Source of the DNA: a bacterium
GTDB taxonomy: Bacteria > Bacteroidota > Bacteroidia > Chitinophagales > Chitinophagaceae
Assembly: GCA_027364635.1 (NCBI GenBank)
Contig: DAHXOZ010000003.1
Span: 1-55,798 of the forward strand
Reading direction: 5' to 3'
DNA: 55,798 nucleotides
In this document: in pieces, positions 1-55,798 of the stretch
Numbering within the stretch: the stretch's first letter is position 1
How the letters are laid out: each line of letters starts with the position of its first letter
Translations under genes and position numbers: made by a program
Notes under the pieces: model-generated
Database searches by the model: none
What the model saw: only the letters and a program-made list of their open reading frames with translations
What the model was told of the DNA's origin: nothing

Positions 1-153
1 AAAGTGAAAGGGATAAAAAGACGCAGACTATAATAGTAAGAATAAATTTCATAGGGATGAATGATTGTTTTTTTTCAAATGTAAAATGTATTTACGAATC
101 CGTTTGATGGTTAAACTGTTAAATTGTTTAAACGGATTTAAAATAATTTTATT

Positions 154-846
154 CTACATTTTAAACTTATATCCTACACCTTTTACTGTTGCGATGCAAT
201 CGTCCCCTAATTTTTGCCTTATTTTTCTGATATGAACATCAATGGTGCGGTCGCCTACGATCACTTCTGTTCCCCAAACCTTATCCAAAATTTCATTCCG
301 TAAAAAAACTTTTGAAGGCTTGGATGCCAGGAGGGCAAGTAGTTCAAATTCTTTTCTTGCAAGAATGATCTCCTGATCTTTTAAGGTTACAATATATTTT
401 TCACGGTCGATAGCAAGATCTCCTATTTGTAAAACACTTCCTGTTTCTTTAATGATCCGCCTGAAAAGTGCATTTACACGGCTTATTAAAACTTTTGGGC
501 TTATTGGCTTGGTAATATAATCATCCCCACCCGTTTCAAGGCCTTTAATTTCGGTGCTTTCATCGTTAAGCGCAGTTAAAAAAATGATGATAGTATTTTC
601 AAATGACTTGTCGGCACGTAATATTTTGCAAACTTCAAACCCTGTTTTTCCGGGCATCATTACATCAAGAATAATGAGATCTGGTTTATGAATTTTGGCC
701 AGTTCTACCGCCTCATTACCATTGGTTGCCTGAATTACATGATAGCCTTCACTTTGCAGATTGAAGGTTAGAATTTCTAAAATATCCAACTCGTCATCAG
801 CAACTAAAATTGTGAATGGTCTTGCTTCCTGGTTCATAATTTGCAA
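154..846 (-). CDS. OmpR/PhoB-family response regulator (receiver + winged-helix DNA-binding domain)
   Basis: Receiver motif ILVADDELDILEIL, phosphoacceptor LIILDVMMPGKTG, C-terminal winged helix VGDRTIDVHIRKIRQKLGDD...GVGYKF. Confidence 0.95.
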   Translation of the reverse strand: MQIMNQEARPFTILVADDELDILEILTFNLQSEGYHVIQATNGNEAVELAKIHKPDLIILDVMMPGKTGFEVCKILRADKSFENTIIIFLTALNDESTEIKGLETGGDDYITKPISPKVLISRVNALFRRIIKETGSVLQIGDLAIDREKYIVTLKDQEIILARKEFELLALLASKPSKVFLRNEILDKVWGTEVIVGDRTIDVHIRKIRQKLGDDCIATVKGVGYKFKM

Positions 847-1053
847 ACCTATATTAAATTATCATTTCCTATCGCCTGTTTACAATTTATTAATATTAAA
901 ATACTGTTGGAGGAAGATTTTGAAAGTTCCTAACAAAAGGTTAATAACTGGCTATTACCGGCCATTTTTACCGAACAAAATATTTGATAACCTAAAGCAT
1001 TGGTTAAATTTGTTTATTGGAACTACTTTTGCTTTCAGTAACCTAAAGATAAC

Positions 1054-3267
1054 ATGAGGTTTTTATTTATTTTTTTTCTGTTTATTTATTTTCTTCCTGT
1101 TTCCGCTGCCGCAAGTGATACCACCAATATTCCCATAAGCCGAAGGATTTTTCATGATAGGATAAAAGAAGAACAAAGGCTTGCGGATAAAGCAGATGGC
1201 CGCCTTGATGGAATTATAAAAGTAAGCAACAATCCCGATGTGAATTTACAGGTAACAGATGCGCTCATCCGAAAAATAAATGTACTGCGCAATGATATTG
1301 AAATAAACAATGCTTTGCCTACAAATAACGACAAGGTAAGATACCTGCGCTATGTAGAAGATCTTTTAAAAGATTTTATCCTTAGCTGGAAAACTCATAA
1401 GCTCAATCCTTCGCTGGCACCATTGCTGGTAGAAAATTTTGATGATATCTATAAAGCCAATATTAAAGACGAAAATATGACGCCTTTAATAAAAAAAGTG
1501 CCTTACGAAGTTGGAATTATCAATGCTTCTATTTTTATTGAAAATCCGGGTTATAATGAAAGTAAAATTGCTCTGTTCAGAGAATTTTGCCGGTTAAATC
1601 CTGATAAGATACTTCAAAATCTTGCTCCTTATGTAAATGAACCTTTTGCGGATACATTGGTAATTGAGGCTTTTAATAACAGCCCGAGCCAGTTATATAC
1701 TTACGCTCAGTCTGCCAACAGCCCGCAGGGACAATTAATCAGGAAAATTGATGATCCCCGGATACAAACTGTAGTAAAGCTAAGTACGCAAAATCGGGCC
1801 CTTTTTTATTTCCCTTTCCTGGATGATCTTATAAGTGGTAAAAAAACAATAGCCGAAATAGAGAAAGTAGCAGGCACGTCAAATGAAACCTACGACAGTG
1901 TGGGATATTACCGTATGTTGGTAAAAACAGAAATTGATTATTACGGCAGAATGGTTCATGGGGATACACCCGTGGCAATGCTGGGTGCTAATGGGTTGCT
2001 GGATATGCTCAAGACAAAAGGGTATCAGCATTTTATTTACCCGATCAATGTGTTACATGAAAATCCAAGTCCCGCCGTTCGCTTCAGAGCATTGCAACCA
2101 CTCGATGCACAGGAACTATATTACATGATGGTACTCGGCGAAAATGACATCTATACTTCAAGCTATGAATACAGTTTCGACAGGATGATCCAAAAAATGG
2201 GTCCTGACCCACATGGAGATTCCTTGCTTATTTCACTCAATTTCGACCATTTTAAAAAGTTTATTAAGATGGCTGCAGGCTATAATAAGCTTGATGAGTT
2301 TCTGAAGACGATGCCTGCAAATTCAGAAAAACTAATGCAGGCTTTTGTAGCAAAATTAGAAACGACCAAAACATTAGAAGATGCTGTTGATGTGGCTGAT
2401 TCTTATGGGAGTATCACCAACCCTGAGTTGCAGAAATCAATGTTGCAGAATGTTGAATGGAATGAACAAAGGTGTATCAAGGAAGATAATGAACGCGGCA
2501 AAAAAATATACAGTCTTTTAAAAACAATCTTTCTTTCTGCTGATCCCAAAAACGGAATTGATCTTTCCAAAGAAATAGGTATTCCACCCATTTATACAGT
2601 AGATTATAATTACCTGGCGGATGATTCTGGAAGAATAATTGAACAGGTATTTTTCTATGGTGACAAAGACGGCAAGGCATCTTATGCGAGTTTCCTTACC
2701 TCATTTCCGCGAAGTGAATGGAGCATTACTCAAAAAAGTGAATGGACGGAGATAAAATCCATAAAAGGGAAGCCGATTTTAATTTATGCCAATCTTCCCC
2801 TGGATAATGTAACCGATAAAGACGCCAAGGCGCAGGCCGACCTTATTGATTATCTTGATTCAAAAGGACTGAAGCCTACCATTGTGATCCATAGAGGCCA
2901 TAGTTATCATTTGCCTTATACGATTAAGCAATTGCCAGAAAGTGCAAAAATTATTATGTTGGGCTCATGCGGTGGCTATCAAAATCTGAAAACAATTTTA
3001 AAATATGCTCCTGAAGCGCATATTATTTCTACAAAAGAAACCGGGGCAATGAATGTGAACAAACCAATCATTGACGCGTTGGATAATACACTTCGGGCAG
3101 GTAAAAATATAGACTGGCGACAAATGTGGGCAGGTTTGCAAACTGAATTTAACCATGCGCCTGAACAAATAAGAGAAACTTTTGAAGATTATATTCCCCC
3201 TCAAAAAAACCTGGGTGCTTTGTTTATTAAAGCTTACAATAAGGAAGGTGGCTCCGATGATGAATAG
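1054..3267 (+). CDS. Exported uncharacterised protein, 737 aa, with a possible caspase-like (clan CD) C-terminal region
   Basis: Full-length ORF with hydrophobic N-terminal signal peptide; C-terminal VIHRGHSYHL ... IIMLGSCGGYQNL pattern. Confidence 0.75.
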   Translation: MRFLFIFFLFIYFLPVSAAASDTTNIPISRRIFHDRIKEEQRLADKADGRLDGIIKVSNNPDVNLQVTDALIRKINVLRNDIEINNALPTNNDKVRYLRYVEDLLKDFILSWKTHKLNPSLAPLLVENFDDIYKANIKDENMTPLIKKVPYEVGIINASIFIENPGYNESKIALFREFCRLNPDKILQNLAPYVNEPFADTLVIEAFNNSPSQLYTYAQSANSPQGQLIRKIDDPRIQTVVKLSTQNRALFYFPFLDDLISGKKTIAEIEKVAGTSNETYDSVGYYRMLVKTEIDYYGRMVHGDTPVAMLGANGLLDMLKTKGYQHFIYPINVLHENPSPAVRFRALQPLDAQELYYMMVLGENDIYTSSYEYSFDRMIQKMGPDPHGDSLLISLNFDHFKKFIKMAAGYNKLDEFLKTMPANSEKLMQAFVAKLETTKTLEDAVDVADSYGSITNPELQKSMLQNVEWNEQRCIKEDNERGKKIYSLLKTIFLSADPKNGIDLSKEIGIPPIYTVDYNYLADDSGRIIEQVFFYGDKDGKASYASFLTSFPRSEWSITQKSEWTEIKSIKGKPILIYANLPLDNVTDKDAKAQADLIDYLDSKGLKPTIVIHRGHSYHLPYTIKQLPESAKIIMLGSCGGYQNLKTILKYAPEAHIISTKETGAMNVNKPIIDALDNTLRAGKNIDWRQMWAGLQTEFNHAPEQIRETFEDYIPPQKNLGALFIKAYNKEGGSDDE

Positions 3268-3330
3268 CCAGGATTGATTAAAACAAAATTTGTGAGAATT
3301 TGTTTGTTTACTGCCTAATTTATTTAAATA

Positions 3331-3356
3331 AAAAAACCGGATAAATATCCGGCTTT
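3331..3356 (-). terminator. Intrinsic terminator of the atp operon, directly after atpH
   Basis: Minus-strand GCCGGATATTTATCCGGTTTTTTT, perfect hairpin with T tract. Confidence 0.8.
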
Positions 3357-3378
3357 GTATGTTGAATGCTTTTCCTTC

Positions 3379-3942
3379 TTACCTCAGCTTATGTAAATAA
3401 TCATTATTGGCAAATTGTTTTTTAACATCGTGCAGATTTCTCAAAATGCTATTGTCGATCAGCTTGCCTTCCATTTCTAAAATAAAACCACCAATAATAT
3501 TATCATCAACCACAGTTTCTAAATGAACTTTATCATAGGAAGTAGATGCTTTGATCTTGAAAACGAAAGAATCCGCTAATTCTTTACTGATAGGAGTTGC
3601 AGTGGTAAGCCTGGCGTTATGAAGTCCTATTATGCTATTATATTGTGCGATGAAAGAAGTAATAACGACAGGCAAATTGGCTTCACGGCTTTTGTTGCAA
3701 ATCAGTTTTAAAAAAGTTTCTGTAATGGTTGAAATATTGCCGTTGGTAATTGCGCTGATGATTTTATATTTTTTATCAGCATGGATGATCGGGCTTTCAA
3801 GCATCAAAACAAAATCGCGACTTTTATCAACAATTGATTTCAAAAAGACAATATCATTATGCACTTCATCCAGCTTATCGTATTGGGTTGCAATATCTAT
3901 AAGGCTTTTGGCATATCGTTGTGCTAAACGTGGATTGTTCAT
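3379..3942 (-). CDS. atpH: ATP synthase F1 subunit delta
   Basis: Position in atp operon; NPRLAQRYAKSLIDIA... and C-terminal GGFILEMEGKLIDNSILRNLHDVKKQF. Confidence 0.93.
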   Translation of the reverse strand: MNNPRLAQRYAKSLIDIATQYDKLDEVHNDIVFLKSIVDKSRDFVLMLESPIIHADKKYKIISAITNGNISTITETFLKLICNKSREANLPVVITSFIAQYNSIIGLHNARLTTATPISKELADSFVFKIKASTSYDKVHLETVVDDNIIGGFILEMEGKLIDNSILRNLHDVKKQFANNDYLHKLR

Positions 3943-3953
3943 ATCGCTTTAAA

Positions 3954-4448
3954 TTAATTCAACTCAACCTTCTGAGCCAGTTGTTGAATATATTTTTCCT
4001 GGTCTTCTTTGTTATTTAACTCTCTGCGTAAAACCTTTTCACTCACTTCAAGAACCAAATTTCCTACCTGGTTCTTTAAATCAGTAATGGCGGCCATTTT
4101 TTGCTGATTAATTACACTTTGCGCGTCGGCAACTATTTTGTTGGTTTCTTTCCTGGCTTGTTCTTTAGCGTCCTGTATCATTTTATCCCGAATTTCTTTT
4201 GCCTCTCTCATCATCTGAGATCTTTCTTCACGCGCTTTTGCCAACAAAGCTTCATTTTCACTTTTCATATTATCCATTTCTTTACGCATGTTTTCTGCAG
4301 AAAGAATAGAATCGGAGATGTTTTTTTCTCTTTCATCCAAAGATTTCAAAATAGGTTTCCATGCATATTTTGCCAGGATATAGAACACGATACCAAAAGC
4401 AATCAGTGTCCAAAGAATTAAACCTAACTTGGGAAGTAAAAGTTGCAT
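3954..4448 (-). CDS. atpF: ATP synthase F0 subunit b
   Basis: Single N-terminal TM helix followed by long charged coiled coil (KPILKSLDEREKNISDSILSAENMRKEM). Confidence 0.95.
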   Translation of the reverse strand: MQLLLPKLGLILWTLIAFGIVFYILAKYAWKPILKSLDEREKNISDSILSAENMRKEMDNMKSENEALLAKAREERSQMMREAKEIRDKMIQDAKEQARKETNKIVADAQSVINQQKMAAITDLKNQVGNLVLEVSEKVLRRELNNKEDQEKYIQQLAQKVELN

Positions 4449-4490
4449 ACTTTTTTATTTGTAATTAAATATAAGAATTTTAAAATTTAA

Positions 4491-4529
4491 AAAAATACTG
4501 CATCCTCCGCCCTGTGCTTTGGATGCAGT
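4491..4529 (-). terminator. Terminator-like hairpin in the atpE-atpF intergenic region (possible partial terminator or mRNA stabiliser)
   Basis: Minus strand ACTGCATCC-N15-GGATGCAGT (9 bp) followed by ATTTTTTT. Confidence 0.7.
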
Positions 4530-4541
4530 AAAGATTTGCGC

Positions 4542-5923
<1,382 letters not shown>

Positions 5924-5942
5924 ACTTCTTCTGAATTTTGCG

Positions 5943-5950
5943 CAAAGATA
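5943..5950 (-). promoter_or_regulatory. Putative -7 element of the atp operon promoter (TATCTTTG)
   Basis: Minus-strand TATCTTTG matches the Bacteroidota TAnnTTTG consensus; -33 box is weak (TTT). Confidence 0.45.
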
Positions 5951-6131
5951 AGGGTTTGCGGCATGATAAGAAAGATTGACACTATTATTTTTATTGGGGA
6001 AAATATATTTACAATTTCTTAAGATATAACGCAGGAATTAATTTTCCCCGGTTATTTCTGGTAGTTACTTATAAAAAATTAAACGTCTTCTTAACCCGGA
6101 ATAAATTTTATATTTAAATAAATTTCTGAAG

Positions 6132-6518
6132 ATGAAAAATCTGATTTCTACCAGGCTCGCTATTCTGATTTTTTCTGTAATAATTGCCTTTTTTGGGGCC
6201 AATACTATTTTGAATGCAAGGCACATGGTTATGGATGTTCCTTCTTTTTTACCAGCGTCTAAATGGATGGTCTATTTGTCAGGAACCGGATTTTTACTGG
6301 CTGCGATGGCATTTATTATTGACCGTTATGCAAAAATTGCGGGTTACCTGCTGGCGGTCTTATTATTAATTATTGTCTTTTCTGTAGACGTTCCGGGCAT
6401 TATTCATGCTACTTCAAGTCCTATAAAAATGTTATTTGTTACCAACATGCTTAAAGATGCAGCTTTGGCAATGGCGGCAATATTAATAGCTGATATTTCC
6501 AGAGAAAGAACAGTGTAA
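6132..6518 (+). CDS. Small four-TM membrane protein, DoxX-like
   Basis: Four hydrophobic segments, ILNARHMVMDVPSFLP. Confidence 0.6.
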   Translation: MKNLISTRLAILIFSVIIAFFGANTILNARHMVMDVPSFLPASKWMVYLSGTGFLLAAMAFIIDRYAKIAGYLLAVLLLIIVFSVDVPGIIHATSSPIKMLFVTNMLKDAALAMAAILIADISRERTV

Positions 6519-6528
6519 ATTTGCATAA

Positions 6529-6759
6529 GTGAAATCAGTAAAAGAAATATTGTCCTTCCCGTTTATAGTACTCATCAAAATTTATCAATTGATTATTTCT
6601 CCCTGGATGGGCCCTTCCTGTAGGTATACACCTACGTGTTCCCAATATGGAATAGAAGCATTTAAGAAATACGGGCCATTAAAAGGAGGTTGGCTCACCA
6701 TAAAAAGAATTTTAAGATGTAATCCCTGGGGTAGCCATGGTCACGATCCTGTTCCTTAG
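6529..6759 (+). CDS. yidD: Membrane protein insertion efficiency factor YidD
   Basis: [61 protein letters not shown] is a clear YidD signature; GTG start. Confidence 0.97.
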
Positions 6760-6820
6760 TAGAACAGAAATCAGGCTTTTTTATTGGTTTACTGTGTGGT
6801 ATTTGTGATTTTCCCGCAGC

Positions 6821-8170
6821 TTATTTGGATTTAAGCCTATACTTTTTATTTACCTTAGGATTATTGAAATATTCGTCCAGTTTCTTTTTATCGGTAGTAT
6901 CATCTACAATAGTTACATCTATTAGCTGAAGTTGGATCTGCTGTAATTCATCTTTCAGCTTGGCAATTTTTTGAACAATATTCGGATCTTTATCTCCTAC
7001 CAAAGCATTGTCAGTCAGTAAATATTGAAGCCTTTTAATATCGTTTCTTACCAGTGATGCAGCATTTAATTCATCATTCTTGTTCGGTGCCACTGCTTCC
7101 TTTACAGGAACCAAAGCAACCCCAACACTCGGTAAAATTTTACCTGTAGTTTGTAAATTTTTATCTTGCATTGAAGAAAAAACGGTACCACCCAGAGAGG
7201 TACTTGCAGAGGTAAGATCAAAAGTAGTTCGGGTGTTTTTTGTTTTTTTAATCTTTTCGTCAAGACTCCGGAAAGTACTTTTTAACTGAAGGATATATGT
7301 ATCAATATTACTGGTCAAATTATTGTATTCCAAAAGGCGACGTGGATAATTGATTGCCTGGTTTACTTTCACGGTTACTTCTGCGGTATCGCGATTATAA
7401 AATTTATCAACGCCAATAAATTTAAGAACAAGTGTTTTTTCTTTAACCTCGTCATTGTCTTTTATAAAATCATAAGGAGCTACCCAGGTAAACTGGTCGC
7501 CGCATTGTGTGATAGGGGTTGTAGAACGAATAGGATAATTGCAGTAATAAGTAATTGATTCAAGCGGGAAACTTCCTTGTTCGCATTGTAACTTAAAATT
7601 TAAAGTATCTCCTTCATCAATAGAGAGATCACTGCTTACAGTGGGTTTTATTTTGGATGGGATGATGTCTGTATTATAAAATAAGATCGAAAAGGTGGTA
7701 TCCATCTTATCATTCGGGTCATCCAGATTCTGTACACCAATTTTCACTTTGTATTGGGTATCATATTTTAATTTCCCTGAAAGGAAATAAGATTTTTCTG
7801 CCTTAAAATGCAGCAGACCATTGTCTTTATTGATCCGTAAGCCAACCGGTGAATTTTTTAAATACCAATAGTAATTATAAGGGTTTTTATTGATCTCAAA
7901 ACGATAATCCAAAGTTGAATCCACATGAAGAGTAAAGTAGGGACTAAAGTTTTTTATTCTTAAGAGTGTGTCTACCGGTTTTAAGTAAATAGTGTCTTCA
8001 GGAGGTAAATGAACGGTATCGTTATTCATCACTACTGTATCCTTTTTTTTCAGAAAAGAACTATCTGTTACCTGGCTTTTTACATGTACTGCAAAAAACA
8101 ACAAGGCCATAAAAAACAGTAAAACCTTGGAAACGGCGTTTTTAAGCATGTGTGCAAAAGTATAAAACAA
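6821..8170 (-). CDS. Exported hypothetical protein with Ig/cadherin-like domains
   Basis: Signal peptide and beta-rich repeats (STLDYRFEINKNPYNYYWYLKNSPVGLRINKDNGLLHF). Confidence 0.7.
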   Translation of the reverse strand: MFYTFAHMLKNAVSKVLLFFMALLFFAVHVKSQVTDSSFLKKKDTVVMNNDTVHLPPEDTIYLKPVDTLLRIKNFSPYFTLHVDSTLDYRFEINKNPYNYYWYLKNSPVGLRINKDNGLLHFKAEKSYFLSGKLKYDTQYKVKIGVQNLDDPNDKMDTTFSILFYNTDIIPSKIKPTVSSDLSIDEGDTLNFKLQCEQGSFPLESITYYCNYPIRSTTPITQCGDQFTWVAPYDFIKDNDEVKEKTLVLKFIGVDKFYNRDTAEVTVKVNQAINYPRRLLEYNNLTSNIDTYILQLKSTFRSLDEKIKKTKNTRTTFDLTSASTSLGGTVFSSMQDKNLQTTGKILPSVGVALVPVKEAVAPNKNDELNAASLVRNDIKRLQYLLTDNALVGDKDPNIVQKIAKLKDELQQIQLQLIDVTIVDDTTDKKKLDEYFNNPKVNKKYRLKSK

Positions 8171-8296
8171 TTTGCGCCAAATTCTTAACGAAATAAAAAA
8201 AAATTACTTAAAATTTTTAAAAGAGCAAATGAAAATCAGGGGCTTATATGGGGTATATAGGTATTTTAATTTTTTAAATGAAGGAAGGGAAAAACT

Positions 8297-8782
8297 TTAT
8301 TTAAATTTATCCATAGCCATTTCTGCCGAACCAGATAACTTTTTCATAATTACTGAAACGCTTTGGGCTATTTCACTTTTGTTTTCTACGATAAGTGCCG
8401 CTGTATTTTTACAATTTTCATTTTCTTCTTCATTTTTCTTTCCCGATTTTGAATGATCCATATGAATTACAAGGTCTTTTAAATCATTATCTGCATTTCC
8501 TGATACCTGCACTAAAATTAAAACTGTTATTGCCTCCAGATCTTTGTCGTTTCCATCTCGTAAAAGGGGGTTTTTATGCAATTCTTTAATAAGACTGTCC
8601 ACATTTACTTTTCGCCGCGTTAATTTATTGGCATTTTTTTCGATAATATTTTTAATGCCAGGTTTTATGGTTACCATCGCATTTTGATAGAAAGTATTTG
8701 CTTCAGAAGGCATTACTTTATTTACCTGGGCAATTGTGAGACGGGAAATGAATAAAAAAAACAGGGGTAAAATGTTTTTCAT
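8297..8782 (-). CDS. Exported hypothetical protein
   Basis: Intact 161-aa ORF with signal peptide. Confidence 0.65.
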   Translation of the reverse strand: MKNILPLFFLFISRLTIAQVNKVMPSEANTFYQNAMVTIKPGIKNIIEKNANKLTRRKVNVDSLIKELHKNPLLRDGNDKDLEAITVLILVQVSGNADNDLKDLVIHMDHSKSGKKNEEENENCKNTAALIVENKSEIAQSVSVIMKKLSGSAEMAMDKFK

Positions 8783-9003
8783 AAGTAAAATCTTTTGTAA
8801 AAAATTTACTCAAATGAGGATAGCTGAGATATAAAACGCTGAAAACAAAAAAATATTGAAAAGGTTTGAATGTATATTATTCCAGAATACTTTAAAAATA
8901 GCAGAATATATTTTTAATAAAGCCTTAATAGTTTTAAAGTGGTGGTACACAGTAGTTTTTTTTAAACTTGTATAAATTTATTACTCAACTCTAAATAATT
9001 AAA

Positions 9004-9813
9004 ATGAATCCTAACCCGAAATTAAAAGAACAATGCGCATTAGTAACCGGTGCCAATAGTGGTATTGGAGAAGCGGTTGCCATAGCTTTGGCAAATGAAG
9101 GCGCCAATGTGGTGGTAAATTATGTTACGCATCCCGAAAAAGCAGAGGACGTAGTAAAAAGAATTGAACAAAACGGCGGTAATGCAATTGCTATAAAAGC
9201 TGATGTGAGTAAAGAGGAAGAAGTTCAGTCGATGTTTCAACAAATGTATGATAAGTATGGAACCATTGATATCCTGGTAAACAATGCAGGAATTCAAAAA
9301 GATTCACCCTTGGAAAGTATGAGCCTTGAAGATTGGAAATTGGTAATTGATGTGAACCTGACAGGTCAGTTTTTATGTTCTCGCGAAGCGGTGAAGGAAT
9401 TTTTGAAACGAGGTGTTGTGCCTGAGCGAAGTAGTGCAGCCGGCAAAATAATTTGTATGAGCAGTGTGCACCAGGTAATTCCCTGGGCGGGGCACGTAAA
9501 TTATGCATCAAGCAAAGGTGGAATTGAAATGCTGATGAAGAGCATGGCGCAGGAGCTGGCTTCCAAAAAAATAAGAGTAAATGCCATAGGTCCAGGTGCA
9601 ATAGAAACTCCCATCAATATAAATGCCTGGGATACGCCTGAGGCTGCCGCAAAATTACTAACACTGATACCTTACAAACGGATTGGCTTACCGGAAGATA
9701 TAGGGAAGGTAGCTGCCTGGCTTGCCAGTGACGAATCGGATTATGTTGTAGGAACAACAGTTTTTGTTGACGGCGGGATGTTATTATATCCCGGATTTAC
9801 TACAAACGGATAA
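9004..9813 (+). CDS. SDR-family oxidoreductase, glucose 1-dehydrogenase-like
   Basis: TGANSGIGEAVA Rossmann motif, NNAG, YASSKGG catalytic motif. Confidence 0.93.
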   Translation: MNPNPKLKEQCALVTGANSGIGEAVAIALANEGANVVVNYVTHPEKAEDVVKRIEQNGGNAIAIKADVSKEEEVQSMFQQMYDKYGTIDILVNNAGIQKDSPLESMSLEDWKLVIDVNLTGQFLCSREAVKEFLKRGVVPERSSAAGKIICMSSVHQVIPWAGHVNYASSKGGIEMLMKSMAQELASKKIRVNAIGPGAIETPININAWDTPEAAAKLLTLIPYKRIGLPEDIGKVAAWLASDESDYVVGTTVFVDGGMLLYPGFTTNG

Positions 9814-9832
9814 GATTAAAAAGAATAAAATA

Positions 9833-12454
9833 ATGGAAAATCAAGAGTTAAAAAGATTAGAGGTAAATGCAAAAAAAGAAGTTCCGATAGAAAAGTGGGG
9901 GCCTTATTTAACAGAGAGGCAATGGGGAACAGTACGTGAAGATTATAGCGCCGGCGGAGATGCATGGGATTATTTTCCGCACGATCATGCCCGAAGCAGG
10001 GTTTATCGTTGGGGGGAAGATGGCTTGGGAGGCATTTCTGACATCAAACAACAATTGTGCTTTGCCATTGCATTGTGGAATGGTAAAGATCCGATTCTGA
10101 AAGAAAGATTGTTCGGTTTGACTAATAAGGAAGGTAACCATGGTGAAGATGTAAAGGAACTTTATTATTACCTTGATAATCTTCCTTCTCATTACTACAT
10201 GAAATATTTGTACAAATATCCACAAGAAGTTTTTCCTTATAACAATTTATTGGAAGAAAATGCAAAGCGGGATAAACTACAGCCTGAGTATGAAATTCTG
10301 GATACCGGAATTTTCAATGATGACAAGTATTTTGATGTCTACATTGAATATGCAAAGCAAAGCAGTGAAGATATTTTTATTAAGATTGAGATAGTGAACC
10401 GGGGTCCTGAAAAGGCACCAATTACTATTTTGCCCACCCTGTGGTTTTATAACAACTGGCAATATGCCGGTGAAAATAACAAACCTTACATCAACTATGT
10501 TTCGGACCATTGCGTACAAGCACATCATCAATATATTGGGGATTATTATCTTTATTTTGAGCCAACCGACAATGTTCTTTTTACTGAAAATGAAACCAAT
10601 TTTCAAAGACTTTTTAATAAGCCTAACTCATCTGAGTTTGTAAAAGATGCCTTTCATGAAGCCATTATTTACGGAACTAATTTTCAGAAGCTAAAAGACA
10701 AAAAAGGTGGTACCAAATGTGCTTCTGTTTATTCTTTTGAAATTGAATCTAAAAAGTCAGAATGTGTATTTCTAAGGCTTTCAAATAAAAAAGTGGATGA
10801 TTATTTTCCGGAGGACTTCAAGGATATTTTCATAAAAAGAAAGAACGAAGCAGATATTTTTTATGAAAGCATACATCCGGCTTCTTGTACAGAAGATCAA
10901 AAAAATATTCAGCGGCAGGCATTTGCGGGCTTGCTTTGGAATAAGCAATATTATCATTACGATCTTGACACATGGTTAAACACAAGTGATGGGATAACAC
11001 CAGACACTCCTGAACGTAAAAATGGCCGCAATAATACCTGGAAATATTTAAAAAACCAGGATATTTTATCTATGCCTGATAATTGGGAATACCCATGGTA
11101 TGCATCCTGGGACATGGCTTTTCATTGTATTTCAATGGCAGTGATTGATCCTCTTTTTGCAAAACATCAACTCACTTTACTTATGCGCGAATGGTACATG
11201 AATCCACAAGGGCAATTGCCAGCATATGAGTGGAATTTCAGCGATGTAAATCCGCCGGTCCATGCGTTTGCTGCGTTAGAAATTTATAAAACAGAAGAAA
11301 GATTATATGGTAAAACTGATATTGTTTTCTTAAAAAGTATTTTCCAGAAACTAATCATCAATTTTACCTGGTGGATCAACAGAAAAGACGAGAACGGTAA
11401 CAGTATTTTTGAAGGTGGTTTTCTTGGTCTCGATAATATCGGGCTGTTTAACCGTAGTATGGTTCTACCCGGGAATGCTGTTTTAGAACAGGCTGATGGT
11501 ACAAGTTGGATGGGGAAATATGCATTGGATATGATGAACATCGCGCTTGAAATTTCGATGCACGATCCTTCTTTTGAAGATACGGCAACCAAATTCTATG
11601 AGCATTTTGTAATTATAGCAGAAGCTTTAAATGAGCTTGGATTATGGAACGAGGAGGACAAGTTTTTTTATGATGTTCTTTCCATAAATAAATCTGAAGC
11701 TTTTCCATTAAGGGTCCGCTCAGTAGTAGGGCTTATCCCTTTATTTGCTGTGACAGTTATCAAAAAGGAAGTTTTTGATCAGATGGCGGATTTTACCAAG
11801 AGAATGAAATGGTTCCAACAATACAGGCAAGCCAATCATTTATATTTACCAAGCGAAGCGAAAAAGGATTTTGAATGCACTTTGCTTTCTTTAGTGAATA
11901 AAGAAAGGTTGGAATATTTGTGTGAAAAATTATTAGATGAATCAGAGTTTTTATCAGAAGGAGGAATCAGGGCGCTTTCAAAATTTTATGAAAAAAATCC
12001 GTACACTTTAAACTACGATGGCAACAGTTATTCTATTCAATACGATCCCGGTGATTCTACTTCCAATATGTTTGGTGGAAACTCTAACTGGCGTGGCCCC
12101 GTTTGGATGCCGGTAAATTATTTGTTCATCACTGCATTTAAAACTTTTGGGTATTTTTTCGGCGACGATTTGAAAGTTGAATTTCCTTCACATTCGGGAA
12201 CAAGTGTATCACTTTCTGAAGTCGCAAATCAAATTTCTGCCAGGCTACTACATATTTTTGAAAAGAATGAGCAGAATGAAAGGCTTTGCAATGGCGATTA
12301 TAACTGGTTTTATAAAAAAGAAGAAAATAAAGACCTTGTTTTATTTAACGAATATTTTCATGGCAATACCCTTCGCGGATTGGGTGCAAGCCACCAAACC
12401 GGTTGGACTGCTTTGATCGCCAATTTAATTCTTGATTTAAAAGAGAAAGATTAA
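9833..12454 (+). CDS. Glucosidase / GH63-like (MGH1-type) glycoside hydrolase
   Basis: WEYPWYASWDMAFHCI, DGTSWMGKYALDMM, SNWRGPVWMPVNYL; ATG at 9833 preferred over the overlapping upstream start at 9764. Confidence 0.88.
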   Translation: MENQELKRLEVNAKKEVPIEKWGPYLTERQWGTVREDYSAGGDAWDYFPHDHARSRVYRWGEDGLGGISDIKQQLCFAIALWNGKDPILKERLFGLTNKEGNHGEDVKELYYYLDNLPSHYYMKYLYKYPQEVFPYNNLLEENAKRDKLQPEYEILDTGIFNDDKYFDVYIEYAKQSSEDIFIKIEIVNRGPEKAPITILPTLWFYNNWQYAGENNKPYINYVSDHCVQAHHQYIGDYYLYFEPTDNVLFTENETNFQRLFNKPNSSEFVKDAFHEAIIYGTNFQKLKDKKGGTKCASVYSFEIESKKSECVFLRLSNKKVDDYFPEDFKDIFIKRKNEADIFYESIHPASCTEDQKNIQRQAFAGLLWNKQYYHYDLDTWLNTSDGITPDTPERKNGRNNTWKYLKNQDILSMPDNWEYPWYASWDMAFHCISMAVIDPLFAKHQLTLLMREWYMNPQGQLPAYEWNFSDVNPPVHAFAALEIYKTEERLYGKTDIVFLKSIFQKLIINFTWWINRKDENGNSIFEGGFLGLDNIGLFNRSMVLPGNAVLEQADGTSWMGKYALDMMNIALEISMHDPSFEDTATKFYEHFVIIAEALNELGLWNEEDKFFYDVLSINKSEAFPLRVRSVVGLIPLFAVTVIKKEVFDQMADFTKRMKWFQQYRQANHLYLPSEAKKDFECTLLSLVNKERLEYLCEKLLDESEFLSEGGIRALSKFYEKNPYTLNYDGNSYSIQYDPGDSTSNMFGGNSNWRGPVWMPVNYLFITAFKTFGYFFGDDLKVEFPSHSGTSVSLSEVANQISARLLHIFEKNEQNERLCNGDYNWFYKKEENKDLVLFNEYFHGNTLRGLGASHQTGWTALIANLILDLKEKD

Positions 12455-13863
12455 TTCTGCCTTTTTAGTGTAAGCAAAGCAACTGATTCAATATGATGCG
12501 TATGCGGAAACATATCCACAGGTTGTATTTTTTCAACAATATATTTTTCACTTAGCAACTGAAAATCCCTGGCCTGTGTGGCTACATTGCAACTTACATA
12601 CACGATTTTTTCAGAACAAATTTCCAAAAGTTTGTTTACTAATTTAGGATGTAGCCCGGCGCGTGGAGGATCTACAATTACTACATCGGCTTTGCCATGT
12701 AAGTTAAAAAAATCATCATTGCAGATTTCAATAACATCTCCTGCAAAAAAGTTTGCTGAATTAAGATGGTTAAAAGCTGCATTTTCTTTGGCATCTTTAA
12801 CCGCGTCTTCAATTACATCAACCCCAATTATTTTCCTTGCGTTTTTACTCAAAAATATTCCAATGCTTCCGGTACCACAATACAGGTCATAAACAGTTTC
12901 ATTGCCAGTAAGCGCTGCAAAATCATTTACGACATTGTATAAAACTTCAGCCTGCTTTGTATTGGTTTGAAAAAAAGATTTAGGAGAAATTTTAAAATTA
13001 AAATCGCCGACCTTTTCAATAACATATCCTTTGCCAAAGAAAGTTATAGGCTCAAGATCATTAAGGCTATCATTCCATTTTGGATTGATTGTGTAAACGA
13101 GGGTAGTGATCGCAGGTACTTTTTCTAATAAATTTTTACTGATTTTTTCAATTTCTTTTTTGTCCTCATTCCCAAAAACAAGGTTTATCATCAGTTCGCC
13201 TGTAGTACAATTTCTAATAACGATGTTTCTTAAAAATCCTTTATGTTCTTTAATGTCGTAATAACTGTAACGGTTGCTTTCTGCCAATTCCCTTAAAGTG
13301 TTTCTTATGATATTATTGACATCATCCATTAGCCAACACTCCCGGATATCAATTATTTTGTCATACAGTTTTGGAACATGATAACCTACGGCGCCCCCGG
13401 GCCATTTTTCTTCGCCTAAAACCTGCAATTCATTTTGAGTGAGGTATTTTTTATTGCTAAAAGTGAATTCAAGTTTGTTCCTGTAATTGGTTGTTTTTTG
13501 TGATCCGATAATGGGCAATACAGGAACATCATTCAATTTGCCGATTCTCTTTACTACGTCTTTAACTTCCTGTTCTTTATATTCCAATTGCTTTTCATAA
13601 GGAAGCATTTGCCATTTACAGCCGCCGCAAATTCCGAAATGGATACAAAAAGGAGAAACCCTTTCAGCACTGTAGGTATGTATTTTGGTAGCTTTTCCTT
13701 CTGCCCAATCCTTTTTATTTTTGGTGAGCAAAACATCTGCAATATCGCCTGGAACAGCCCCTTCTATAAAGATTACTTTGCCGTCAACTTTAGCCAATGC
13801 TTTTCCTTCCGCAGCGTATCCTGTTACAGGAATATTTTCTAAGAGGATTTTTTTTCTTTTCAC
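12451..13863 (-). CDS. rlmD: 23S rRNA (uracil-5-)-methyltransferase, RumA/RlmD type
   Basis: TRAM-like N-terminus, CxxCxGC cluster (CIHFGICGGCKWQ), VYDLYCGTGSIGIFL, VIVDPPRAGLHP, VYVSCN. Confidence 0.93.
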   Translation of the reverse strand: MKRKKILLENIPVTGYAAEGKALAKVDGKVIFIEGAVPGDIADVLLTKNKKDWAEGKATKIHTYSAERVSPFCIHFGICGGCKWQMLPYEKQLEYKEQEVKDVVKRIGKLNDVPVLPIIGSQKTTNYRNKLEFTFSNKKYLTQNELQVLGEEKWPGGAVGYHVPKLYDKIIDIRECWLMDDVNNIIRNTLRELAESNRYSYYDIKEHKGFLRNIVIRNCTTGELMINLVFGNEDKKEIEKISKNLLEKVPAITTLVYTINPKWNDSLNDLEPITFFGKGYVIEKVGDFNFKISPKSFFQTNTKQAEVLYNVVNDFAALTGNETVYDLYCGTGSIGIFLSKNARKIIGVDVIEDAVKDAKENAAFNHLNSANFFAGDVIEICNDDFFNLHGKADVVIVDPPRAGLHPKLVNKLLEICSEKIVYVSCNVATQARDFQLLSEKYIVEKIQPVDMFPHTHHIESVALLTLKRQN

Positions 13864-14060
13864 GGGTGCAAAAATAAATGATGTTGTATGAAGGCTCTTT
13901 AAAAATTATTGAGAAACTTTTAGAATAATAAGCTGAAAATTTCGTTTTAGTTTTTTTGAAAAAAGCGCTGAAGTTCAGGGCTAATTAAAATGTTAACTAT
14001 TTAAACCAACCTTTTTTTACAGTTCAAATTGAATATTTTTGTTTTTCATTCATTCAAACT

Positions 14061-15509
14061 ATGAAATTATTTTTTTCTTTCTTTCTTTTCATTTTCTCTT
14101 TTTCAATAGCTAATGCGCAAGGGTATAAAGTTACTTTAAAGGCTCCTCAATATAACGGTGGACTCGCTTATCTTACTTATTATTACGGTAAAAGCATGAA
14201 TGTGCAGGATTCGGCTATTGTGAATTCAAAAGGTGTTGCGGTATTCCAGGGAAAAGATAAAGTGCTTCCGGGCGTTTATTCAATTGTTTTGCCGGGCAAG
14301 ACTAAATTGTTTGATTTTTTAATAGCAAACAAACAAATAATCAATATTTTGGTTCCGGATACTACTGATATCATTGATAAAGTAGTAATAACCGGTGCCG
14401 AAGAAAACGGGCTTTTCCAGCAGTATCAAAAATATGCTTCTGCAAAAGGTAAATTGTTGCAAAAAGAATTACAGGCTTACAAAGCCTCTACAACCAAAGA
14501 AGATAGTGCAGCGCATGAAAAAAAATACAAGCAATTAAATGACGAATTGAATATTTACAGGGATAATATTATCAAGGATCATCCTCAATCTATGCTGGCA
14601 ACTTTGCTTATAAGTATGAAGCCCGTCCCGGTGTTATATTCTGATCCATTAACACATGAAGATTCAGTAGCTAATTTCCTGTATTATAAAAAACATTATT
14701 GGGATGGAATTACGTTTATGGATGACCGTATTATCCGCACTCCTTTCTTTTTACCAAAGCTGGAGCAATATTACAGAAACGTAGTTTCTCCGGTTCCGGA
14801 TTCAATAATCAAAGAGTCTGATTATATGTTGCTGCTTGCCCGTTCATCTCCCGAAATGTATAAATTTTTATTAAACTGGCTTACCGATGAATACATTTAT
14901 CCTAAATATATGGGACAGGATGCCGTGTTTGTTCATTTATTTGAAAAATATCATTCAAAAGGAGTTTCAAGCTGGCTTAATAAAAAGCAACTTAAAACAA
15001 TTTCAGACAGGGCTTATATGTTGATGGCTAATTTGATAGGAGAGCAGGCTGCCAATCTTGAAATGGTAGATTCGAGTGGCAAAAATGTTCCTTTGTATAA
15101 TATTAATTCAGATTATATCGTTATTTGTTTCTGGGATCCTACTTGCGGCCATTGCCAAAAGCAGGTTCCCCGGCTGGATTCGATTTACAATGCCAAATGG
15201 AAAAATGAAGGCGTAAAAATGTATGGAGTTCTTACAGAGACAAAAGATCTTGAACAATGGAAAAAGTTTATTAGGGATAAAAATTTGGGTAACTGGATCA
15301 ATGTATATGAAACTGATGCGCAGAAGAAAATAATAGAAGATTCAAAGCAAGCATCTTACAAGCAATTATATGATGTAATTCAAACTCCTACATTATATTT
15401 ATTAGATAAAGACAAAAAAATTATTGCAAAAAAATTAACTATGGAGCAAATGGATGATGTACTTGATGCGAAAATAAAAAACCAGTCTGCTAAAACGGCA
15501 AATCGCTAG
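14061..15509 (+). CDS. Thioredoxin-like/TlpA-family protein with N-terminal DUF4369/DUF5106-like region
   Basis: Signal peptide; FWDPTCGHCQKQVPRLDSIY thioredoxin-fold CxxC motif. Confidence 0.85.
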   Translation: MKLFFSFFLFIFSFSIANAQGYKVTLKAPQYNGGLAYLTYYYGKSMNVQDSAIVNSKGVAVFQGKDKVLPGVYSIVLPGKTKLFDFLIANKQIINILVPDTTDIIDKVVITGAEENGLFQQYQKYASAKGKLLQKELQAYKASTTKEDSAAHEKKYKQLNDELNIYRDNIIKDHPQSMLATLLISMKPVPVLYSDPLTHEDSVANFLYYKKHYWDGITFMDDRIIRTPFFLPKLEQYYRNVVSPVPDSIIKESDYMLLLARSSPEMYKFLLNWLTDEYIYPKYMGQDAVFVHLFEKYHSKGVSSWLNKKQLKTISDRAYMLMANLIGEQAANLEMVDSSGKNVPLYNINSDYIVICFWDPTCGHCQKQVPRLDSIYNAKWKNEGVKMYGVLTETKDLEQWKKFIRDKNLGNWINVYETDAQKKIIEDSKQASYKQLYDVIQTPTLYLLDKDKKIIAKKLTMEQMDDVLDAKIKNQSAKTANR

Positions 15510-15593
15510 TAAAACGACTTTTAAGTATGATTTTGATTTTAGCAAAGGTGAAAGCTCCTTTATCAATTATGAGATCCTTTTAAAAAATATTTA

Positions 15594-17522
15594 ATGAAAA
15601 AACTGCTTCTCATTTTTGTTTTTACTTCTTCATTATTTTATTCGTACAGTCAAACACTTTTTACTTATGGCATTCATAAAGTAGGTGCCTCAGAGTTTTT
15701 AACCGCCTACAATAAAAATAAAACTACTACAAGTGTCGATTCACAGGCGCTTCGCGATTATCTTGGACTTTATATAAATTTTAGATTAAAAGTTCAGGCT
15801 GCCAGGGATATACATCTTGATACACTTCCATCAATGATAGCAGATCTGCAAAATTTTAGAAGCCAGATACAGGGTACTTACTTAAAAGATGAAAAGGAAG
15901 TGAACCGGTTAGTTGATGAAGCCTTTATGAGAAGTCAAAAAGATATACACACCACTTATTATTATATGAAATCAGATGATGATAAAGATTCTGTAAAGGA
16001 GATGAATCTCATTCATGAAGTTTCCAGAAAACTGAATTCCGGTGAGTCCGGTGCAGTTATTCTTTCAAAAATAAATGCAAATACACCAGGCAAAATTCAA
16101 AGAGAAGATATTGGTTATATCACTGCTTTTACATTGCCTTATAAATTTGAAAATATTATTTATAGATTAAAGCCGGGTACAGCAAGCGCTCCGGTTCGAA
16201 CAAAAAACGGCTGGTATATTTTTAAAAACGACGGCGAAAGGCACGCGGTGGGCAAAATAACTGTTGCACAAATCTTATTTGCAGTGCCGCAGGGAGATGC
16301 GCATCAAAAAGAAAAAGCACAGAAACTGGCAGATTCTGTTTATACGGCATTATTGAATGGAAGTGATTTTGCAATGCTTGCAAAACAATTCAGTGATGAC
16401 AGAACAACCTTTATGAATGGTGGAAGGATGCCAGAGTTTGGAACAGCAAAATATGATTCTGTATTTGAAAATCATGCTTTTTCACTTCAAAAAGATGGAG
16501 AGATATCAAAACCTTTTGAAACCAAATTCGGATACCACATTCTAAAAAGAATTTCAGCAGAACCTGTTCCCACGAGCAAAGATGATGAAAAGTATATGTA
16601 TAATTTAAAAGAGGAGGTCTTGAATGATAGCCGCATTGAAATAGCGAAAGAAATGTTTCTAAAGGAAATATTTCCGGTTATCAGGTTAACCAGAAGAAAA
16701 ATTAATCTGGAAGACCTTTGGCGTTTTACTGACAGCGCCTTACTAAAAAATAAAGAAGTAGCATCAGGAAACGTAAATCAACAGACCATCTTACTTTCAT
16801 TTAATAATAATCAAAGTGTAAGAGTGAGCGATTGGATATTATATGTCAGAAACAGTAATGATAAAATAAACGGCGACCACAAATCTTATAAGAAAATTTT
16901 TCCGGAATTTGTTAATCAATCTGCAATTTCAAATTATGCATCAAGACTTGAAAATTATAACCCTGTATTTAGAGCTCAAATCAATGAATTTAAAGAAGGC
17001 AATATGCTTTTTGAAATCATGCAAAGAAAAGTGTGGGGCAAGGCAACTTCTGATACTTTAGGGTTAAAAAAGTTTTATGAGCTACACAAACAAAAGTATT
17101 TATGGAGTGCCAGTGCAGAGGCTGTAATTTTTTCCTGTTCTAATGCGGAAGTAGCTAAAAGCAGTATCGCAAAACTGAAAAAAGGGAAGAGCTGGAAAGA
17201 AATTGTAAATGAAAATCCCTCGTCCGTTCAGGCCGATTCCGGAAGGTTCGAATTAGGACAGATTCCTGTAGTGGATAGAACTGCATTTTCAGACGGTTTA
17301 ATTACTCTTCCCGTAATTAATAAAACTGATGGAACCGCTGTATTTGCAAAAATCATAAAAGTATATCCTTCCAATCAGCAACGAAACTTTGATGATGCCC
17401 GCGGGCTTGTGATTAATGATTATCAAAATTACCTTGAACAAAAATGGATTGAGCAATTAAAGAAAAAATATCCTGTGAGAGTTAATCAAAAAGTCTTTCA
17501 ATCTCTTTTAATTAAAAATTGA
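15594..17522 (+). CDS. Peptidylprolyl isomerase, parvulin/SurA type
   Basis: Parvulin domain AQILFAVPQGDAHQKEKAQKLADSVYTALLNGSDFAMLAKQFSDD...GYHILKR; signal peptide. Confidence 0.9.
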   Translation: MKKLLLIFVFTSSLFYSYSQTLFTYGIHKVGASEFLTAYNKNKTTTSVDSQALRDYLGLYINFRLKVQAARDIHLDTLPSMIADLQNFRSQIQGTYLKDEKEVNRLVDEAFMRSQKDIHTTYYYMKSDDDKDSVKEMNLIHEVSRKLNSGESGAVILSKINANTPGKIQREDIGYITAFTLPYKFENIIYRLKPGTASAPVRTKNGWYIFKNDGERHAVGKITVAQILFAVPQGDAHQKEKAQKLADSVYTALLNGSDFAMLAKQFSDDRTTFMNGGRMPEFGTAKYDSVFENHAFSLQKDGEISKPFETKFGYHILKRISAEPVPTSKDDEKYMYNLKEEVLNDSRIEIAKEMFLKEIFPVIRLTRRKINLEDLWRFTDSALLKNKEVASGNVNQQTILLSFNNNQSVRVSDWILYVRNSNDKINGDHKSYKKIFPEFVNQSAISNYASRLENYNPVFRAQINEFKEGNMLFEIMQRKVWGKATSDTLGLKKFYELHKQKYLWSASAEAVIFSCSNAEVAKSSIAKLKKGKSWKEIVNENPSSVQADSGRFELGQIPVVDRTAFSDGLITLPVINKTDGTAVFAKIIKVYPSNQQRNFDDARGLVINDYQNYLEQKWIEQLKKKYPVRVNQKVFQSLLIKN

Positions 17523-17778
17523 TTTTTTATTGAAAAGGCGCTGTTTTCAATTGACTAAACTGTTTTTTATGGTCTAAAACCAGTTATTTTAATCTTTTTA
17601 GAAAGTACAAAAAATTTTTGTCTTTCAACAATTGTAAATCTGTTTTAACCAATAATTTTACTGATAAAAAGCAACTAAAGCTAAAAAAAGGCCGCCGGAT
17701 TCCGTCTGGATTGTGTTTTATTACATTATTTTGAATATGGTCATTACAGTTTATCACAAAGAAAATCCTTTGCAATAA

Positions 17779-18465
17779 TTATTGATACATATTTTTTAGT
17801 ACCTCCTTCAACTGTTTTACAGATTCTGATGTAGAAGAGGTATTTGAAAATAAAGTCTTTGTACTTTCATCTCCACCATAAAATACATTGTTGGCATTTT
17901 CATCGATAGCAATAACTGAGCCCCCTAAACTGATTCCTGCAAATAGTCCTTTACTCCTGGAATAAGAATAAACCTCCGCTTCAAATTTTGTATCGGTGCT
18001 TGCAGATGAACTTCTTCCCATCGGGCCTGCTGTAACAGATACATCACCACCGAGAGTAACGCTGCTTTGGTTAATATTTTGCAAAGTTTCCCTGTTTTTA
18101 AAGACTAAAACAAGATCCACTGCCTGAACACCTATCTGTAACCCTACACTTCCGCCGGTAATGGTTACAAAAACAGGATCGCTCCATGTTCCATCTTCCA
18201 GTTTTACCATCGCAATGCCTTTTCCTCTTTTTCCGCCTACAACGAATCCGGCATTTATTAATTTGGGAACTACAATTATGCCCTGTGTCACTTCCATTAG
18301 TTCCTTGGGAATTTTATCCTTCATCTGCCCGAAATCCTGCAAAACCTTAATACTCGCGTCTATTTTCTCCTGGTCTCTTTGTTTTATCTGGCTTTTAACT
18401 GGAGTAAAAGAAAATGACAGAACCAGTAGCGAAAATAAAAAAGGGAACAATTTTGAGGTCTTCAT
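17779..18465 (-). CDS. SYLF (YSC84/Ysc84actin-binding-like) lipid-binding domain protein
   Basis: GIIVVPKLINAGFVVGGKRGKGIAMVK...GGSVGLQIGVQAVDLVLVF. Confidence 0.87.
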   Translation of the reverse strand: MKTSKLFPFLFSLLVLSFSFTPVKSQIKQRDQEKIDASIKVLQDFGQMKDKIPKELMEVTQGIIVVPKLINAGFVVGGKRGKGIAMVKLEDGTWSDPVFVTITGGSVGLQIGVQAVDLVLVFKNRETLQNINQSSVTLGGDVSVTAGPMGRSSSASTDTKFEAEVYSYSRSKGLFAGISLGGSVIAIDENANNVFYGGDESTKTLFSNTSSTSESVKQLKEVLKNMYQ

Positions 18466-18603
18466 GTCTTAGTTATTAAATCGATTTTAAAAAATTTAAG
18501 AATAATTGATACAACATTAATGCCCTTTTATGAATTAAACTTTCCTTCACTATTTATTTATCTATTTTTTAAGGAATAGATGGTGGTTAGCGCCTTATGT
18601 GCA

Positions 18604-18637
18604 CAAAAAAAGCCGCCTCACAAGGAGACAGCTTTTT
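18604..18637 (-). terminator. Intrinsic terminator after rpsP
   Basis: Minus AAAAAGCTGTCTCCTTGTGAGGCGGCTTTTTTT; stem pairs with G-U wobbles only on the minus strand. Confidence 0.8.
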
Positions 18638-18663
18638 AAAGCTTCTTTATTTTTCTTTACAGA

Positions 18664-19140
18664 TTATTCGCCTGGAGTTTCCTCTTTGGCAGCTTTGTCA
18701 GATGTTGCTGAAGCAACAGTTTTAGGCGCTTCTGCTTTTTTTACAAAGGCCGGCCGGCTTGCAGCTCTCGCTTTCTTATGATTCTCCTGTCTTTTTGCAA
18801 ATTCAGAATCATGTTCGCTGCTCCATTTGGTAAACTTTTCCATAGCAGCCGCTTCGTCAAATAAGCCAAGGGATACACCACGAAGCAAATGCTTGAGGTA
18901 TAAAACGCCTTTAAAACTTAAAATACGACGCACTGTGTCGGTCGGTTGCGCACCTTTGTGCAGCCATTCCAATGCCTTTTGACGATCTACCTGGATTGTT
19001 GCAGGAACCGTTAGAGGATTGTAAGAACCGAGTTTCTGAATAAATTTGCCATCGCGTGGGCTACGGGAATCTGCAACTACTATAAAGTAAAATGGTCTCT
19101 TCTTTGAGCCATGTCGTTGCAATCTCATTTTTACAGCCAT
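18664..19140 (-). CDS. rpsP: 30S ribosomal protein S16 with Ala/Lys-rich C-terminal extension
   Basis: [43 protein letters not shown]. Confidence 0.98.
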
Positions 19141-19194
19141 AAAAAATAGAAATTTTTTTGGGTTGTGATTAAATTGGGTTTCTAAAAAGGACAG

Positions 19195-19225
19195 CGAAGA
19201 TAAGACCTGAACATGAAAAACACAA
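19195..19225 (-). promoter_or_regulatory. Putative rpsP promoter TTG-N20-TATCTTCG
   Basis: Minus-strand spacing identical to other Bacteroidota-type promoters in this window. Confidence 0.55.
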
Positions 19226-19300
19226 AAGATAATCCCGGTTTTTCAAAAAAAATTACTATTTCTTAATATATTGCTGATTTTTTACAAAATTTTAATATAA

Positions 19301-20623
19301 TTATTTTCTGCCCAAACCGGCAAGTTTTCCCATCGGCATTTTGTTCATCATCTTCATCATGTTTTTCATCTGGTCAAACTGCTTTAAAAACTGGTTTACT
19401 TCGGCAATATCTTTTCCACTTCCTTTGGCAATTCTTTGCTTACGGCTCGGGTTTATTACATCGGGATTTCTGCGTTCTTCTAATGTCATTGAGTTGATCA
19501 TTGCTTCGATTCCTTTAAAGGCATCGTCATTGATGTCAATATCTTTTATTTGTTTACCCACTCCCGGAATCATTCCCATAAGATCTTTAAGGTTTCCCAT
19601 TTTTTTGATCTGCTGTAATTGGGTTTTAAAATCTTCAAAGTCAAACTGGTTTTTCCTGATCTTCTTTTCCAATTTAGCGGCTTGTGCTTCATCAAACTGC
19701 TCTTGCGCTTTCTCTACCAAACTCACAATATCGCCCATTCCCAAAATCCTTTGGGCCATACGCTCAGGATAAAACACATCCAATGTGTCCAGTTTTTCAC
19801 CACTGCTTACAAACTTGATCGGTTTGTTTACTGTGTATTTAATAGAAATGGCAGCACCACCGCGGGTATCACCATCTAATTTAGTAAGAACAACTCCTGT
19901 ATAATTCAATCGCTGGTTAAATGCCGCAGCCGTGTTTACAGCGTCCTGGCCGGTCATGCTATCTACTACAAATAAAATCTCTTTCGGGTTGAATGCATTT
20001 TTGATATTCGCGACTTCCGTCATCATCACTTCGTCAATCGCAAGGCGGCCGGCAGTATCTATAATTACAACATTCTTATTTTTTGTTTTCGCTTCCTTTA
20101 ATGCGTTTTGAACAATTTCAACCACATCTTTATTTTCCGGCTCGCTGTAAACTTCAACATTTACCTGTGAACCCAACACTTTTAATTGCTCAATCGCTGC
20201 CGGGCGATAAACGTCACCGGCGACAAGCAAAGGAGATTTCCCCTTTTTTGTTTTTAAATAATTGGCAAGTTTTCCGCTAAAAGTTGTTTTACCACTACCT
20301 TGTAAACCAGCGATCAAAATAATTGCCGGGTTGCCGCTTAAATCCAAATCGGTTTCAACGCCGCCCATCAAATCCGTCAATTCATCTTTTACAATCTTCA
20401 CCATTAACTGGCCCGGGCTTACCGCGTTAATTACCTTTTCGCCGGTGGCTTTTTCTTTGATCGAATCGGTAAATTCCTTGGCGATCTTATAGTTCACATC
20501 GGCATCCACGAGGGCACGGCGTATATCTTTTATCGTAGAAGCAATATTGAGTTCTGTGATCCTTCCCTGTCCTTTTAAGTTCTTAAACGCGGTATCGAGG
20601 CGGTCGCTTAAAGAGTCAAACAT
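19301..20623 (-). CDS. ffh: Signal recognition particle protein Ffh
   Basis: GLQGSGKTTFSGKLA, DTAGRLAIDE, TKLDGDTRGGAA, Met-rich M domain. Confidence 0.98.
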   Translation of the reverse strand: MFDSLSDRLDTAFKNLKGQGRITELNIASTIKDIRRALVDADVNYKIAKEFTDSIKEKATGEKVINAVSPGQLMVKIVKDELTDLMGGVETDLDLSGNPAIILIAGLQGSGKTTFSGKLANYLKTKKGKSPLLVAGDVYRPAAIEQLKVLGSQVNVEVYSEPENKDVVEIVQNALKEAKTKNKNVVIIDTAGRLAIDEVMMTEVANIKNAFNPKEILFVVDSMTGQDAVNTAAAFNQRLNYTGVVLTKLDGDTRGGAAISIKYTVNKPIKFVSSGEKLDTLDVFYPERMAQRILGMGDIVSLVEKAQEQFDEAQAAKLEKKIRKNQFDFEDFKTQLQQIKKMGNLKDLMGMIPGVGKQIKDIDINDDAFKGIEAMINSMTLEERRNPDVINPSRKQRIAKGSGKDIAEVNQFLKQFDQMKNMMKMMNKMPMGKLAGLGRK

Positions 20624-20782
20624 ATTATTGAGTATTCAGTTTAATTAAAATGATAAAAAAAGTGAACATAAAATATATTCACTTCATGGATGCAAATTTA
20701 CAAAAAGTTCATTTTATTTTTTAAGAAGAAATGTTACTTCCCGAGCCGGTAAACACAGCAAACAAACAAATTAGAAAGATTT

Positions 20783-21820
20783 TTATTTTCTGTTGAAATA
20801 AGAAATCTCATCTGAAAAAATCTTTTCCTGTTGAAACAAATAAAAATTTTTCATTGCCGGCGCATCCACTCCTTCTTCGATAATCATTTCACCATTAGTA
20901 ATTACTCTGGCCTCATCCCACAAATTTTGGTCGATAAAAGATTGCAATGTTTTAGCGCCACCTTCTACCAAAACGCTTTGAATATCATTCTCATAAAGTG
21001 AAGAAAGCAATGATTCTAATAAATTCTCAGGCTTTAGTTGAATGTATTCAATATTTTTTTCAGAAGAATTCTTTAGTAAATTATAAAGCATCGTTTTTGA
21101 TTCGTCATCAAAAATCTTCAACGAAACCGGTAATTTTAATTTTGGATCAATCACAATTCTTACCGGGTTTTTCCCTTTCCATAACCTGGTAGTTAAAGAA
21201 GGATTGTCTTTTAAAGCAGTATTTGATCCTATTAAAATTCCCGCTTCTTCACTACGCCATTTATGAACTATCCGGTTGCTGAACTCGTTGCTGATAAGAA
21301 CTCTTTCTCCGTTTTTGCTTCCAATTTTTGAATTCGCACTTTGCGCCCATTTCAAAATAATATATGGCCGTTGCTTTTGATGAAAAGTAAAGAAGCGTTT
21401 GTTTAATTCTTTACATTCATCCTCCAAAACACCTGTAATTACTTCCAGGCCTGCATTCTGCAACTTGTCAATTCCTTTCCCATCAACTTCTTTATAAATA
21501 TCGCGGCAGCCAATTACCACTTTTTTAATTTTTTGTTGAATGATCAAATTCGAACAAGGAGGCGTTTTCCCAAAATGAGAACATGGCTCCAGAGATACAT
21601 ACATCGTGCTTTTTTCAATCAATGATTTTTGTTCAGCGGGAACACTTTTGATACAATTCACTTCCGCGTGCGCTTCACCATATTTTTTATGATAGCCTTC
21701 GCCAATGATTTTGTTATCATACACTAATACTGCTCCTACCATCGGGTTAGGCGCAACATTTCCGGCTCCCAACTTTGCAAGTTGGATACAACGGCTCATG
21801 TATTTTTCATCAACATTCAA
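20783..21820 (-). CDS. ribD: Bifunctional riboflavin deaminase/reductase
   Basis: HAEVNCI...STMYVSLEPCSHFGKTPPCSNLI zinc deaminase motif plus C-terminal reductase domain. Confidence 0.96.
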   Translation of the reverse strand: MNVDEKYMSRCIQLAKLGAGNVAPNPMVGAVLVYDNKIIGEGYHKKYGEAHAEVNCIKSVPAEQKSLIEKSTMYVSLEPCSHFGKTPPCSNLIIQQKIKKVVIGCRDIYKEVDGKGIDKLQNAGLEVITGVLEDECKELNKRFFTFHQKQRPYIILKWAQSANSKIGSKNGERVLISNEFSNRIVHKWRSEEAGILIGSNTALKDNPSLTTRLWKGKNPVRIVIDPKLKLPVSLKIFDDESKTMLYNLLKNSSEKNIEYIQLKPENLLESLLSSLYENDIQSVLVEGGAKTLQSFIDQNLWDEARVITNGEMIIEEGVDAPAMKNFYLFQQEKIFSDEISYFNRK

Positions 21821-21869
21821 ATGAATTATTTTAAAATTATTGCTTCACAAAATAATTAAGTTTGTGTTA

Positions 21870-22709
21870 ATGACAACAAAGAAAGCTTATATAGATTTTG
21901 TAAAAAGTTTGAAAACCATTTATGATGAACGGGAAGCGGATACTATTGCCGATTGGGTTTTCGAGAAAATTACCGGTTCAAAAAGATTAGAGAGAAGATT
22001 GAACAGGTACAACCAACTGAAAGAAGTTCATTTTATAGAATTGCAAAATTATCTGCACGAACTGCAGCAACACAAGCCGGTTCAGTATGTTTTACAGGAA
22101 GCCTGGTTTTATAAAATGAGATTTTTTGTTGATGAAAATGTTTTAATTCCCAGGCCCGAAACTGAAGAATTGGTTGAATGGGTTGTTAATGATACCAGTA
22201 AACCAACAAATATTATAGATATTGGTACAGGAAGCGGCTGTATTTCAATTGCGCTCAAAAAAGAATTTTCAAAAGTAAATATCACAGCTATTGACACGAG
22301 CGAAAAAGCTTTGCAGGTTGCTAAAAAGAATTCTTCAGCACTTGATGTTGAAATTGATTTATTGAAACTGGATTTTTTAAATGAAAAAGAATGGCAACAA
22401 CTTGATAAATATGATATAATAGTCAGCAACCCGCCTTATATTCCGTTAAAAGAAAAAAAAATGTTAGCAAAAAATGTAACAGAATATGAACCAACGCTGG
22501 CTTTATTTGTAGAAAATAATGACCCCTGTATTTTTTATAAAAAGATAGCAGAGTTTGCCAAAACACATTTGGAACCGAAAGGAAAAATTTATGTTGAAGT
22601 GCATGAAGAATACGCGAACGACATAAAAAGTATTTTTGCGAATGCAGGATTTGAATGTGAAATTAAAAAAGACATTTACGGTAAGGAGAGAATGGTAAAA
22701 GCCTTTTAA
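21870..22709 (+). CDS. prmC: Peptide chain release factor N5-glutamine methyltransferase
   Basis: IDIGTGSGCISIAL, IIVSNPPYIP; ATG at 21870 preferred over TTG at 21840. Confidence 0.94.
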   Translation: MTTKKAYIDFVKSLKTIYDEREADTIADWVFEKITGSKRLERRLNRYNQLKEVHFIELQNYLHELQQHKPVQYVLQEAWFYKMRFFVDENVLIPRPETEELVEWVVNDTSKPTNIIDIGTGSGCISIALKKEFSKVNITAIDTSEKALQVAKKNSSALDVEIDLLKLDFLNEKEWQQLDKYDIIVSNPPYIPLKEKKMLAKNVTEYEPTLALFVENNDPCIFYKKIAEFAKTHLEPKGKIYVEVHEEYANDIKSIFANAGFECEIKKDIYGKERMVKAF

Positions 22710-22713
22710 AACA

Positions 22714-23115
22714 TTATTTTTTTACAGAAGCGGAAGTAGTTGCACCTAATTTTTTGGCCACTTCCATTATTTTTACAATATCGCCCCAACTTACTAAAGA
22801 ATCAGCATTAATCACTACTGCAGGTTTTGTCAATGAATCGGCAATAGGCAATCTTTTTCTCAACATCGGTTCGAGGGAATCAAAAGGAATTTCATCCTGC
22901 CCTATATAAACCTGCTTATTCTTATTAATGCTTACAATCACACTTTGCTTTGCTTTTGTATCGCTGCTCGCACGCGGATTATTCATTTTAATCACGTTAG
23001 GATTAGCCATTGTGGAAATGATCAAAAAGAAAAACATCAGAATGAACAGAATATCATTCAAGGGGCCTGTATCCAGTTCTGTATCATCGTCTCTAAATTT
23101 TTTCCTGATGCTCAT
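22714..23115 (-). CDS. ExbD/TolR-family biopolymer transport protein
   Basis: LNDILFILMFFFLI TM and periplasmic domain, adjacent to exbB-like gene. Confidence 0.88.
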   Translation of the reverse strand: MSIRKKFRDDDTELDTGPLNDILFILMFFFLIISTMANPNVIKMNNPRASSDTKAKQSVIVSINKNKQVYIGQDEIPFDSLEPMLRKRLPIADSLTKPAVVINADSLVSWGDIVKIMEVAKKLGATTSASVKK

Positions 23116-23148
23116 TTAATTATTTTCTTAATTCGAAATTCTGAATTA

Positions 23149-23823
23149 TTAATGGGTTGGCTCCTGCAAAATGTCAACAAATTCAGCGCTGGCAATTTCC
23201 ATTTTATTCTCAATTCTGTTGATTTGTGTAACAAGGTAACTGTGACCGATATATGCTAATATACCAATGATAAGACCGGTAGCTGATGTGATCATTTTTA
23301 TATAAATACCATCGGCTATCGTGTTGGCTGTATACTCTGTACTTGCTGCAATTCCTTTAAATAATGCCAGCATCCCGATGATTGTTCCAAGAAACCCGAA
23401 CAGTGGCGCAATGCGGGCTACAATAGAAATGATAGAAAGGTTTTTCTCCAGTTTGTACAATTCAAGGGCACCCACATTATCCATGCTTTTTTCAATTGCG
23501 TCAATCGGTTTGCCTATTCGTTGTATACCTTTGTCAATAATTCTTGCAACAGGATTTTCGTTGTTTTTGGAAAAACTTCTTGCTGCAGTAACATTACCGC
23601 TTACGATATGATCGCGGATAATACGCATAAAGTTATCATCAATTTTCGCAGCCTTTTTTATGGCAATTAATCTCTCAAAAAAGAAATAAACAGCCGCCAA
23701 AAAAAGAATTCCTAAAGGAATCATCAGGACACCTCCTCTTTCGAGAGTTTCCCATAAATTTTGTGTTTGGGGGGCGGTGTGGGTTATTGCGGTTGAGTCA
23801 ATCTGCAGAAAAAATAAATCCAT
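23149..23823 (-). CDS. MotA/TolQ/ExbB proton channel family protein
   Basis: IVARIAPLFGFLGTIIGMLALFKGIA, ATGLIIGILAYIGHSYL. Confidence 0.92.
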   Translation of the reverse strand: MDLFFLQIDSTAITHTAPQTQNLWETLERGGVLMIPLGILFLAAVYFFFERLIAIKKAAKIDDNFMRIIRDHIVSGNVTAARSFSKNNENPVARIIDKGIQRIGKPIDAIEKSMDNVGALELYKLEKNLSIISIVARIAPLFGFLGTIIGMLALFKGIAASTEYTANTIADGIYIKMITSATGLIIGILAYIGHSYLVTQINRIENKMEIASAEFVDILQEPTH

Positions 23824-23916
23824 TTAAATTGGTTTAGTAACAAATGTAAAAAGTAATTTCAAATTTGGAAGATGTATAAAATCTTATTGCAAACTTTAAC
23901 TAAACTGTTAACGCTA

Positions 23917-24273
23917 TTATTCGCGATGCACTTTATCAATTGAAAAAGCAGGAATACATACACTCCAGTATTCACACGGCTCTTCAAACGGGTTGGAATA
24001 TTGAACCCTGCTTCCTTTTTTTATTAAAATACTTTCCCCTGCATTCACCACAATCTTTTCCCCATCCACATCAAACAATTTTTTTCCACGGCTCACTAAA
24101 GTGTATTCATCAAATTCAGGATTCTGATAAGGCTCGCTCCAGCCCGAGGGCGCTATCATGTGTGCAATACTTAAATCACCGGTTTTGGTTGAGGCATTTC
24201 CAAAATGTTCTTCAATTAATTTTCCATCAGTTGTCGGAACTACAAAGGGTTTATCCTGTTTAAAATAGGGCAT
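23917..24273 (-). CDS. Cupin-domain protein
   Basis: EYTLVSRGKKLFDVDGEKIVVNAGESILIKKGSRVQYSNP. Confidence 0.82.
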   Translation of the reverse strand: MPYFKQDKPFVVPTTDGKLIEEHFGNASTKTGDLSIAHMIAPSGWSEPYQNPEFDEYTLVSRGKKLFDVDGEKIVVNAGESILIKKGSRVQYSNPFEEPCEYWSVCIPAFSIDKVHRE

Positions 24274-24292
24274 GAATTATTTTTTAATTTTT

Positions 24293-25552
24293 TCAAACTT
24301 CGGTTTTTTCTTCCCAAATCATTGATAAATGCACAATCGTTTCTGCAGCTTTTGCCATATCGTTTACTCCTATCCATTCAAGTTTAGAATGAATTCCCTG
24401 CATTCCGGTAAAAATATTCGGACAAGGTAATCCCATGTAACTAAGTTTGCTTCCGTCAGTTCCGCCGCGTATACTTTCGGTTTTAACTTTAAGGCCTGAT
24501 CGTTTTATGGCTTCTGCAGCATATGCTGCAACTTCAGGATTTTCATCAAGAATCTTTTTCATATTGCGATACTGTTCTTCAATATGAAATTCTATTGAAG
24601 CGCCGTGATAATGATTGGCCACATTTTCAGCAATCTCTTTTAATCTTTCTCCTGACTGCTTTAATTTTTCATCATCAAAATCGCGGATGATAAATTCTAA
24701 AGTAGCTCTCTCGGCAATACCTTCAAAATGTACCGGGTGAACAAATCCTTCTTTCTTTTCTGTGGTTTCGGGCGACCATTCATTTTCCGGCAAGGCGTGT
24801 AAAATTTCTCCGGCGATCTTTAGGGCATTTACCAGTTTATTTTTTGCATAGCCCGGATGAGAAATTACTCCATTCACAATGATTTTTGCAGAATCGGCAC
24901 TAAAAGTTTCGTCCTCAAGGCTACCTGCTTCTCCACCATCCATCGTATAACCAAACTGAGCCCCCAGCTTTTTAATATCTATCTTTTCAGTTCCCTGACC
25001 TATTTCTTCATCTGGTGTGAATAATAATTTTATTTCGCCGTGTTTTAATGAAGGATTTTCAATCAAATATTTGGCCGCTTCCACAATTGCCGCAACCCCA
25101 CTTTTGTCATCCGCGCCCAGCAATGTATTTCCGCTGGCGGTAATAATTTCACCGCCGATTTGAGTTTTTAAATAAGGAAAACTAACAGTTGATAAAACCT
25201 GTGAATCGTCTTCAGGAAGTGAAATGTCTTCCCCCTGGTAATTTTTATGAAGTATCGGTTTTACATCGGTTCCGCTGCAATCCGGTGCGGTATCTATATG
25301 GCTGCAAAAGCAAATCACCGGCACATTTCCTTTTTCAGAATTGGAGGCAATTGTAGCATACACGTAACCAAATTCGTCCATTTCAGCATTAGCAATTCCA
25401 AATTGCTTTAATTCATCAACCAGGATTTTACTTAAATCTTTTTGTTTTTGGGTTGATGGATGCGTTCCGCTTTTTGGATCACTTTGCGTATCAATCTGAA
25501 CATATCTCATAAAACGTTCTGCGATCGAATCTTTATTTATTTCTATTGACAT
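24293..25552 (-). CDS. pepT: Peptidase T (tripeptide aminopeptidase, M20)
   Basis: RFMRYVQIDTQSDP, FCSHIDTAPDCSG, LLGADDKSGVAAI, TPDEEIGQGTEKID, IRGGTDGSKLSYMGLPCPNIFTG. Confidence 0.97.
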   Translation of the reverse strand: MSIEINKDSIAERFMRYVQIDTQSDPKSGTHPSTQKQKDLSKILVDELKQFGIANAEMDEFGYVYATIASNSEKGNVPVICFCSHIDTAPDCSGTDVKPILHKNYQGEDISLPEDDSQVLSTVSFPYLKTQIGGEIITASGNTLLGADDKSGVAAIVEAAKYLIENPSLKHGEIKLLFTPDEEIGQGTEKIDIKKLGAQFGYTMDGGEAGSLEDETFSADSAKIIVNGVISHPGYAKNKLVNALKIAGEILHALPENEWSPETTEKKEGFVHPVHFEGIAERATLEFIIRDFDDEKLKQSGERLKEIAENVANHYHGASIEFHIEEQYRNMKKILDENPEVAAYAAEAIKRSGLKVKTESIRGGTDGSKLSYMGLPCPNIFTGMQGIHSKLEWIGVNDMAKAAETIVHLSMIWEEKTEV

Positions 25553-25638
25553 GAATGGTAAAAATTTGAAGATGTGAAAATATGAAAATTAGCTCATTGC
25601 CTTTTGCAGTAAACCAACAATTCTTTGCGATTTTTATT

Positions 25639-26157
25639 TTAAGTCCCTCCTTTGGAGGGGTTTGGGGAGGCTGCCAGCTTTTCCAACACATAATAAACGA
25701 TTGGGCAAAAGGTAGAATTTTTTAAAGTGATTGCAGGCCTTTTTATAAATACGTCCTCATCTGTATAAGGAAAACGGTGGCAATCGGAAGGGCGGTTTTC
25801 ATAAATACTGCAATAATTATCTTCTCCCAGAAACGGACACGGAGAATTTTTAGTCACATAATCGCCATCTTCATCCACACGGAGATACGTTTCGATAAAT
25901 GTACCTTCTTTCATCTTTAAGTGTTTAGAAATCCGCTTAATATCAGGCGTTTTAAATCGCGGCGAATAATTTCGGCAACAATTGGCACATTGCAAACAAT
26001 CAATCTTTTCAAAAGCTTCTTCATTCAATGCAGGCAATTGTTTCAGCACCTTATTTTTATCGGCACGTTTTAAAAAATTTGCATATTTTTTCTGTTTTTC
26101 GGCTGATTTCTTCTCCCAATTTTGTAAAACATTTTCATTCATCCGGTAAAGATACAT
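25639..26157 (-). CDS. YkgJ-family cysteine cluster protein
   Basis: CLQCANCCRNY, CPFLGEDNYCSIYENRPSDCHRFP. Confidence 0.88.
   Translation of the reverse strand: MYLYRMNENVLQNWEKKSAEKQKKYANFLKRADKNKVLKQLPALNEEAFEKIDCLQCANCCRNYSPRFKTPDIKRISKHLKMKEGTFIETYLRVDEDGDYVTKNSPCPFLGEDNYCSIYENRPSDCHRFPYTDEDVFIKRPAITLKNSTFCPIVYYVLEKLAASPNPSKGGT
25640..25675. repeat. Short G-rich dispersed repeat (CCCTCCTTTGGAGGGGTTTGGGGAGG)
   Basis: Direct reading; overlaps 3' end of the YkgJ-family gene and encodes PNPSKGG. Confidence 0.6.
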
Positions 26158-26292
26158 TTTGGGTGAAACTTGTTAATCCTCTTCAACTTTTGATAACATT
26201 TTCAATTGTAACTTCGCGCCGTCATTTTCACGTAAAATAAAAAAAGCCATTTTTTGTGCGTTTACTGTGAGGATAAAAAGCGTCATTTTTTT

Positions 26293-29160
26293 ATGAATCT
26301 ATTCGAAAAACAATCGGCTGAATTTGCTGAGCGGCACATCGGCCCGGACAAAATCGAAACTGCTGAAATGCTTTCTACCATTGGTATTCATACCTTATAC
26401 GAACTGATAGACAAAACAATTCCGAATGATATAAGGCTTGAAAAAAAATTAGACATTGGCGAACCAATGAGCGAGTTTGAATATCTTTCCAATTTGAGAA
26501 AAATTGCCGCCAGGAACAAGGTTTTCAAATCCTACATAGGCCAGGGATATTATGATACGATTATCCCTTCTGTTATTTTAAGAAATCTTTTTGAAAATCC
26601 GGGATGGTATACACAGTACACGCCTTACCAGGCAGAAATTGCACAGGGAAGGTTAGAAAGTTTACTAAATTTTCAAACGATGGTAAGCGATCTTACTGCT
26701 TTACCCATAGCCAATGCAAGTTTGCTGGACGAAGGAACTGCGGCAGCAGAAGCAATGGCGATGCTTTTTAATCATAAAAATAAAGACCACGAGCACATTA
26801 CTGCAGGCAAATTTTTTGTTGACGAAAAGATTTTTGGACAAACGAAAGGAGTATTAATCACAAGAGCGCGGCCGGTAGGAATTGAAATTATTTTCGGCGA
26901 TTTTAAAACTGCTTCTTTGGATGAAAGTTATTTTGGAGCAATCGTTCAATATCCAAACAGCGAAGGAAGCATTGAAAATTACAGCAGTTTTATTGAAACC
27001 GTACATGCCGTAAACGCGCAGGTAATCATGGCTACCGATCTGTTGGCTTTAACTCTACTCACTCCTCCTGGCGAATTGGGTGCTGATGTTGCCATTGGAT
27101 CCTCACAGCGTTTTGGCGTTCCCATGGGATTTGGTGGCCCCCATGCTGCTTTTTTTGCCACGAAAGATGAATTTAAAAGAAATATTCCGGGAAGGATTAT
27201 CGGGGTAAGTATTGATGCTCAAAACAATCGTGCGTTGCGCATGGCTTTGCAAACCCGCGAACAACATATTCGTCGCGAAAAAGCTACCTCCAATATTTGT
27301 ACGGCGCAGGCTTTATTGGCCAACATGGCGGCAATGTATGCTGTTTATCACGGGCCGCAAGGATTGAAGAATATTGCCGAAAGAATTTCACTTTTAACTT
27401 CTTCATTGGCGGAAGGATTGAAAGAAAGTGGATACGAATTATTGATTGAAAATTATTTCGATACGATTACCCTGAAAGTTGATGATGAGGAAAAAATTGC
27501 GTCGCTTTCTGAACAAAAGGAAATGAATTTTTATTTCCCTTCTGACAAAAAAGTTACCATCTCGCTTGACGAAACCACGACTCAAAAAGATGTTCTTGAA
27601 ATTTTAAGCGTTTTTAATGAGGTAAAAAATATTGAAACTACCATTGTTACTTTCGAACATGAAAATGAGTTAGAGAATATTCCGATTTCGCTTCAGCGAA
27701 ATTCTCCTTATTTGCAGCACCCTGTATTTAATAAATACCACAGTGAAACCGAGATGATGCGGTACATCAAGCTGCTGGAAAATAAAGACCTTTCGCTTAC
27801 TCATTCGATGATTCCGCTCGGTTCGTGTACAATGAAGTTAAATGCCGCTACAGAATTGATTCCTGTCAGCTGGCCTGAATTTAGTAACATTCATCCTATT
27901 GCGCCTGCGAATCAAACCGAAGGCTATGCAATCATTATATCCGAACTCGAAAAATTACTCTGCAAGATCACAGGATTTAACGCTTGCAGCCTTCAACCTA
28001 ACAGCGGTGCGCAGGGCGAATTTGCCGGTTTGATGGCTATCAGGAGGTATCATCATAGTAAGAATGCATCCAACAGAAATGTTATTCTTATTCCGGTTTC
28101 TGCCCACGGAACAAATCCTGCTTCCGCAGTGATGGCGGGATTCAAGGTGGTTGTTACCCAATGCGATGAACATGGAAATATTGATATGGATGATTTACGT
28201 GAGCAAGCAGAAAAAAATAAAGATTCTCTCGCCGGATTGATGGTAACTTATCCTTCTACCCATGGGGTTTTCGAAGAAGGTATCAGGGAAATTTGTAACA
28301 TCATTCATAACAACGGAGGTCTTGTTTATATGGATGGCGCGAACATGAATGCACAGGTTGGACTTACGTCTCCTGGTTTCATCGGCGCGGATGTTTGCCA
28401 TTTAAATCTTCATAAAACATTTGCCATTCCACATGGCGGTGGCGGTCCGGGCATGGGCCCCATTTGTGTGAATGAAAAACTTACTCCATTTCTACCTGGA
28501 ACTGAAAAAATGGGACAGGTAAGTGCCGCAAAATATGGTTCTGCCAGCATCTTATTAATCAGCTATGCCTACATTAAAATGTTAGGCGGCGAAGGTTTAA
28601 AAAGTGCAACTGAACTTGCCATTCTGAATGCCAATTACATGATGAACAGGTTGAAAAAGAATTTCAAAATTTTGTTTACCGGCAAAGGTGGCACATGTGC
28701 GCATGAATTTATTGTTGACCTCCGACCTTTTAAAAATAGCGCCGGAATAGAAGCAGAAGATGTAGCCAAAAGATTGATGGATTATGGGTTTCATGCACCC
28801 ACACTTAGTTTTCCGGTTGCTGGCACTATTATGATAGAACCTACCGAAAGTGAAAATAAAGAAGAGTTGGATCGCTTTTGCGATGCCTTGAATTCTATTT
28901 ATGAAGAAATAAAAAGCATTGAAAAAGGGGAATGGGATAAGAAAGACAACGTATTAAAAAATGCACCGCATACACTGGCTGTAATTTCGGCTGATGATTG
29001 GAATCATCAGTATCAGCGAAGCAAAGCTGCTTTCCCGCTTCCTTATTTAAAAGAAAATAAATTTTGGCCAACTATTAGCCGCGTAAATAATACCTACGGC
29101 GACAGAAATTTAATTTGCACCTGCGAACCGGTTGAGAGTTATATGGAAGTTGAAGGATGA
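26293..29160 (+). CDS. gcvP: Glycine dehydrogenase (aminomethyl-transferring), P protein
   Basis: [40 protein letters not shown]-site [23 protein letters not shown] at 26293 preferred. Confidence 0.98.
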
Positions 29161-29317
29161 GATTTTAATTTTTCATTTTAATTATTGCGGTTCACATTGA
29201 TTTCATTTGCGCAACTAAAAAGTAACCAGTTACGTATATTTGAGATTGCAAGTCATTTAAAAAGAAGCGATACCAGGATGAGCGGTAATTAATAACAATT
29301 AAGAATGACTTCAAAAA

Positions 29318-30160
29318 ATGATTAAAACATTCTTTCTGGATTTTCGAACAGCCTTTACTGTAGGGATAATAATTGGAGTTACTATTGCCATCGGTTTAAT
29401 CTTCAAATATTTTACTGATAAATTTATTCGCAAGCAAGTGATGTCTAAACGTATGGACCCGACAAGTTATGTGTTTGCCAAAAAAATTATTACGGCGATA
29501 ATATATGTGATTGGATTTTCATTTGCGCTGGATCAAATACCTGAATTTAAAATTGTAGGGCATTCTCTATTGGCCGGTGCAGGTATTTTATCATTGGTTG
29601 CTGGCCTGGCTTCTCAACAAGCATTAAGCAATATAATGAGCGGCTTTTTGATTGTGTTATTTAAGCCTTTCAAAATAAATGACAGAATAACTTTTAAAGG
29701 AACTTTTACAGGTATAGTGGAAGAAATAAACCTAAGACAAGTTGTTATCAGGGATTTTGAAAATAACAGGGTGATTGTCCCAAATTCAGTAATCAGTAAT
29801 GAAGTAGTTGTTAATGCAGATTTAAATGAAACTAAAGTTTGCAAAATGATTGAAATTGGAATTGGCTACGATTCTGATATTGGTAATGCACTTAAAATCA
29901 TGGAAGAAGAGATTTCAAAACATCCATTGCACATTGATAACCGAACACCTGAGGATTTGCGAAATAATGTACCCGAGGTAATTTCAAGGGTTGTCGCTTT
30001 AGGTAATTCTTCAGTTATGCTAAAAGCGTGGGCGTATTCTGAAAATGCAGCAAATGGTTTTATAATGTATTGCGATTTACTTAGAAGTATTAAACAACGG
30101 TTTGATGAAGAAAAAATTGAAATACCTTATAATTATCAAAATATAGTTATAAAGAAATAG
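29318..30160 (+). CDS. Mechanosensitive ion channel (MscS family)
   Basis: SLVAGLASQQALSNIMSGFLIVLFKPFKINDRITF, VVIRDFENNRVIVPNSVISN. Confidence 0.92.
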   Translation: MIKTFFLDFRTAFTVGIIIGVTIAIGLIFKYFTDKFIRKQVMSKRMDPTSYVFAKKIITAIIYVIGFSFALDQIPEFKIVGHSLLAGAGILSLVAGLASQQALSNIMSGFLIVLFKPFKINDRITFKGTFTGIVEEINLRQVVIRDFENNRVIVPNSVISNEVVVNADLNETKVCKMIEIGIGYDSDIGNALKIMEEEISKHPLHIDNRTPEDLRNNVPEVISRVVALGNSSVMLKAWAYSENAANGFIMYCDLLRSIKQRFDEEKIEIPYNYQNIVIKK

Positions 30161-30181
30161 CGGCTAAAATTGTAAGTCCTT

Positions 30182-30820
30182 TCATTTCCATTTTAATGTA
30201 TTGATAAGATGCTTCATGTCTTGCTGCAGAAAATCATTTACAGGCCGAAGGGAATCCTCATTAGGCGTAACATCAAAATATAAAGCGCCTCTTAAAAAAT
30301 GATGAGTAGTATCGGTAAGAAAAAATTGTTTTGCAGTAGCAACATTTCCTGACACTTTAAAGAAAACACCCGTAATATTATTTGGCGTATGCATCACGCT
30401 GTCTTCAATTGAATACGCTTTTACATCGTTCTTATAAGTAAGATTGTAAGAATCATCTATCATCTTATGGAAATCATTTACACCAACAGAATCGCGATAA
30501 GTTATTCCATCAGGATTTTTTACTTTATAAACGGACGTGCCGCCTATTTTTTTGTAACTGATAAATATGGTTCCGTTAAAATATGGAAATTCAATATTGA
30601 TCCAGTAAGGATTTTTTTCGCCTTCTGAAAAATAGGATGAATCCTTTGCTATCCGGGCATAAACAGGATATTCAAATGTATATGGATAACCCGGCTCATT
30701 GAAAGTTATATATTGCTTTTTAGGAAAATCTATTTTAAAATATCCTTCTTTTTTAGAAGTATAATTTGAATTGCAACTAACGATCAATAAAAGAAAAAAG
30801 AAAAAAAATATCCGCTGCAT
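30182..30820 (-). CDS. gldD: Gliding motility lipoprotein GldD
   Basis: Lipobox LIVSCNS; YFKIDFPKKQYITFNEPGYPYTFEYPVYA; adjacent to gldE. Confidence 0.92.
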   Translation of the reverse strand: MQRIFFFFFLLLIVSCNSNYTSKKEGYFKIDFPKKQYITFNEPGYPYTFEYPVYARIAKDSSYFSEGEKNPYWINIEFPYFNGTIFISYKKIGGTSVYKVKNPDGITYRDSVGVNDFHKMIDDSYNLTYKNDVKAYSIEDSVMHTPNNITGVFFKVSGNVATAKQFFLTDTTHHFLRGALYFDVTPNEDSLRPVNDFLQQDMKHLINTLKWK

Positions 30821-30849
30821 TTGTCAATTTTCGTTCAAGATAAGATGAT

Positions 30850-32151
30850 TTATTTTTCCTGTTTTTGTTTTAATGTAAGTTTCACTTTTTCGATACGGTT
30901 TTTATTGATTTCCAAAACCGTAAAAGTATAATGTTGAGTCTCAAACTGTTCATTTACTTTTGGAAACTCTCCTGCAATTTCCAGGATCAGCCCCGCCAGC
31001 GAATCGCTTTCTCCACGCAACAAATCAAAAGTATGCGTTGGGATATTTAAAATCCTGCAAAGATCGTTGATCATCGTTTTGCCTTCAAAGACATAATTAA
31101 ATTCATCAATTTTTTTATTAACACTCTCCTCATCATCAAATTCATCCTGGATATCCCCAATTATTTCTTCCATAATATCTTCGAGGGTAATAATGCCTGA
31201 AGTACCGCCAAATTCATCAACAACCACGGCCATGTGTATACGCTTATTTCTGAAATCCTGTAAAAGATCTTCAATTAATTTTTGTTCATGCACATAAAAC
31301 ACTGATCGCATCAAGGGATGCCAGTCCATTTCTTTTTTATCCAGATGAGGCAATAAATCTTTTGTATGAAGAATACCGACGATTTCGTCAAGATTGTTTT
31401 TATAAACCGGCAATCTCGAATAAGAATATTCTTTTACTTTAATTAGCAAAGTGCTAAAAGAAACAGAAGCCTCAATGCCACTCACATCGAGGCGTGGCCG
31501 CATCGTTTGCTTTACTGTGGTGTTGCTGAATTTTCGGATCCCTTTTAAAATTTGTTTCTCTTCGCTTGAAGCTTTATTGTCAGGCAACAAATCTATAGCG
31601 TTATCAAGTTGAGATTCTTCCTGGGTATTATTTCCCGAATGAAAAATTTTTTCTATAGAGGTGTTGAAGGCTACCAGGCGCAAACTTATTTTATTAAGAA
31701 TAGTATTGAAAATATCTACGATCAGGGACGCTGTAGAAGCAAACCATATTTTGTGATGTGTAGCCCATACTTTGGGAAGTACCTCACAAAACAAAACCAA
31801 AACACCGGAGATAACTACCACTTTTATAAGGAAGTTTATAATAAAATGCAGTTCCAGCGTTTCGATCCATTGATCTAAAAGCAGGTTGGAAATTAAAATA
31901 ATACCAATGTTTACAAAACTGCTGGCAATCAGTAAAGAGGCCATGAGAACTTTTGGCTTTTCCAACAAGGTTACAATTCTTTTATACGATGGCTGCTGAC
32001 GTGTTTTAAGCATATTAATATCTTTCAACGTTAGTGAAAAGAAGGCCATTTCGGATCCTGAAAAAAGAAAAGATAAAACGAAAAGTACCAGTAATATGAA
32101 AAACAGGATTGCTGTAGCAGATGTAGGTGTAATGGCTATAATTGTGAGCAA
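30850..32151 (-). CDS. gldE: Gliding motility-associated CBS-domain membrane protein GldE
   Basis: CNNM/HlyC-like: SGSEMAFFSLT, MRPRLDVSGIEASVS, VVVDEFGGTSGIITLEDIMEEIIGDIQDEFD. Confidence 0.92.
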   Translation of the reverse strand: MLTIIAITPTSATAILFFILLVLFVLSFLFSGSEMAFFSLTLKDINMLKTRQQPSYKRIVTLLEKPKVLMASLLIASSFVNIGIILISNLLLDQWIETLELHFIINFLIKVVVISGVLVLFCEVLPKVWATHHKIWFASTASLIVDIFNTILNKISLRLVAFNTSIEKIFHSGNNTQEESQLDNAIDLLPDNKASSEEKQILKGIRKFSNTTVKQTMRPRLDVSGIEASVSFSTLLIKVKEYSYSRLPVYKNNLDEIVGILHTKDLLPHLDKKEMDWHPLMRSVFYVHEQKLIEDLLQDFRNKRIHMAVVVDEFGGTSGIITLEDIMEEIIGDIQDEFDDEESVNKKIDEFNYVFEGKTMINDLCRILNIPTHTFDLLRGESDSLAGLILEIAGEFPKVNEQFETQHYTFTVLEINKNRIEKVKLTLKQKQEK

Positions 32152-32225
32152 TTGATAACTATTTGGTGACCAAAATATAATCTAAAATAAGATTTAATTA
32201 AAAATAGGTAGCTCTTCTGAGTACC

Positions 32226-32642
32226 TTACGAATTTTTTTCTTTATCCTCGTCCTCAATTGTATTTTCGTGATTTTCCATGGGTTCGTGTGTTTCTTCAGG
32301 GTGCATGTCTGAACGTTTGTCGAGCATAATAAGGTTATCAGCAATAATTTCTGTGATTGCTTTTTTATTATGATCCTTATCTTCCCAATACCTTGTTTTT
32401 AAACGACCTTCAATGTAAACCAGGCTACTTTTATGTAAATATTTTTGTGCCAATTCCGCAAGTCCGCGCCAGAGCACAATATTATGCCATTCGGTTTGAG
32501 AAACTAATTTTCCGTTTTTGTCTTTATAGGTTTCCGTGGTGGCTAATGGAAATTTTGATACAGGGATGTTTCCTTCAAGATATTGGATGTCAGGATCTTT
32601 ACCAAGGTTTCCAATTAGCATCACTTTATTGACTCCACGCAT
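32226..32642 (-). CDS. ssb: Single-stranded DNA-binding protein
   Basis: MRGVNKVMLIGNLGKDPDIQYLEG...TEWHNIVLWRGLAELAQKYLHKSSLVYIEGRLKTR. Confidence 0.96.
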   Translation of the reverse strand: MRGVNKVMLIGNLGKDPDIQYLEGNIPVSKFPLATTETYKDKNGKLVSQTEWHNIVLWRGLAELAQKYLHKSSLVYIEGRLKTRYWEDKDHNKKAITEIIADNLIMLDKRSDMHPEETHEPMENHENTIEDEDKEKNS

Positions 32643-32673
32643 AAAACTTTTTTTCTTCTTTAAATAACCAAAT

Positions 32674-33744
32674 TCAATTTAAAGATACATTTTTATCTGC
32701 TAAATAGGATGCTATTAATTTTGGAAAAGGGAGGGTTTTAATCTGCTGGTGGTTCACCTGGAAGTATTCATGAATGCTTAATGGTTTTTTTAATTCAATA
32801 TGAATAAACCTGCCAGTAATAAGCTGGTGAGTAAGCTTTTGGGAAATTTTTGGTGAAATATATTTTATTGTAAAATCTGCCTGGTTTAAAATTTTCTTAA
32901 TTTCTTTGTTTACTGTAAGTTTAGTTTCATCAAGCCCAACTTTTGTTTCAATTAAGGTGAATTCATATAGATTTTGCCAGATATCTTTCCCTGTTCTTTT
33001 ACGCACGTAAATTTGGTGGTCATATTCAACGACGAGGTAATTAAAAAACCTTTCTTTTTGGCTGATCTTTTTTGTATTTACAGGCAAAGCAGTCACTTTG
33101 TTTTTCAATAAGGCAACACATTTTTTTTGAAGAGGGCACAGCAAACACAAAGGCGCAGCTGGCTTGCAAATTATTGCTCCAAAATCCATTAATGCCTGAT
33201 TGTATTTTCCGGGGGCCTTTTTATTGAGAAGCGATTGTGCAAGTCTGCTGTAAAATTTTTTACCTTCCGTAGTATTTATCGGAATTTCTTTCCCGAAAAA
33301 CCTTGATAATACCCGAAAAACATTACCATCTAAAACAGCAAAAGGCTGATTGAAAGCAAATGAAGCAATTGCTGATGCAGTATACGTTCCAATACCTTTT
33401 AAAGTGAGAATATCCTCATATTTATCAGGAAACCTTCCATTTAATTCCTCATTAATAAATTTAGCGGTTGCTAATAAATTTTTGCATCTTGAATAATATC
33501 CAAGACCTTCCCATAATTTGTAAACTTCATTTTCGGAAGCACCTGAAAGGGTTTTTATATCGGGAAATGCTGCAATAAAACGATTGTAATATTCCATTCC
33601 CTGTTGCACTCTTGTTTGTTGCAAAATAATTTCACTTATCCAAATCCTGTATGGGTCGCTTTCTCCTTTCCAGGGCATTTGCCTGTTATTTTCAGTTTCA
33701 TTCCATTCCAGAAGAGTGTTAGAAAAGAAATTTGTGTTTTGCAT
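32674..33744 (-). CDS. mutY: A/G-specific adenine glycosylase
   Basis: MPWKGESDPYRIWISEIILQQTRVQQ, GIGTYTASAIASFAF, C-x6-C-x2-C-x5-C cluster (CKPAAPLCLLCPLQKKC). Confidence 0.96.
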   Translation of the reverse strand: MQNTNFFSNTLLEWNETENNRQMPWKGESDPYRIWISEIILQQTRVQQGMEYYNRFIAAFPDIKTLSGASENEVYKLWEGLGYYSRCKNLLATAKFINEELNGRFPDKYEDILTLKGIGTYTASAIASFAFNQPFAVLDGNVFRVLSRFFGKEIPINTTEGKKFYSRLAQSLLNKKAPGKYNQALMDFGAIICKPAAPLCLLCPLQKKCVALLKNKVTALPVNTKKISQKERFFNYLVVEYDHQIYVRKRTGKDIWQNLYEFTLIETKVGLDETKLTVNKEIKKILNQADFTIKYISPKISQKLTHQLITGRFIHIELKKPLSIHEYFQVNHQQIKTLPFPKLIASYLADKNVSLN

Positions 33745-33823
33745 ATAAAGCGAAATAACAAATATTTTAATTGATTTTAATCAAAGAAAACCGGAATTTG
33801 AAGTAAAATAAAAAAAAAATAAA

Positions 33824-33873
33824 TACACAAAAGATGTTATAGCAGGTTATTACACAAAAGATCGCTAAATTTG
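33824..33873 (+). promoter_or_regulatory. Direct repeat TACACAAAAGAT (33824-33835, 33851-33862) followed by TAAATTTG -7-like box upstream of HU/IHF gene
   Basis: Two exact 12-bp copies 27 bp apart directly upstream of the -7-like element. Confidence 0.5.
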
Positions 33874-33938
33874 TCATACCTGGTTGAAACATCTTTAGAG
33901 CACATTTTAATTTTCATCTAACTAAAAAAGAGTTTAAA

Positions 33939-34226
33939 ATGAGAAAAGCAGATTTAATTAACCGGATTTCGGAAAATACGGGAATCGCAAAAGTAGACGT
34001 TCTCGTAACACTTGAAAATTTATTTAAGGAAGTAAAGAAATCACTTGGTGAGGGTGAAAATATTTACATCAGGGGTTTTGGTAGCTTCATAACGAAAAAA
34101 AGAGCTGCCAAGATAGGTCGCAATATTAAAAAAAATACAGCAGTAGAGATTCCTGAACATTACATTCCGGCCTTCAAACCTTCCAAGGAATTTGTTGAGC
34201 AAATTAAAGAAAAGAACCTTCCCTAA
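33939..34226 (+). CDS. HU/IHF-family DNA-binding protein
   Basis: MRKADLINRISENTGIAKVDV...GENIYIRGFGSFITKKRAAKIGRNIKKNTAVEIPEHYIPAFKPSKEF. Confidence 0.95.
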   Translation: MRKADLINRISENTGIAKVDVLVTLENLFKEVKKSLGEGENIYIRGFGSFITKKRAAKIGRNIKKNTAVEIPEHYIPAFKPSKEFVEQIKEKNLP

Positions 34227-34278
34227 AAGATAGTAATGCATTAACTTTGCAGCCTGATAAAAAATCCAGATTTAGATT

Positions 34279-35133
34279 TTGAACAAAAGAATCATTTTAG
34301 CAGGAGCAGGTGTTGTTTTGGTATTCGTACTTTTTTTCTTTGGAAAAACAGCAACTTCAAAGAAGGAAATGCCATTAATGGCCAAGGCTGAAACTCCACA
34401 ATTTAATTTTAAAGATACCCTTAGTGCCGATAAGCAACAATTATCTGCCAGTCAATTACTGTATGTTACCAAGATAGAAAACGATATCAGCAGGGGCGAT
34501 CTTAAGCACCAGGGTGTAAATCAGTATACAGACCTTGCTAATTTTTGGAAAGACACTGCAGGAAAATTTATTCCTTATGCTTATTATTTGAGTGAAGCTG
34601 CCAAGTTGGATAATTCAGAAAAAAAACTCACCTTTGCAGCCCGATTGATTTTAGAGAACATGAAAAGGGAGGATAACCCGGCTCAGAAAGTATGGGAAGC
34701 GCAAACAGCAGCCTCACTTTTTGAACAGGCACTAAAGCTGAATCCGGATAATGATGACTTAAAAGTCGGATTGGGAAGTTGTTACGTTTACGGAGAAGGA
34801 ATGATTGGTAATCCTGAGCAGACAATGAAAGGAATACAACAATTGCTCCAGGTAGTGAATAAGGATTCCAACAACATGCAGGCGCAGTTGGTTTTAGGAA
34901 TTGGGGGGGTTATATCAAACCAATACGACAAAGCTATTGAAAGGTTAAAAAAGGTAGTGAGTTTTGACCCACAAAATCTTGAAGCAGTTTCCTGGCTTGC
35001 CGATGCTTATGCCGCAGCAGGCGATAAGCAAAATGCGATAAAATGGTATGAGCAAAGTGAGCATTTGGTAAATAATCCGGCGTTTACTAAAGAAATTGAC
35101 GCGCGAATAAAAATTTTGAAAGAAAACCAGTAA
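34279..35133 (+). CDS. TPR-repeat protein with N-terminal membrane anchor (TTG start)
   Basis: TPR-like helices (QYDKAIERLKKVVSFDPQNLEAVSWLADAYAAAGDKQNAIKWYEQS). Confidence 0.85.
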   Translation: MNKRIILAGAGVVLVFVLFFFGKTATSKKEMPLMAKAETPQFNFKDTLSADKQQLSASQLLYVTKIENDISRGDLKHQGVNQYTDLANFWKDTAGKFIPYAYYLSEAAKLDNSEKKLTFAARLILENMKREDNPAQKVWEAQTAASLFEQALKLNPDNDDLKVGLGSCYVYGEGMIGNPEQTMKGIQQLLQVVNKDSNNMQAQLVLGIGGVISNQYDKAIERLKKVVSFDPQNLEAVSWLADAYAAAGDKQNAIKWYEQSEHLVNNPAFTKEIDARIKILKENQ

Positions 35134-35152
35134 TTGTTAGCAGAGTAACAAT

Positions 35153-35182
35153 GGCAAATAAAAAAATTATTATTTGCCTTTT
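35153..35182 (+). terminator. Intrinsic terminator after the TPR gene
   Basis: GGCAAATAA-N8-TTATTTGCC followed by TTTT. Confidence 0.75.
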
Positions 35183-35208
35183 ATTATAAATTATTAAAAA
35201 AACTATTT

Positions 35209-35298
35209 ATGCCTTGCGGTAAAAAAAGAAAACGCCATAAGATCGCTACTCATAAGCGTAAAAAGCGTTTAAGAAAGAATCGTCATAAGAAGAGGTAA
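35209..35298 (+). CDS. 29-aa basic protein MPCGKKRKRHKIATHKRKKRLRKNRHKKR, AURKAIP1/COX24-domain (mS38/bS22-like) small ribosomal protein
   Basis: ATG-to-TAA ORF read directly; not in the supplied ORF track because it is too short; highly basic signature as in AURKAIP1/COX24-domain proteins of Bacteroidota. Confidence 0.85.
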   Translation: MPCGKKRKRHKIATHKRKKRLRKNRHKKR

Positions 35299-35390
35299 TT
35301 ATTTACTTACTTTTACTTTCGCACGCCGGTATATCCGGCTTTATCCTTTTCCTTCTGTTTTGTTTAAGAACTGATTAAAGAATTTAAAGT

Positions 35391-36944
35391 TTGAATAAGG
35401 AACTTATTATAAATGCTGCCCCACAGGCAGTTGAAATAGCCTTACTTGAGGATAAAAAGCTCGTGGAAATGCACAATGAAAATGCAAATTCAAGCTTTGG
35501 CGTTGGTGATTTGTATTTAGGGAAAGTAAAAAAATTGATTCCGGGACTTAATGCTGCTTTTATTGATGTAGGTTTTGAAAAAGATGCTTTTTTACATTAT
35601 TCTGATCTAAGTCCATATATCCGTTCTATTTTAAAATTTACCAAATTGGCAATGAATGATAATTCGCCATTAGGAATCAATTTTGAAAATTTCCAGGTAG
35701 AACCGGAAATTGTAAAGACGGGAAAAATTGCAGAGGTGCTAAGCGGTAAACCTAATATCCTGGTACAAATATTAAAAGAGCCTATCGCAGCTAAAGGCCC
35801 ACGCCTCAGTTGTGAAATTTCATTGCCGGGCCGCTATGTAGTTCTTACTCCTTTCAATGATATTATTGCTGTTTCCAGGAAGATCCATTCTTCTGATGAA
35901 AGAAAAAGATTGCAAAAAATTATTGAAGCCGTAAAACCCAAAAACTTTGGAGTAATTGTGCGTACAGCAGCTGAAGGCAAACCTGCCAGCGAACTTCATG
36001 AAGACCTCATCGGACTTACCAATACCTGGAACAATATTCAGAATAACTTAAAAAATGCTGTTCCTCCTACAAAGATTCTGGCCGAAGAAGGGAAAACCAA
36101 TAGTATCCTTCGCGATCTTCTTACTGAGGATTTTAATAAGATTGTTGTTAATGATAGAAATATTTTTAACGAAACCAAATCTTATCTCCAGCGCATTGCG
36201 CCGGATAGAATTGACATACTTTCTTTTCATAGTAATGGTTCACCCATTTTTGATGCATATGGTGTTACCCGCCAGGTAAAAGCCTCTTTTGGCAAAACCG
36301 TTAACCTGCCAAGTGGAGCTTACCTGATTATTGAACATACCGAAGCCCTGCATGTAATAGATGTAAACAGCGGCTACAAAAGCGTAGGCAATAACCAGGA
36401 ACAAAATGCCCTGGAAACCAACCTGGAAGCGGCCGCAGAAATTGCAAGGCAATTGCGATTAAGAGATATAGGCGGAATTATCGTGGTTGATTTCATTGAT
36501 ATGAAACTTCCTGAAAACAAAAAGAAGCTTGCTGAACAAATGGATTTGTTCATGCGCACAGACAGGGCAAAGCATGCCGTACTGCCTATAAGTAAATTTG
36601 GTCTCATGCAAATAACCAGGCAACGCATGAAGCCCGAAACTAATATCAACACAATGGAGTTGTGCCCAAGTTGCGGTGGCACCGGAAAAGTTTCGTCTAC
36701 CTTGGTACTTGAAGATGAAATAGAAAAGAATCTCAGTTATTTAATAATGCAAAAACATAAAGGACTGACTATTGAAGTGCATCCTATTATGTATGCGTAT
36801 CTAACCAAAGGCTTTCCTTCCAGGAGAATGAAATGGAGCCTGAAATTTAAAGAAAAAATCAAGGTGCGCTCCAACACAAATTATCACCTTACTGAATTTC
36901 ATTTTTTTGACAAGAGTAATGAAGAAATAAAATTACAATTGTAA
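35391..36944 (+). CDS. rng: Ribonuclease E/G family protein (RNase G), TTG start
   Basis: GDLYLGKVKKLIPGLNAAFIDVG S1-like N-terminus, IVVDFIDMK, CPSCGGTGKV zinc-link. Confidence 0.95.
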   Translation: MNKELIINAAPQAVEIALLEDKKLVEMHNENANSSFGVGDLYLGKVKKLIPGLNAAFIDVGFEKDAFLHYSDLSPYIRSILKFTKLAMNDNSPLGINFENFQVEPEIVKTGKIAEVLSGKPNILVQILKEPIAAKGPRLSCEISLPGRYVVLTPFNDIIAVSRKIHSSDERKRLQKIIEAVKPKNFGVIVRTAAEGKPASELHEDLIGLTNTWNNIQNNLKNAVPPTKILAEEGKTNSILRDLLTEDFNKIVVNDRNIFNETKSYLQRIAPDRIDILSFHSNGSPIFDAYGVTRQVKASFGKTVNLPSGAYLIIEHTEALHVIDVNSGYKSVGNNQEQNALETNLEAAAEIARQLRLRDIGGIIVVDFIDMKLPENKKKLAEQMDLFMRTDRAKHAVLPISKFGLMQITRQRMKPETNINTMELCPSCGGTGKVSSTLVLEDEIEKNLSYLIMQKHKGLTIEVHPIMYAYLTKGFPSRRMKWSLKFKEKIKVRSNTNYHLTEFHFFDKSNEEIKLQL

Positions 36945-36980
36945 TATTCAACTCTTTTGTATTTTCTATCCCATATTTAC

Positions 36981-37012
36981 TTTGCCCGTTAATATTTGAG
37001 TCGTTAGTTTTG
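36981..37012 (+). promoter_or_regulatory. Putative promoter TTTG-N20-TAGTTTTG
   Basis: Exact Bacteroidota -33/-7 pattern, 45 bp before the aldo/keto reductase start. Confidence 0.6.
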
Positions 37013-37056
37013 TACAAAACGGATTCCTCATTTTATCACATTATTAAGTAAAAATT

Positions 37057-38055
37057 ATGGCTTATCAAGCAGATGTAAACAGGTATGAAAGAATGAATTA
37101 TCGCCGTTGCGGAAACAGTGGCATAAAGTTGCCTTTAATTTCACTCGGCCTTTGGCACAACTTTGGCGAAATTGATGATTATGAAAATTGTCGTTCTATT
37201 CTGCATACTGCCTTTGATAATGGTATTACTCATTTTGATTTAGCCAACAATTATGGCCCTCCTCCTGGAGCTGCAGAATCAACGTTTGGCAAAATTTTTA
37301 AGCAGGATTTTAAACACTATCGTGATGAATTAATTGTTTCTTCAAAAGCTGGTTACCATATGTGGGAGGGCCCATACGGCGATTGGGGCTCCAAAAAATA
37401 TTTGGTGGCCAGCCTCGACCAAAGCCTGCAAAGAATGGGGCTCGAATATGTAGATATTTTTTACCATCATCGCCCGGATCCGGAAACGCCTTTGGAAGAA
37501 ACAATGACCACACTTGACCTGATTGTTCGCCAGGGAAAGGCTTTATATGTTGGAATTTCAAGTTATCAACCTCATGAAGCAAAAAAAGCAATTGACATGT
37601 TGCGGCAAATGGGAACTCCCTGCCTGATTGTTCAGCCACGATATTCTATGTTAGATCGTTGGGTTGAGGATGGATTATTGGATGTTTTGGAAAAAGAAAA
37701 AGTGGGTTGCATTACCTTCTCGTCGCTTGCACAAGGATTGCTTACCAATAAATACCTTAAAGGAATTCCTGAAGATTCGAGGGTAGGTAGACATCTTGAA
37801 AATGGTGCAATTACAGAATCACAAATAACCGGGGAAACAGTCAATAAAGTAAAACAACTAAACGAATTGGCTGCGGCCAGGAATCAAACCCTCGCACAAA
37901 TGGCGCTGGCCTGGGTTTTAAAGGATGAAAGGATAACTTCTGTAATTTTAGGGGCAAGCAAAGCCAAGCAGGTAACAGAAGGGATTGAAGCAACGAAAAA
38001 TGTAAAATTTAGCAAAGAAGAACTTGACAAAATAGAATTTATTCTGAGGCAATAA
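37057..38055 (+). CDS. Aldo/keto reductase, L-glyceraldehyde 3-phosphate reductase (YghZ)-like
   Basis: GITHFDLANNYGPPPGAAESTFGKI, YVDIFYHHRPDPETPLEETM. Confidence 0.93.
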   Translation: MAYQADVNRYERMNYRRCGNSGIKLPLISLGLWHNFGEIDDYENCRSILHTAFDNGITHFDLANNYGPPPGAAESTFGKIFKQDFKHYRDELIVSSKAGYHMWEGPYGDWGSKKYLVASLDQSLQRMGLEYVDIFYHHRPDPETPLEETMTTLDLIVRQGKALYVGISSYQPHEAKKAIDMLRQMGTPCLIVQPRYSMLDRWVEDGLLDVLEKEKVGCITFSSLAQGLLTNKYLKGIPEDSRVGRHLENGAITESQITGETVNKVKQLNELAAARNQTLAQMALAWVLKDERITSVILGASKAKQVTEGIEATKNVKFSKEELDKIEFILRQ

Positions 38056-38090
38056 TTGCGTATGTTCTTTACTGTTATAAAATAAAATTA

Positions 38091-38816
38091 ATGATCTCAA
38101 AAAGGATTCTTGCGTTTAGCAGTTCGCACTCTGGTAACTCTGCCTTCCTTGAAAAACCTTCTTCAGTAATCAACAAATTTATTGGCAGTAAACCAACAAA
38201 TATTGCATTTATTCCTTTTGCAGATGTAGGTAAAAAATACGAAGAATATACATTAGCTGTTCAGAATGGTTTAAAAAATAATAGAGTAAAAATCAATGTT
38301 GTTTTGCCTTCAAATGCAGCTTCTGTAATTGAAAACGCTGAAGTTATAATGGTCGGTGGTGGCAACACGTTTAAGTTGATTCATGATTTATATGAATTGG
38401 AAATCTTAAATACGATTCGTGAAAAACTGAACAATGGTTGCCCTTACATCGGTTGGAGTGCCGGCTCCAATATTTTGGCTCCTTCGATTTCAACAACCAA
38501 TGATATGCCGGTCATTGAACCGAAATCTTTTAAAGCTCTTGGAATATTTTCGTTCCAAATCAACCCTCATTATTTTAATAAAAAAATAGAAGGTTTTAAT
38601 GGAGAAACCCGCGACGATCGTTTGGGAGAATTTTTAATAATGAATCCATATGCTTTTATTTTAGGTTTACCAGAAGGGAGTTATTTAAAACTTGAAGAAG
38701 AAAAGCTCGAATATTTTGGTGAAGGAGAAGGCGTACTATTTACATCCGTCGAAAACGGGGAAGGTTTCGCAAAAAAGAAAATTCATTCTGAAGAAAATAT
38801 TTCTTTTCTTTTGTAA
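38091..38816 (+). CDS. pepE: Dipeptidase E (alpha-aspartyl dipeptidase, S51)
   Basis: IMVGGGNTFKLI, YIGWSAGSNI nucleophile elbow, INPHYF. Confidence 0.93.
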   Translation: MISKRILAFSSSHSGNSAFLEKPSSVINKFIGSKPTNIAFIPFADVGKKYEEYTLAVQNGLKNNRVKINVVLPSNAASVIENAEVIMVGGGNTFKLIHDLYELEILNTIREKLNNGCPYIGWSAGSNILAPSISTTNDMPVIEPKSFKALGIFSFQINPHYFNKKIEGFNGETRDDRLGEFLIMNPYAFILGLPEGSYLKLEEEKLEYFGEGEGVLFTSVENGEGFAKKKIHSEENISFLL

Positions 38817-38992
38817 ACGATTTCTATCTGGTGTAATCTAAAAAGCCTTAACCCTGAGCTGAATTGCAATTTTATTCACCAATTTCATAAGTTTTTATCG
38901 CACTATAAACAACTTTGCTTTGATTAATAGCTACCGGTAGATGGCTTGTTAAGGACTATAATTTATAGAACAACATGATGCACGACGCACTT

Positions 38993-39024
38993 AAAAAGCT
39001 TCCGGAATTACCCGGAAGCTTTTC
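38993..39024 (-). terminator. sRNA copy C intrinsic terminator
   Basis: Minus AAAAGCTTCCGG...CCGGAAGCTTTTT. Confidence 0.75.
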
Positions 39025-39253
39025 AGTAATTTAATCCTGGGGTTTCTTTGATTTTTCAGGCTTAAACTTTTTGCGAATTTTGAGGGTTAGTGTTCCTTTG
39101 GTTCGGTCTATCTAAAAATATTGGATATTAAAAGAAGTTGACTGATATCAGATTTTATATGGTTTTTCCGGGATTATTGGCAATTTTTTTCAATGGATAT
39201 GGTTCCCGATTTTTAACGGTAGATTAATGTTTGTTGAACATCAATCAACTTCT
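38993..39253 (-). ncRNA. Predicted ~261-nt small RNA, copy C of a three-member family
   Basis: TTG-N20-TATCTTTG promoter (39258-39288), 14-bp closing stem AGAAGTTGATTGAT/ATCAGTCAACTTCT, terminator at 38993-39024, no ORF. Confidence 0.75.
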
Positions 39254-39257
39254 GTAA

Positions 39258-39288
39258 CAAAGATAGAAACAGGGTGGGCGATCTGCAA
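39258..39288 (-). promoter_or_regulatory. sRNA copy C promoter TTG-N20-TATCTTTG
   Basis: Direct reading of minus strand. Confidence 0.7.
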
Positions 39289-39507
39289 TAGCATTAATGC
39301 TGATTTTTCTTATTAAGGAAATACGGTTGTAATTCGTAAAAACACGATTTGATATATAGAAATTTTACTTTTCCGGTTGAAGATTAAAAAAGAAAATTTG
39401 TGTAAATTCCCGGATAACAATAGAAAAATTAATAAATTTATAATCCCTCATCTATAATTTCTTATTCAAAAATATTTTAAATAAAAATCATAAAATCAAC
39501 AATATTT

Positions 39508-39702
39508 ATGGCCCAGTTTATCAAGGTTACCCAAAAAGATGGTATTGAAATATTAATAAATACCAACATCATTGAAACCATTTTTCCGGATCACACCTTG
39601 GCAAATTGTAATTCCCTGATCAATTTTACCAAGGCTTCTGCTAAAAAGAGTTTTTATGCCCGGCAAACTCTTGAAGAAATATGGAAAATGATATTGCAAT
39701 AA
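39508..39702 (+). CDS. 64-aa hypothetical protein, weakly FlbD/SwrD-like
   Basis: MAQFIKVTQKDGIEILINTNIIETIFPDHTLANCNSLINF pattern; intact ORF in a non-overlapped region. Confidence 0.55.
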   Translation: MAQFIKVTQKDGIEILINTNIIETIFPDHTLANCNSLINFTKASAKKSFYARQTLEEIWKMILQ

Positions 39703-39712
39703 ATAACCGGCC

Positions 39713-40210
39713 TTACCGGCTCAAACGGCTAATAATTTCTCTATGCTCCGGAAAGGCATTTAATAGATTTGTTTTATCTGCTATCTCAAAATCAGCAAAA
39801 TCAAATCCAGGGGCAACAGTACAACCGACAAGACTGAACGAACTTTCTACATCAGGTTCAGCAGCGAACCAGGACATTGCGGGCACGACAAACTGGAATG
39901 TTTCTTCCAAATAAATATTTGAACCAAGTTTTATGTAATAATATTTTCCTTTAGGTTCAATTACATGAATCAGCAATTTATCACCAGCATAAAAGTGCCA
40001 GCACTCTTCGCTTTTAATACGATGAAAAAGTGAATGCTCGCCCTGCCGTAATAAATAATAAATAGCAGTAGAAAAATTCCTTTCACCTTCAAAGCGTTTA
40101 GGCAAAGCTTCCGCAATAATCTTTTCTTCTGACCGGTAAGTTTCTTTAAAAAATCCTCCTTCAGGATGAGGCTGTAATTGAAGATGACTTATAAAATAGT
40201 TCGCATTCAT
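39713..40210 (-). CDS. Cupin (DUF985-type) protein
   Basis: LQPHPEGGFFKETYRS, SLFHRIKSEECWHFYAGDKLLIHVI. Confidence 0.92.
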   Translation of the reverse strand: MNANYFISHLQLQPHPEGGFFKETYRSEEKIIAEALPKRFEGERNFSTAIYYLLRQGEHSLFHRIKSEECWHFYAGDKLLIHVIEPKGKYYYIKLGSNIYLEETFQFVVPAMSWFAAEPDVESSFSLVGCTVAPGFDFADFEIADKTNLLNAFPEHREIISRLSR

Positions 40211-40260
40211 TTAGTTTGATTTTGCATTTGTGACCCTGACGATAAAATTCCAGCTAAATA

Positions 40261-41517
40261 TTAATAATCGGAAGGAAAAGTTTCGGGAACCTTTCTTCTG
40301 TCAACATGTAAAGCAAGCGGATGTAACGCTTTGGTTTCGTCAATAAAAATGAAAGCGTCATACCGTTGTGGAAGAAGAGATGGAACATAATTTCCATATT
40401 TTTCCATTGTCGGATCATATACTACTCCTATCGCCCGATGCCCTATTTTCTCAAAATATTCTTCAGGTATTTCATTGTTGAAAAGTAAATAACGGTCCTC
40501 ATCACTTTTATGATGTAAATGATATTCCACACTGCCTCTTTGTGCTTCCGGAACTTCCATCACCTCCATCGGGGCGCCCCATTCTGCCCCGGCAATTACA
40601 GTGCCCCGGTAGGTTGCGAAGCCAGCCAGGTAAACATTATTTTCGCCATATTCTTCTCTTGACAATTCACCGATATTTACCATTCCGGCTCTTGACATAC
40701 CTGTAGCTCTTGCATCCCCGATGTGGGTGTTGTGTTCCCAAACAATTCCTTTTGCATTTTTTCCATGGAATTTCATCAAGCGATTCAAAGTTTCCATCAT
40801 GTGGCGGTCGCGTATGTTCCAGCTTTCGTTATCAAACCCAATCATGGTACGATAATATTTTTCTGCATTTACCGCTATCAAAGCGTTTTGCTCTGTATTA
40901 AAACCGGCTTCGCGGTCGCCGTCCATAAATTGGGCTTTTACCCTTATCTCCTTTAAAAGCGCCAGCACTTCTTCGCTGCAGCCTGATTCTCTTAATGTAT
41001 AACGGGCATATTGTTGTTCGTTTTCATTAAAAGGCTCAAAACATTGAATCGCTTTTCTAACTGAGTTAGCAGCATTCGGATCTTCAGTTTCCAGGTAATG
41101 CATCATTGCTTTCATCGAATCCCAAAGACTGTAGACATCCAATCCGTAAAAGCCAACTTTTTTATCAATTGCAAGAGGCTGATTATGCTCTCTCAACCAT
41201 TCTGCAAGGCCTGCTACTTCCCAGTTTCCCCACATCCAGGTAGGCCAGCGGTCAAATGTTTTTAAAATATCTTCTATGGTATCTCCCGCATCTTTGTATC
41301 CCTTTATAAAACGGTTTATTTTATAACAATCAGGCCAGTCGCCTTCTACCGCTATAAAATTGAAGCCTTTTTCCTCTATCAATCTTTTTGAAATAGCCGC
41401 GCGCCATGTGTAGAATTCATGGGTACCATGCGAAGCTTCTCCCAACATTACAATAGGACGATCTCCGATATCGTCCAGCAGCGGATTCAAATCTCTTGAA
41501 TTATTTAATGGAAACAT
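40261..41517 (-). CDS. Erythromycin esterase family protein
   Basis: VMLGEASHGTHEFYTWR, FIAVEGDWPDCYKINRF, IVWEHNTHIGDARATGM. Confidence 0.94.
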   Translation of the reverse strand: MFPLNNSRDLNPLLDDIGDRPIVMLGEASHGTHEFYTWRAAISKRLIEEKGFNFIAVEGDWPDCYKINRFIKGYKDAGDTIEDILKTFDRWPTWMWGNWEVAGLAEWLREHNQPLAIDKKVGFYGLDVYSLWDSMKAMMHYLETEDPNAANSVRKAIQCFEPFNENEQQYARYTLRESGCSEEVLALLKEIRVKAQFMDGDREAGFNTEQNALIAVNAEKYYRTMIGFDNESWNIRDRHMMETLNRLMKFHGKNAKGIVWEHNTHIGDARATGMSRAGMVNIGELSREEYGENNVYLAGFATYRGTVIAGAEWGAPMEVMEVPEAQRGSVEYHLHHKSDEDRYLLFNNEIPEEYFEKIGHRAIGVVYDPTMEKYGNYVPSLLPQRYDAFIFIDETKALHPLALHVDRRKVPETFPSDY

Positions 41518-41649
41518 AACAAACTGTTTATGCTAAAAAGCCACAATTTACTTGCCAGAAGAAAGGTTTTTTGCTTTCTTTCCAAAATAAAAATTGCCAT
41601 TAAAAGTTGGTTTACTGTTATATAAAAAACTTGACGGAAATAAATTTTT

Positions 41650-42282
41650 ATGTACACAATTTGCTTACCTTTTATAAAAAAATTGAACACTTCACATTGG
41701 ATATTGATAGGATTGTGGATCGTTTATTACACACTTCATAGTGTATTTGCCTCAACAAGTGTAAAAATATTTTTCAAAAAATATTTAGAAAAACAGTTCC
41801 GGTATTACAGGTTGTGCTTTACGCTTTTTGCAACCTTTACACTGATTGGTTTATTGTATTTTCAATATTCTTTTTATAGTCCTGTTTTAATAAACTCATT
41901 GATTATAAAATATTTGTCTTTTGTTTTTCTCATCATACCAGGAAGTATAATTATGATGATTTCTTTGAAAAAATATTTCATGTTGCTGAGTGGAATAAAG
42001 TCGATATTTACACCTGTAGCCACTCCGGAATTGAAAACAGATGGTATTCACAGATTTGTCCGACATCCTTTATATTCAGGAACAATTCTTTTCGTTTCCG
42101 GCCTTTTTTTTATCTTACCTACACTCAGCAATTTGATTGATGTCTTGTTATTAATCTTATACATTTTAGTCGGAATTGTTTTTGAAGAAAAAAAATTAAA
42201 AAAAGAATTTGGAGCCGGTTACCTGGAGTATATGTCAAAAGTCCCGAAGTTGATACCCACTTTTCGAAAACAGGAAAAGTGA
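41650..42282 (+). CDS. Isoprenylcysteine carboxyl methyltransferase/NnrU-like membrane protein
   Basis: LKTDGIHRFVRHPLYSGTILFVSGLF ... EEKKLKKEFGAGYLEYMSKVPKLIP. Confidence 0.85.
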   Translation: MYTICLPFIKKLNTSHWILIGLWIVYYTLHSVFASTSVKIFFKKYLEKQFRYYRLCFTLFATFTLIGLLYFQYSFYSPVLINSLIIKYLSFVFLIIPGSIIMMISLKKYFMLLSGIKSIFTPVATPELKTDGIHRFVRHPLYSGTILFVSGLFFILPTLSNLIDVLLLILYILVGIVFEEKKLKKEFGAGYLEYMSKVPKLIPTFRKQEK

Positions 42283-42318
42283 GCTCATTACAAAATGAAA
42301 CAAAAGTATCTTTGAAAA

Positions 42319-43329
42319 ATGAAATACCAGTTAGGCGATACGGTTTTGATGTTGCATTCACAGGAAGAAGGCGAAATAGTGGAAATTATCAGTAAAGAAC
42401 TGGTAATGGTTGAAGTGAAAGGTGTTCAATTTCCTGTTTATACCGACCAGATCGATTTTCCTTATTTCAAACGATTTTCAGAAAAAAAGGTAGTAGTTCC
42501 CAAAAAAGAAAAGGTATATGTAGATAATTTAAAAAAAGAAACTGTTTCTGAAAAATATCATGTTCATACCGGAGTTTGGCTTTCTTTTCTTCCTGTTTGT
42601 GATAACGATATTTTTGATGATGATGTGGTAGAAAAATTTAAAATTTACCTGATCAATCAAACAAATGACACATATCATTTTTCGTACGAAATAAAATTTA
42701 AAGGATCTCCCGATTTTCATTTAAGCAATACAGCCTTACCTTTCAATGAATTTTATCTTCATGATATTCCATTCGAAGAAATGAATGATGCGCCAAAATT
42801 TGAATTTGATTTTGAATTGGCTACCAAAAACAAAAATAAAGTTGATCACTACGAAACGACGTTTAAAATAAAAGCAAAACAATTATTTAAAAAGATCGAA
42901 GAGATGAAATTGAAAAATGAGCCTACTTTTTCATTTCTGCTTTTTGACGATTATCCTGATAAAATTGATGAAGTAATTCCGGACTATTATAATTCCGGTG
43001 GTAAAATTTATAATATTTCTGAAGCACGTCAAAAACTGGAACCGGCGCGATCAGTTGTTGACCTCCATATTGAAAAATTAACTGATAATTGGAAAGGCTT
43101 GAGCAATTTTGAGATTCTTACAATCCAGTTAAGCAATTTTGAAAAGTATTATCAACTGGCGGTTGCGCACCATCAGCCAAATCTCATTGTAATTCATGGC
43201 GTTGGGACAGGCAAGCTTCGAAATGAAATTCATGAGATTTTAAAAACAAAAAAAGAAGTGAAAAGCTTCGCCAACCAGTACCATCAAAATTTCGGTTTTG
43301 GAGCTACCGAAATCTATTTTCAATATTAA
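42319..43329 (+). CDS. DUF2027-type protein with C-terminal Smr domain
   Basis: VVDLHIEKLTDNWKGLSNFEIL...LIVIHGVGTGKLRNEIHEIL Smr signature. Confidence 0.9.
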   Translation: MKYQLGDTVLMLHSQEEGEIVEIISKELVMVEVKGVQFPVYTDQIDFPYFKRFSEKKVVVPKKEKVYVDNLKKETVSEKYHVHTGVWLSFLPVCDNDIFDDDVVEKFKIYLINQTNDTYHFSYEIKFKGSPDFHLSNTALPFNEFYLHDIPFEEMNDAPKFEFDFELATKNKNKVDHYETTFKIKAKQLFKKIEEMKLKNEPTFSFLLFDDYPDKIDEVIPDYYNSGGKIYNISEARQKLEPARSVVDLHIEKLTDNWKGLSNFEILTIQLSNFEKYYQLAVAHHQPNLIVIHGVGTGKLRNEIHEILKTKKEVKSFANQYHQNFGFGATEIYFQY

Positions 43330-43360
43330 CCTGCAATAGAAAATCGTAACTTAGCAGATG

Positions 43361-43740
43361 CTGCAAACCGGGTTATCGTTCCAATGAAAATTGGGAAGGA
43401 AAGTCCGGACAGTATAGAGCAACACACCGGTTAATAGCCGGTCCTGATCCTGAGCTTGCCGAAGGGTTGCGAAGGGTCGGGAAGAAAGTGCCACAGAAAA
43501 TTACCGTCCGCCTCTGGCGGATAAGGGTGAAAACGTGAGGTAAGAGCTCACGATCGTTACAAGTAATTGTGACAATGGGTAAACCTTGTGTACTGCAATG
43601 CCACGTATATCAGCGTTTGAAGGCGGCTCGCCTGATGCTGAAGGGTAGGCAGCAAGATTGTTGCAGTAATGCAACAGCCAGATAAATGATAACCGTCCGC
43701 CGCCAGGCGGAATACAGAATCCGGCTTATAGGTTTGCAGT
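43361..43740 (+). ncRNA. rnpB: RNase P RNA (bacterial type A)
   Basis: P1 CTGCAAACC/GGTTTGCAG; conserved GGAAGGAAAGTCCGGACA, GTGCCACAGAAAATTACCG, GATAAGGGTGAAAACGTGAGGTAAGAGCTCAC, AGATAAATGATAACCGTC, ACAGAATCCGGCTTATAGG. Confidence 0.96.
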
Positions 43741-43754
43741 AAATGAATTGAAAG

Positions 43755-43779
43755 AGGCAGTCGAAACGGCTGCCTTTTT
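43755..43779 (+). terminator. rnpB intrinsic terminator
   Basis: AGGCAGTCG-AAA-CGGCTGCCTTTTT. Confidence 0.85.
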
Positions 43780-43824
43780 CTTTAGTAAACAAACAAATAA
43801 ACTATAAAATGATTTTCTTTAAAT

Positions 43825-43857
43825 AAAAAACTTCCGCTTTTTAGGCGAAAGTTTTTT
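43825..43857 (-). terminator. sRNA copy A intrinsic terminator
   Basis: Minus AAAAAACTTTCGC...GCGGAAGTTTTTT; the only non-Watson-Crick pair is U-G on minus (C/A mismatch on plus). Confidence 0.8.
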
Positions 43858-44083
43858 AATTTTTTAATCCTGTGGGTTGGTTTTCTCAAGGATAAATTTT
43901 AGAGGCTGGATTAAAGCCTGGTTTTCATCGGGATAAATATTTTTCTAAGGACTTGAATTCAAAAAAAATAGAAGTTGACTGATATCAGATTTTATTTTTG
44001 GTTTTTCCGGGATTAGTGGAAACTGATATTTTCAATGGATTTGGATTTTTTGATTAATGTTTGTTGAACATCAATCAACTTCT
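43825..44083 (-). ncRNA. Predicted ~259-nt small RNA, copy A (tandem pair)
   Basis: Promoter at 44088-44118, 14-bp closing stem spanning 43970-44083, terminator at 43825-43857, no ORF. Confidence 0.78.
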
Positions 44084-44087
44084 GGAA

Positions 44088-44118
44088 CAAAGATACACAG
44101 GCACTATTGGCTGTGCAA
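44088..44118 (-). promoter_or_regulatory. sRNA copy A promoter TTG-N20-TATCTTTG
   Basis: Direct reading of minus strand. Confidence 0.7.
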
Positions 44119-44214
44119 GCGCAGTATTGACTGTTTTTTAAACTACTGAATTTACTGTAGCAATCGTAGATTTACCTTCAATTACTTCGTTTATTTACTT
44201 GTTCTCTAAGTAAT

Positions 44215-44246
44215 AAAAAAGCTTCCGCATTTACAGCGGAAGCTTT
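44215..44246 (-). terminator. sRNA copy B intrinsic terminator
   Basis: Minus AAAGCTTCCGCTGTAAATGCGGAAGCTTTTTT, perfect 11-bp stem. Confidence 0.85.
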
Positions 44247-44471
44247 AATTTTTTAATCCTGTGGGTTGGTTTTCTCAAGGATAAATTTTAGAGGCTGGAT
44301 TAAAGCCTGGTTTTCATCGGGATAAATATTTTTCTAAGGACTTGAATTCAAAAAAAATAGAAGTTGACTGATATCAGATTTTATTTTTGGTTTTTCCGGG
44401 ATTAGTGGAAACTGATATTTTCAATGGATTTGGATTTTTGATTAATGTTTGTTGAACATCAATCAACTTCT
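44215..44471 (-). ncRNA. Predicted ~257-nt small RNA, copy B (tandem pair)
   Basis: Nearly identical to copy A body; promoter at 44476-44506; terminator at 44215-44246. Confidence 0.78.
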
Positions 44472-44475
44472 GGAA

Positions 44476-44506
44476 CAAAGATACACAGGCACCATTGGCG
44501 GTGCAA
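44476..44506 (-). promoter_or_regulatory. sRNA copy B promoter TTG-N20-TATCTTTG
   Basis: Direct reading of minus strand. Confidence 0.7.
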
Positions 44507-44690
44507 GCGCAGTATTGACTGTTTTTGTGTGTATTGAATTTACTGTGGAAATAGTAAATTAACGATGTTCAACAATCGTACAATTACCTTTCAACGTACT
44601 TCTTTTCCCTAAAAGAAGTAGAAGTTCCAAAATAAAAATCATTGAAAAAAGTTGATTTACTGTATATAACGGCAATGAATGAACGAAAAG

Positions 44691-45809
44691 TTACATTTTC
44701 TTTTTATAATTTAATCCCGCCCAAACATTTAATACAACCGCCATTATAGATACTGCGCCTAACTCTGGTAAAATATCTTTAAAGCTGCTTCCTTTAAGCA
44801 TTACCATTCTTATCACATTGATAAAATACGCTACCGGGTTAAGTTTTGTAATTGCCCGGGCCCACAAAGGCATACTTTCTATTGGTGTAAACAAACCGCC
44901 GAGCAAAATAAAAATCAGCATAAAAAAGAACATGATGAACATTGCCTGCTGTTGTGTGTCGCAGTAAGTTGAAACTAATAATCCAAAACCTAATATGGCC
45001 AATAAATACACTGCCACAAAAGCGTAAAGAATCAAAAGATTGCCCCGGGGAACAATATGGTAAAGAAAATAAGAAAGGATCAACCCAATAGTAAAAATAA
45101 CGGTTGCCAAAATCCAGAACGGAATCAATTTGGCAAGTATAAAATCCTTTTTCCTGATGGGAGAAACGTTAATTTGTTCAATGGTCCCAATTTCTTTTTC
45201 CTTCACGATATTGAGCGCGGTCAAAAATCCACCAACCAACGTAACTAACATTCCAAGGATTCCAGGAATTAGTGAAAGTTTGTAATTTCTCTGAGGGTTA
45301 AACCAATCCAACGGTACAACATCTATTCCTGCTTTGTTTTCATTTTTTATTGAAGGCATCAGACCAATAAGGATGTTTTTATTATAATTTGAAGCGATTG
45401 TACCCAGGTAACTGGCTCCCAGGCCGGCTTTTGTGCCATTAATTGCATTAAAAGCAATAAATATTTTTTGGCTTCCCTCACGAACGAGGTTTCTCTCAAA
45501 GTCTGCAGGAATTTCCAAAATCACATCAGCCTTATCTCTTTCTATATATTTATATGCCTCATCAAATGTGTTATCATAATCTATCAGGCGAAAATATCCT
45601 GAAGAAGTAATATCTGATAATAACTTTCTTGAATCAACAGAATGATCATGATCAACTACAACAAGATTTATATTTTTAATTTCAAAATTAGCGGCCAACG
45701 GCAAAATAATAAACTGCATTACCGGCATCACCATCGTTATTCCCAGGATAATTTTATTCCTGAATATTTGCCTGAACTCTTTTTGCAATAAAATCTTTAA
45801 AGTTCTCAT
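44691..45809 (-). CDS. ABC-2 type transporter permease (YbhR/YbhS-like)
   Basis: LLQKEFRQIFRNKIILGITMVMPVMQFIILP, ABC-2 membrane domain. Confidence 0.93.
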   Translation of the reverse strand: MRTLKILLQKEFRQIFRNKIILGITMVMPVMQFIILPLAANFEIKNINLVVVDHDHSVDSRKLLSDITSSGYFRLIDYDNTFDEAYKYIERDKADVILEIPADFERNLVREGSQKIFIAFNAINGTKAGLGASYLGTIASNYNKNILIGLMPSIKNENKAGIDVVPLDWFNPQRNYKLSLIPGILGMLVTLVGGFLTALNIVKEKEIGTIEQINVSPIRKKDFILAKLIPFWILATVIFTIGLILSYFLYHIVPRGNLLILYAFVAVYLLAILGFGLLVSTYCDTQQQAMFIMFFFMLIFILLGGLFTPIESMPLWARAITKLNPVAYFINVIRMVMLKGSSFKDILPELGAVSIMAVVLNVWAGLNYKKKM

Positions 45810-46912
45810 TGCAACCGGATTTTAAATTTTTTCAAACTCACCAAAAATAACAACATGGCTATTCCTGCCATTATCAATGTTTCTTTCCACACGGCTGCGA
45901 AACCAGTTCCCTTTATCATCACGTTTTTTACAATAATGTAATACCATTTTGACGGAAGGATGTTGGAAATTAATTGTAAGGCATAAGGCATGTTTTCTAT
46001 TGGAAACATAAAGCCACTCAGCATCATAGCAGGCATCATCATTCCAACCAAAGAGATCAACATGGCTATTTGCTGCGAAGAAGTTTGAATTGAAATTAGG
46101 ATGCCCAGCATCAGGCACGTTACGATAAACAATGTGCTTTCTGCCAACAATAAAACCAGGCTTCCTTCTACCGGAACGTTCAATACAAAAACACTTAACA
46201 CTAAAATGGAAATCAGATCGAGAAGTGATAAAATAAGATAGGGCGCCGCTTTGGAAACAATAATGGTCCATGGTTTCATTGGAGAAACCAGGAGCACTTC
46301 CATGGTTCCTGTTTCCTTTTCTTTCACAATGGCGACTGCTGTCATCATTACGCAAACCAGCAATAACACCATCGCCATAACACCGGGAACAAAATTAGGC
46401 GCGCCTTTTAATTCGGGGTTGTAGAGCATTCTTGTTTCAGGAATAATCCGGTAGGGGATTTTCTGAAGTTGATTTTGTTCGGCCTGGTAATTTAAAATAA
46501 TGTTGGTGAGATACGCAATTACCTGGTTGGAAATGTTTAAATCAGTGGCGTCAGAAATAATCTGGATCTGCGCCTGGTTTTGATGTGATAAATCTTCGGC
46601 AAAGTTTACAGGAAAAATAACCGCTTCTTTTATATCTCCTTTTTTAAATGCTGCCAAAAGTTGATCGTGCGATAAAAGATTTTTGTCAATATCAAAATAT
46701 TGGCTCGCGGCAATTTTAGTGGTTATTTGTTGTGATGCATAATCTTTGGCATAATCAACTATTACAATTTTCGTATTTTTTATCTCATTGGATAAGGCGA
46801 AACCAAACAGCAAAACCTGCGCTATGGGCATACCAAAAAGAATCAACAGTACCCGCCTGTCGCGTAATACATGCCTGAATTCTTTTTTTACAAATGATAA
46901 AAACTGTTTCAT
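45806..46912 (-). CDS. ABC-2 type transporter permease (YbhR/YbhS-like)
   Basis: FVKKEFRHVLRDRRVLLILFGMPIAQVLLFGFALSNE; KEKETGTMEVLLVSPM. Confidence 0.93.
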   Translation of the reverse strand: MKQFLSFVKKEFRHVLRDRRVLLILFGMPIAQVLLFGFALSNEIKNTKIVIVDYAKDYASQQITTKIAASQYFDIDKNLLSHDQLLAAFKKGDIKEAVIFPVNFAEDLSHQNQAQIQIISDATDLNISNQVIAYLTNIILNYQAEQNQLQKIPYRIIPETRMLYNPELKGAPNFVPGVMAMVLLLVCVMMTAVAIVKEKETGTMEVLLVSPMKPWTIIVSKAAPYLILSLLDLISILVLSVFVLNVPVEGSLVLLLAESTLFIVTCLMLGILISIQTSSQQIAMLISLVGMMMPAMMLSGFMFPIENMPYALQLISNILPSKWYYIIVKNVMIKGTGFAAVWKETLIMAGIAMLLFLVSLKKFKIRLQ

Positions 46913-46917
46913 TTTAA

Positions 46918-47658
46918 TTATTCATTTCTTGTTGCACCCCTTGCCAACTGGTAAAAAACATCGTCCATCGAATGAGTGCTAAATTGTTTTTTTAAATTTC
47001 CGGGAGCATCCAACGCCGCTATTTTACCATCCACCATGATGGAAATGCGGTTACAATATTCTGCTTCATCCATGTAATGTGTGGTTACAAAAACGGTAAT
47101 TCCTTTATCAGCCGCCGCATAGATCAAATCCCAAACTTGCCTTCTTGCAGATGGATCAACTCCTCCCGTAGGCTCATCTAAAAAAACAATTTTTGGATTA
47201 TGAAAAATAGCTACTGAAAAAGCGAGTTTTTGTTTCCAGCCTAAGGGCAAATCAGCAACAAGCTTTTTTGCCTGATTTTGTAAACTCAACTCCTGTATCA
47301 ACGCTTCGCTGTTTTGTTTAATCTGGTTATCGGATAAACCATAAATCCCCCCAAAAAATTGCAGGTTTTCCATCACAGTCAGATCCTCGTATAGAGAAAA
47401 TTTCTGACTCATGTAGCCAATATTTTTTTTAATATTTTCCGGTTGTTTGTACACATCAAAACCGGCAACTGTTGCCTTTCCCGAAGTTGGATTGGATAAA
47501 CCGGTAAGCATGCGCATTGCGGTGGTTTTCCCTGCTCCGTTTGCTCCCAGAAAACCAAATATTTCACCCTTAAACACTTCAAACGTTATTTCATCAACCG
47601 CGGTGAAATCGCCAAAACGTTTTGTAAGATTTTCAGTTTGTATAACTACTTCGGGCAT
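46918..47658 (-). CDS. ABC transporter ATP-binding protein
   Basis: Walker A GANGAGKTTAMRML, Walker B IVFLDEPTGGVDP. Confidence 0.95.
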   Translation of the reverse strand: MPEVVIQTENLTKRFGDFTAVDEITFEVFKGEIFGFLGANGAGKTTAMRMLTGLSNPTSGKATVAGFDVYKQPENIKKNIGYMSQKFSLYEDLTVMENLQFFGGIYGLSDNQIKQNSEALIQELSLQNQAKKLVADLPLGWKQKLAFSVAIFHNPKIVFLDEPTGGVDPSARRQVWDLIYAAADKGITVFVTTHYMDEAEYCNRISIMVDGKIAALDAPGNLKKQFSTHSMDDVFYQLARGATRNE

Positions 47659-47663
47659 CTTTT

Positions 47664-48596
47664 TTATTTCAAAAATTTAATAAAACAATCTTCAACACTT
47701 GCCTTTATTTCTTTGATCTCAATATTTTCCAACCCGTGATCAGCCAAATAATCCTCTAATTCTTTTTCAAATTCAACCGGAGCATTTCCCGCTTCAAATT
47801 GTTTGCTATCGGTTGCTACATGTGCATATTCACCAAATGAATAAGTGGCACTGGCATTTTTGAATTGAGCAAGTTCTTTCAAGAGCGTTGACATCTTGTT
47901 TGCTTTTACTGCAAATAATTTATCAGGATAGGCAGCAGAAATATTCTCCGGGGTATCGATCGATAAAATTTTCCCATTTTGAATCAAAGCAATTCTATCA
48001 CATAAATCGGCTTCATCCATATAAGGTGTTGAAACCAAAATGGTAATGCCTTGACTTTGCAAGCGCTTCAGCATCTCCCAAAATTCCTTGCGCGAAACCG
48101 GATCAACACCTGTTGTTGGTTCGTCTAAAAAAAGTACCGTAGGTTTATGGATCAAGGCACAACACAAAGCCAGCTTTTGTTTCATTCCGCCAGAAAGTTT
48201 TCCTGCACGCCTTTTCTTAAAAGGTTCAAGCTGCACATAAATATCTTTGATCAGATCATAATTTTCAGCGACAGTGGTTTCAAAAACCGTGGCAAAAAAA
48301 TCCAGGTTTTCTTCCACAGTTAAATCCTGGTACAAGGAAAATCTCCCGGGCATATATCCTACGGTGTTCCTGATTGCTTTATAATCTTTTACTACGTCAA
48401 AACCTTGTACAGAAGCACTTCCGCTATCGGGTAATAACAAAGTTGTAAGCATCCTGAAAATACTTGTTTTACCGGCGCCATCAGGCCCGATCAAACCAAA
48501 AATTTCCGCTTCTTTTACAGAAAACGAAACATGATCTACTGCAAGAACTTCATTTTTCTTGCCGTAAGTTTTCACCAGATCATTAGCCGTAACCAT
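47664..48596 (-). CDS. ABC transporter ATP-binding protein
   Basis: Walker A GPDGAGKTSIFRML, LSGGMKQKLALCCAL, VLFLDEPTTGVDP. Confidence 0.95.
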   Translation of the reverse strand: MVTANDLVKTYGKKNEVLAVDHVSFSVKEAEIFGLIGPDGAGKTSIFRMLTTLLLPDSGSASVQGFDVVKDYKAIRNTVGYMPGRFSLYQDLTVEENLDFFATVFETTVAENYDLIKDIYVQLEPFKKRRAGKLSGGMKQKLALCCALIHKPTVLFLDEPTTGVDPVSRKEFWEMLKRLQSQGITILVSTPYMDEADLCDRIALIQNGKILSIDTPENISAAYPDKLFAVKANKMSTLLKELAQFKNASATYSFGEYAHVATDSKQFEAGNAPVEFEKELEDYLADHGLENIEIKEIKASVEDCFIKFLK

Positions 48597-48598
48597 AA

Positions 48599-49567
48599 TT
48601 ACTTTTTATCAGTAAACGAAACTTCTCCGTACATTCCTATTTTCAATGTGCCATCATTCTTCACACTTATTTTTATTGCATACACCAGGTTGGCCCTTTC
48701 ATCTTTCGTCTGAATCGTTTTTGGAGTAAACTCTGCCTTGTCATTAATCCATGTAACTGTTCCACCGTATTCTTTCATCTTTCCTGATTTATCATCAACC
48801 AAAACTTTTACTTTTTGTCCTAGTTTTATGGAGGTGAACTGATCGCCGGTTATATAAGCACGCAAGGTGATTGTTGAAAGATCTGCAATGGAATAAAGAG
48901 GTTTTCCGACTGTTGCCATTTCATCTTTTTCGGCAAATTTGGTTAATACTGTTCCGTTAATCGGATTAATGATTTTTGATTTTTCCAACTGGTCATTTAC
49001 CTGTTGAATTTGTATATACAAAGGATTTATTTCTGAAGAAATTCCTGAGTGTTGGGTTCGCAGCGCTGATGTTTGCGCAGAACTTTGTTCATTAACGGCC
49101 TTCAATTGTTGCTGTGTCTCATCCACCTGGGCATTGATATCGTCCAACTGTTTTGGAGTTGCTGCGTCTGCATTCACTAAATTTTGGATCCTGTTCTTTT
49201 CATTTTTTAAATAATTAAGGCGGCTTTGTATTACTGCTGCCTGCTGTTTGAATTGGGCAGTTTGTACAGCAATGTCAGGCAGTTTGGCGCCCGTTGCTTT
49301 GATCTGTGCTTCCAACTGTTTCTTTTTCAAATACAATTGGGTGGTATCGATATAGCCGATTTGCAGGCCTGAATCCAATGTTTCTCCTTCGTTGATATTG
49401 AAGGCTTCAATTATACCATTCGCCTCAGCGGGAACTATGATTTCTGTGGCTTCAAAGGTTCCGGAAGCATCATACGTTTCCTTATGATTGTTGCAGGCTG
49501 AAAATATAATTGACCATAAAAAAATGGAACTTGCCCATTTTAAGATTCGGGAATTTCTTTTTATCAT
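48599..49567 (-). CDS. HlyD-family periplasmic adaptor protein
   Basis: Lipobox-like SACNN, GIIEAFNINEGETLDSGLQIGYID, coiled coil, INPINGTVLTKFAEKDE. Confidence 0.93.
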   Translation of the reverse strand: MIKRNSRILKWASSIFLWSIIFSACNNHKETYDASGTFEATEIIVPAEANGIIEAFNINEGETLDSGLQIGYIDTTQLYLKKKQLEAQIKATGAKLPDIAVQTAQFKQQAAVIQSRLNYLKNEKNRIQNLVNADAATPKQLDDINAQVDETQQQLKAVNEQSSAQTSALRTQHSGISSEINPLYIQIQQVNDQLEKSKIINPINGTVLTKFAEKDEMATVGKPLYSIADLSTITLRAYITGDQFTSIKLGQKVKVLVDDKSGKMKEYGGTVTWINDKAEFTPKTIQTKDERANLVYAIKISVKNDGTLKIGMYGEVSFTDKK

Positions 49568-49613
49568 TTCTTTTCGTTTTATAAAACAATAGAATTTTTA
49601 TGATTGATTTTTC

Positions 49614-50873
49614 TTATTCTCCAAGCGTATTTCGTTCATTGTATTCCGCTACCAGCAATTGTATTTGATGCAAAATCTTATCCTGCCTTGCATTATTTTC
49701 TGCATTCACTTCACGCAGGTAATCGCTGCTGTTGATTATTCCATAATTTAATTGTGCAAGCGCCGTTTCTTTTATATGAGTACGAAGCGGAATAATTTCT
49801 TCATCCGTTTGAAGCATCTTTTGAAGTTTTGATATATCTTGATTCTGCTGTAGCAAAGCCACATTGGTGTTAAACAAAAAAGTCTCTTTTTGAATGGAAG
49901 TATTTTCACGATTGAGCTTGATCAACGCGCGCTCATTTTTAAGCGTATAAAATCCGGATATTGGAAATGTAAATCGTAAACCTCCGATATAGAAAGGATC
50001 GAAATTGTTACTCAAAATATTGAATGCCGGTTTTCCAAAACCTCCCTGTACAAAAAAACTGATTTTGGGCCGGTTCTTCGCAGTAAGCAAATCATTTTGA
50101 GCATCAAAAATTTTGTTTTGATAATCAAACATCAGCAATTCAGGCCTCCTGATCTCTTCAGATGGAATTACATTTTCCGGCTTTACAAAAACTGTATTTT
50201 CATTGATTTGCCTGTTGATAAAATAACCGAGCATATTTGTAAACGCCGTCCGGTTTGCCTCCAAAGCAATTGACTGTTCTTCCGCCTTTAATAGTTCTGC
50301 TTTTAAAACATCAGCATTACTTTTAAGAGCCGTTCCATTTGCTATTGCTGCATTTATTTTATTTAATCCAAGCTGGATATCATTTTTCATCAGCTCATTT
50401 TGTTTTTGTTGTTCCTGAACCAATAAAACCCCAAAAAACAACTGATTGATTCGATCCCGCAACTTATATAAATCGACCTCCAGCTTTTGTTGTTCAACAA
50501 TCGTATTTGCCTCTTGTAATTTCTTTTGTTCCTTTATAATCCCTCCGTCATAAATTGGTTGATTAACTTCTGCATAAACTTTGTACTGATCTTTAGTCAG
50601 AACCGGAACACCCGGAATTGCTTTAGGAAACTGGACTACATCCGACTGGTAAGTAGCCTGCCCTGCAAAATTGATCTGTGGTAAAAAGCCCTTTGAAATA
50701 TTAGCAATTGTGTACTCACTGGTTTTTTCAATCAGTAAGCGTTGCTTAATCAAAGGATAATTTTGTTTGGCCAGGTAATAGCATGAATCCAATGTAAGAG
50801 AATTCCTCTGTGCGGAGGCGAGCGCCCAAAAAAGAAGGAAAGAGGTTGTAAAAAATACTTTTATTTTTTTCAT
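49614..50873 (-). CDS. TolC-family outer membrane efflux protein
   Basis: Signal peptide, SLTLDSCYYLAKQNYPLIKQ, outer membrane efflux helices, operon context. Confidence 0.9.
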   Translation of the reverse strand: MKKIKVFFTTSFLLFWALASAQRNSLTLDSCYYLAKQNYPLIKQRLLIEKTSEYTIANISKGFLPQINFAGQATYQSDVVQFPKAIPGVPVLTKDQYKVYAEVNQPIYDGGIIKEQKKLQEANTIVEQQKLEVDLYKLRDRINQLFFGVLLVQEQQKQNELMKNDIQLGLNKINAAIANGTALKSNADVLKAELLKAEEQSIALEANRTAFTNMLGYFINRQINENTVFVKPENVIPSEEIRRPELLMFDYQNKIFDAQNDLLTAKNRPKISFFVQGGFGKPAFNILSNNFDPFYIGGLRFTFPISGFYTLKNERALIKLNRENTSIQKETFLFNTNVALLQQNQDISKLQKMLQTDEEIIPLRTHIKETALAQLNYGIINSSDYLREVNAENNARQDKILHQIQLLVAEYNERNTLGE

Positions 50874-50909
50874 TTGCTTTAATCATTTGATTAATTGAAA
50901 GGCAAAAAA

Positions 50910-51524
50910 TTATTTCGCTTTCAACATTGCTTTTACCCAAAGAGGAATTAATTTCTCCCTCTCTTTCAAAATTGAATCAAGCTCATTTTTGTTAGTAGCC
51001 GCAATATGATTGAATGCCGGCCTGGCTATAAAAGGGAAAACAGTCATTCCCAGTATATTCATTAAAAAATGTATAGGATTTATATCCGGCCGTCTTTCTT
51101 TTAATTGCCTTATAAAACTGATATTATTTGAAATTTTTTGTACGGGTAAAATTTTCTTTATTTTCTCCGCATGCCCTTTCATTTCGCTTAAAACAAAAAG
51201 AGGTAATTCCGGATTTTCAGAAAGAACAGTAATGTAGTTGGAAACAATTAATTCAATTTTGGTTTCTAGCTTTGTAGAATCATCGTTTACAATGGATAAC
51301 AATTCGCCAAAAAATTGCTGCATTTTTTCCTGCATCACTTCATAAAATAATTTCTCTTTACTTCGGAAATAATAGTTCAGTAAGGCAAGATTAATCCCAG
51401 CTTCTTCAGCTATATCGCGGGTACGTGTGGCAGAATAGCCTTTTTGTAAAAAAACTTTTCTTGCTGCTTCTTTTATTTTTTCTTCAGTAGAAGTATCCGT
51501 TTCCCGTTTAGATTTTTTGGTCAC
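50910..51524 (-). CDS. TetR/AcrR-family transcriptional regulator (CecR-like)
   Basis: EKIKEAARKVFLQKGYSATRTRDIAEEAGINLALLNYYFRSKEKLF. Confidence 0.93.
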   Translation of the reverse strand: MTKKSKRETDTSTEEKIKEAARKVFLQKGYSATRTRDIAEEAGINLALLNYYFRSKEKLFYEVMQEKMQQFFGELLSIVNDDSTKLETKIELIVSNYITVLSENPELPLFVLSEMKGHAEKIKKILPVQKISNNISFIRQLKERRPDINPIHFLMNILGMTVFPFIARPAFNHIAATNKNELDSILKEREKLIPLWVKAMLKAK

Positions 51525-51551
51525 TTTTTATTTTACATATTTCTTTCAGCA

Positions 51552-51575
51552 AAATTAAAAAAATATTTTTAATTT
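51552..51575. promoter_or_regulatory. AT-rich palindrome upstream of the TetR gene, candidate operator
   Basis: AAATTAAAAAAATATTTTTAATTT, ten outer base pairs symmetric. Confidence 0.4.
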
Positions 51576-51655
51576 AACCAAATGTTTTAATCATATGTTT
51601 AATTTATTTTAAGGAATAAGAAGTTTAGCGGTACGGCTATAGTTTTTCAAATTTT

Positions 51656-51886
51656 ATGAGCTATCGAAACAAGTTTACCATAGAAGATTTCGCAGGATCC
51701 GGTTCCAACAAGGAAGTCGCAATGATTCTATTGCGATTCTGGTTTCTGAACTTTAAAAGATATGGATAAATAGGACGGGCATTTGTTCAACTTTATTGCT
51801 TGTTCGAAGTTGAATTTATTGATGAAAACAGAATGACATTTGTGGTTGAAATACCTTTGAAGAGCCCCGAAACTGGCGGAAAATAA
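51656..51886 (+). pseudogene. Possible degraded gene remnant
   Basis: Short coding-like pieces MSYRNKFTIEDFAGSGSNKEVAMILLRFWFLNFKRYG* and FEVEFIDENRMTFVVEIPLKSPETGGK*. Confidence 0.3.
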
Positions 51887-52109
51887 ATTATACCAATTTT
51901 TTAAAACCCATTTTAAAAAGTTCTAAATCGATACAAACATTGATTTTATTGCATAATAAAAATGTGAGAACAGTAAAACTTCCTGATATATAAATTTGCT
52001 TTTAGCAAATAATTACCAAATTACTTATTTCTTTTGCAGTCTATTGGCAAACTTTTTGAAAAGTTTGGCCCAAAGGATCGTAACTCATTAAAAACTAAAA
52101 ACTAAAGTA

Positions 52110-52805
52110 ATGAAAAAATTATTAGCTATTGCCTTATGTGTCGGAATGTTTACCACAGCTAAATCGCAAATTTATTTACAGGGAGGGGTAAATCTTGCCA
52201 ACATCTCTACCTCCAATTCGGGGGCCACTCAAAAAAGTAATATGCTCACCACTTTTAATGCCGGAATTATGGCAAGATCTAATTCAACAGAACCAATTGC
52301 GCTGGAATCAGGATTGCTACTGGAAGGAAGAGGTGCTAAAGCTGATACTTATCTTACTACATCAACTACAGACAATTATGTGAAAACAAAATTTAATCCG
52401 CTATATCTTGAATTGCCGGTTAATTTTGTGGTTCGACTGCCTCTTCAGGGTAAATCAAACATCTTTTTTAATGCAGGGCCTTATGTTGCAATGGGAATTG
52501 CAGGAAAATCCAAAGTGGAAACAAAATTTTTGGGTAGTGTTTCCAATTCAACTTATGATATTAAATTCAATAATGATAACCCATCCACCACTCAACAGGA
52601 AGATGCCAACTATGACAAATTAAAAAGGTTTGATTACGGCGTGAATGTTGGCGGTGGATTTGATTTAGGTAAAATAATTCTGAAAGCAAATTACTCATTA
52701 GGAATGGCGAAGATTAACTCTACTCAAAGTAATAATAGCGCCAATGATAAAAATAAATACCGTACTGTGAGTGTTTCAGTTGGAATTCCGCTTCACAGAA
52801 AATGA
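52110..52805 (+). CDS. Outer membrane beta-barrel (PorT-like) protein
   Basis: Signal peptide, GGVNLANIS, alternating beta strands, C-terminal VSVSVGIPLHRK. Confidence 0.87.
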   Translation: MKKLLAIALCVGMFTTAKSQIYLQGGVNLANISTSNSGATQKSNMLTTFNAGIMARSNSTEPIALESGLLLEGRGAKADTYLTTSTTDNYVKTKFNPLYLELPVNFVVRLPLQGKSNIFFNAGPYVAMGIAGKSKVETKFLGSVSNSTYDIKFNNDNPSTTQQEDANYDKLKRFDYGVNVGGGFDLGKIILKANYSLGMAKINSTQSNNSANDKNKYRTVSVSVGIPLHRK

Positions 52806-52819
52806 TAACTTTAAAAATA

Positions 52820-52856
52820 ACAGGTTGTTTCAAAATTCCGGGGCAGCCTGTTTTTA
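52820..52856 (+). terminator. Intrinsic terminator of the beta-barrel gene
   Basis: ACAGGTTG...CAGCCTGTTTTTATT. Confidence 0.75.
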
Positions 52857-52950
52857 TTAAACAGGGGAGATAGAGAAAGTTTCCGTTTGCACATTACACT
52901 CAGGTCTTCTTTTTCTTTTGCTACATTTTCTTTTTATTGATTCATCTATA

Positions 52951-53904
52951 TCAGGTAATTTCTTTCGCAACATTTACAATCACCTGGGGTTTTCCTAAAG
53001 TATAATAGTGCAAAACAGGAACGCCCGCTTTTTTAAGCTCTTTGGATTGCTGCAACAGCCATTCGGTTCCCACAATTTCAACTTCAGCATCTGTTTTGCA
53101 TTTCATGATTTCATTGCTCAATTCTGTAGGGATATCTACATGAAAAGTTCGTGGTAAAATGGTGAGCTGCCTTTTCGAAGTAATGGGTTTTAAGCCCGGA
53201 ATAATAGGAACTTCAATTCCCATGTCTCTGCAGTTTTTTACAAAATCAAAATATTTTTTATTATCAAAGAACATTTGTGTGGTAATATAATCAGCTCCTG
53301 CTTCTACTTTCATTTTTAAATAATTCAGATCGCTTTGAAGATTGGGAGCTTCAAAATGTTTTTCCGGATACCCGGCAACACCAATGCAGAAGTTGGTTTT
53401 GTTACCATCTCTTATATCATCTTCGAGATAAATCCCATGATTTAAATTTACCGTTTGCTTTATCAGGTCAATAGCATAAGCATGTCCGTTTTCTTCCGGC
53501 TCAAAAACAGTTTCATTTTTTGGTGCATCACCCCTTAGCAGTAATACATTATCGATACCAAGAAAGGCAAGGTCAATCAGGGCATTTTCAGTTTCCTGAA
53601 GATTAAAACCTCCACAAATTAAATGCGGTACGGCATCTATCTTATAATGGTTCATAATTGCAGCGCAAATACCCACTGTGCCCGGCCGTTTACGTATCTC
53701 TACCTTTTCAAATGTTCCATCAGGCTTCTTTTTAAAAACCTGCTCGCTGCGGTGATAAGTTACATTGATAAATGCCGGTTTAAATTCTATTAATGGATCC
53801 AAATGATTATAAATAGATTCAATGGTTTTTCCCTTTAACGGAGGAAGAATTTCAAAAGAAATGGATGTTCCTTTTGATTGTTTTATATGATCTGTAACTT
53901 TCAT
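52951..53904 (-). CDS. metF: 5,10-methylenetetrahydrofolate reductase
   Basis: SFEILPPLKG, FINVTYHRS, NVLLLRGDAPK, GADYITTQMFFDNKKYFDFV. Confidence 0.96.
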   Translation of the reverse strand: MKVTDHIKQSKGTSISFEILPPLKGKTIESIYNHLDPLIEFKPAFINVTYHRSEQVFKKKPDGTFEKVEIRKRPGTVGICAAIMNHYKIDAVPHLICGGFNLQETENALIDLAFLGIDNVLLLRGDAPKNETVFEPEENGHAYAIDLIKQTVNLNHGIYLEDDIRDGNKTNFCIGVAGYPEKHFEAPNLQSDLNYLKMKVEAGADYITTQMFFDNKKYFDFVKNCRDMGIEVPIIPGLKPITSKRQLTILPRTFHVDIPTELSNEIMKCKTDAEVEIVGTEWLLQQSKELKKAGVPVLHYYTLGKPQVIVNVAKEIT

Positions 53905-54018
53905 TTTTTAAAAATAGATGCAAACATAAGCGGTAATCAGAAAAATGCAAAGAAAGTATGACTTGTTTAACTTTCAGCTACTATCCGGGTTATTTAAAAT
54001 TTATGTAGAGAAGCATTA

Positions 54019-54633
54019 TTAGTGAATAAAAAAGGCAAGAATTCCTGTTGCGACCAAGGTTACGCCTGTAATGATTCCTGCATTGTGTTCCAATGTATGC
54101 CAGTTTAGCTTTAATACACCAATGTATGCAAATCTAACCAGTAGTACCATGCCACCGGTTGTAATAATTAAATACAAAGCAGCAATAAACCAGATAAGCC
54201 ATGGTGCCTGGGTTCCTGCTAACAAAAAGTAGGCTTCAATTTCCATACAGGGAGATAAGAACATTGCAAGCACCAATGCCAAAATAATGGTCTTTTTGGA
54301 TTTCTTTTTTTTAATGGTATTGCTTATTTGAAAATGTTGGTGGTTGTGGTGTCGATAAATGAACAGAAGCCCCAGCGCAATCAAAATTACAGGCGCAATA
54401 TAGTGTGTAAAATCTTCAATCTTTGCAGCCAGTTGAGCGCCGATAAATCCGAGTATAAAACCAATTACAACAGTACTTAATCCATGTGCAATGGCTGATA
54501 TAAAAGTAACCTGGGTTACTTCTCCAACCGACCATTTTTCTTTTCTTCCGATGGCGATAACCGGCAACCAGTGATTTGGAATAGTGGCATGTAAAAGACT
54601 CAAAATAATACTGCCGGTAATTATACTGAACAT
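54019..54633 (-). CDS. Polytopic membrane protein with His-rich loop, possible metal/sulfite transporter-like
   Basis: Six predicted TM helices, LLHATIPNHWLPVIAIG, RHHNHQHF loop. Confidence 0.65.
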   Translation of the reverse strand: MFSIITGSIILSLLHATIPNHWLPVIAIGRKEKWSVGEVTQVTFISAIAHGLSTVVIGFILGFIGAQLAAKIEDFTHYIAPVILIALGLLFIYRHHNHQHFQISNTIKKKKSKKTIILALVLAMFLSPCMEIEAYFLLAGTQAPWLIWFIAALYLIITTGGMVLLVRFAYIGVLKLNWHTLEHNAGIITGVTLVATGILAFFIH

Positions 54634-54953
54634 TTTAGAATTTGTAAATATTAAAATATACCCATTTGCAAGATACTTTGATACCGTCTTTTCAGTGAAA
54701 TTATTTATAAATTACAATTAAAAGAGGCGTCTCAAAAGGGTAGTTTTTAATGTGATTTCAACAGGGTTTTTGATAAGGCTGATCTTTGAAACACAGTAAA
54801 GTTTTTATTCAAACTGAAAGGCTGCTGGTATGTAAAGCTTAAAGCAACTTACCATTAATCGTCCCCTGACGTGTTTATTTCAAATGTTTTAAAACGGATA
54901 CCGGGTTTAAAAACTTTTATTTCCCCGTTTATATGGCACACTTCGTGAAAAAC

Positions 54954-54982
54954 AAAAAAGCCAGAGAATATCTCCGGCTTTT
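54954..54982 (-). terminator. Intrinsic terminator after rplL
   Basis: Minus AAAAGCCGGAGATATTCTCTGGCTTTTTT; G-U pair only compatible with minus strand. Confidence 0.85.
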
Positions 54983-55001
54983 ACTTATTCAATAAAAAAA
55001 A

Positions 55002-55373
55002 TTAAGCTATTTCAACTTCAGCACCAGCTTCAGTCAATCTTGTTTTAATTTCTTCAGAAGTTGCTTTATCTACTCCTTCTTTAATTGCTTTCGGTGCATT
55101 GTCAACCAGATCTTTTGCTTCTTTCAAACCTAAGCCTGTAAGTTCTTTAACGATCTTTACAATTCCAAGTTTGTTAGCACCAGGTGCTTTTAGAATCACA
55201 TCGAAAGAGGTTTTTTCTTCAGCTGCTGCTGGTCCTGCTCCTTCAGCGCTGGCAACTACTGTTGCTGCTGCTGGTTCAATGCCATATTCTGTTTTTAAGA
55301 ATTCAGCCAATTCCTGAACTTCTTTTACGGTTAAGCCTACTAAGTTTTCAGCTAATGCTTTTACGTCTGCCAT
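55002..55373 (-). CDS. rplL: 50S ribosomal protein L7/L12
   Basis: [71 protein letters not shown]. Confidence 0.98.
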
Positions 55374-55504
55374 GATTTTTAAGTTTAATTTTTTCCACCT
55401 TCTTTTCAGTTACTGATCCGGTGGAGGGTTTTAAAAAAATTGTTTGTTTTATTTAATTTAATGAGCCAATTAGCTGATGTGCCAATGTGCCAATGAATCC
55501 ATCT

Positions 55505-55798
55505 TTATTCCGCAGTCTTTTCCTCATTGTCAGAGGCTGGTTTTGCAGCTTCATCTGCCTTTGGCATTTCTGCTTTTGCTTCTGGTGCTGCTTCAGCTTC
55601 TTTAGCCACTTCAGGGGTTGGGGTTGTTTCCGCCCTGTTTTGTAATGCACCAATTACTCTTTGAATTGGTGACATCAATAATCCGATCACTTCACCGATC
55701 AATTCGTTCTTGGTCTTGATCTTCGTAAGGTTGATCAATTGATTATCTCCAACGAAAATATCACCGTTTAAAAATGCAGCTTTCAATTCCGGCTTTTC
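55505..55798 (-). CDS. rplJ: 50S ribosomal protein L10, C-terminal part, cut by the window edge
   Basis: KPELKAAFLNGDIFVGDNQLINLTKIKTKNELIGEVIGLLMSPIQRVIGALQN, followed by low-complexity extension; position upstream of rplL. The TTG reported as start at 55786 reads as an internal Leu. Confidence 0.88.
   Translation of the reverse strand, partial: EKPELKAAFLNGDIFVGDNQLINLTKIKTKNELIGEVIGLLMSPIQRVIGALQNRAETTPTPEVAKEAEAAPEAKAEMPKADEAAKPASDNEEKTAE

Follow-up and report, generated by a model that had tools for sequence, protein, structure and literature searches.

A multicopy small RNA of Chitinophagaceae as a probable multi-site sponge for a FopS-like small RNA

Introduction

CrfA of Caulobacter is an independent sRNA gene whose product sequesters the sibling sRNAs SisA-D via their mRNA-pairing region, and one characterised target of SisA is a TonB-dependent receptor mRNA (PMC12559287). 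RosA of B. subtilis and RsaI of S. aureus are stand-alone sponges with repeated sites for C-rich sRNAs, each having two G-rich regions (PMC8216469). The described sponge RNAs compared here are all single genes with at most two complementary regions (PMC12559287, PMC8216469). Engineered microRNA sponges are cited in PMC12559287. In Bacteroides, the sRNAs FopS and GibS and the protein RbpB have been described (PMC11697453).

Here we analyse a window of 55,798 nucleotides from a bacterium of the Chitinophagaceae. To our knowledge, almost nothing is known about the small RNAs of this family, and in the literature searched no paper connected small RNAs with Chitinophagaceae. Computational analysis uncovered two RNA families, a long RNA of ~260 nt in the window and a small sRNA of ~60 nt, that are conserved, complementary, co-occurring and, in some genomes, physically linked.

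Results

Three copies of a long RNA on the minus strand

The original prediction described three non-coding segments, A, B and C, and we found their sequence, coordinates and minus-strand orientation as described, with promoter, 4-nt spacer, stem, core and terminator all present. The order in each copy is promoter, 4 nt (TTCC/TTAC), the AGAAGTTGATTGAT...ATCAGTCAACTTCT stem, the core, CAGGATTAAA and the terminator. B is a near-identical tandem duplicate of A, and C is a diverged copy.

43824..44083, minus: long RNA copy A, ~260 nt, 5' end ~44083, covariance-model match 116 bits
44215..44471, minus: long RNA copy B, ~257 nt, covariance-model match 120 bits
38993..39253, minus: long RNA copy C, ~261 nt, covariance-model match 106 bits
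44088..44118, minus: putative promoter of A, TTG-N20-TATCTTTG (TTG 44116-44118, box 44088-44095)
44476..44506, minus: putative promoter of B, same pattern (TTG 44504-44506, box 44476-44483)
39258..39288, minus: putative promoter of C, same pattern (TTG 39286-39288, box 39258-39265)
44119..44200, minus: conserved upstream region of A, candidate regulatory, from position counts over 81 units
44070..44083, minus: A, closing stem 5' arm AGAAGTTGATTGAT, predicted fold
43970..43983, minus: A, closing stem 3' arm ATCAGTCAACTTCT, predicted fold
44052..44076, minus: A, 5' hairpin GATTGATGTT/AACATTAATC, compensatory changes
43824..43860, minus: intrinsic terminator of A, predicted from sequence
44215..44246, minus: intrinsic terminator of B, predicted from sequence
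38993..39024, minus: intrinsic terminator of C, predicted from sequence

The TTG-N20-TATCTTTG pattern is kept across 81 long-RNA units, and the upstream region of A contains a GCANTANTGC-like palindrome adjoining -33, AAAA, GTAAATNC and more GTA...TAC elements. Each long-RNA copy probably has its own, regulated promoter, with the 5' transcript end predicted at AGAAG; that of the small sRNA is predicted at [N]GG-UUUUUCAU. A search with the promoter pattern returned mostly long-RNA genes, with the rest near control level and no clear wider regulon. NarL/FixJ response regulators occasionally adjoin long-RNA genes.

Folding z-scores were -5.4, -5.4 and -6.3 for A, B and C. In the predicted fold, the 14-bp closing stem encircles a large unpaired interior that is without a consensus apical stem. 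The closing stem had been part of the architecture originally proposed; the 5' hairpin GATTGATGTT/AACATTAATC had been missed. This hairpin and the inner part of the closing stem are mutually competing folds, and covariation in the form of compensatory changes was detected in the hairpin. The closing-stem sequence is near-invariant and CAGGATTAAA is conserved ahead of the terminator, features that sponging does not explain.

Distribution in Chitinophagaceae

What had been taken for a three-copy family proved larger. A, B and C are three of 7 copies in the source genome, and the long RNA was found in 69 of 200 sampled Chitinophagaceae genomes; within the window's genus a genome has 2-10 copies. 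Judged from sequence, the long RNA is a genuine multicopy RNA family of Chitinophagaceae, far beyond chance, given this genome's 7 copies, the numerous others across the family and the covariation in the 5' hairpin. A comparison with Rfam matched no family; this result, the family-wide conservation and the hairpin covariation support the earlier proposal of independent small RNAs that are under selection and absent from Rfam. One copy shows conserved synteny across genera, flanked by a cystathionine beta-synthase-like gene and a periplasmic-binding-protein gene. No transposase was among the recurrent neighbour families of long-RNA genes, and the long RNA has no conserved ORF. None of the viral contigs searched carried a long RNA.

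A repeated motif and its small-RNA partner

The core and the A-rich tail did not hold up as separate parts, as both consist of a single repeated, unpaired motif, (A)UCC-N3-5-(A)UCC-N1-5-GAAAA(A)CC, which occurs 3-10 times per long RNA. [ATG]TCC is found 5.8 times per unit compared with 1.7 in shuffles, and TCC-N-GAAAA 2.4 times compared with 0.24. The sites turn over, and their number and spacing differ between long-RNA copies. The original prediction contained neither this motif nor a partner sRNA.

The definition of the motif preceded any knowledge of a partner. An unbiased whole-genome motif search then led to non-coding loci, and on the strand opposite each motif match lies a ~60-nt gene that has a promoter, a seed and a terminator. 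This small sRNA is present in 1-14 copies per genome and has an invariant 5' end, GGUUUUUCAUAGGAUAUUGGAUU, a 23-nt seed that is the antisense of the long-RNA motif in two blocks round an unpaired centre. The invariant 5' end would be its mRNA-pairing region. In 800 kb of Ginsengibacter, start-codon targets showed no excess over permuted motifs, and neither convincing targets nor susC enrichment emerged from a target energy scan, a whole-strand scan or a fixed-register test with 300 permuted motifs as controls. The small sRNA exceeds the long RNA in both spread and conservation, and a copy also lies on a phage contig. A BLAST comparison with known phages gave no match. Outside Chitinophagaceae its model found no convincing relative, the inspected matches being terminator look-alikes.

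Complementarity, co-occurrence and linkage

Sites were counted at a threshold of <=-12 kcal/mol. We predict five in A, five in B and three in C, and the small-sRNA segment GGUUUUUC is part of the predicted pairing with the sites of A.

44024..44048, minus: A, predicted sponge site 1, duplex -17.7 kcal/mol
43999..44021, minus: A, predicted sponge site 2, the earlier core, duplex -17.9 kcal/mol
43938..43960, minus: A, predicted sponge site 3, duplex -15.9 kcal/mol
43919..43936, minus: A, predicted sponge site 4, duplex -14.1 kcal/mol
43878..43913, minus: A, predicted sponge site 5, duplex -18.9 kcal/mol
44413..44437, minus: B, predicted sponge site 1, duplex -17.7 kcal/mol
44388..44410, minus: B, predicted sponge site 2, duplex -17.9 kcal/mol
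44327..44349, minus: B, predicted sponge site 3, duplex -15.9 kcal/mol
44308..44325, minus: B, predicted sponge site 4, duplex -14.1 kcal/mol
44267..44302, minus: B, predicted sponge site 5, duplex -18.9 kcal/mol
39185..39203, minus: C, predicted sponge site 1, duplex -14.7 kcal/mol
39160..39181, minus: C, predicted sponge site 2, the core, duplex -20.0 kcal/mol
39104..39127, minus: C, predicted sponge site 3, duplex -19.9 kcal/mol

With the real seed there are 5.49 sites per long RNA, compared with 2.10 for shuffled seeds and 0.39 for the antisense strand; in 260-nt segments drawn at random or matched for composition the figure is 0.8-0.9, and at most 4. The total pairing energy is 7436, whereas shuffled seeds give 2334+-923 with a maximum of 4807. 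Pairing remains favourable once the unfolding cost of both RNAs is counted, and in each pair tested the real seed outperformed 56-60 of the 60 shuffled ones. Taken alone, copy C is weak, with 3 sites and a p of 0.05 in the comparison with shuffled seeds. The long RNA is complementary to what we take to be the seed region of a small sRNA in the same genome, a mark of sRNA sponges.

The small sRNA, called present at E<=1e-10, occurs in all 69 genomes with the long RNA and in 64 of the 131 without it, and the former carry 7.3 small-sRNA copies compared with 2.5 in the others. Co-occurrence at the genus level has p=7e-4, and these co-occurrence statistics ignore shared ancestry. The small sRNA is thus also present in roughly half of the genomes that lack the putative sponge, which is therefore dispensable to it. 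Long RNA and small sRNA are same-strand neighbours within 1 kb in six pairs from five genomes.

Discussion

In our judgement A, B and C probably encode a multi-site sponge RNA that controls a FopS-like, start-codon-type sRNA. Each ~260-nt RNA would have a promoter of its own, probably a regulated one, be closed by the 14-bp stem and present several unpaired sites, AUCC...AUCC-N1-5-GAAAAACC. Where the two transcripts meet in the cell, these sites may pair in two blocks, with an unpaired centre between them, with the GGUUUUUCAUAGGAUAUUGGAUU 5' end of the small sRNA, which is encoded elsewhere in the genome in multiple copies. Titration of the small sRNA by the sponge would then relieve whatever it represses, which by analogy with FopS, whose partners are susC-like mRNAs, could be the translation of mRNAs paired near the start codon. 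On balance we lean towards a Chitinophagaceae-wide two-RNA system, in which a multicopy natural sponge bearing an array of 3-10 centre-bulged sites would control a ~60-nt sRNA that is likewise multicopy and has an invariant seed of 23 nt, with site and gene copy number tuning titration capacity and a phage carrying its own small-sRNA copy.

CsrB/RsmZ and CrcZ are regulated RNAs in which one unpaired motif recurs many times and titrates a protein regulator. A protein-titrating RNA of this type was our working model until the motif search uncovered the antisense genes. The motif would then be the site of a single-strand RNA-binding protein, and the small sRNA a ligand or antagonist of that protein. 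Many copies of a short unpaired motif in multiple gene copies fit such a model, and the upstream elements at a regulated promoter with occasional NarL/FixJ neighbours resemble the GacA-RsmZ layout. However, we now consider it unlikely: a conserved complementary RNA seed explains the motif in detail, the motif is not the GGA-in-loop recognised by CsrA, the repeated GGA of CsrB/RsmZ is not seen (2.4 GGA per long RNA compared with 9.9 TCC), and the source genome, which is 85% complete, yielded no RbpB-like RRM_1 protein. The roles could also be reversed, the long RNA being itself a trans-acting regulator with many seeds on mRNAs and the small sRNA controlling it. Pairing is silent on direction, many copies have promoters of their own, and the stem sequence and CAGGATTAAA would be left to such a function. 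Yet the turnover of sites and their varying number and spacing between copies are expected of decoys, and the small sRNA is the wider spread and better conserved of the two, so we regard the reversal too as improbable.

Two further readings have still less in their favour. The multiple and tandem copies at many different locations could suggest a passenger or mobile repeat without RNA function; this is very unlikely, as loops diverge while promoter, terminator, stem and motif are kept, one copy is syntenic across genera, the hairpin covaries and transposases do not recur among the neighbours. The possible 6S-type function raised by the original prediction, binding of RNA polymerase, draws on the long closing stem round a large unpaired region. 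No 6S-Flavo match was found in these genomes, but control genomes gave none either, so this result does not speak against a separate 6S in them. We find the 6S-type reading unsupported, and scarcely credible, because there is no match to a 6S family (RF00013, RF01685) at E<=10, the apical helix that would complete a rod with a central bubble is lacking, the copy number is 2-10 per genome, and the repeated sites are antisense to another sRNA.

If the sponge reading is correct, the long RNA would be a bacterial counterpart of a microRNA sponge, a many-copy decoy array facing a very widespread sRNA family. The two are also new RNA families with which hundreds of genomes can be annotated. Like engineered microRNA sponges, the long RNA has tandem sites pairing either side of an unpaired centre; unlike them, it is natural, bacterial and without Argonaute. 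CsrB/RsmZ and CrcZ titrate proteins, whereas the long-RNA motif is antisense to RNA. The small sRNA resembles FopS of Bacteroides (PMC11697453) in being multicopy (up to 14 copies) and about 60 nt long (FopS about 65-70 nt), with a 5' seed, its own terminator and a copy on a phage contig, a likeness drawn from the description of FopS, which is from Bacteroidaceae. The antagonist of FopS is the protein RbpB (PMC11697453), whereas the candidate antagonist here is an RNA, in a genome (85% complete) where no RRM_1 protein was found. RosA and RsaI have two sites with G-rich/C-rich pairing, in contrast to the array in the long RNA, where each site is predicted to pair in two blocks that leave the centre unpaired. 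With CrfA the long RNA would share the arrangement of a separate sponge gene set against a family of sibling sRNAs, although no sequence relation was seen; CrfA is a single sponge gene acting via Hfq in Caulobacter, whereas here, in Bacteroidota, a genome of the window's genus has 2-10 candidate sponge genes, and 3-10 sites are predicted in each.

Copies of the RNA and their distribution

Reading of the minus strand together with an alignment of the three copies found every element listed in the original prediction in its place, in:

43824-44083, minus strand, copy A of the proposed sponge RNA
44215-44471, minus strand, copy B
38993-39253, minus strand, copy C

Each has a promoter of the form TTG-N20-TATCTTTG, then 4 nt and AGAAGTTGATTGATGTTCAACAAACATTAATC; further 3' lie the TAATCCCGGAAAAACC core, ATCTGATATCAGTCAACTTCT, a tail with CAGGATTAAA at its end and an intrinsic terminator. 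CAGGATTAAA directly precedes the terminator (A ~43863-43875, B ~44252-44264, C ~39030-39042). Dinucleotide shuffles were far less stable than the copies (folding z -5.4, -5.4 and -6.3 for A, B and C), and the open reading frames of the copies were all ≤30 aa, none common to the three. The RNA had not been recognised as a named Rfam family and, indeed, Rfam 15 at E≤10 gave chance matches only, besides the adjoining RNase P RNA. This RNase P RNA gene (43360-43744, plus strand) adjoins copies A and B, an arrangement found again in another genome (G007, locus L043), and its peripheral helices hold REP-like palindromes (CCTGAGCTTGCCGAAGG and GTCCGCC...GGCGGA).

The predicted three-copy family is a multi-copy RNA family, but the number was too low, as the window's genome has seven copies. 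It was also found in 17 of 19 other searched genomes of the genus, with 2-10 copies each, frequently in tandem. The covariance-model search of Chitinophagaceae that had been proposed as a check was run with the sponge model (R1): 69 of the 200 genomes sampled had matches, as did 36 of the 101 genera; across the order, matches were confined to this family save one borderline case. A pattern scan found the RNA in Ginsengibacter, Ferruginibacter, Flavisolibacter, Flavihumibacter, Paraflavitalea, Flavitalea, Terrimonas, Cnuella, Puia, Niastella and others, the named genera all being, we take it, Chitinophagaceae, and on no viral contig. Among units with a recognisable terminator, predicted transcripts are ~260 nt long within the genus, while for other genera the interquartile range is 300-360 nt. 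One copy is flanked by a cystathionine beta-synthase-like gene (PALP and CBS domains) and a periplasmic-binding-protein gene, on contig C106 in the window's genome; the same flanking genes recur in many genera, and this looks like the ancestral locus.

Structure and repeat motif

Covariation, another of the checks proposed, was evident only in part. The 5' hairpin (GATTGAT.../...ATCAATC) covaries. In the closing stem AGAAGTTGATTGAT/ATCARTCAACTTCT, >95% of cells pair; the near-invariance of its sequence means that it shows little covariation. For the combined two-helix structure, in an alignment that had been fitted to the model, we counted 47 cells with two-sided changes vs 15.5 in shuffles and ≤11 with slid partners. 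One subclass has TGAGG/CCTCA in place of the hairpin. Since the hairpin's 5' arm is shared with the closing stem and the two are partly exclusive, a conformational switch between them is possible.

All the unpaired sequence between and after the stems consists of repeats of a single motif, UCC-N3-5-UCC-N1-5-GAAAA(A)CC, which occurs 11 times per kb of transcript vs 2.6 in downstream flanks. Searching four genomes for ATCCN{1,5}GAAAAACCA returned the 260-nt RNAs, chance matches in coding sequence and mostly similar non-coding stretches, whose opposite strand holds ~60-nt genes with, in this order, a -7-like box, GGTTTTTCATAGGATATTGGATT, TTAAAACGGGGCTGGAT...ATCCGGGCCCC and T6.

A conserved small RNA

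The 23-nt 5' end (seed) of this small sRNA is invariant in the examined copies from many genera, and its terminator stem shows compensatory changes. Of 200 family genomes, 162 matched its covariance model (R2), 133 of these at E≤1e-10; there are up to 14 copies per genome, and 7-8 in the window's genome. No Rfam family matched, and a phylum-wide search gave only weak, terminator-like matches beyond Chitinophagaceae. In 34 of 47 upstream regions a -7-like box ends 4-5 nt upstream of the seed, a distance measured on the box's stricter form; 20 of these 34 have TTG 18-22 nt further upstream. An intact small sRNA, with the same seed and its own terminator, lies on a 236-kb viral contig (IMGVR_UViG_3300037418_003161; L372:5815-5837) whose ORFs, called by eye, include tail/baseplate-like and ribonucleotide-reductase-like ones. 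A copy of the Bacteroides sRNA FopS has likewise been reported on a Bacteroides phage (PMC11697453).

Predicted pairing

Across 79 complete sponge transcripts, the seed had 5.49 predicted sites (≤-12 kcal/mol) per transcript, vs 2.10 for shuffled seeds and 0.39 on the antisense strand, and a summed pairing energy of 7436 vs 2334±923 (maximum 4807) for shuffled seeds. Random, window and composition-matched segments gave 0.81-0.92 sites, 4 at most. Copies A and B have five sites each and C three, so that for C taken alone the evidence is weak. Pairing forms two blocks around the unmatched centre of the seed; the length of the centre ranges from 0 to 5 bases, and none of 59 three-base centres is a perfect TAT. 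In full-length 1:1 folds the gain is still -13 to -18 kcal/mol, better than 56-60 of 60 shuffled seeds. CAGGATTAAA, kept in many copies, is not accounted for by this pairing. The antisense strand of the tail (43878-43942 and 44267-44331, plus strand) matches the small sRNA model weakly (16 bits), as predicted by their complementarity; a small sRNA gene copied in inverted orientation may be the origin of the tail.

Co-occurrence and upstream regions

All 69 sponge-bearing genomes carry the small sRNA at E≤1e-10, vs 64 of 131 others, with a mean of 7.3 copies vs 2.5; at genus level p=7e-4, these tests being uncorrected for ancestry. For six small sRNA genes, a same-strand sponge gene is found no more than 1 kb away (L157, L138, L089, G024:C1:3484164, G137:C469 and G204:C235). 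Genome G024 (9 and 5 copies, 5.1 Mb) has two such pairs vs ~0.02 expected by simple arithmetic. The second seed block (TTGGATT) is lost or altered at two loci (L361 in G066, L364 in G034) in genomes where no sponge was detected, which hints that sponge and seed co-evolve.

Upstream of the sponge, sequence is conserved to about -100 over 81 units (GTA...TAC elements, GTAAATNC, AAAA), and a GCANTANTGC palindrome adjoins the TTG/-33 box of all copies (e.g. 44119-44200). This region resembles an array of binding sites for an activator. Response regulators of the NarL/FixJ type (Response_reg and GerE) adjoin a few copies, mostly divergently (L163, L166, L102, L153, L155); as these are a common class and represent perhaps three independent loci, the link to sponge control is only suggestive.

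Proposed mechanism and known systems

The simplest reading, in which the regulatory direction is assumed, is that the long RNA would act as a sponge for the small sRNA, its several decoy sites occupying the pairing end of the latter. It leaves the sequence invariance of the closing stem unexplained. The seed complement contains UAUGAAAAACC, which resembles the start of a Bacteroidota gene; the small sRNA might therefore block the start of translation, by analogy to FopS, which does so in Bacteroides (PMC11697453). In 800 kb of Ginsengibacter, start-codon targets showed no excess over permuted motifs.

A literature search with the sequences of the RNAs gave no match. Functionally, the closest known systems are CrfA of Caulobacter, an RNA that neutralises the sibling sRNAs SisA-D (PMC12559287), and RosA/RsaI. 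RosA and RsaI have two complementary regions (PMC8216469), whereas the multicopy gene described here carries an array of up to ten predicted sites, a natural arrangement not found in the literature searched. The sponge principle is already known; what appears to be new is the array, the copy number and the two RNA families.
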